A DNA stretch of 28,667 bases from positions 1 through 28,667 of the IMG/VR virus record IMGVR_UViG_3300037961_000476; one strand, 5' to 3'. Origin of the DNA: a virus. Both the position numbers and the translations under genes were made by a program. Positions 1 to 28,667 of the stretch are shown piece by piece (the first letter of the stretch is position 1; every line of letters begins with the position of its first letter). A model generated the notes under the pieces. It was not told the DNA's origin and did not search any database. It saw only the letters and a program-made list of their open reading frames with translations.

Positions 1-888
1 CATTTAAGCTATCCTTAGTGATGTTAAGTTTGTATCTACGCATTATGTCAATACCTAAATGTATTCCTGCTCCCTTTTTTGCTGCCTTTACATTTAAACC
101 AGAACGATACAATTCCTCTATAGCTTTCGGCTCGGCACTATCACAAATTATTTCATCTTGTCTACTAACACCTAGTTCTTTTATTTTATTTGCTAAATCA
201 GTATTAGTTAATCTCTTTTCATAAATCATTTCTTTTAAGTATAGACTGTCATCACGTTGATATACAGCAATCATAGCACTTGGAGAATTTGTGAAGCCGA
301 AATCTAATCCAAAACCAATCAAACGCCCTTGTACGTCATCAACAAGTTGAAAGTTTCTGAAGATAGCTGTTTGTATTGTTCCAATTTCACCCATTCCATA
401 AACCCTATAATATTCAGGATCAATGTCTTTTAATCTTTCAATCTCAGCTATTGTATCTTCATCTAAGAATGGATTAGCTCTATATGTAGATTTTAAGAAT
501 GTGCAATCATCTCTAGTATGTACCTTTTCATATATCCAAGAATAAGGATCAGAAGGATTGTAGTCTAAGTATATCTTTTCTGTTGTTCTTAGTATTAGCT
601 GTTGCCAATCTTCATAATTAAATTCATTTGCTTCATTACACCATAGATAGTGGCGTTTCCTACCGCGTATCTTGACTGGCTGATCCACTGAAATAAATTC
701 GATTAAATTGCCATTAAGCGTGTATGATAATTCTGATTTGTTATGATTTTCTTCTGAGTATAGTTCTAGTTCTTTTAGGATATTCAATACATCACGATAT
801 GCTGTACCTTTAAGAGCAGGTAGTGTCTTTCTGCATATAGTGAATATTTTACCTGTTTCTTCTAAGCATTTAACAATAAACAATTGAC
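1..888. repeat. Imperfect terminal repeat, left copy (pairs with 27780-28667)
   Basis: Aligns base for base with 27780-28667: 95 mismatches by eye, no indels. The first ~76 bases are identical, and the last ~110 are identical save one base, while 300-420 and 640-720 diverge most. It is an overlap of a circular or permuted genome with two alleles, not an exact direct terminal repeat. Confidence 0.9.
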
Positions 889-1009
889 AAAGCGAATACG
901 TCTTGCTAGAACGCGTACCCCCCTGTAAGCACGTGATTCTAGTTTTAGACGCATACGCCTTGTGAAATACATTTGTTGTTTTAATCTTTGCCTGTGTCAA
1001 TAACTTCAA
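1..1009 (-). CDS. terL: Phage terminase large subunit, allele 1 (C-terminus cut off by the window edge)
   Basis: Motor of DNA packaging: an ATPase that pumps DNA into the prohead plus a nuclease that cuts the concatemer. Read on the minus strand from 1009, the Walker A motif GGTRSSKT lies at residues 30-37 (899-922), followed by a Walker B-like region and the RuvC-type nuclease start. No ATG precedes Walker A in this frame. A stop codon lies just upstream of a TTG at 1007-1009, so the start must be that TTG or the TTG at 998-1000. It overlaps the end of the small subunit by 29 nt, a usual coupled arrangement. The last ~52 codons would lie beyond base 1; the allele at 27622-28667 supplies them. 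Combined length would be about 388 aa, slightly short for the PBSX/Terminase_3-type family. Identity is firm, the start is not. Confidence 0.9.
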   Translation of the reverse strand, partial: MKLLTQAKIKTTNVFHKAYASKTRITCLQGGTRSSKTYSLCQLFIVKCLEETGKIFTICRKTLPALKGTAYRDVLNILKELELYSEENHNKSELSYTLNGNLIEFISVDQPVKIRGRKRHYLWCNEANEFNYEDWQQLILRTTEKIYLDYNPSDPYSWIYEKVHTRDDCTFLKSTYRANPFLDEDTIAEIERLKDIDPEYYRVYGMGEIGTIQTAIFRNFQLVDDVQGRLIGFGLDFGFTNSPSAMIAVYQRDDSLYLKEMIYEKRLTNTDLANKIKELGVSRQDEIICDSAEPKAIEELYRSGLNVKAAKKGAGIHLGIDIMRRYKLNITKDSLN

Positions 1010-1328
1010 TTTTTAGTTCTGTTAGTGCTTTACCACCACTAGTAATATCTAACTTCTCTGCATATCCTCTGTCCCTAGCTTTTGACTTCAAGTAAAATAT
1101 AATACTTGTTTCTTTTCCACTAGATATGTTTTTAATTAGTTGCCCTTCTACATAATCAATCTGTGCCTCTTTAATATCTTCAACAGCTTGAGCAAATTCT
1201 TCATCTTCTCGCATATACCTATAGTATGTACTTCTACTAATATTACCTGCCTTTTTACAAGCGTGATATATAAGTCCTTGCGTTTCTTGTAACGCTTTTA
1301 ATAATTTCTCTTTTTTATTCTGTGCCAT
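981..1328 (-). CDS. terS: Phage terminase small subunit (putative)
   Basis: 115 aa. Small terminase subunits bind the packaging site and hand DNA to the large subunit. The N-terminal half (about residues 8-50) forms a helix-turn-helix (NISRSTYYRYMREDEEFAQA) followed by a helical stretch (about 50-85). The C-terminal part has the AEKLDIT segment often seen in small terminases of this type. Its position immediately before terL, with the large subunit starting inside its 3' end, supports the call more than the sequence does. ParB-like and HNH genes sit just upstream, as in many cos/pac regions. A packaging site may lie nearby but I could not recognise one. Confidence 0.75.
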   Translation of the reverse strand: MAQNKKEKLLKALQETQGLIYHACKKAGNISRSTYYRYMREDEEFAQAVEDIKEAQIDYVEGQLIKNISSGKETSIIFYLKSKARDRGYAEKLDITSGGKALTELKIEVIDTGKD

Positions 1329-1333
1329 TTGTA

Positions 1334-1819
1334 TTATTTTATCTTTACATTATAACCTTTTTTCTTTAGGTCATTGTACAATTCTTGTGCCTTAACTTCA
1401 TCATCTTCTTTAATAGTTATTGTAGCACTATTATCTTGTTCTACTATCTTGTCTATATTAATATCTAAGTCTATTTCTTTAAACCCCCATTCCTTTAATT
1501 CAGGAACATCAAAAAAACTACTAAGCAAATCCATATCAAACTCACCTGTGTTCTTATTTAGCCTTATATTAAGCTCTCTTTCTTGTTCTTTGTCAAGGTC
1601 TAGTATTATACAGCCTATATCTTCATATCCTAGTTCCTTACATATTTTGTAGCGTTGATGACCACCAATTATAGTATAGCATTTGTTTACTATTAAGGGA
1701 TCAACTATTCCAAACTTAGTAATACTTTCTTTTAAAGATTTAAAATCCTTTGTACTAATCTGTCTAGGATTATACGTTGCAGGTTGTAGTAGGTCAATGT
1801 TTATTTTTTCTAATTCCAT
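1334..1819 (-). CDS. ParB/Srx-like N-terminal domain protein
   Basis: 161 aa. Residues 1-70 match a ParB-type nuclease/CTPase domain: NPR at 17-19, then box II GGHQRY at 52-57, and a LNIRLNKNTGEFD segment at 83-95 as in phage ParB-like proteins. No DNA-binding HTH domain or adenine methyltransferase domain follows, so this is the short orphan form common in phages beside terminase genes. Such domains bind or cleave DNA or hydrolyse CTP; its exact role here is unknown. Its start overlaps the HNH gene end by 26 nt and its stop lies 5 nt before terS, so it belongs to the same transcript. Confidence 0.75.
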   Translation of the reverse strand: MELEKINIDLLQPATYNPRQISTKDFKSLKESITKFGIVDPLIVNKCYTIIGGHQRYKICKELGYEDIGCIILDLDKEQERELNIRLNKNTGEFDMDLLSSFFDVPELKEWGFKEIDLDINIDKIVEQDNSATITIKEDDEVKAQELYNDLKKKGYNVKIK

Positions 1820-2096
1820 TTAATTTTTTATTTATATCTATTAGTGCGTAAATTTGTGTACATACATTTTCTAAATGTCTTATCCTACAATACATATTAA
1901 AACAACTATCACTCTCAGCTTTAATATGGCAATCCCTACAAACACCAATAAGGTTTTCTATAAAGTCATTTTTTGTTTTATTTCTTCTTTCTAAGTGGTG
2001 TATGTCTACAGCTACAGCATTACACATTTCGCAATAAATTGTGTCGCTTTCATCATACCCAAAAAAGTCAAGATACACTCTAGTATGTTTCTGCAT
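1794..2096 (-). CDS. HNH endonuclease
   Basis: 100 aa from the chosen start. A zinc-bound HNH nuclease: CEMC at 22-25, DIHH at 31-34, ENLIGVCRDCH at 47-57 with the second pair of zinc cysteines and final His. HNH proteins next to terminases often assist cos cleavage or head morphogenesis, which is known for other phages and only inferred here. Two in-frame ATGs upstream (2120, 2129) would lengthen it by 8-11 residues. I prefer 2096 because the recognisable fold (HTRVYLDFFGYDESD) begins there and the overlap with the zinc-ribbon gene falls to 17 nt. Confidence 0.8.
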   Translation of the reverse strand: MQKHTRVYLDFFGYDESDTIYCEMCNAVAVDIHHLERRNKTKNDFIENLIGVCRDCHIKAESDSCFNMYCRIRHLENVCTQIYALIDINKKLNGIRKNKH

Positions 2097-2223
2097 AATC
2101 AGGACTAATTTGTCTATCATTAACACCATAGACTATAAAACTGCTATTACAAAAATAGCATTTACCCTCCTGTACTAGTGTTTCTCTGTGACAACTACAA
2201 CAAAATCTAAATAATTGACTCAT
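2080..2223 (-). CDS. Zinc-ribbon microprotein
   Basis: 47 aa, starting MSQLFRFCCSCHRE. It holds two CxxC knuckles (C8/C11 and C22/C25) spaced as in a minimal zinc ribbon. Its ATG (2221-2223) overlaps the stop TGA (2220-2222) of the upstream gene in an ATGA junction, and its end overlaps the HNH start, so translational coupling argues that it is real despite its size. Function is unknown. Zinc ribbons commonly bind nucleic acid or protein partners; the next gene is an HNH nuclease. Confidence 0.65.
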   Translation of the reverse strand: MSQLFRFCCSCHRETLVQEGKCYFCNSSFIVYGVNDRQISPDYAETY

Positions 2224-2585
2224 TTTTTACAACTGTTTACATATACCTTTGCTAATTGTGCTAGTGTCTGTTGTACACAACTTCCACAACCACTTGCTTT
2301 TTTATTAGCATTAAATACTTTGTTATATAGCTTTACCATAGTAGCTTGATCCTGTCCGCTTATTGTACCCTTTTGTGTTCTAGGTAATACTTCCTCATAT
2401 ATCTTTAATTCATCATCTGTAAACTGTCTAACCTTAGAATATGGGAACATAGCATTGAGTGTCTTTTTTCTTTCTTCACACCCGCAATCATCACCTAGTA
2501 CTTTTTTAGCTACCTTATCTATTCCTGTTGCTTTTAGTGCTTTTTCTATTGAATCACCTAAACCTTTTGAATTATTATCTTTCAT
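2220..2585 (-). CDS. Conserved Bacteroidota-phage protein with DCGC and CGSC motifs, function unknown
   Basis: 121 aa. The N-terminus KGLGDSIEKALKATGIDKV is followed by DCGCEERKKTLN and, near the C-terminus, SGCGSCV. The paired cysteine motifs suggest metal binding, but nothing shows which metal. I recognise this as a type of small protein recurrent in Bacteroidota phages and prophages, usually near the replication/terminase junction. It has no known activity to my knowledge. It overlaps the sigma-like gene by 11 nt and is ATGA-coupled to the zinc-ribbon gene downstream. Confidence 0.6.
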   Translation of the reverse strand: MKDNNSKGLGDSIEKALKATGIDKVAKKVLGDDCGCEERKKTLNAMFPYSKVRQFTDDELKIYEEVLPRTQKGTISGQDQATMVKLYNKVFNANKKASGCGSCVQQTLAQLAKVYVNSCKK

Positions 2586-3087
2586 TTATTAAATAGTTTT
2601 TTACGTTTCTAATTGCCTTGTATAATGTGTTCTTATTGATTTTAGTTGCCTTAGCCATTTCTGATAAGCTGAAGTTTTCTTTTCCTAGAAAATACAATTT
2701 GAACACCTCTGCGTCAAACCAATATAAATCTTTTAATTTTTCCTCTATCCATTTTAATTTAATCTCATCTTCCTCTTTTTTCTTTTTAGTGCTTTTAGAT
2801 GTATCGGCACTTAATGATTCAATAGTTTGCGTTGCGTGGTATTCATAATACTTCTTATACTTATAATAGTATCTGCTAGTTTTAGAATGATACTGATTCA
2901 TCATTACTCTAACAGCATAAAATGTCATTTGGTTCTTTTCTATTATTTCTCTTAATCGTATCTGGTCACATTTATATAATTCCTCAATAACAAAATGTAA
3001 TAGTTCTTCATACTCTTTAATACCCGCTATATTCAATGCTACATCTTTTAGCCTATCATAGTTTTCTATAAGGTATTTATCTAACAT
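2575..3087 (-). CDS. Sigma-70-like / HTH regulatory protein
   Basis: 170 aa. An N-terminal helical part (1-85) with a Tyr-rich basic segment (SKTSRYYYKYKKYYEY, 68-83) is joined by a charged Lys/Glu linker to a C-terminal HTH (about 139-166, FSLSEMAKATKINKNTLYKA) resembling sigma region 4. Bacteroidota phages often carry such divergent sigma-like proteins at this position, and they are presumed late-transcription activators. Binding to RNA polymerase is not demonstrated by the sequence. It lies in the early operon, ahead of the packaging and late genes, the expected place for a late regulator. A plain DNA-binding protein is the alternative. Confidence 0.55.
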   Translation of the reverse strand: MLDKYLIENYDRLKDVALNIAGIKEYEELLHFVIEELYKCDQIRLREIIEKNQMTFYAVRVMMNQYHSKTSRYYYKYKKYYEYHATQTIESLSADTSKSTKKKKEEDEIKLKWIEEKLKDLYWFDAEVFKLYFLGKENFSLSEMAKATKINKNTLYKAIRNVKNYLINER

Positions 3088-3362
3088 ATTTTAATTACCG
3101 AAGGTATTTTATATTTCTTCATTAAGTTGTATTCTACATTAGACAATTTGCTTGTGTGTATCTCTATAATATTATCAAATCTGCTATGTAGTTTTTTATA
3201 AATATAATTTAATATACTTTCGTTTTTTTTCAAATCTCTTAAAATAAAATTCAATTCAGCACCACTATCGAATAAAATTGTAAACATATAGTTGTTAGTA
3301 TCTACGTGATTCCAATGCAATCTATCCTTTCTAGTGTTAAAAAATGTCGGCTTTATTTTCAT
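3081..3362 (-). CDS. Hypothetical protein
   Basis: 93 aa, basic, mixed alpha/beta, with no motif I recognise. It overlaps the VRR-NUC gene end by 4 nt and the sigma-like gene start by 7 nt, so it is part of a tightly coupled early operon. The small size and neighbours suggest an accessory DNA-metabolism or regulatory role, but nothing in the sequence proves it. Confidence 0.55.
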   Translation of the reverse strand: MKIKPTFFNTRKDRLHWNHVDTNNYMFTILFDSGAELNFILRDLKKNESILNYIYKKLHSRFDNIIEIHTSKLSNVEYNLMKKYKIPSVIKIC

Positions 3363-3715
3363 TTTATTACTCCTTTTAAATAATTATTAATAACTTCTAA
3401 CGCTTCATCTATTCCAGTGCATATTTCTGCCATATATCCTCTTTCTCTTAATTGGTCACGCCACCATCTTTGCTCATTTGTTGCCTTATTATAACCAACC
3501 TTTAATTCTATTGCACACCCTGCATATAATTTCTTGTCTATTTTTGAAATTTCATAGATAAATAAATCTGGAAAACCTTTTTTATAGCCAGACTTTTTAG
3601 CTTTAATTCTTTGTGACATATGCACTTGATACTGTCCGCCCATTGATCCACAGTATAAAACATTCTGTAAATCTAAGTATTTGCACACAGCTTTTTGTAA
3701 TTGATATTCTTTCAT
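3359..3715 (-). CDS. VRR-NUC domain nuclease
   Basis: 118 aa. A single-domain PD-(D/E)xK nuclease: GFPDLF around D50, then IELK with E70 and K72, then Q82 in ATNEQRWWRDQLRERGY, the classic VRR-NUC layout. Small stand-alone VRR-NUC proteins act as structure-specific nucleases, some resolving Holliday junctions. That fits a phage lacking an obvious RuvC/RusA resolvase and needing to debranch DNA before packaging (inference). Its ATG overlaps the stop of the 38-aa membrane gene. Confidence 0.85.
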   Translation of the reverse strand: MKEYQLQKAVCKYLDLQNVLYCGSMGGQYQVHMSQRIKAKKSGYKKGFPDLFIYEISKIDKKLYAGCAIELKVGYNKATNEQRWWRDQLRERGYMAEICTGIDEALEVINNYLKGVIK

Positions 3716-3828
3716 CTGTAAAATTTATAAATTAAATAAGATACAATTGGTGTTGTCATTAGTATTGTAAATACGTTAATATGTGGCTCACCACAGATAC
3801 CAAATAAATGTTTTAATACTTCAATCAT
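3712..3828 (-). CDS. Small single-span membrane protein
   Basis: 38 aa, starting MIEVLKHLFGICGEPH and ending in YLIYKFYR, with one hydrophobic segment at about residues 19-35. Both ends have ATGA overlaps: its ATG (3826-3828) overlaps the TGA of the replication gene (3825-3827), and its TGA (3712-3714) overlaps the ATG of the nuclease gene. This double coupling in an otherwise empty 109-nt gap makes it very likely real. The function is unknown; a membrane tether for replication or a host-directed microprotein are options. Confidence 0.65.
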   Translation of the reverse strand: MIEVLKHLFGICGEPHINVFTILMTTPIVSYLIYKFYR

Positions 3829-4589
3829 ACTTTGTGTTTTTTACGCCATACTGTACCTGCTGTAGGTGAATATACTGTTTCAAACCCTAAGTCCTTTAGA
3901 TACTTAGTATATTCCTGCTGCCCTTTTGCATCTAGCTTTTTAAATGTGTATTCATCAAAGTATTCAGGAAATTTAGATTTCTGACTTTTACTAAAACCAT
4001 TAGATGCCCACCTTTTTAATCTAAGGTTTATGTCAAATGTACGTTGCAGCTCAGCTCTAAACTTAGAGCCACTTTTATTTTTTTCTGTCCAATACAAGAA
4101 AAAATCATTTTTATCTTCATCACTTATTCCTTCTATTGCGTGTATGGATTTTTTAAAATCCTCTATTCTTTTATTAATATTAATACTTTTACTATTACTA
4201 TTACTATTACTAATACTAGCAGTGCGTTGGCTATGCGATGGCATAGCGTTTGCATTATTCCATCTTTTAGCTGCATTTTCTTTAGCCTTAATTGACTTGT
4301 TATTTATTTCTTCTATGTGTTCATTTAAACGCTTAGAATAAAAACAACCATCTTCTATAACAAATAAATCAAAATCTTCTATTACAGCTTTTAATTTGTC
4401 TGCATCACATTGTAAACTATATGCTAAAGGCTCATAGTCATCAATACATAATTTGTTTTCTTCTTTGAATAATAATTCTAATACTGCCCAGAATATACCA
4501 TAGGATTCTATTCCTAGTTTTGAACGCATTTTTATTATTTTGTAATCTGTAAAGCTGTCTGATTGATGTAAGAAATAAGTTTTTTTCAT
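3825..4589 (-). CDS. DUF4373/Lin1244-type replication initiation or organizer protein
   Basis: 254 aa. The N-terminus (YFLHQSDSFTDYKIIKMRSK, then GIFWAVLELLF) matches the DUF4373 winged-helix domain of phage replisome-organizer-like proteins. A low-complexity linker (SISNSNSNSKSININ, about 134-148) leads to a C-terminal domain with WTEKNKSGSKFRAE and FDINLRLKRW. The likely role is recruiting the host helicase to the phage origin; such linkers or the gene itself often hold the origin. The start at 4589 is chosen because the longer reading from 4622 would put the start inside the terminator hairpin and adds a non-conserved leader. It ends in an ATGA overlap with the membrane microprotein. Confidence 0.7.
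   Translation of the reverse strand: MKKTYFLHQSDSFTDYKIIKMRSKLGIESYGIFWAVLELLFKEENKLCIDDYEPLAYSLQCDADKLKAVIEDFDLFVIEDGCFYSKRLNEHIEEINNKSIKAKENAAKRWNNANAMPSHSQRTASISNSNSNSKSININKRIEDFKKSIHAIEGISDEDKNDFFLYWTEKNKSGSKFRAELQRTFDINLRLKRWASNGFSKSQKSKFPEYFDEYTFKKLDAKGQQEYTKYLKDLGFETVYSPTAGTVWRKKHKV
4191..4214. repeat. Short tandem repeat, 6-bp unit ACTATT
   Basis: Three perfect ACTATT units and one ACTAAT variant in the replication gene, encoding the Ser/Asn-rich linker. Could be simple coding low complexity or iteron-like origin DNA, as the lambda origin lies inside its O gene. Too short and simple to decide. Confidence 0.5.
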
Positions 4590-4606
4590 AGTTAAATATA
4601 TAAAAA

Positions 4607-4628
4607 ACCCCCTATATTTCAAGGGGGT
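4607..4628 (-). terminator. Intrinsic terminator after the SSB-like gene
   Basis: Perfect 7-bp stem ACCCCCT/AGGGGGT with an 8-nt loop, followed on the minus strand by a T run (top-strand A run at 4602-4607). It lies between the SSB-like stop and the replication-gene start, so it would attenuate downstream early genes. The loop is identical to that of the terminator at 16042-16063. Confidence 0.8.
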
Positions 4629-4633
4629 AATAA

Positions 4634-4963
4634 TTAAAAGGGTGTATTATTATCATTTGCCAAAGATTCCATAGTTTCTTCTGATCTTATTCTACAGTTC
4701 TTTATCATTAGAGTATTGTAAAACTTACCTTTATATTCTCTACACTTTATGTAAAAGTCTATATCTACATATTGATTTACAGCTAATTTTTTTGAATGTT
4801 CTATTACATCAATAGATGATTGTCCAAACAATTCAAATTGCATAGTGTGACTAAATCCTGTATCAGATTCTTCTATTGTAACTAATTTTTTTACAAAATC
4901 ACCTTTAGCTGTGTTTATATTTTGATCTTCTATATTTGTTATTCTTCCGTTAATTTTATACAT
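4634..4963 (-). CDS. OB-fold ssDNA-binding-like protein (DUF3127 type)
   Basis: 109 aa. An OB-fold-like pattern of alternating strands (ITNIEDQNINTAKGDFVKKL, then MQFELFG, then VDIDFYIKCREYKGKFYNTL) resembles the DUF3127 family found in Bacteroidota and their phages. The acidic C-terminal tip NDNNTPF copies the SSB tail that recruits partner proteins (typical form DDDIPF). It probably protects single-stranded DNA during phage replication or recombination. It lies 13 nt after the recombination-associated gene and is followed by a strong terminator. Confidence 0.65.
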   Translation of the reverse strand: MYKINGRITNIEDQNINTAKGDFVKKLVTIEESDTGFSHTMQFELFGQSSIDVIEHSKKLAVNQYVDIDFYIKCREYKGKFYNTLMIKNCRIRSEETMESLANDNNTPF

Positions 4964-4976
4964 ATCTATTTATTTA

Positions 4977-5372
4977 TTAATTATTACTTCTTTTAAATGA
5001 TTCGCTTTCATCTTCTCCAAAACAATTTAAAGCATAAAAACCCGCTAGCTTAAGGCAGGCTCTACTTAAACATCTCTTTTCTGCCATTTCGATTAAATAC
5101 CAACTATTAGTATTTCCGTCTTTAAATGTATTACCTTTTAATGCACTACCAAATGTTTCTATTTCTTTATCACCCATTTTAGCTTTAGCTTTTACTACAG
5201 CAAAATTAGGCTCACATCTAATAACCTCGTATACAATACTTATATTATTGTTTGCCTCAATTTTATTAACGCCTGCTCTAGTGATAATCTTGTAATGCTG
5301 ATGAGAAAATACATCTTCGTCTGTTAAATTATTTTCTACAAATAATCTATTTAATATATCTTTTTTATTCAT
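4977..5372 (-). CDS. Putative phage recombination/ssDNA-annealing-associated protein
   Basis: 131 aa. The distinguishing segment is SWYLIEMAEKRCLSRACLKL at about residues 91-110, followed by GEDE. Small phage proteins carrying an AEKRxxSRxxLKL helix after a beta-rich half sit beside SSB genes in many Bacteroidota phages, and the helix recalls those of Rad52/RecT-like annealing proteins. I cannot assign it to one superfamily with certainty. It overlaps the repressor gene by 8 nt and precedes the SSB-like gene, the typical place for a recombinase mediator. Confidence 0.45.
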   Translation of the reverse strand: MNKKDILNRLFVENNLTDEDVFSHQHYKIITRAGVNKIEANNNISIVYEVIRCEPNFAVVKAKAKMGDKEIETFGSALKGNTFKDGNTNSWYLIEMAEKRCLSRACLKLAGFYALNCFGEDESESFKRSNN

Positions 5373-5580
5373 CTGTATTATTATTAGTTAAAAAATCAGT
5401 TAAATTTAGATTAAGTATTTTACATAATCTTTCGGCTTCACTTATCTTAAGTGTGCCAGGATTGGCTATCTTTTTTAGCATGGTAGGATAACTAACGTCC
5501 ATTAACTCAGCGAGTTCTAACTTAGTTAACTCATTTTGATACATTGAATAACCTATAATCCTTTTTAGTTTTTCATTCAT
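5365..5580 (-). CDS. XRE/Cro-type HTH transcriptional regulator
   Basis: 71 aa from ATG at 5578-5580. The HTH at about 20-48 reads LELAELMDVSYPTMLKK, followed by LCKILNLNLTDFL as in XRE regulators. A longer frame from 5616 adds a hydrophobic leader not typical of the family, so I rejected it. It is the first minus-strand gene and faces the plus-strand operon across the control region, like a cI/cro switch. It probably represses one or both promoters through the inverted repeat at 5651-5675 (inference). No integrase is present, so true lysogeny is not indicated. Confidence 0.75.
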   Translation of the reverse strand: MNEKLKRIIGYSMYQNELTKLELAELMDVSYPTMLKKIANPGTLKISEAERLCKILNLNLTDFLTNNNTDE

Positions 5581-5650
5581 AATTAAATATTTAAAATTAT
5601 ACAGCAATAATAACAAATTTATTTCACATACAATTAAAATAATTTAATAG

Positions 5651-5675
5651 TTATTAACATTCGTATTGTTAATAA
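5651..5675. promoter_or_regulatory. Operator-like inverted repeat
   Basis: Perfect 9-bp arms TTATTAACA / TGTTAATAA separated by 7 nt, midway between two divergent promoters. This is the size and symmetry expected for a dimeric XRE repressor site. Binding by the gene at 5365-5580 is inferred from position only. Confidence 0.6.
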
Positions 5676-5693
5676 ATATAAACAATGCTTGTG

Positions 5694-5723
5694 TTTGTGT
5701 TAAATTTATTTTACATATATTTG
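5694..5723 (+). promoter_or_regulatory. Bacteroidota-type promoter for the plus-strand operon
   Basis: TTTG (5694-5697) and TATATTTG (5716-5723) match the Bacteroidota -33 TTTG and -7 TAnnTTTG elements with an 18-nt spacer. It lies 30 nt before the ATG at 5753. The match points to the host primary sigma factor (SigABfr type) and so to early expression. Confidence 0.65.
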
Positions 5724-5752
5724 TGTCATACTAATTATTAAAATACTTTATA

Positions 5753-5887
5753 ATGAAAGAAAAAATGTTAGACCATATATATGAATTGTTTGTCTTAGCT
5801 GATAATATAAAAGATTCTAAAGATCGTACTGAATTTATTACCAAATTAAGTGATGTTGAATACATTGTTAAACATATAAATAAATAA
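5753..5887 (+). CDS. Small hypothetical protein (early plus-strand operon, gene 1)
   Basis: 44 aa, starting MKEKMLDHIYELFVLADNIK, mainly helical and charged. It is the first gene after the plus-strand promoter, and the next gene begins 2 nt after its stop. No family recognised. Small early phage proteins of this sort often target host functions, but nothing here shows that. Confidence 0.5.
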   Translation: MKEKMLDHIYELFVLADNIKDSKDRTEFITKLSDVEYIVKHINK

Positions 5888-5889
5888 TT

Positions 5890-6042
5890 ATGAAGAATAT
5901 AGAAATAGCAACATTTGATACTACAACCCCTTCATCTATGAAAGAGGCTATCAAGTTTGAATCAAACAATCCAAATTATAAACTAATAAATAGCAGGTTA
6001 GATTTTACTTGGTATTTTGAAAAAATTACAGAAGATGAATAA
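5890..6042 (+). CDS. Small hypothetical protein (early plus-strand operon, gene 2)
   Basis: 50 aa, starting MKNIEIATFDTTTPSSMKEA and ending in TWYFEKITEDE. No family recognised. It overlaps the next gene by 8 nt (its terminal codons contain the ATG of gene 3 at 6035), which supports operon organisation and the choice of start for gene 3. Confidence 0.5.
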   Translation: MKNIEIATFDTTTPSSMKEAIKFESNNPNYKLINSRLDFTWYFEKITEDE

Positions 6043-6283
6043 ATATATAATTCATGGCAAGGGTTATTGGAATGTGCAACTCAATGATCCATTTATATCA
6101 GGCGTTGAAACAACTGATATTGAATCTAGCTATAATCATATTAGCTTTAAAGGCACAGAAAAACAATTAGACAGCTTTCTTGAACAATTAAGAAAACAAG
6201 GCGAAGCTCAATTTAAAGTAATAGGAGTCATTGAAGATGATCCTGTACAAGAAGAATATTTTAAAAATCTATTAACTACTTAA
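6035..6283 (+). CDS. Hypothetical protein (early plus-strand operon, gene 3)
   Basis: 82 aa from ATG at 6035, starting MNKYIIHGKGYWNVQLNDPF. An upstream TTG at 6017 would extend it by six residues but is unlikely beside a good ATG. Beta strands are followed by a helix (KQLDSFLEQLRKQGEAQFKV) and an acidic C-terminus. I recognise no family. It is tightly packed with genes 2 and 4. Confidence 0.6.
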   Translation: MNKYIIHGKGYWNVQLNDPFISGVETTDIESSYNHISFKGTEKQLDSFLEQLRKQGEAQFKVIGVIEDDPVQEEYFKNLLTT

Positions 6284-6285
6284 TT

Positions 6286-6501
6286 ATGAAAAAAGGAACA
6301 CAAAAACACACATTATATAACTACCTAAAAGAAGGTAAAACAATATCAACTTTTAATGCTATGTACGATCTTGGAATTGCAGATTTACAAGGAGTCATTA
6401 GGCAACTAAAGGACACAGGAATTAATGTCCAATCTAAATACATTACTGTAAACACTAGGTATGGCAATACAGCAACTGTAAAGTCATATTGGATAGAATA
6501 G
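6286..6501 (+). CDS. Winged-helix DNA-binding protein (early plus-strand operon, gene 4)
   Basis: 71 aa. KHTLYNYLKEGKTISTFNAM then LGIADLQGVIRQLKDTGINV and a beta hairpin ending VKSYWIE form a compact winged helix, like the small phage HTH proteins that begin with a helix ending in GKTIS and carry a RQLK/RELR recognition helix. As the only apparent DNA-binder in the plus-strand operon it may be the Cro-like counterpart of the repressor at 5365-5580 (inference). It is followed by a hairpin. Confidence 0.65.
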   Translation: MKKGTQKHTLYNYLKEGKTISTFNAMYDLGIADLQGVIRQLKDTGINVQSKYITVNTRYGNTATVKSYWIE

Positions 6502-6504
6502 AAA

Positions 6505-6565
6505 AGCACCTGCATAGAACACATTTTACAAGGCAACTGGAGATTAAACCCTGTGTACAGGTGCT
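6505..6565. terminator. Hairpin between convergent genes, probable bidirectional terminator or structured RNA
   Basis: 8-bp inverted repeat AGCACCTG (6505-6512) / CAGGTGCT (6558-6565) with an inner ACACA/TGTGT pairing inside a 45-nt loop. It separates the plus-strand operon (ends 6501) from the minus-strand gene ending at 6569. The T tracts beside it are short, so termination is likely but not certain; a small structured RNA is possible. Confidence 0.5.
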
Positions 6566-6568
6566 ATC

Positions 6569-6706
6569 CTATTTTAAGTTCTTTAGTATAAGATTAAAAT
6601 GTCTGCGTAGTTTTTTAGTGTTATACACTTTGTTACGATTTTTGTCGTAGCTATACTCAGCATCTAATTTTATATCTTTTACGTATATGTGACTATTTTC
6701 ACTCAT
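6569..6706 (-). CDS. Small basic hypothetical protein
   Basis: 45 aa, starting MSENSHIYVKDIKLDAEY and ending in FNLILKNLK. It begins 15 nt after the metallophosphoesterase stop and is the last gene of the minus-strand late transcript before the convergent hairpin. It is Lys/Arg-rich in the C-terminal half (NTKKLRRHFN), compatible with nucleic-acid binding. No family recognised. Coding status rests on intact frame and position. Confidence 0.45.
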   Translation of the reverse strand: MSENSHIYVKDIKLDAEYSYDKNRNKVYNTKKLRRHFNLILKNLK

Positions 6707-6721
6707 ATTATGTAAATATAA

Positions 6722-7408
6722 TTAATTAATTCGACCATTCCAACGACCACCACGTTCTAAGACCATAGGCAAAAGTTTTGGTTGTCCATTGATTATAATT
6801 CCACAACCTAAAATTACTCTTGCACTATTGACTTTATTGTAAGCATAAGCTCTTGAATTGTCATCTATTAAGCAACCTACCATCATTGACCAATTTAAAT
6901 TCATTGGATTACTTGTGTAACCTATTTCAAAGCACGTATGATAGTGTCCCTGTATTACACACATTCCCATCTCTTTAGCTAAGGCTAAGCCGTTTTTTTT
7001 CATTCCGTGCGTCATAAAAACTGTTTGCCCATTGTTCATAGTGTGCTTATAGTCTGCGTACCATTTCCACCCTTTTCCGACACCAATAACTTCGTTATAA
7101 TCTTTTAACATATAATTAGGTATTCCATGCGTTTTAGAACGTCTGTAAAGCATAGAGCCATGATTTGAATGAACTAATGTCATTTTTGGAAATAATTCTT
7201 CTAGCTCTTTAAAAACCTTACGAGCCTTAAGTGTTTCTTGATGCTGTGTGTCAAGAGTTTGCTCCTTTTCATGGTATGACAATCCGTGAAAATCAGCCTC
7301 ATCACCAGAATTAAAAATAAGTGTAGGATTGTAGTATTCTTTTATAGCTTTTAAAAAGCGAATTGAGTCAGGGTGATGGTAAGGAATATGAAGGTCAGAT
7401 ATAACCAA
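6722..7408 (-). CDS. Calcineurin-like metallophosphoesterase
   Basis: 228 aa from the TTG at 7408. The metal-binding motifs of the family are present in order: SDLH (4-7), SGDEAD (34-39), HSNHG replacing the usual GNHE, THG and QGHYH. The likely substrate is a phosphodiester or nucleotide, but the sequence does not say which. The upstream in-frame sequence stays open for about 30 codons (KQLKEYRLRLTRSEHDKVKE) and looks coding, so the true start may be a non-ATG codon such as the ATA at 7496-7498, which overlaps the holin stop. It sits at the end of the lysis block, as in many Bacteroidota phages, with no proven role in lysis. Confidence 0.85.
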   Translation of the reverse strand: MVISDLHIPYHHPDSIRFLKAIKEYYNPTLIFNSGDEADFHGLSYHEKEQTLDTQHQETLKARKVFKELEELFPKMTLVHSNHGSMLYRRSKTHGIPNYMLKDYNEVIGVGKGWKWYADYKHTMNNGQTVFMTHGMKKNGLALAKEMGMCVIQGHYHTCFEIGYTSNPMNLNWSMMVGCLIDDNSRAYAYNKVNSARVILGCGIIINGQPKLLPMVLERGGRWNGRIN

Positions 7409-7494
7409 GATAATCTCATTGTCTTTGTTTCTTGATTCTTTAACCTTGTCGTGTTCCGACCTTGTTAAGCGTAACCGATATTCTTTAAGTTGTT

Positions 7495-7878
7495 TTATAT
7501 TTTTTTTATTTTTTCAATCGTTCTTCCCGCAAAATAAGATCCATAAATTACCATTAAAAGGTTAGTATAAATAGGAGCATATATTGGGTTCATAGTGAAT
7601 CCACCTACGTTACCATCAAAAAAAGATATTATTACAAATATCATAGTTAAAAAAGCTAGAGTTAATGGTCTGATATTGGCAGGTAACCACCCCGCCTTAC
7701 TATCAGCTTCCCACCTTCTCGTTACTTGTTCTTGTGCTTTACTTTCAGCATCAGCTAAAAGTTGTTTAAATTTAAGTTTTATTTCCTTCTTTTCTACAGG
7801 GCTTGTGTGTAACGTATCAACAATGTTATTAACATCTTTTAATACATTACCGCTTAGTATTTTTCCTATTATACTCAT
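7495..7878 (-). CDS. Holin-like membrane protein (3TM type)
   Basis: 127 aa. The soluble N-terminal half (SPVEKKEIKLKFKQLLADAE) precedes RRWEADSKAGWLPANIRPLT, the signature of the 3TM holin superfamily used for phage or gene-transfer-agent release. Hydrophobic spans lie at about 73-88 and 104-118. It overlaps the endolysin gene stop by 4 nt. Holin function is inferred from this family likeness and from direct adjacency to the M15 peptidase. Confidence 0.75.
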   Translation of the reverse strand: MSIIGKILSGNVLKDVNNIVDTLHTSPVEKKEIKLKFKQLLADAESKAQEQVTRRWEADSKAGWLPANIRPLTLAFLTMIFVIISFFDGNVGGFTMNPIYAPIYTNLLMVIYGSYFAGRTIEKIKKI

Positions 7879-8375
7879 ATTGCGTAATAGTTCTTTTTAG
7901 GTCTATATTTAGTCCTATTGTTTTCGTCTTTATAAGCAACCAGAATTTGCCTTCTGTTTCCTGTTATCTTCCAACTTATATGAATCCAATCAGGATTGTC
8001 ACTATCCTTGTCTGCTGTTGCACCACCAAACTCTAATATAAGCTGATCAAAATCCAAACCCATTGTTACAATAGCATTAAAGATTCGCATATTGTCCATA
8101 CGTCCACGCTTAACAAACTGCAAGTCCACAGCTTCGCATTTAGTATGTTGTGACTTATTAGAACCCCCTATTGCTGCGTTAAGGCTTTCAGACCTATAGC
8201 CACTCGATATTCTTAATGGAGCTGATAAACAGTCACGTATCGGCTGCAAAAGTTCGGTGGCTAAAAGTCTGAGTTTGTGTATTCCTTCCTTGTCGGGCAT
8301 ATTAGAAATACCAAGTCTTTTGCTAGTATTACTTGCGGTTAATTCAGCGAGTGTGAAATTTTTACTTATTCTCAT
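7875..8375 (-). CDS. Peptidase M15 endolysin (D-Ala-D-Ala carboxypeptidase type)
   Basis: 166 aa. It has the N-terminal SKNFTLAELTAS segment typical of M15_3 phage enzymes, SSGYRSESLNAAIGG with the conserved Arg, the zinc motif SQHTKCEAVD (H77, D84) and the third ligand in DWIHISW (H132). It should cut peptide crosslinks of peptidoglycan at lysis. No signal peptide is seen, so access to the wall would depend on the holin downstream. It overlaps the neighbouring thioredoxin-fold gene by one base. Confidence 0.9.
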   Translation of the reverse strand: MRISKNFTLAELTASNTSKRLGISNMPDKEGIHKLRLLATELLQPIRDCLSAPLRISSGYRSESLNAAIGGSNKSQHTKCEAVDLQFVKRGRMDNMRIFNAIVTMGLDFDQLILEFGGATADKDSDNPDWIHISWKITGNRRQILVAYKDENNRTKYRPKKNYYAI

Positions 8376-8764
8376 TATTCAAATTTTGCTAACATCAAAT
8401 TGTCTATGCTTTTTTGCACGTCCTTTTTTGTTGCATCTAATTGAAACATAATGTTTGCCTTAAACCTGTCTTTTTCTTCTCCGCTTTCAAATATAATAAC
8501 TGTAGGTATACAGGTTACATTATACTTCTTTTGTATGCTTGGAAAACGTCCTATATCAACTCTGTATGTTTCACAGTCATTTAATTTAGAAAATTCTGCA
8601 AACTCATTAGACTTATTCCATTCAACCCAAAACTCTACTGCAACAATATCTTTTGCAATCTTATCTTGAAAGTTAGACTCAGTAATAAATTCTTGACCAC
8701 TGGCTATACCTATCATAAAAAATAAGATAGTAATTAAAATATATAGTAAGTCTGTAAATGTCAT
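8375..8764 (-). CDS. Exported thioredoxin-fold protein lacking the CxxC active site
   Basis: 129 aa. A hydrophobic N-terminus (about 6-22, ending ASGQ) acts as a signal peptide or anchor. The rest aligns well with thioredoxin: VEFWVEWN in place of the FWAEWC strand, the VDI segment, KYNVTCIPTVIIFESGEE with the conserved cis-Pro. Where thioredoxins have WCGPC this has WNKSNE, so disulfide chemistry by the usual mechanism is excluded. Cys64 and Cys85 remain. Lying in the lysis block with periplasmic targeting, it may be a chaperone or lysis regulator (inference). Confidence 0.7.
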   Translation of the reverse strand: MTFTDLLYILITILFFMIGIASGQEFITESNFQDKIAKDIVAVEFWVEWNKSNEFAEFSKLNDCETYRVDIGRFPSIQKKYNVTCIPTVIIFESGEEKDRFKANIMFQLDATKKDVQKSIDNLMLAKFE

Positions 8765-9042
8765 TGCATTTTGTCTATTTTGTCTCTAAGATATTTGATG
8801 TCCTCTTTTATTTCTGTAACGTCCTCTTGTGTTGTCATAATAGTTTGGCGTATCATTCGGTCTTTCATATCAAACTCCAACTTAGTTACTTCAGGTTCGG
8901 GAGGCAATGGCAATAGCTTTGCTTCATCTATAGAAGCATTAAGGCTAAACCACATCCCTACAAGCGTAGCAATTAAAACACCTATTCCACCTAAGGTTTT
9001 TAAACTTATTTCAAACTTAGAATCTTCTGAAAGCTCTTTCAT
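8761..9042 (-). CDS. Single-span membrane protein with coiled coil (possible lysis accessory)
   Basis: 93 aa. A membrane segment at about 15-35 (LGGIGVLIATLVGMWFSL) is followed by a Pro-rich patch (LLPLPPEPE) and a charged helical tail from 57 to the end (EDVTEIKEDIKYLRDKIDKM) that reads as a coiled coil. The topology recalls spanin- or holin-associated proteins, but no family is certain. It overlaps the thioredoxin-fold gene by 4 nt and the next membrane gene by one base, placing it within the lysis block. Confidence 0.55.
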   Translation of the reverse strand: MKELSEDSKFEISLKTLGGIGVLIATLVGMWFSLNASIDEAKLLPLPPEPEVTKLEFDMKDRMIRQTIMTTQEDVTEIKEDIKYLRDKIDKMQ

Positions 9043-9275
9043 TATTTACAAGATTTATCACATTTTTTACCTGAAAACTTTTCAATACCACTGATTCCAA
9101 AACACCCCAACACTAGCCATGTGAAGCTGTCATAAACGAATTCATTTATGATTAAATCTTTTCCAAACCAACCTGTAAGCAAATCAGCTATCATTATTAT
9201 ACACATTATTATAAAAGCAACAAAACCGATTATTGCCTTTTCATTCCAATTATTATCGTCTTTAAATATATTCAT
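9042..9275 (-). CDS. Small two-span membrane protein, holin-like
   Basis: 77 aa. Two hydrophobic spans (about 15-35, IIGFVAFIIMCIIMIADLLT, and 48-62, SFTWLVLGCFGISGI) with a Lys/Cys-rich C-terminus (KKCDKSCK). Size and topology fit a class II holin, but the gene at 7495-7878 is the better holin candidate, so this could be a second holin, an antiholin or an unrelated membrane protein. Joined end to end with its neighbours by one-base overlaps. Confidence 0.5.
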   Translation of the reverse strand: MNIFKDDNNWNEKAIIGFVAFIIMCIIMIADLLTGWFGKDLIINEFVYDSFTWLVLGCFGISGIEKFSGKKCDKSCK

Positions 9276-9823
9276 TATAATACTTTTTTAATTTGACCAT
9301 TTTCTATATATATACTTTCAGGCTTTCTAATGTGCTGACCATTAAGGTTGTACATTAAGCCTGTGTTTTTTGATTTGTCTAACACTTCATCAATACCTGT
9401 ATTACATGGCAATCCTGTTTCACAATCAATATACTCTTGTGTAAATATTTCAATGTATTCTGTTTCTATTATAGTGTCATAGATAATTACATCAACATAT
9501 TCAATAACTGTTTCGTAGATGTATTCTATTTCATATATAGTATCACATTCTTGAGGCGGAGGACCACAATCTTCAGGTGATGTAGGAACAGCACCATTTT
9601 CATCTGAGCCATCAGCACAGTCATCCCACCCATCATTTAAATACTCTAATCCGCCCTCACCATTAGGCACACAACCATTAGGAGCATACTGAGTCCAGTT
9701 AGCAGGATCATCACCACAGAAAAAACCATTTTGTTCAGCGCAATCTAAACATAGTTGTTGAAAGTCATAACCTTGTCCAAAAGAAAATGATGTTATAAAT
9801 AATAATGTAATTAGTCTGTTCAT
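9275..9823 (-). CDS. Secreted acidic protein with LDL-receptor-A-like repeat and T9SS-like C-terminal sorting tail
   Basis: 182 aa. A signal peptide (1-16, ending SFGQ) leads a Cys-rich region containing GWDDCADGSDENG, the calcium-binding core of LDL-receptor class A repeats. An acidic beta-rich stalk follows with repeated DTI/EYI units (about 93-130), bounded by cysteines. The C-terminus (LMYNLNGQHIRKPESIYIEN then GQIKKVL) resembles the T9SS sorting tails of Flavobacteriia, which carry a protein across the outer membrane and attach it to the surface. The tail is short relative to the usual ~70-80 residues, so T9SS use is a strong suggestion rather than certain. It starts 3 nt after the beta-barrel gene and looks host-derived. 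A virion adhesin is the main alternative. Confidence 0.6.
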   Translation of the reverse strand: MNRLITLLFITSFSFGQGYDFQQLCLDCAEQNGFFCGDDPANWTQYAPNGCVPNGEGGLEYLNDGWDDCADGSDENGAVPTSPEDCGPPPQECDTIYEIEYIYETVIEYVDVIIYDTIIETEYIEIFTQEYIDCETGLPCNTGIDEVLDKSKNTGLMYNLNGQHIRKPESIYIENGQIKKVL

Positions 9824-9825
9824 TG

Positions 9826-10836
9826 TTAAAATATTAAATAGTTAAATCCAAACTTGCACTCATATATTGGCTTTTCCCAGTAGTTTAAATATGTGCCTTC
9901 TACAAACAATCCTAAATGCTTAGTAACTCTAAGACCTGCTACAATACCTGCATCTAGGTCTAATCCTGCCCCTTCATACTCAAAACTATACTCACTTAAA
10001 CCATAGTGTAAAGGCATTAAATTTAGCCATGTATGTAGCCATGCGTTATTATGGTATTTGTAATATGCTATTCCTATAGCCATAGAAAGCTCATAGACGT
10101 TTCCTAAGGCGTTTAATTGCTCATTGTTATAGTTTGCTATAGCTTGACCAAAATAATGCTTGTAAAACTCATCATTTGACGTTGCTATTAGTTCACCATT
10201 ATTAAACCAATGCCAATCACCCTGAACGTATTGCGTAGAATATCCAAAATCTTCTGCTAAATCATTAAATGTGCTTTCTCCACTTACCCAAAAATCCTGA
10301 ATAGGAAGGATATGATAAACAGGATGCTGACGCCCCAAAACGCCCATTGTAAAATCAAAGTTGCCCTTTTGTAGTCTATACCTTGTATCAAACGATATAA
10401 ACTCCATATTACGTCTTTCATCATTTTTAAGTTGTATTTTAGTTACACATTTGTTTCCAAGGTATCTAAGCCAAAAATCCTGGTTAGTAAACTTGTCACC
10501 ACGATTACGTATAAATGAATAATTAAATAAATACTCCCAACCAATGCTATTACCAATAGTAACATTGTCACTAACAGCTTTCTCAGTACCATAGTACCAT
10601 GTTTTAACTTTATATTCATAATCAAATCTTGCTATTTTTCTTAAACCTATTGTAAGGTTATAATCATATGGATTAACTTGTGTAACATCTTCATAGCCTT
10701 TAGATACAGCTATATAATTTTGATCCTCAACCATGCTTGTATTCATACTCATAGAAGTATAGAATGTAGCATACTTAAAAAAGTTACCTTGACTAAATCC
10801 CAAAAAGGGTAATAATAATAATATATATTTTATCAT
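9826..10836 (-). CDS. Putative outer-membrane beta-barrel protein
   Basis: 336 aa. A clear signal peptide (MIKYILLLLPFLGFSQ) is followed by alternating amphipathic strands rich in Tyr, Trp and Phe, and turns rich in Asn/Gly/Asp. The last strands (LDAGIVAGLRVTKHLGLFVE, then CKFGFNYLIF) end in a terminal Phe, the usual signal for outer-membrane insertion by BAM. I recognise no specific family. It overlaps the preceding structural gene by 4 nt and is followed within 3 nt by the T9SS-like protein. It may change host surface or receptor access during infection (inference). Phage virion proteins do not usually carry signal peptides. Confidence 0.65.
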   Translation of the reverse strand: MIKYILLLLPFLGFSQGNFFKYATFYTSMSMNTSMVEDQNYIAVSKGYEDVTQVNPYDYNLTIGLRKIARFDYEYKVKTWYYGTEKAVSDNVTIGNSIGWEYLFNYSFIRNRGDKFTNQDFWLRYLGNKCVTKIQLKNDERRNMEFISFDTRYRLQKGNFDFTMGVLGRQHPVYHILPIQDFWVSGESTFNDLAEDFGYSTQYVQGDWHWFNNGELIATSNDEFYKHYFGQAIANYNNEQLNALGNVYELSMAIGIAYYKYHNNAWLHTWLNLMPLHYGLSEYSFEYEGAGLDLDAGIVAGLRVTKHLGLFVEGTYLNYWEKPIYECKFGFNYLIF

Positions 10837-11363
10837 AATACTTTAGTGTAAGCGTAAGTAACATAAACATCAGCAGACCATCCACCATTAAATGCTCCAT
10901 TTGACCATATTTCTAAAGGTGAATTTATAATAGAAGTGTCTTTTGTTCCTGCTCCCCCCGAACGTCCTCCAAAAACAAAACTAGCATCAGTTGTAACATT
11001 GCCCATAAATCTAGAGCTAGTGTCCCAATATTCAGTATCAGAAGAATGATTATAACCTATGTATAGATTTTTATTAGAGGTTTCAGTAGATGCAGCGTAT
11101 GTACATAAAAAAGTAACACTTATGGGGGTAATCATATAACCACTTAATGCACCAACTAAAGTTTTTGCGTTATTATGCAAATCCTGCACTTCCGCATTAG
11201 ACACGCTTATTTTATCAGTTTGCATAAGGTATTTGAAATCCATTTTTTTGGACGTACCCTCAGGGCTACCTGTAGTATCATTTACGTCCACTACCATGAG
11301 TAGATCACCACTACCTACTTGTTGTTCTAGTGCTGTCTTGTCTGTTAGTCTTTGTCCTGCCAT
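10833..11363 (-). CDS. Putative virion/tail-appendage protein
   Basis: 176 aa. The N-terminus (RLTDKTALEQQVGSGDLLMV then VDVNDTTGS) matches a short module common in tail-fibre or appendage proteins of marine phages, in which a GDLL-VDV strand begins a baseplate-attachment region. The rest is Gly/Ser/Thr-rich and beta-like, ending in WSADVYVTYAYTKVL. No enzymatic motif. It lies after the connector genes with a 68-nt gap upstream holding no gene. Role inferred from composition and position. Confidence 0.5.
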   Translation of the reverse strand: MAGQRLTDKTALEQQVGSGDLLMVVDVNDTTGSPEGTSKKMDFKYLMQTDKISVSNAEVQDLHNNAKTLVGALSGYMITPISVTFLCTYAASTETSNKNLYIGYNHSSDTEYWDTSSRFMGNVTTDASFVFGGRSGGAGTKDTSIINSPLEIWSNGAFNGGWSADVYVTYAYTKVL

Positions 11364-11431
11364 TGTTTAATTTTTTAATATAATTTTTTAGCTTTTTAAA
11401 GTTTTCTAAGCTACTAGGATATGTCCGTCTT

Positions 11432-12016
11432 TTAACAGTCATAAGTAGTAATATTTGCGCCTTGTAAAAAACTTTTCATTCTATTGCTTAATGGTGCTAC
11501 ATCTAAATTCAATCCTGCATAGTAGTTACGTACCGTCGGACTCATTTCACCTGCATCATTATTACTCGCATATTCAGGGAATGTTGCACTTCCTTTGTCA
11601 GTTAAGTAATCAATTAATCTTTGTCTGTAAAATTGTGCTGCATCTGTAGCTGTGTCCATTAAAGGCTTTATGTCATCATACGTTGCACTAGAAGATTGCT
11701 CTGTTGCCCCCATAACTACAACTGCATTATTTACGAATCTTAGCCTTAAATACGGTGCTAATTGTGCAAACGCAAATTGTACCAATGCAGGTTGAATATA
11801 AGTTTCCATTAAAGTCTTGTAATCACCTGTAAGTGAATCACCTTGTATTTTAGTTTTTAGTGCTTCATATAAATCAGTCCCAAGTACAGGTAGTATATTC
11901 ATATCCTGTGCCAATAGTATATATGGCATTATAAGGTTGTCATCTACTGAACCGCCTAATGCTGTGTCTTTTTTTAATCTTGTTGCTGATATAAATAATG
12001 TGTGTTGTATAGCCAT
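11432..12016 (-). CDS. Head-tail connector / head completion protein (gp6-like, DUF6712 type)
   Basis: 194 aa. The pattern MPYILLAQDMNILPVLGTDL then YEALKTKIQG and LMETYIQPALVQFAFAQLAP is that of the helical connector proteins of Bacteroidota phages, which fill the gap between portal and neck. FVNNAVVVMGATEQSSSATY is the conserved mid-region. It lies two genes after the portal, 11 nt downstream of its neighbour, as expected for a connector. Confidence 0.6.
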   Translation of the reverse strand: MAIQHTLFISATRLKKDTALGGSVDDNLIMPYILLAQDMNILPVLGTDLYEALKTKIQGDSLTGDYKTLMETYIQPALVQFAFAQLAPYLRLRFVNNAVVVMGATEQSSSATYDDIKPLMDTATDAAQFYRQRLIDYLTDKGSATFPEYASNNDAGEMSPTVRNYYAGLNLDVAPLSNRMKSFLQGANITTYDC

Positions 12017-12027
12017 ATTTTAATTAT

Positions 12028-12351
12028 TTAAACATCTCGCACGTCTCTGTGCGTGTAATCTAATGATATTTCCTTACCTCTACTATCTTTAACTTTAGTT
12101 TTCGTTTTCATTGCAACATATGCTTGTTTTACTAAGTTTTTATCAGTGTCACCTATTGACATAGCAAAATTAAATTCTACAACATCTATCGGCACCTTAT
12201 TTGAATTTCTAGCTGCTGCGTCGTGAAAAACTTCTGCATAAACTTTTGCGGTATTTGATTGTTTTGCATTATAAATAATTTTATATATTTTATGGTAAGC
12301 ACTACTAGAAGTGATACCTGTTGAGCTTGTAAATGTGTATTGTATTGCCAT
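12028..12351 (-). CDS. Conserved phage structural hypothetical protein
   Basis: 107 aa, starting MAIQYTFTSSTGITSSSAYH, beta-rich with a basic C-terminus (TKVKDSRGKEISLDYTHRD). The start MAIQ(Y/H)T is shared with the next gene downstream. It sits 13 nt after the portal and 11 nt before the connector, so a minor head or neck role is likely. No activity recognised. Confidence 0.5.
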   Translation of the reverse strand: MAIQYTFTSSTGITSSSAYHKIYKIIYNAKQSNTAKVYAEVFHDAAARNSNKVPIDVVEFNFAMSIGDTDKNLVKQAYVAMKTKTKVKDSRGKEISLDYTHRDVRDV

Positions 12352-12364
12352 ATTTTAATTTATT

Positions 12365-14599
12365 TTATACAGGTGTTGACCTGCTTCTTTCAGTTTCTTT
12401 TCTAGGTTTTAAAAACCCGTGATTCTTCATTTTCCAGGTAGTTTTTCTCATTTCTGCATCATCAGGCATAGGCATTTTTCCATTTGCAAACTGTTGAGAA
12501 ACCAATCTGAAATTGTTTAATGTTCCATTTGGAAGATATTCATTTTCTTGATATTCTTTCCCGTCTACATCTACAAATGTTTTGCCTTTAGGCACTCTAC
12601 GTCTAAAATAGAATACTCGTTCCCATTTATGTTTGCAATTAGCACCGCCCTTGTAAAGTGCTATATTATAAGTATTTGATCCATTAGGACCAAAACCTTT
12701 ATTAACAGCTTTTTGTGAAGCCTTCTTTAAATCTTCCATTCTATATAATGTGCCTTGTTTAGATTTAGCAACCATTTTTTCACAAAACTTTCTACTTGTA
12801 ACTTTTCCTGTTTTTTTATCAATAGATAAAGTTTGAGAATATCTATATAAAACCCTAAACAACCCTATATCACTAGAGCTGTCTGCAACATTTGGAGTAC
12901 CCGCAGGTGCATAAGCAAATTCGTGATATCTACTATCTATATTATGCTCGTCTAGTTCTTCAATATGTGCTTCATACCATTCATCTTCATCTAGTGTAAT
13001 ACCAATTTCATCAAAATACTCTAAGCAAACGTCATCGTCATCTACTTCAATAGACATATTCTCTCTAACCCCTTCTATTTCTTTTACTTTTTTTTTTGCC
13101 CAAGATTGTCCTGCATCACCACCCCATAATGCCCAAGCAATTCTTCCTGCTGACGGAAACCCATCTTCACCTATTTCAAACCCTTCTGCTTTTTTATCTA
13201 CTTCGTGTCTAGCAAAAAAACTGTTCATACGAGAAATAGTGTCAAAACTAAGATTGTCACCGTTCTTAATATTAGTAGCTCTAGCAACTGCAACTTGAGT
13301 CCCGCCACGCCCGTATTCTCTACGCCATTCTAAACCTTTTATAGCTTCGTCAATCATTCCTTGCGTTGGCTTTGTATCTATGTCTTGTAAGTCTTTAAAT
13401 TCTTGCTTTAAATTATCTGTATTTATGTCCTCTTTTGTAACACCTTCTTTTTCTTGATCTTCTTCTGATTGTGTCTTAGTAACTTCTAAATCAATGAAAT
13501 CAGCAGGTTTAAGCGATTTAAAGTATAAATCAAGGTTTATATCATTAACTCTAAATATCTTCTCTAAACCCTTTAAAAGCGTGTTTTGGAAGGGAATGAC
13601 TACAGTATTTGTAAATAAACTAAAAGCATCACGTAATTCATCTGCATTATTTCCAAGTCCACCACCTTCTGCTCTAATACCAAATAATATTGGTGACGTA
13701 ACTCTATGCCCCGCCAAGATTTGATTTACAGCTTGTTTTGACATACCTTCCCAAGCACTTTGTGCATCATTCATTTGGATAGGTTCTATAATTGGTGCTG
13801 TTTCTTTTCCGTCATTAAAAGTAATAAGTATTTTACCTGCATTGCCACTACCTGCAAATTTAGCGTTTAGTTGTCTTTCTATAGTTCTGCGTTCTTCATC
13901 TGTAGGTACTCCATTAGAAAAACCAACGTGCATACTAGGAGTCATACCACTTGTAATGTTAGACAAATGAAACTGAGCAATCTCTAATTCCATTTGAATC
14001 CAATCTGTAGCAGCCACATAATCAGGTGCAAAGCCATAAAATAAAGCAGGGTTTTTATCTCTAATCATTAAGATTTGACTTGCTTGTGTTCTATCTTCAG
14101 TATTAAAAGCTGCATAAGCACGTGGTCTGTATTCTGCCTTTTTACATTTTGCCCAATTAGCACTATAATAATACGTGTCTATTTCACCGTCAATCATTTT
14201 ACCTGAACGTATGTACTGAGCAGGTATGTGTTTCATTTTAGCAATCTTGCTACGATCCCTAGACCATATAACATTAACATAGCAGCCACCGAATAGCTTT
14301 AAGTCCATTGCCAGGTCTTTTAGCACATCATCATCTGAATTATGCAATAGTTCTGTTAAACGTAGATATGATTCTTTTGTGTTTTCTGATTCATCTGCAT
14401 TTGTAGCAGCTAAGCCTTCACCATAAATCATTGCACCTATAGACTTAATTAAAGCACCATTAATAGCACTGCCTAAGAATAGGTCTAGTAAGTAGTTAGG
14501 ATATAGATTGTCCTCACCAAAAGAAACCCAATCATTCTTTGAATCTTCTACTAAGTGCGGGATATTGTAGTGTGATAGTTTTATTAAATCTAATTTCAT
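12365..14599 (-). CDS. Portal protein with long fused C-terminal extension
   Basis: 744 aa. Residues 1 to about 370 form a portal: DWVSFGEDNLYPNYLLDLFL near the N-terminus, DLKLFGGCYVNVIWSRD, then QILAGHRVTSPILFGI and DELRDAFSLFTNTVV. Residues about 425-510 carry a module with RREYGRGGTQVAVARA, SRMNSFFARHE and IAWALWGGDAGQSW, seen elsewhere attached to phage capsid or portal proteins. Residues about 590-690 carry RKFCEKMVAKS and GGANCKHKWERVFYFRR, a Cys/His pattern like the C-terminal part of MuF-type minor head proteins. So portal and minor-head functions may share one polypeptide. It starts just after the 146-aa gene. Portal identity is good; the added modules' roles are inferred. Confidence 0.75.
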   Translation of the reverse strand: MKLDLIKLSHYNIPHLVEDSKNDWVSFGEDNLYPNYLLDLFLGSAINGALIKSIGAMIYGEGLAATNADESENTKESYLRLTELLHNSDDDVLKDLAMDLKLFGGCYVNVIWSRDRSKIAKMKHIPAQYIRSGKMIDGEIDTYYYSANWAKCKKAEYRPRAYAAFNTEDRTQASQILMIRDKNPALFYGFAPDYVAATDWIQMELEIAQFHLSNITSGMTPSMHVGFSNGVPTDEERRTIERQLNAKFAGSGNAGKILITFNDGKETAPIIEPIQMNDAQSAWEGMSKQAVNQILAGHRVTSPILFGIRAEGGGLGNNADELRDAFSLFTNTVVIPFQNTLLKGLEKIFRVNDINLDLYFKSLKPADFIDLEVTKTQSEEDQEKEGVTKEDINTDNLKQEFKDLQDIDTKPTQGMIDEAIKGLEWRREYGRGGTQVAVARATNIKNGDNLSFDTISRMNSFFARHEVDKKAEGFEIGEDGFPSAGRIAWALWGGDAGQSWAKKKVKEIEGVRENMSIEVDDDDVCLEYFDEIGITLDEDEWYEAHIEELDEHNIDSRYHEFAYAPAGTPNVADSSSDIGLFRVLYRYSQTLSIDKKTGKVTSRKFCEKMVAKSKQGTLYRMEDLKKASQKAVNKGFGPNGSNTYNIALYKGGANCKHKWERVFYFRRRVPKGKTFVDVDGKEYQENEYLPNGTLNNFRLVSQQFANGKMPMPDDAEMRKTTWKMKNHGFLKPRKETERSRSTPV

Positions 14600-14601
14600 A
14601 G

Positions 14602-15042
14602 TTATATTGTTATATAAACGCTTTCAGTATCAGAATCGTTTGTAGTATATTCAGTATATGTAACTGCTCTAGTATCATCCATACTAGATAAATTTAGTAA
14701 ACCTGTAAAAATAACAGAAAGACCTGAAGGATCAAGATTTGCAGCACTTGAATTTTCATATATTGTAACATCATAAAAACCAAGAGGGAAATCAGTATTT
14801 CCTAAGTTTAAAATACCCAAAGAAAAATTGTCTGAGTTAGATACTATAATTGTAAGTCTCAAATACCTTTCTTTGTCTGTTGTTACAACAGAAGTAGGAA
14901 GGAATGTTTTTGAATTGCCTGTTAATTGACTTGTAATGGTCATCAATACGCCATTATCAACAGTTGTCATTTTATCAAATAAATTAAGATAAAAATTTGA
15001 AGCAAAAACAGTAGGTGCTTTATCTTTTTTAGTTTGCATCAT
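14602..15042 (-). CDS. Beta-rich structural protein, Bacteroidota-phage type
   Basis: 146 aa. All-beta, Ser/Thr/Asn-rich, with SVVTTDKERYLRLTI then LGFYDVTIYENSSAANLDPS, the layout of an Ig-like or jelly-roll virion protein that recurs in Bacteroidota phages near portal genes. Its first ATG is part of an ATGA overlap with the preceding 39-aa gene; it stops 2 nt before the portal start. Decoration or minor head protein is the best guess. Confidence 0.5.
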   Translation of the reverse strand: MMQTKKDKAPTVFASNFYLNLFDKMTTVDNGVLMTITSQLTGNSKTFLPTSVVTTDKERYLRLTIIVSNSDNFSLGILNLGNTDFPLGFYDVTIYENSSAANLDPSGLSVIFTGLLNLSSMDDTRAVTYTEYTTNDSDTESVYITI

Positions 15043-15158
15043 ATCTCTTCAAATAATTCGTTAAACAATTCAATACATACTTCTTTTATTGTTTCCATTT
15101 TTTCCTGTGTAGGTTCAGGCTTTATATGTCCTCTAAATTCAGGCTTTACTTGAAACAT
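15039..15158 (-). CDS. Small hypothetical protein
   Basis: 39 aa, starting MFQVKPEFRGHIKPEPTQEK and ending in IELFNELFEEI, with an amphipathic C-terminal helix. Its TGA overlaps the ATG of the next gene in an ATGA junction and its 5' end overlaps the 56-aa gene by 20 nt, so it is probably translated by coupling. No family recognised. Confidence 0.5.
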   Translation of the reverse strand: MFQVKPEFRGHIKPEPTQEKMETIKEVCIELFNELFEEI

Positions 15159-15309
15159 CTTTTTTCTTTTTTGGTTTTTCTTCTATAAACAATCTATCTC
15201 TAACGCTTTCTCTTAGTGATGCAATTTGCTTTTGTGTTAAGTCATTTAATGGGATATTGATACTATCAATACTTTTACCTTCCCATTCTTTTTTTAATTT
15301 CCAAGCCAT
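15139..15309 (-). CDS. Small basic protein behind a late-promoter-like box
   Basis: 56 aa, starting MAWKLKKEWEGKSIDSINIP and ending with a Lys-rich tail (EEKPKKKKDVSSKA). LTQKQIASLRESVRDRLF forms a probable helix. It follows a terminator and the repeated upstream box, which argues for a real first gene of a transcript. Small proteins of this sort in head modules can be assembly factors, but I cannot name it. Confidence 0.5.
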   Translation of the reverse strand: MAWKLKKEWEGKSIDSINIPLNDLTQKQIASLRESVRDRLFIEEKPKKKKDVSSKA

Positions 15310-15320
15310 AGTAGTTTATT

Positions 15321-15346
15321 ATAAATATAAAAGTTAAGATATTGTT
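15321..15346 (-). promoter_or_regulatory. Repeated late upstream box, copy 4
   Basis: Minus strand AACAATATCTTAAC (15333-15346) then TTTATATTTAT (15321-15331), 11 nt before the ATG at 15309. It lies between the terminator at 15361-15383 and the gene, where a new promoter is expected. Diverges slightly from the other copies. Confidence 0.55.
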
Positions 15347-15360
15347 TTTTAGTGTACAAA

Positions 15361-15383
15361 AAAAGGGGCAAAAAACCCCTTTT
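15361..15383 (-). terminator. Intrinsic terminator after the tail-tube-like gene
   Basis: Perfect 8-bp stem AAAAGGGG/CCCCTTTT with a 7-nt loop, followed on the minus strand by an unbroken T run. It lies 22 nt after the stop of the gene at 15405-16013. Confidence 0.8.
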
Positions 15384-15404
15384 CTTTTCTATTTAGAGTA
15401 ACGA

Positions 15405-16013
15405 TTAAGTTCCTTCTGTAATCACTATATCTGTAGGGTCAGCAATAACATCAGCTAATTGGTCAAATGGGTATTTTGATTGAGCAACTCCATTTGTTCG
15501 TATCACTTGAACCAAAGCATTTCTTTCTTCTGCACCCCATTCTATTGTGTATCCTGTTAAATCACCCTTAGCAGCACCAGAAATTACAGTACCCCCTGTT
15601 ACGTGACAACCTCCGTCAATACCTAATAAAAAACAGTTGTCATTTTCATCAAGTACAAAAATTTGTGCTCTTGAATACGCAATCAACCTAAGTTCATTAG
15701 TCATATCGTGGTCTATCTTTTGTAGTGTTATAGATAGTGTTTGATTAAAGAATGTAGTTCCATTAGCATTGTCTGATTGTACATTAACAGTCATACTAGA
15801 TAAGTTTGGCACTAAGTCATATTTAAATACTGTAGTTGCACCACCACTAGCACCACTCCAAGATGCAAAACCTGCATCAGTCATTTCTGTAGCGTTTACA
15901 GTTGCAACAGCAGAAATATTATTATTGTAATTTTTACAAATATAAATGGCTTTTAGACCACCTATACTGTCTTTACAATCTATTAAACGTCCTCTTGTTA
16001 TATCACAAGCCAT
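15405..16013 (-). CDS. Putative major tail (tube) protein
   Basis: 202 aa. Starts MACDITRGRLIDCKDSIGGL, then a series of beta strands with VFKYDLVPNLSSMTV, FFNQTLSITLQKID, and FLLGIDGGCHVTGGTVISG followed by GDLTGYTIEW. This is the pattern of an abundant structural protein found after the capsid gene in Bacteroidota siphophages, most likely the tail tube. It is flanked by terminators on both sides, so its mRNA level may be set separately, as suits a high-copy virion protein. Tube identity is inferred from family likeness. Confidence 0.6.
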   Translation of the reverse strand: MACDITRGRLIDCKDSIGGLKAIYICKNYNNNISAVATVNATEMTDAGFASWSGASGGATTVFKYDLVPNLSSMTVNVQSDNANGTTFFNQTLSITLQKIDHDMTNELRLIAYSRAQIFVLDENDNCFLLGIDGGCHVTGGTVISGAAKGDLTGYTIEWGAEERNALVQVIRTNGVAQSKYPFDQLADVIADPTDIVITEGT

Positions 16014-16041
16014 ATTATTATTATTTAAAAGTTAAATAAAA

Positions 16042-16063
16042 GGGGAGTATATTTCAACTCCCC
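16042..16063 (-). terminator. Intrinsic terminator after the major capsid gene
   Basis: Perfect 7-bp stem GGGGAGT/ACTCCCC with an 8-nt loop, followed on the minus strand by TTTTATTT. It lies 15 nt after the capsid stop. The loop is the same as in the early terminator at 4607-4628. Confidence 0.75.
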
Positions 16064-16077
16064 ATTTAAAGTATCTA

Positions 16078-17052
16078 TTAAGTCCAAACAGATGTAGCAT
16101 ATACACCGTCTGTACCTACTGCTGTTTGTACACCCATTGCAAAGTTCATTACAACTCTAACATTGTCAGAACCATCAAATTGGTAAGTTGGTATAACTCT
16201 TGCTTCAGTCCAATCTGTAGCTAAGTTAGTACCTACAACAAGGTTTTCAGGATATGTAGCAACTATAGTATCATTAAACATACCAGGACAAACATAAATA
16301 GGAAAGCCCATATAAGTTAAGCCATTAAACTGACCTGCTGCACCTAATTGTTGGAATGTTGTAGCAGAAGCTAATTTCTGTGCATATAAAGCATAAGTTT
16401 TTTGATTCATATAGAAACCAAAACCTGGCTTTGATAAAATACCTTCTACAGAAGCAACAACTTTGTCATAAACTGCAGCTAAATCATCTAAGATGTCTGC
16501 AGTAGTGATAGCACCGTCTAAATCTACTTCGTGAAAATCTTTCATAGCAGAAGCATCAGCACCCGCTTGATCTAAAGAACCGTCATCAGATTGAAACCCA
16601 ACTCCAAAAGGTGAAGAACCTTTCCAAATCATATTTTCGATATGCGCACCTGCTTTTGCAGCAACAGAAGCTAATAAAAAGTCCTCAAATGTTCCTGGAA
16701 GGTTTCCATTTCTGTCCATATTCTCACCAATCCAAGTAGGGAAAATTGTTCCTCTACAAATTTCTTCATTTACTTTCATATCAGTTAATGTTAAAACTTG
16801 CTCAGTTAATGAAGTGTCATTACCTGATGAGAATGAACAAGCTGCAGCAACTACAGGATCACTAACACCTAAGTTAGAAATAACTGCTTTTGAATTTAAA
16901 CCGTCTATTTGTCTTACATATCCTTTTGCTATAGTGTCAGGTGACTTAACAGCAGCGGTAACGTAAGGCAATGCTAATTTACCTGCATAGGTGTTATCAG
17001 TTACGGTTATATCAAACTGATAATCTTTACTTAAGTTATAATTTTTTGCCAT
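16078..17052 (-). CDS. Major capsid protein (HK97-fold, putative)
   Basis: 324 aa. Length, acidic Ala/Gly-rich composition and features such as GTIFPTWIGENMDRNGNLPG, AHIENMIWKGSSPFG, FGFYMNQKTYALYAQKL and FNGLTYMGFPIYVCPGM are those of Bacteroidota-phage capsid proteins. The last portion (VRVVMNFAMGVQTAV) is the usual P-domain-like strand region. It directly follows protease and scaffold genes and precedes a terminator, exactly the capsid position. It forms the icosahedral shell after scaffold removal. Confidence 0.8.
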   Translation of the reverse strand: MAKNYNLSKDYQFDITVTDNTYAGKLALPYVTAAVKSPDTIAKGYVRQIDGLNSKAVISNLGVSDPVVAAACSFSSGNDTSLTEQVLTLTDMKVNEEICRGTIFPTWIGENMDRNGNLPGTFEDFLLASVAAKAGAHIENMIWKGSSPFGVGFQSDDGSLDQAGADASAMKDFHEVDLDGAITTADILDDLAAVYDKVVASVEGILSKPGFGFYMNQKTYALYAQKLASATTFQQLGAAGQFNGLTYMGFPIYVCPGMFNDTIVATYPENLVVGTNLATDWTEARVIPTYQFDGSDNVRVVMNFAMGVQTAVGTDGVYATSVWT

Positions 17053-17059
17053 TTTTTTA

Positions 17060-17752
17060 TTATTTATTATTAATGTAATACGCTGCCCTCTCTTTAGTAG
17101 ACAGTTTCTTTAAATCAATAGTAGAGTTAAAAGTTCTACCTTCAGGATTGTATTCAATACCTTCACTTGCAGGTTCACCGCTTAATTCAACTATTTTACT
17201 TTTTAATTCTTCGATTTGAGTCATAAGTTCACCTATAACTTCGCTAGACATTTCTGTTTTATCTTCTTCTACTACTTCTTCTTCAGATAATTCTTCAGCA
17301 GATGCTTCTACTTTGTCTGCTTTAAGGTCTGCAACAGCATCTTCAAGATTCTTAATTCTTTTTTCCATTCCTGCCCAATCAGCAACATCAGCTTCGTCGT
17401 GTCCTGGCTCATGTTCTAATTCCTCTTTTGTAGATTCTACTTCCTCAGAAAGTTCTTCCTCAGATGCCTCAACATCTTCAGCTTCTTTTTCTTCTCCTAG
17501 GTCTAGGATTTCAGAAGAATCACCGATTGTCATTTTATTACCATTTTCCATAGTGTAGCTTCCCGCTTCTAATGGACTAGCTTCGCCGTCATCACCGACA
17601 GCAAATACTTTAGAGCCAATCATAAACTGCTCATCTTCTGTAGCAAGAATACGACCGTCCTCTAATTTCATTTCAGCGTAGAATTTTACGCTATAAGATT
17701 TAGGTTCATTTTTCATTTTTAAGATATTTAAAATTTTTTCTAGTGTACTCAT
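17060..17752 (-). CDS. Capsid scaffold-like acidic protein
   Basis: 230 aa from ATG at 17750-17752; the longer frame from 17827 would cover the intergenic box and part of the protease gene, so I rejected it. The N-terminus (MSTLEKILNILKMKNEPKSY) is followed by a beta domain (GRILATEDEQFMIGSKVFAV), then a very acidic Glu-rich coiled-coil stretch (about 85-190) and a short C-terminal tail (STKERAAYYINNK). Scaffolds are acidic, helical and sit between protease and capsid, as here. It probably templates the prohead and is then cut by the protease. Confidence 0.65.
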   Translation of the reverse strand: MSTLEKILNILKMKNEPKSYSVKFYAEMKLEDGRILATEDEQFMIGSKVFAVGDDGEASPLEAGSYTMENGNKMTIGDSSEILDLGEEKEAEDVEASEEELSEEVESTKEELEHEPGHDEADVADWAGMEKRIKNLEDAVADLKADKVEASAEELSEEEVVEEDKTEMSSEVIGELMTQIEELKSKIVELSGEPASEGIEYNPEGRTFNSTIDLKKLSTKERAAYYINNK

Positions 17753-17759
17753 AACATTT

Positions 17760-17786
17760 ATAAATATAAAGGAGTTAATATTGTTT
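17760..17786 (-). promoter_or_regulatory. Repeated late upstream box, copy 3
   Basis: Minus strand AAACAATATTAAC (17774-17786) then TTTATATTTAT (17760-17770), 7 nt before the scaffold ATG. Best-conserved example of the upstream element. Confidence 0.6.
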
Positions 17787-17804
17787 ATTTCTTTTAGCGT
17801 TTTT

Positions 17805-18788
17805 TTACTTGAATTTAATTGTAGCACATACTTTTGCAGCTGTTTCTTTATTGCCGTATTGCTTCATTTGATCTCTCATACATTCGTCCCAAGAATACTT
17901 TAACATAGCTTTACGTTTAGCATAAGCAATATATTCTAACATCTTGTATTTTTTCTTGCGTTTTTTTCGTCCTGTTTCAGCGTGTTCTTCACGCATAGTA
18001 GCTGATGCATGGTCTGCACAAGGCATAAATAATTTAACACCGTCTACTGTATGAGTGTGACTGCCTGAACAACCTTTAAACATTTCAGCATATAGTTCAG
18101 CTTCCTCTTTAGTTCTAAATAACGGCTCACCATCTAATGCACCTACAGGCTGTAGTTCGTTTTGTAGAATAACGTCTTTAATTCTGCTCATTGTTACCTC
18201 ATCAGGACAATCTTCACATACTTCATCTAATATATCTACTTCCTTAGATGCTTCTATTAGCTTGTCTGTGAAGTAGCCTTCAATAGAAAAACCTCTAACC
18301 TCTTTATTCTTGATAGCATCCCAAATCTCAGGATTATTTTCTGCTGATACTTGAACAAACCACGTTCCAACAGGTAAGTTGTTAAAACCATACATATTGG
18401 ATTTGTCAAATTTCTTATCTTCCTTAATCCACGATTCTACGACCGTTAAACCTTGTATTGGCTCTTTGTGTTCATAAGTGTGATTATTGTTGTTTAAACT
18501 AGCCATAAATAGCTTCTGAGCTTGTTTTATAGTTTCTTTAGTAAAGTAAACGTCGTACTCCTCGTTAGTTTCCTTATCGAGTCTTGGAATACGTTTCTCA
18601 GGAATAAGTATAGCACCGATTAATTGTTTCTTTTCTTCATCTGCTTTTGCTAGACTTAAAAAGTCATTATTAAAGAAAACAAAGTTTTCCTCTATGGCAG
18701 GGAATTTGACAACGGAAATGGCATCTACACCAAAGTGGTCTGCAGTTTCATCTATGATTAATTCTATAAGTTTTTTCTTTTTCTTCAT
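17805..18788 (-). CDS. Prohead protease (XkdF-type) with C-terminal extension
   Basis: 327 aa. Residues about 55-175 match XkdF-like phage serine proteases: LIGAILIPEKRIPRLDKETN, FTKETIKQAQKLFM, H107 in YEHKEP, VVESWI, GTWFVQV and GFSIEGYF with the likely nucleophile S168. Residues about 235-260 hold CSGSHTHTVDGVKLFMPCAD, a Cys/His motif. The C-terminus is very basic (GRKKRKKKYKMLEYIAYAKR). It precedes scaffold and capsid, the normal order for a protease that matures the prohead. The His/Ser assignment comes from the family; the fused tail is not explained. Confidence 0.75.
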   Translation of the reverse strand: MKKKKKLIELIIDETADHFGVDAISVVKFPAIEENFVFFNNDFLSLAKADEEKKQLIGAILIPEKRIPRLDKETNEEYDVYFTKETIKQAQKLFMASLNNNNHTYEHKEPIQGLTVVESWIKEDKKFDKSNMYGFNNLPVGTWFVQVSAENNPEIWDAIKNKEVRGFSIEGYFTDKLIEASKEVDILDEVCEDCPDEVTMSRIKDVILQNELQPVGALDGEPLFRTKEEAELYAEMFKGCSGSHTHTVDGVKLFMPCADHASATMREEHAETGRKKRKKKYKMLEYIAYAKRKAMLKYSWDECMRDQMKQYGNKETAAKVCATIKFK

Positions 18789-18790
18789 AA

Positions 18791-18822
18791 CACTAATAAA
18801 TATAAAGTTGTCTATTTTGTTT
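18791..18822 (-). promoter_or_regulatory. Repeated late upstream box, copy 2
   Basis: Minus strand AAACAAAATAGAC (18810-18822) then TTTATATTTATTAGTG (18791-18806), directly before the protease ATG and overlapping the tape-measure stop. Confidence 0.55.
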
Positions 18823-20539
18823 ATAATGTTGCTTGAATTTCTAATTCTTGCTGTAATGCTTGAGCATTTGAAATGTCACTTTCTACTACATACGCTTGTG
18901 TCGGTGCCATTTGTCCTAGTTCAGGCTGCTCTACTGCTTCAATGTTTGGTGCGCCTAATTCTATACCTTGAGGACCACCCCCGCTTTCAGAAGGCACATC
19001 TATTTGAGGATCAGGACCGTCACCACCTCCAGGTACTTTTTTAAGAACAGCTTTAGCATTTACAATACCTGCTAATACAGATGCCACACCTGTTGCTATT
19101 GCACCTAAGTTTAGAGGGAATGGCAATCCTGCACCTGCAGCTATAGCACCTGACACACCTTTTGCTGTATCTATTAGAATACCTGCTAATGCTGCTGCTT
19201 TTGCTGCTGCTGTACCTTCACCTGCAAGTTGTGCTATGCTACTTAAAATATCTTTAGCCGCACCTACCCGCAACGCTTTATCTGCTTTAATTTTAGCCTC
19301 TGTTATTGCTAATTCTTTTTTGGCTTCATCAACTAAAATTTTAAGTCTTGCGTCACTTATACTTTTATCAAATTCTAAATTTAATTCTGCAGCTTGTTGT
19401 TCTAGTAAAGTTCTTTCTTGTTGCTTGGCAAGTAGTTCTTGTTGAAAAACTTCTCTTTCTGCCTCTAACGCCTTTTCATTTACAAGTTGTTCAGACCTCT
19501 GTCCTGTAATTCTTTCTTCTAAATCAAATAATTCTGTTTTAGCATTTTTTAACGCAACTTGTAATTGTATGTTATCTTGATTTTTGCTTAGCTCTGCTTC
19601 AGCTAATTGTACTTTCTTTTGTGCTAATTCTTGTTCTTTTAAAAATTGTTCTTCTAATATTCTTCCTAATTCTTGATTTGCTGCAATACGTTCATCAAAT
19701 GTCAAACTTATATCATCTCTAATTTGTCTTTGTAATTCAGCATCTCTTTGGTAGATTAATTGTAGTTGCCTTTGGTCTGCCTCTGCTAGTTGCACCTCAT
19801 TTCTAAGAGCTGTTATTGCCTTACCATATTTAATAGCTTCTTGCGTAGATTTTTTTATTTCTGTAGTAGTGTTTTTTATGGCTACACCTATTTTTTCAAA
19901 TTGTTCAGGAGTTACTCCTGTTGCCATTTGTGTTAATGCGCCACCTGCATCCTTAGCACCCTCTTTAATTAAATCTAAATCTTTTTTAAATACTCCTTTT
20001 ATAACTGTACCTAAAGCACCAAATAAATCAATTATTGCCGTTACTCTATTTACTATATTTTCTTTTAACGCCTCCCAAAAGCTTTTTATAAATTCTTTAG
20101 GACTACTAAAAGTATTTATTATTATATCACCTAGTTTTTTAAAAATAAGACCTAAGGCTTCACTAGCAACAGACATTTTGTCTATAAAAACTTGATTCTT
20201 AGATAACGCATTTTGTAATTGTACAAAAGCAGCAACAACTAAACCAATCCCCATTGCTTTCAAGGCTGTATTAACTGACAAAATTCCTGTTTTCATTGTC
20301 TTAAATCCTTTCTTAGATTCTTCTGCCCCTTTGCCTATATCTTTAACCTCTTGAGCTGTTCCTTTCGCTTTAGCACTTACATCTCCAAGAGTGGTTTTTG
20401 CTTGTGTTGCATCAATATCTACAGGCATAGTTCTACGAAAATCAGCAAATGCTGCATCTGTTTCGCTTCTAAGTTTTTTAATGTCAGATATTGCAGACCT
20501 TGTATCTACATTTATTTTTATTGTTTTTTCTACCGCCAT
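18821..20539 (-). CDS. Tape measure protein
   Basis: 572 aa. An N-terminal helical region (KTIKINVDTRSAISDIKKLR), hydrophobic segments in the first third (MGIGLVVAAFVQLQNALS), a long Gln/Glu/Lys coiled coil (about 240-420) and a Gly/Ala-rich hydrophobic region (AAALAGILIDTAKGVSGAIA) before a Pro/Gly tail are the signature of siphovirus tape measures, which set tail length. It is short for the family, implying a short tail (by the usual ~0.15 nm per residue, under 90 nm). It is followed by the late box and the protease gene. Confidence 0.8.
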   Translation of the reverse strand: MAVEKTIKINVDTRSAISDIKKLRSETDAAFADFRRTMPVDIDATQAKTTLGDVSAKAKGTAQEVKDIGKGAEESKKGFKTMKTGILSVNTALKAMGIGLVVAAFVQLQNALSKNQVFIDKMSVASEALGLIFKKLGDIIINTFSSPKEFIKSFWEALKENIVNRVTAIIDLFGALGTVIKGVFKKDLDLIKEGAKDAGGALTQMATGVTPEQFEKIGVAIKNTTTEIKKSTQEAIKYGKAITALRNEVQLAEADQRQLQLIYQRDAELQRQIRDDISLTFDERIAANQELGRILEEQFLKEQELAQKKVQLAEAELSKNQDNIQLQVALKNAKTELFDLEERITGQRSEQLVNEKALEAEREVFQQELLAKQQERTLLEQQAAELNLEFDKSISDARLKILVDEAKKELAITEAKIKADKALRVGAAKDILSSIAQLAGEGTAAAKAAALAGILIDTAKGVSGAIAAGAGLPFPLNLGAIATGVASVLAGIVNAKAVLKKVPGGGDGPDPQIDVPSESGGGPQGIELGAPNIEAVEQPELGQMAPTQAYVVESDISNAQALQQELEIQATL

Positions 20540-20703
20540 ATTATTCTGTATAATTGTTTAAACATTCTGCGTATGCTTGAATGGTATTCTTCCATGCCAT
20601 AAGCAAAATCTAATTCTTTGTCTTTGTATTCTACTAATTGTAAGTGGTCTATACTATGTATAATTAACTTACTTGTATTTTCTATATATTTTTTTAGTTC
20701 CAT
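20530..20703 (-). CDS. Small hypothetical protein before the tape measure
   Basis: 57 aa from ATG at 20701-20703, starting MELKKYIENTSKLIIHSIDH and ending FKQLYRIIWR. It overlaps the 1205-aa gene stop by 10 nt and the tape-measure start by 10 nt. A longer frame reaching 20826 would overlap the upstream gene heavily, so it is unlikely. Helical and basic. In this slot phages sometimes encode tail-assembly helpers, but no motif supports that. Confidence 0.55.
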   Translation of the reverse strand: MELKKYIENTSKLIIHSIDHLQLVEYKDKELDFAYGMEEYHSSIRRMFKQLYRIIWR

Positions 20704-23700
20704 ATTAAATATTCGTGGTTTTGGAATAATATTAATTCTCCATCTTGGAATAAACTCATTTTTTCCTGATATGGAATACCTATATTTGGGATCATTTGAA
20801 CATTTATATCTACTGTCAATGTCCAAGTTCTTTTTAAATCAGTTTGGCTATCATCTAACCCAAATTGTATTATTCCTGTGTCTGTTATTGTTGTGATATA
20901 TAAAGTGCAAGTAGCAGGTTTTGTGTGGTCTTGTTTTACAGCAACTTCTTGCACACCCCCCGCTGTTCCTATCTGTGTTACTTCTGCTTTTCTATTTTTA
21001 CTAAACGCTGTAAAGTAAGCAAAACTTTCAGTATATCCGAGAGGGTAATCAGTGCTAGTTCCGCCAACAACTGTAGCAGAACCTGTTACTCTTATTACAG
21101 CCGTACCTAAACTTGGTAATTTAATAGACTTATTTGAATTGTCACCTGTAGTTGTAGCATATCCTCTAGTATTACCTTCTGTGTAACCCATTAATATAAT
21201 TCTATGATTCTCACCTTGAAATGGTGCTGATTTACCATTTTCGTTTTTGTATTTTATCACATAGTCATTTGGAGTACTTGCTAATATGTTTGGTCTGTAA
21301 GCACTGGTGTTATTGCCAATAGTAAAACCACCATTTTTGCCATTTGAAATAATAAAAGAAGATAAATTTTTAGATAATGAGCTACTAAATATAGGTATTA
21401 AATTTCTAAGATTAGATGATTGTACACTCAAGCTGCTTGAATTTGCTAAACACCATCCTTCACCCCCAGATGCAGAAGTGGGAAAAAACTCCCCATTGTT
21501 ACAACTACAACACGCCTCTGTAGTAAATATGCCTGCTAAACCAGGATTACAATCTGCATCATCTTCAGGACACCACAACATAATAGGTCCCAGACTATTA
21601 TTCTGATTTGAAATAATTGATGAAACAACATATTCACACTCAGGACAGGTTTTATTATACAATTCATTAATTAAAAGCAATGTAACTTTCGTACTTTGAC
21701 TGCCGCCAATTATATAATTCTTAATACTTAATACTCTGTAGTAACTATCTTTAATAAATATCTCATCACTAAACTTAAAATTATGAATATCTGATGAATT
21801 AAGATTTAAATATAATTCAACAATCCTACTGTTTGTAGCATAAATAGCATTTAGATAAGGCGCCCAATATTCAAAATACAAACTTCTAGCAATATTAACA
21901 AGATTAGAATTGTAATCAAAACAGGTAAGACTTGGTGCAATAGGCGGATTCCCGTTCCAATATAATGACCTTGTATCTCCTTGTATTGTTGTAGTAGGTG
22001 ATATTTCAAATGGTGAACACACAGGGTGTGATTGAAAAGTAAATGCTTCAACAATAGTTTCATTATCAGGCACAGTTTGATAAATTCTGTGCATATAGTA
22101 ATTACTATAAGGAGGATACATGCTGTGTGGCATACCATAATAATAAAACATTTTAGGTTTAGTAGCTTCTAATTTTTGTTCAACTAGTCCCTCACTATTT
22201 CTGCTATAACTAATTTCATATTGAACAGTCATATTTAGCAGCTGAGTAGGTTGTGTAGCATCTGTTGTACTAGACCAAACTTTATCATTGATATATGGTG
22301 CAAAAATAGATTTGTTTTTTAATTCTCCTTTAGCAAACTCATTTAGTGTATTTTGTATTGACACTTTACCATAAGGATTGTGTACAGGAGTAGTTTCTGC
22401 AATTCTTTTGTTGTTAAGATCAATATCTTCTAAATCCTGTAACTTAATATTTTTATTCTGCAGAGATGAGGTGTCTTTTATAACAATCTCTTTGCTTAAA
22501 TCAACTTTATCACTCCAGGACTTAAATTCAGAAATTGCTAGATAATCACTATAAGGTTCAATTCTTAAATTCGAAGGATTATTAGAATCAGGTGCTACAA
22601 CTAGATTAAATCTTTCAATTATATCTTGTAAAAAATCTTTTTGAGTAATAGACGCATCAATACAAGTAGGAATGTCTACTTCTTTATCATAAATGCCTGT
22701 CGCAGCATATCCACTCCAACCTATACTAACTTCATTAAATTGACCTGCAAATAAATAGTTTGTAGGTGAAGCATCACCACAAGTTGCACCAATTGGGAGT
22801 GAAGGTGAACATCTTCTGCCTAATCTGATTGTTGTAACATCGTTTAGAACTTTTTTTGTGCAACCCATTAGTCTCATACTTATACCGTATGCTTGACCAA
22901 ACGCAATAGTTCCCCATGGTATATCAAACTCTATAGGTATATTTACAGCTACTTGTCCATAAATAGCTTGTTGCGTTTGTAAATCTGTGTCAGCAACAAG
23001 AGGCACATCAAATGTATATAAATCAGAGTCATAAGAAAACTGAGAAGCTGTACCAATATCAGTTATATATTTTTTTACAGTTATTTGCAACACCATATTT
23101 GACCATGGTCCCCAAAGTGATTCTAATCCTAATATATCACTACAAGGTCTTAAATTGTTAAATTCTAACCACGTTTTAAATTTTAAAGGCTGTAAATTAT
23201 TACTGACTTTTTTAAAAAGTCTTCCATTATCTCTAACTATGTTCATAGGATCGTTAGGAACAGTAAATCCTGTATATGCCGAAGTTGTGTTAGCTGTAAA
23301 GTAACCTAAAGCCAATCCCTGAGTATAACCAAAACAATCAATATTTTGTCCACTAGGAATTGTATTATTATAATTATAATCATCATTACCTGCTACTAAA
23401 AAACCATCCGTTTGAGTTGAACCAATTACTGAGGCATTTCTTATCACTGGACCAGAGACAACTTGATCATTACACGTAGTCATAAACAATTTTCTAAAAT
23501 ATGTTCCATCAATAAAATTAGAGGTGTAAGTAAATCCCGCCCTGTTTAGTAATCTTCTAAAAATTTCTCTAATTTGAACAGCAGGTCTTAATTGTGTAAT
23601 ATTAACTACGTTCTCAGATACATTAGCTAAACCATCTTCATTGTTTGCTATAGTATTATCTATTGTGGTTTGATCGAGATTTAGATATTGTTGTTCAGCA

Positions 23701-24311
23701 ACATTATAAACAAAATTAGGTTCCGTAATAGATAGTGGATACATAACCTTTTGCACATTACCAACGGTATCTCTTAATGATACTCCATCAATATTATTAA
23801 AAGTAGCCGTACCATCACCTGTCCAACTATTCTCTATGTTTGTTTTATTAAATGTGTGATTAAGGTCTCTGTTGTATGTTACGCCGTCACTATTTAAAAA
23901 AATATCTCTTAATTTTTGACTTCCTATATTGGTAAATAAATCTGCTGTTGTTCCCAATACAACCACTTCATAGAGTTCTGCTTTCATATATACAGATTTT
24001 AACTGTATAACACCTTCAAATTGTACTAAAGTTCCAACGTAAAGAACAGCAGGAAATTTTTTTGCTGAGCTATAAACTAATGTGTCTAGATTTACATCAA
24101 ACCAATTTTGAAAAAATGAATTGTTTCTTTGTGTAAATGGTAATTTAAAAGTTTGAGAAAAACTAGCTTTTCTTTTACTTGGGTTTGTTATGTCAGACAA
24201 CTGAAAGTTTACAGGAACATTTGGATCTTTTTGTAAATCAAGTTCAAACATTTTTTCTTTACCCGTACCAAGTGCTGAAGTTTTTCTATATGCAACTAAT
24301 CTAGTTTTCAT
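20694..24311 (-). CDS. Large tail structural protein (Bacteroidota-phage type)
   Basis: 1205 aa, the largest gene. The N-terminus (LDLQKDPNVPVNFQLSDITN, PSKRKASFSQTFKLPFTQRN then FFQNWF) is the recurring start of large tail proteins in Bacteroidota siphophages. The middle is beta-rich with many aromatic residues; a Cys-rich patch near the C-terminal third (EDDADCNPGLAGIFTTEACC) may bind metal or form disulfides. The remainder is Ser/Thr/Gly-rich and fibre-like. It likely forms the tail tip or baseplate hub/fibre that contacts the host; the exact part is uncertain. Confidence 0.65.
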   Translation of the reverse strand: MKTRLVAYRKTSALGTGKEKMFELDLQKDPNVPVNFQLSDITNPSKRKASFSQTFKLPFTQRNNSFFQNWFDVNLDTLVYSSAKKFPAVLYVGTLVQFEGVIQLKSVYMKAELYEVVVLGTTADLFTNIGSQKLRDIFLNSDGVTYNRDLNHTFNKTNIENSWTGDGTATFNNIDGVSLRDTVGNVQKVMYPLSITEPNFVYNVAEQQYLNLDQTTIDNTIANNEDGLANVSENVVNITQLRPAVQIREIFRRLLNRAGFTYTSNFIDGTYFRKLFMTTCNDQVVSGPVIRNASVIGSTQTDGFLVAGNDDYNYNNTIPSGQNIDCFGYTQGLALGYFTANTTSAYTGFTVPNDPMNIVRDNGRLFKKVSNNLQPLKFKTWLEFNNLRPCSDILGLESLWGPWSNMVLQITVKKYITDIGTASQFSYDSDLYTFDVPLVADTDLQTQQAIYGQVAVNIPIEFDIPWGTIAFGQAYGISMRLMGCTKKVLNDVTTIRLGRRCSPSLPIGATCGDASPTNYLFAGQFNEVSIGWSGYAATGIYDKEVDIPTCIDASITQKDFLQDIIERFNLVVAPDSNNPSNLRIEPYSDYLAISEFKSWSDKVDLSKEIVIKDTSSLQNKNIKLQDLEDIDLNNKRIAETTPVHNPYGKVSIQNTLNEFAKGELKNKSIFAPYINDKVWSSTTDATQPTQLLNMTVQYEISYSRNSEGLVEQKLEATKPKMFYYYGMPHSMYPPYSNYYMHRIYQTVPDNETIVEAFTFQSHPVCSPFEISPTTTIQGDTRSLYWNGNPPIAPSLTCFDYNSNLVNIARSLYFEYWAPYLNAIYATNSRIVELYLNLNSSDIHNFKFSDEIFIKDSYYRVLSIKNYIIGGSQSTKVTLLLINELYNKTCPECEYVVSSIISNQNNSLGPIMLWCPEDDADCNPGLAGIFTTEACCSCNNGEFFPTSASGGEGWCLANSSSLSVQSSNLRNLIPIFSSSLSKNLSSFIISNGKNGGFTIGNNTSAYRPNILASTPNDYVIKYKNENGKSAPFQGENHRIILMGYTEGNTRGYATTTGDNSNKSIKLPSLGTAVIRVTGSATVVGGTSTDYPLGYTESFAYFTAFSKNRKAEVTQIGTAGGVQEVAVKQDHTKPATCTLYITTITDTGIIQFGLDDSQTDLKRTWTLTVDINVQMIPNIGIPYQEKMSLFQDGELILFQNHEYLIWN

Positions 24312-25822
24312 TAAGTATTTGTGTTTATAGGATGAGCATATTCTATTTTAACTGTGTATTGAATCAAATTATCATTTGCGGTTGTTTTTCTAACAAAGCT
24401 ACTATCTTTAATAATTACAGGGACAGTATATCTATCATTTTCTGATTGTATTACATCGACTCTTTTAGATAGTAGCATAGTTTCAATAAAAGGCACCATT
24501 TCCTCAGTTATGTAATCAGTTTGCAAAGTTTCAGTAAGTTTAGCTGTTACTTTTCTTGTTGTCACACCCCTGTCTGTATCGTCATATCTATATTTACTTC
24601 CCTGGAAAAAACCTAGCATTTTATCATAAGTTTCTCTTTTTATTTCAACAGTTTGAACATTTCTTAAAGTAAAATTCATATAATCATAGCCGCCAACACT
24701 ATTTAAAAAACCTAATCTTCTTCTTTCATATTTGCTGCAAGATTCAGATTTTACAAAATAATATGGTTTACTTAACGCAGTACCACCCACACCTGAAGCT
24801 GTACTATGTGCTGTCACAGTATAATAAGCCCAACCTGTCATAGCACTTGGTCTTGCTGATGTATTTATCGTCTGACCTTGTAAATTACCTGGACCACAGC
24901 CAAAATATAATAACCTTTCAGTATTTGTTGTAACAGAGGCAGGAGCCATTCCTCCTGTAGCTGATTCATTATTAAAATAAAATGTTCCAAGAGAGCTGCC
25001 ATTACTTTGAAAATACTGAACTTTTATTGATAAAGCTACCGAGAGAAAATCATTACCATTTAAAAAAGCTAAAGTATGAAAATCACCAATAGTTGTACTT
25101 GTATTATAATTAACGAAATTTCTTCTGGCTTGAATAGTAGAACCACCTAACATAAATGATTCATTGGGTATATCGCTTAAAAACTGACTACTTGAGCCTG
25201 CTAGTCTATAAGTGGTAAAAGCACTACCTTGTATATAATCTGTGTTGACTGTACTAACATTAAGAAATCTTGGTGTTAATAGGGGCAAAGTAGCCTGCAT
25301 ATAGTACAGAGTATCATTAGGGCTTGAGCCTGAAAAAACATAACTGGGTGCCTCACTTATATTTGTGCTATACTCTTGAGTTGCTTGTACGTACAACTTT
25401 GTAATCTGACTCAATCCCCTTTGTCTATCACCATTTAAACTAAAAATAAAATCTGTCAAATCTGTTCCCGAATCATTTTCACCTGTATTTGCTCCCAATG
25501 AGTGAATAGATTGAAATGGTGCGCCATCACAATTTTGGTCAAAATATGTGTCTCCTGTTTGAGCATTTGCTATTTCTCGTAAATCGAAAAATGCTCTTGC
25601 ATTGTTGTTTGTTATATCTACAGCATAGCTATTGCCTCTTTGTTTTAATAAAGCAATAACATCTCCTGTGCTTGAATCCAATCTGACTTGAAGTATTAAT
25701 TTTTGATAAAAAAAAGAAGAATTATCATCATTACTAAACACCATATACCCTATCATAGGTGTCCAGTTTGTTATTATAGGTATTTGTAGATTGTTTGGGT
25801 ATTGTACAAATGAAACTGCCAT
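24311..25822 (-). CDS. Tail/virion structural protein
   Basis: 503 aa, beginning MAVSFVQYPNNLQIPIITNW. All-beta, rich in Ser/Thr/Asn, with IQYTVKIEYAHPIN at the end and an internal CSKYERRRLGFLNSVGGYDY segment. It resembles the protein that usually sits before the large tail protein in Bacteroidota phages. Start and stop abut the neighbours by one base (24311 shared) and a 9-nt gap respectively. Probable distal tail or baseplate component. Confidence 0.55.
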   Translation of the reverse strand: MAVSFVQYPNNLQIPIITNWTPMIGYMVFSNDDNSSFFYQKLILQVRLDSSTGDVIALLKQRGNSYAVDITNNNARAFFDLREIANAQTGDTYFDQNCDGAPFQSIHSLGANTGENDSGTDLTDFIFSLNGDRQRGLSQITKLYVQATQEYSTNISEAPSYVFSGSSPNDTLYYMQATLPLLTPRFLNVSTVNTDYIQGSAFTTYRLAGSSSQFLSDIPNESFMLGGSTIQARRNFVNYNTSTTIGDFHTLAFLNGNDFLSVALSIKVQYFQSNGSSLGTFYFNNESATGGMAPASVTTNTERLLYFGCGPGNLQGQTINTSARPSAMTGWAYYTVTAHSTASGVGGTALSKPYYFVKSESCSKYERRRLGFLNSVGGYDYMNFTLRNVQTVEIKRETYDKMLGFFQGSKYRYDDTDRGVTTRKVTAKLTETLQTDYITEEMVPFIETMLLSKRVDVIQSENDRYTVPVIIKDSSFVRKTTANDNLIQYTVKIEYAHPINTNT

Positions 25823-25831
25823 ATTTTATAT

Positions 25832-26365
25832 TTATATTTGTTCTAAGGCTATTTCTAAATCATTTGCGAAAGCCTCAGTTATGTTATCTGTTTGTTTGTT
25901 TAATTGTTCTGTAAATGGTTTGCTAAAAAATTGTGTTCTCTCTAATCCTCTTTGAAATATAGAACGCTGTATTAAAAAGGCTAAAGATTTTCTCGATATA
26001 AAGCGCCCTCTTTCATCTCTTGCTTCTGCTAAAGGTTTGCTAACAATCCATCTGTCTATAACACCCCTAGGAGGCATCTTGCTAGAAAACTTAAAATCAC
26101 TCCCCTGTCCCCTTGCACGTCCTGAACCTTTAAAACCACCAACGCCTTTTACACCTTCATCCACGAATTGCCAATAGTCCTCAGCACCTCCAAATTCAAA
26201 CTCTAGTGTTACTGAATCTCGTTGATTGGTAACTAGATAATCAAAGTCATTAAATAGTGTATTACCACTAGTTGTCTTTTTCTTTTTCTTTAATATACCT
26301 TTACCTTCTTTAACAACATTATTGCCAAGTTTCTGTAGTGCTTGTATGGTATTTTTAAACTCCAT
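25832..26365 (-). CDS. Neck / tail completion protein (HK97 gp10-like)
   Basis: 177 aa. The region around DYWQFVDEGVKGVGGFKGS, then PPRGVIDRWIVSKP, matches HK97-gp10-like neck proteins, whose usual hallmark is a Y-x-x-F/V-V-x-x-G core. Lys-rich N-terminus, helical C-terminus. It joins the connector to the tail tube. The next gene upstream ends at the same base (26365), a one-base overlap typical of coupled genes. Confidence 0.6.
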   Translation of the reverse strand: MEFKNTIQALQKLGNNVVKEGKGILKKKKKTTSGNTLFNDFDYLVTNQRDSVTLEFEFGGAEDYWQFVDEGVKGVGGFKGSGRARGQGSDFKFSSKMPPRGVIDRWIVSKPLAEARDERGRFISRKSLAFLIQRSIFQRGLERTQFFSKPFTEQLNKQTDNITEAFANDLEIALEQI

Positions 26366-26856
26366 TATGTGTTAGCTATTACTGGTGCTATGCAAAGGTT
26401 ATTCTTATTGTTTACATCTACATTAATTGTCGCACTCCAACCTGTTAATAGATTATTAAATCTAGCTGTGAATGGTTCACACGTTATAGGTAATTGTAAT
26501 ACCACTTGGTCATCAACCCAAGACTGCGTTGATAAACTTTGTTTAAATTCAGCAATAACATCATTTAGTATTTGTAATGTTTCTGAATATGTGTCTACAC
26601 GTCCTAATCTTTGTTTATTTGGCGCATCACCAACTTCGTCATTAATCATATCCATTACATACAAAGTAAAAGAATATGTCATAACTCCTTGATTAACTGT
26701 AGCACTTCCTGGCTCTGCATATAGAATAGTATAGTCAGTAGCACCAAGTTTATTGATGTCTACTTCATCTAACAAACCTGAATGAAAGCTGTTGATCTCA
26801 TAATGCTTTGTTGCTATTGTTTCTAAAAATCCTACTACGTTTCTAAAAGTTATCAT
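26365..26856 (-). CDS. Putative tail terminator / minor tail protein
   Basis: 163 aa. Helix-beta organisation with FLETIATKHYEINSFHSGLL at the start, YSFTLYVMDMINDEVGDAPN in the middle and FTARFNNLLTGWSATINVDV near the end. The fold and position beside the gp10-like gene fit a tail terminator that caps the tube and docks it to the neck. No catalytic motif; moderate certainty. It overlaps the small frameshift ORF upstream by 14 nt. Confidence 0.5.
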   Translation of the reverse strand: MITFRNVVGFLETIATKHYEINSFHSGLLDEVDINKLGATDYTILYAEPGSATVNQGVMTYSFTLYVMDMINDEVGDAPNKQRLGRVDTYSETLQILNDVIAEFKQSLSTQSWVDDQVVLQLPITCEPFTARFNNLLTGWSATINVDVNNKNNLCIAPVIANT

Positions 26857-27004
26857 AGTTGCTACGTTGTTTATTATTATAATCTTGACTATATGCCAAG
26901 TATGTTAGTACCTCTAATATGGGTAATCTAGTTATCTTTTCAATGTCTAAGATTGAATTGGATAAGCTGTACAAAACATTATACCAACCCCATTTGCTTT
27001 GCAT
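26843..27004 (-). CDS. Second tail-assembly chaperone ORF (gpT-like), possible -1 frameshift extension
   Basis: 53 aa, starting MQSKWGWYNVLYSLSNSILD and followed by KITRLPILEVLTYLAY. Short ORFs of this type follow the first chaperone gene in siphophages and are usually reached by a programmed frameshift. Here it lies in the -1 frame relative to the gene at 27007-27588, and its ATG comes 2 nt after that gene's stop. An AAAAG run just before the stop is a possible slip site. Reinitiation at the ATG is the alternative to frameshifting. Confidence 0.6.
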   Translation of the reverse strand: MQSKWGWYNVLYSLSNSILDIEKITRLPILEVLTYLAYSQDYNNKQRSNYDNF

Positions 27005-27006
27005 TG

Positions 27007-27588
27007 TTACGCCTTTTGTGGTGTCGTGTTGTGAGCTTCCAAAAAGCGGTGCGAAATCTTCGCCAATCTTTCTCCTAAAGTCAAAAAAAAACCTAGACTT
27101 GACAAAGCTATATTCATTGGACAGTCCTTGAATAATTCTTCTTTAAATTCTTCAGGATCGTAAGACTCTACAGCATATCTATTATTTACCTTATTTGTAA
27201 CACGTCTATAAAGTATTGACATAATAATATGCAAGTTCTCTATAGGTTCTTTGCAATAAGCCTCTAAATCAATATACTCACCTGTCGTAAGTTTACTAAG
27301 GTTAGGACAGAATCCATATTCTTCACCTTTAAATGTAAACAGCTTTTTAAAATCTTGTTCTGTAGGTTCAGTATCAATCATCTTTTTAATTATGTCCATT
27401 ATCTCCAACAAGTCCTTATAAGCCATTTTCTTAACAATAAAGGGTGAAGTGTTACATAATAACGCTAAACTCTTTACAACCTTTGTTTTGTCTGTTCCTT
27501 TGCCTTCCTGAATCTTGACATACTTTTGATATGTTCCAATAGTTATGTCTTTCCAATTATCAGGTATTATTAATTTAACCTCTTTCAT
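27007..27588 (-). CDS. Tail-assembly chaperone (gpG-like)
   Basis: 193 aa, starting MKEVKLIIPDNWKDITIGTY. All-helical middle (ALLCNTSPFIVKKMAYKDLL), with KLTTGEYIDLEAYCKEPIEN then LHIIMSILYRR, the hallmark of a Bacteroidota-phage family placed at the head of tail genes. It is followed by a small -1-frame ORF as in classical gpG/gpGT pairs, which load onto the tape measure. Unlike most phages, here the pair sits far from the tape measure. It is the first gene after terL and carries the late box in its leader. Confidence 0.55.
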   Translation of the reverse strand: MKEVKLIIPDNWKDITIGTYQKYVKIQEGKGTDKTKVVKSLALLCNTSPFIVKKMAYKDLLEIMDIIKKMIDTEPTEQDFKKLFTFKGEEYGFCPNLSKLTTGEYIDLEAYCKEPIENLHIIMSILYRRVTNKVNNRYAVESYDPEEFKEELFKDCPMNIALSSLGFFLTLGERLAKISHRFLEAHNTTPQKA

Positions 27589-27593
27589 TACTA

Positions 27594-27620
27594 ATAAATA
27601 TAAAATGTTAATATTTGTTT
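27594..27620 (-). promoter_or_regulatory. Repeated late upstream box, copy 1
   Basis: Minus strand AAACAAATATTAAC (27607-27620) then TTTATATTTAT (27594-27604), 5 nt before the ATG of the tail-assembly chaperone and right after the terL stop. It marks the start of the structural region. Confidence 0.6.
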
Positions 27621-27621
27621 T

Positions 27622-28667
27622 TTACAATATATAATACTTGCCACTATGATTAATTGATAGCTTGTTTAAACACAGATAACGTACTGCATCTACTAAGTGG
27701 TCATTTACTTTTACAGGCGTATTTAATACATCACCATTTTTGTCTGTAGCCCATTTATAACCTCTAAATTCTTTTATTGCATTTAAGCTATCCTTAGTGA
27801 TGTTAAGTTTGTATCTACGCATTATGTCAATACCTAAATGTATTCCTGCTCCCTTATTTGCTGCCTTTACATTTAGATTTGAACGAAACAATTCGGTAAT
27901 TGACTTCGGTTCGGCACTATCACAAATTATTTCATCTTGCCTACTAACACCTAGTTCTTTTATTTTATTTGCTAAATCAGTATTAGTTAATCTCTTTTCA
28001 TACAGCAGCTCTTTGATGTATAAACTGTCATCACGTTGATATACAGCAACCATAGCACTTGGAGAATTTGTGAAGCCAAAGTCTAATCCATAACCAACTA
28101 AACGACCTTGTACGTCATCTACTAAATTAAAGTTTCTAAATATCATTGTCTGTACTGTTCCTATCTCACCTAATCCATACACACGCCAATAGTCAGGATC
28201 AATATCTTTTAATCTTTCAATCTCTGCAATAGTATCTTCATCTAAAAATGGATTGGCTCTATATGTAGATTGTAAGAATGTGCAATCATCTCTCGTGTGT
28301 ACCTTTTCATATATCCAAGAATAAGGATCAGAAGGATTATAATCTAAGTAAATCTTTTCTGTTGTTCTAAGTATTAGCTGTTGCCAATCTTCATAATTAA
28401 ATTCATTTGCCTCATTACACCAAAGATAATGTCTTTTACGTCCTCTTATTTTTTGTGGTTGGTCAACACTAATAAATTCTATAATGTTACCATTGAGGGT
28501 GTATGATAATTCTGATTTGTTATGATTTTCTTCTGAATATAATTCTAGTTCTTTTAAGATATTCAATACATCACGATATGCTGTACCTTTAAGAGCAGGT
28601 AGTGTCTTTCTGCATATAGTGAATATTTTACCTGTTTCTTCTAAGCATTTAACAATAAATAATTGAC
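27622..28667 (-). CDS. terL: Phage terminase large subunit, allele 2 (N-terminus cut off by the window edge)
   Basis: C-terminal ~348 residues, read from the right edge. RGRKRHYLWCNEANEF is the Walker B-like region with Asn-Glu in place of Asp-Glu. The nuclease domain shows GLDFGF, IICDSAEPKSI and NDHLVDAVRYL with the three expected acidic residues. It is 89% identical in DNA to positions 1-888, with no indels. In two segments I translated, changes were mostly silent or conservative (for example 21 base changes at 661-720 give 2 amino-acid changes). Both alleles therefore look functional. The upstream part would equal about 889-1009 of allele 1. Confidence 0.9.
   Translation of the reverse strand, partial: QLFIVKCLEETGKIFTICRKTLPALKGTAYRDVLNILKELELYSEENHNKSELSYTLNGNIIEFISVDQPQKIRGRKRHYLWCNEANEFNYEDWQQLILRTTEKIYLDYNPSDPYSWIYEKVHTRDDCTFLQSTYRANPFLDEDTIAEIERLKDIDPDYWRVYGLGEIGTVQTMIFRNFNLVDDVQGRLVGYGLDFGFTNSPSAMVAVYQRDDSLYIKELLYEKRLTNTDLANKIKELGVSRQDEIICDSAEPKSITELFRSNLNVKAANKGAGIHLGIDIMRRYKLNITKDSLNAIKEFRGYKWATDKNGDVLNTPVKVNDHLVDAVRYLCLNKLSINHSGKYYIL
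27780..28667. repeat. Imperfect terminal repeat, right copy (pairs with 1-888)
   Basis: Right-hand member of the pair described at 1-888. Together they imply a genome unit of about 27,779 bp. Confidence 0.9.

Follow-up and report, generated by a model that had tools for sequence, protein, structure and literature searches.

The gene ldl, on the minus strand at positions 9275–9823 of a 28,667-base IMG/VR phage record analysed here in full (the window), encodes a protein that we consider, at a probability of about 0.6, to be a phage-encoded cargo of the host type IX secretion system (T9SS), shown late in infection beside its own outer-membrane barrel and probably masking the cell surface. Its last 40 residues match short T9SS signals of host proteins and, therefore, the virus probably uses the host machine to coat the surface of the infected cell. 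The export part of this reading is well supported by sequence homology; the function we infer. The protein and its neighbours are organised as follows (window positions; the basis of each assignment is given in brackets).

9275–9823, minus strand: ldl, predicted exported head-stalk-tail protein of 182 aa (sequence, relatives, alignment)
9773–9823, minus strand: putative signal peptide, residues 1–17, ending SFGQ, lipobox absent (sequence)
9545–9772, minus strand: head, Cys-rich LDLa-like domain, residues 18–93, with a DDCADGSDE core (PF00057, host homologues, pLDDT)
9428–9544, minus strand: stalk, amphipathic segment of probable beta-strand, residues 94–132 (two-residue length steps across the family)
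9278–9397, minus strand: tail, short T9SS CTD-like segment of 40 aa, residues 143–182 (motifs, profiles)
9826–10836, minus strand: partner gene directly upstream, putative signal peptide and predicted outer-membrane beta-barrel of about 12 strands, ending in F (AF2, Foldseek, linkage)
9042–9275, minus strand: tm77, small membrane protein, often next in the cassette (next recognised gene in 81 loci)
8761–9042, minus strand: tm93, membrane-anchored coiled-coil-like protein (147 loci)
8375–8764, minus strand: trx, predicted exported thioredoxin-like protein without the CxxC active site (PF00085, E 1.8e-7)
7875–8375, minus strand: M15 peptidase endolysin, downstream lysis gene (PF08291, E 3.5e-18; phrog_894, E 3.6e-30)
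7495–7878, minus strand: holin-like protein with three transmembrane segments (3TM) (PF11351, E 0.0043, under the cut-off)

The open reading frame was confirmed on the minus strand, at the stated coordinates and its full 182 aa, with the features that a preliminary description of this DNA had noted: a signal-peptide-like start, a DDCADGSDE core (residues 67–75), an acidic stalk (residues 94–132) and a conserved C-terminal region (residues 133–182). The N-terminus (MNRLITLLFITSFSFGQ, followed by GYDF) has the shape of a Sec signal peptide without a lipobox; judged likewise by sequence shape only, a loose signal-peptide-end pattern is matched by 126 of 129 unique relatives, and a lipobox is present in none of the 129. 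Relatives were retrieved from 21 IMG/VR stretches with a single-protein query and from 227 with an alignment query, the family being found in more than 200 IMG/VR contigs, a redundant collection in which some counted loci are one contig fetched twice; none was found among 50,697 annotated phage records. Head, stalk and tail follow each other in every family member, and the alignment of 46 representatives contains 31 invariant columns (head cysteines, much of the DxxDC....DE core, G162, I173 and G176); with relatives at 227 stretches, the open reading frame is not a chance one. The record also holds portal, terminase, endolysin and tape-measure genes. Its terminase is closest to those of Bacteroidota phages, with Flavobacterium phages among the best matches (about 38% identity); the host is placed at the level of Bacteroidota-like and would presumably carry a T9SS. 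The phage may or may not be of the lytic type, as it had been called earlier: Cro/C1-type HTH genes are present, and no integrase was named among the scanned proteins. The ends of the window (1–888 and 27780–28667) match each other within the large terminase gene over 891 columns at 89.5% identity; they are not an exact terminal repeat and rather suggest a circular genome whose assembly was closed with the copy of a different strain.

The tail comprises the 40 aa from a predicted cleavage site at T142/G143 to the C-terminus and contains GI directly after this site, a motif B (YNLNGQHI), a motif D (ESIYI) and a motif E (NGQIKKVL). In all 129 unique full-length relatives, 42–44 aa follow PC, with an identical motif order. 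Gly162 of motif B is invariant and Tyr158 is present in at least 90% of the 46 representatives. In motif D the Ile is invariant and the Tyr is kept in at least 90%; of the 129 tails, about 100 have the Gly and about 25 have Ser or Asp instead (Ser in the focal protein, SIYI). A Lys or Arg is present in motif E of the 121 tails matched by a regular expression (121/121), and the eight tails outside it still read ..KYKL, ..KFKL or ..KYKIY. The AF2 model of the tail is a helix plus short strands, with pLDDT of about 70–86.

These features resemble the short CTDs shown by mass spectrometry in Prevotella intermedia, described as the sole species reported to have them; these CTDs have 40–51 aa, a consensus cleavage site PT/GI, a motif B with conserved Tyr and Gly, a motif D with GxY then Ile and a basic motif E (PMC11969387); they are predicted to form a three-stranded sheet, and for five of them cleavage was determined experimentally, with glycosylation (PMC11969387; Ye et al., 2025). 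Both groups of tails share the length of about 40 residues, the small/Ile cleavage site, motifs B, D and E arranged in one order at roughly equal distances, with a short gap after motif B, the extreme C-terminal position, a small predicted sheet and the location in a signal-peptide protein. They differ in that the motif B glycine is followed by Q or K in the phage tails and mostly by R/K in Prevotella, about one phage tail in five, the focal one among them, has another residue in place of the motif D glycine, and the distance from cleavage site to motif B is slightly longer in the phage tail; moreover, ours lies on a phage protein, whose export is predicted. In HBP35, the last 22 residues, with motifs D and E, were what a GFP fusion required (PMC3120885; Shoji et al., 2011), and the CTD of one species may not function in another (PMC11285876).

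The curated models TIGR04183, PF18962 and CHU_C (PF13585) matched none of the 46 phage members at E up to 10, and a canonical type A or B identity of the tail was rejected on this ground. In 150 Flavobacteriales genomes, a profile built from phage tails only matched best, in one genome, to L189 (E 1.5e-4), which has a signal peptide and terminates in GIEEMRPAQITNGKMYDLLGRELKEAPFRQLYIQNGKKLFRIE; the same search gave L194 (E 0.008). A joint phage and host profile retrieved from 349 genomes more host matches, with E down to 2e-12, all host short tails other than those of L189 and L194 coming from this profile, which already contained both. The host proteins examined have a signal peptide and a terminal tail such as GIDEIETNPIYDNKIYDMLGRELKEVPIGQPYIQNGKKKIILN, the phage counterpart being GIDEVLDKSKNTGLMYNLNGQHIRKPESIYIENGQIKKVL. 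When phage-only and host-only tails were aligned with each other (hhalign), the probability was 97% (E 8e-11) and the score 49.5, against a mean of 9.8 and a maximum of 17.3 for 100 column-permuted controls. The comparison with full-length host CTDs scored 21.1 (permuted maximum 15.2) and placed YNLNGQ onto their IYDIxGR strand. Against the PDB, the joint profile matched the C-termini of arabinanase 4kca (E 1.6e-4) and of 7jvi (E 0.026). The phage-only profile had no significant PDB match, 4kca (E 0.044) ranking behind yeast HSH49 (E 0.014), a match judged spurious. A phylum-wide search for short tails returned solely the genome already known, and no tail was found in other ORFs of these phages. 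Thus, of the T9SS tail proposed in the preliminary description, what stands is a short, CTD-like signal that recurs at Flavobacteriales C-termini, and what does not is a canonical type A or B CTD.

The Flavobacteriales signal-peptide proteins with short CTD-like tails are L189, L194, L198, L200–L202, L204 and L207, which from their sequences are candidate T9SS cargo; TIGR04183 fails on both of those tried (L189 and L194). A second type of C-terminal tail (..VVDVMGREVNPVPNQILFYIYTDGSVEQKFIWN) was seen in the Flavobacteriales proteins L209, L211 and L212 and is possibly another short sorting signal.

The head had been read as LDLa-like, and this is sustained in the form of a divergent LDLa variant. 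Taken alone, the focal protein matches PF00057 at E 0.13 (12.9 bits, under the 24.1-bit Pfam cut-off), yet 38 of 46 members match it (best E 4e-4), and in the PDB the head profile matches best to repeats of LRP1 and VLDLR (E from 0.005 upwards). The calcium core DxxDC.DxSDE is present, with Asp64, Asp68, Cys69, Asp74 and Glu75 invariant in the 46 members, and from this likeness the head probably binds calcium; its pLDDT in the AF2 model is about 80–90. The phage head and PF00057 share the DGxxDCxDGSDE core and the Cys spacing before it, but the phage head reads LNDG for CDG, so lacking the fourth Cys, and has an additional N-terminal Cys; the Cys pattern is off the canonical six (1-3, 2-5, 4-6) and, therefore, the head was not filed as a standard LDLa domain.

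The same domain is found at 47–50% identity in three proteins from metagenome-assembled genomes (MAGs): L100 (Crocinitomicaceae), with two copies and, after them, PKD and Kazal domains; L101 (Neomarinimicrobiota), truncated at a contig end, in which the phage-type head stands in a row with full LDLa repeats; and L102 (Flavobacteriales), with one copy. Two of the three exceed the Pfam threshold for LDLa, L100 with 26.8 bits and L101 with 47.6 bits. At its C-terminus L100 carries a T9SS type A sorting domain (TIGR04183 35.8 bits and PF18962 36.2 bits, both over the cut-off; its genome has 54 TIGR04183 matches) and L102 a weaker one, under the cut-off. Since host relatives share the domain and L100 and L102 end in CTDs, the sequences argue that the head is an LDLa derivative used on T9SS cargo by cells of this group. 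A head-domain search in 299 genomes gave nothing beyond the MAG already known.

The stalk, which the preliminary description had noted as acidic and repetitive, turned out to follow a length rule that it had missed and that is new here. Stalks span 10–170 residues across the family and consist of I, V, E, T, Y and D, with G, S, K and R nearly absent. Identity between stalk residues is raised wherever they lie an even number of positions apart and low for odd distances except 5. One length parity is common to 97 of 106 unique stalks, across 35 different lengths of that parity, and the nine odd ones out carry one common motif. Along a tree of the independent barrel proteins, we counted 69 stalk length changes with 7 parity changes, versus 41 length changes with 31 parity changes in a control segment between head core and stalk (Fisher p 2.5e-12), counts which recombination and shared ancestry make approximate; even-sized repeat units could also add to the parity bias, but the spacings between successive DT, which range from 8 to 22, are nearly all even. 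The two-residue steps suggest that the stalk is probably one continuous beta-strand with two different faces, face A of V, I, E and D and face B of T, Y, I and F. A lone strand of this type would be unstable and, therefore, the stalks likely join as oligomers into a sheet or fibre. With its even steps, the stalk shows selection on beta-strand register from an unusual angle. The cargo model had no Foldseek match in the PDB (best E 0.91), as expected, because it consists of two small domains and a disordered stalk.

The obligate barrel partner had also escaped the preliminary description. It has 336 aa and about 12 strands (AlphaFold2, mean pLDDT 73), and its model gave 44 Foldseek matches in the PDB at E up to 0.001, chiefly outer-membrane barrels (NanC, FapF, OmpG) of generic kind, with TM-scores of about 0.35. 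Its best viral match is an unnamed protein (32% identity), and no barrel relative was found among the annotated phage records, nor in 199 Flavobacteriales genomes, a search run without positive control. In 21 barrel members there was no match to PorP/SprF or PorV (NCBIfam, E up to 10) and none to a Pfam barrel family, so that PorV/SprF identity was rejected. Barrel and cargo genes occur together in 149 of 154 loci, the five one-gene loci all lying at contig ends, and are separated by no more than 5 nt in 120 of the 149. The contigs that carry the pair are about 28 kb or 40–90 kb long, and the neighbouring genes differ. The gene tm93 adjoins trx in 135 of 143 loci; it lies on the strand opposite the cargo gene in six loci and, therefore, the obligate unit is barrel plus cargo.

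Such an invariant, closely spaced pair brings to mind a dedicated two-gene export, in which the phage barrel would be exporter or shuttle, the tail the part that it recognises and the host T9SS optional. In F. johnsoniae, type B cargo genes often adjoin genes for PorP/SprF-like shuttles, in pairs thought to be stoichiometric (PMC12618676); FapF, an exporter of functional amyloid, is among the best structural matches of the barrel, and the stalk is beta-strand like. However, the barrel members match neither PorP/SprF, PorV nor another Pfam or NCBIfam barrel family, the structural matches are generic barrels with low TM-scores, and a barrel neighbour is so far a feature of the phage tails, so we regard this route as unlikely.

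The surroundings of the pair suggest other roles. In the 28-kb phages the cassette adjoins the M15 endolysin and the 3TM holin, and tm93 is laid out like an inner-membrane spanin, as if barrel, cargo, membrane coiled-coil and thioredoxin-like protein together disrupted the outer membrane in place of a spanin. Yet in longer phages the lysis genes are kilobases off or on the other strand (e.g., L010), the holin is on the opposite strand in 13 of 86 loci, tm93–trx can part from the pair while barrel and cargo never part, and the host relatives of the tail are ordinary exported proteins; a lysis accessory seems to us quite improbable. The focal gene also follows directly on genes for tail and connector proteins, a small head on a long, two-faced beta stalk recalls the design of fibres, and LDLa-like heads bind ligands. 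All this would suit a virion adhesin, a structural protein of tail-fibre type for which the likeness to secreted proteins would be secondary. We hold this to be very improbable: signal peptides throughout the cargo and barrel families would take both products out of the cytoplasm, where virions are assembled, and the host homologues of head and of tail are exported cell proteins.

We thus favour host T9SS cargo, with the following course of events. Sec would export the protein through its N-terminal signal peptide and the last 40 or so residues would then pass it to the host T9SS translocon, two steps for which sequence homology makes this the most likely course. The signal would probably be cleaved at the conserved small-residue/Ile site (T142/G143 in the focal protein), leaving a mature protein with an LDLa-like head borne on a stiff amphipathic beta stalk, which would be shown on the outer surface or set free from it. 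The cargo would be made late, together with the barrel encoded directly upstream, which probably holds it, escorts it or works beside it. The purpose would most likely be a change of the infected-cell surface, by which receptors are masked, superinfecting phages excluded and progeny kept off debris. Display beside the barrel and late masking seem most likely from gene linkage and from analogy with late phage outer-membrane proteins and SprB/SprF-type cargo-shuttle pairs (PMC12618676). A bolder form, which we consider doubtful, is a complete T9SS display kit. The cargo would need no more than a minimal signal, and the phage barrel, related neither to PorV nor to PorP/SprF, would serve it as shuttle or anchor; the stalk, a single continuous strand with two faces and up to 170 residues (more than 50 nm if fully extended), would build with its neighbours a coat or fibre that closes the cell to other phages.

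Like SprB/SprF-type pairs (PMC12618676), the phage genes combine a repetitive, probable surface protein bearing a C-terminal signal with an adjacent outer-membrane barrel; they differ by a barrel without PorP/SprF match, a barrel-first gene order and a tail half as long as a type B CTD. The family can also be set beside other phage envelope proteins encoded near tail or lysis genes. Lom/Cor/Llp-type late phage outer-membrane proteins, whose genes adjoin tail or lysis genes, alter or mask the cell surface and are single small barrels or lipoproteins. Unlike these, the present family has putative T9SS cargo and a stalked head.

The preliminary description had held phage use of T9SS to be little described. 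This is wrong in part: phage-encoded T9SS cargo has been proposed for 'Cryophage' (PMC7468147) and proteins with T9SS sorting domains were noted in crAss-like phages (PMC6949934), in each case phage genes bearing a host-type signal, as here. The cargo in Cryophage, a PA14 protein and enzymes that vary, is annotated as having type A sorting domains, whereas ours is a single conserved family with a short signal and, in more than 100 contigs, a fixed barrel-gene neighbour. Relative to the openly accessible literature, four things are new: a phage protein that carries a short signal, its obligate barrel partner, their conservation throughout a large group of marine phages and a stalk locked in register. 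If our reading is true, host T9SS use would be conserved throughout a common group of marine phages and not one phage's accessory gene, and short T9SS signals would extend beyond Prevotella; the family would lend itself to testing which features the secretion machine requires and would provide a candidate mechanism for phage control of the cell surface in T9SS-bearing bacteria.

Some further observations concern the cassette. In trx, WN replaces WCxxC throughout the family and the cis-Pro region is retained. In L055, L060, L075 and L088, several kilobases separate trx from the barrel gene and the two differ in strand, which shows that the cassette can come apart into its two parts. Upstream of the cassette, L076 (2804–6742) encodes a 1312-aa phage protein with a match to the SprB repeat (PF13573, E 5.8e-7); it lacks an evident signal peptide and may be a tail fibre bearing a repeat of the gliding-adhesin type. 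Staphylococcal-nuclease-like genes lie within or beside the cassette in a larger phage (L073, 11769–12143; PF00565, E 4.8e-13) and, as judged by sequence similarity, in L010 (12677–13111).
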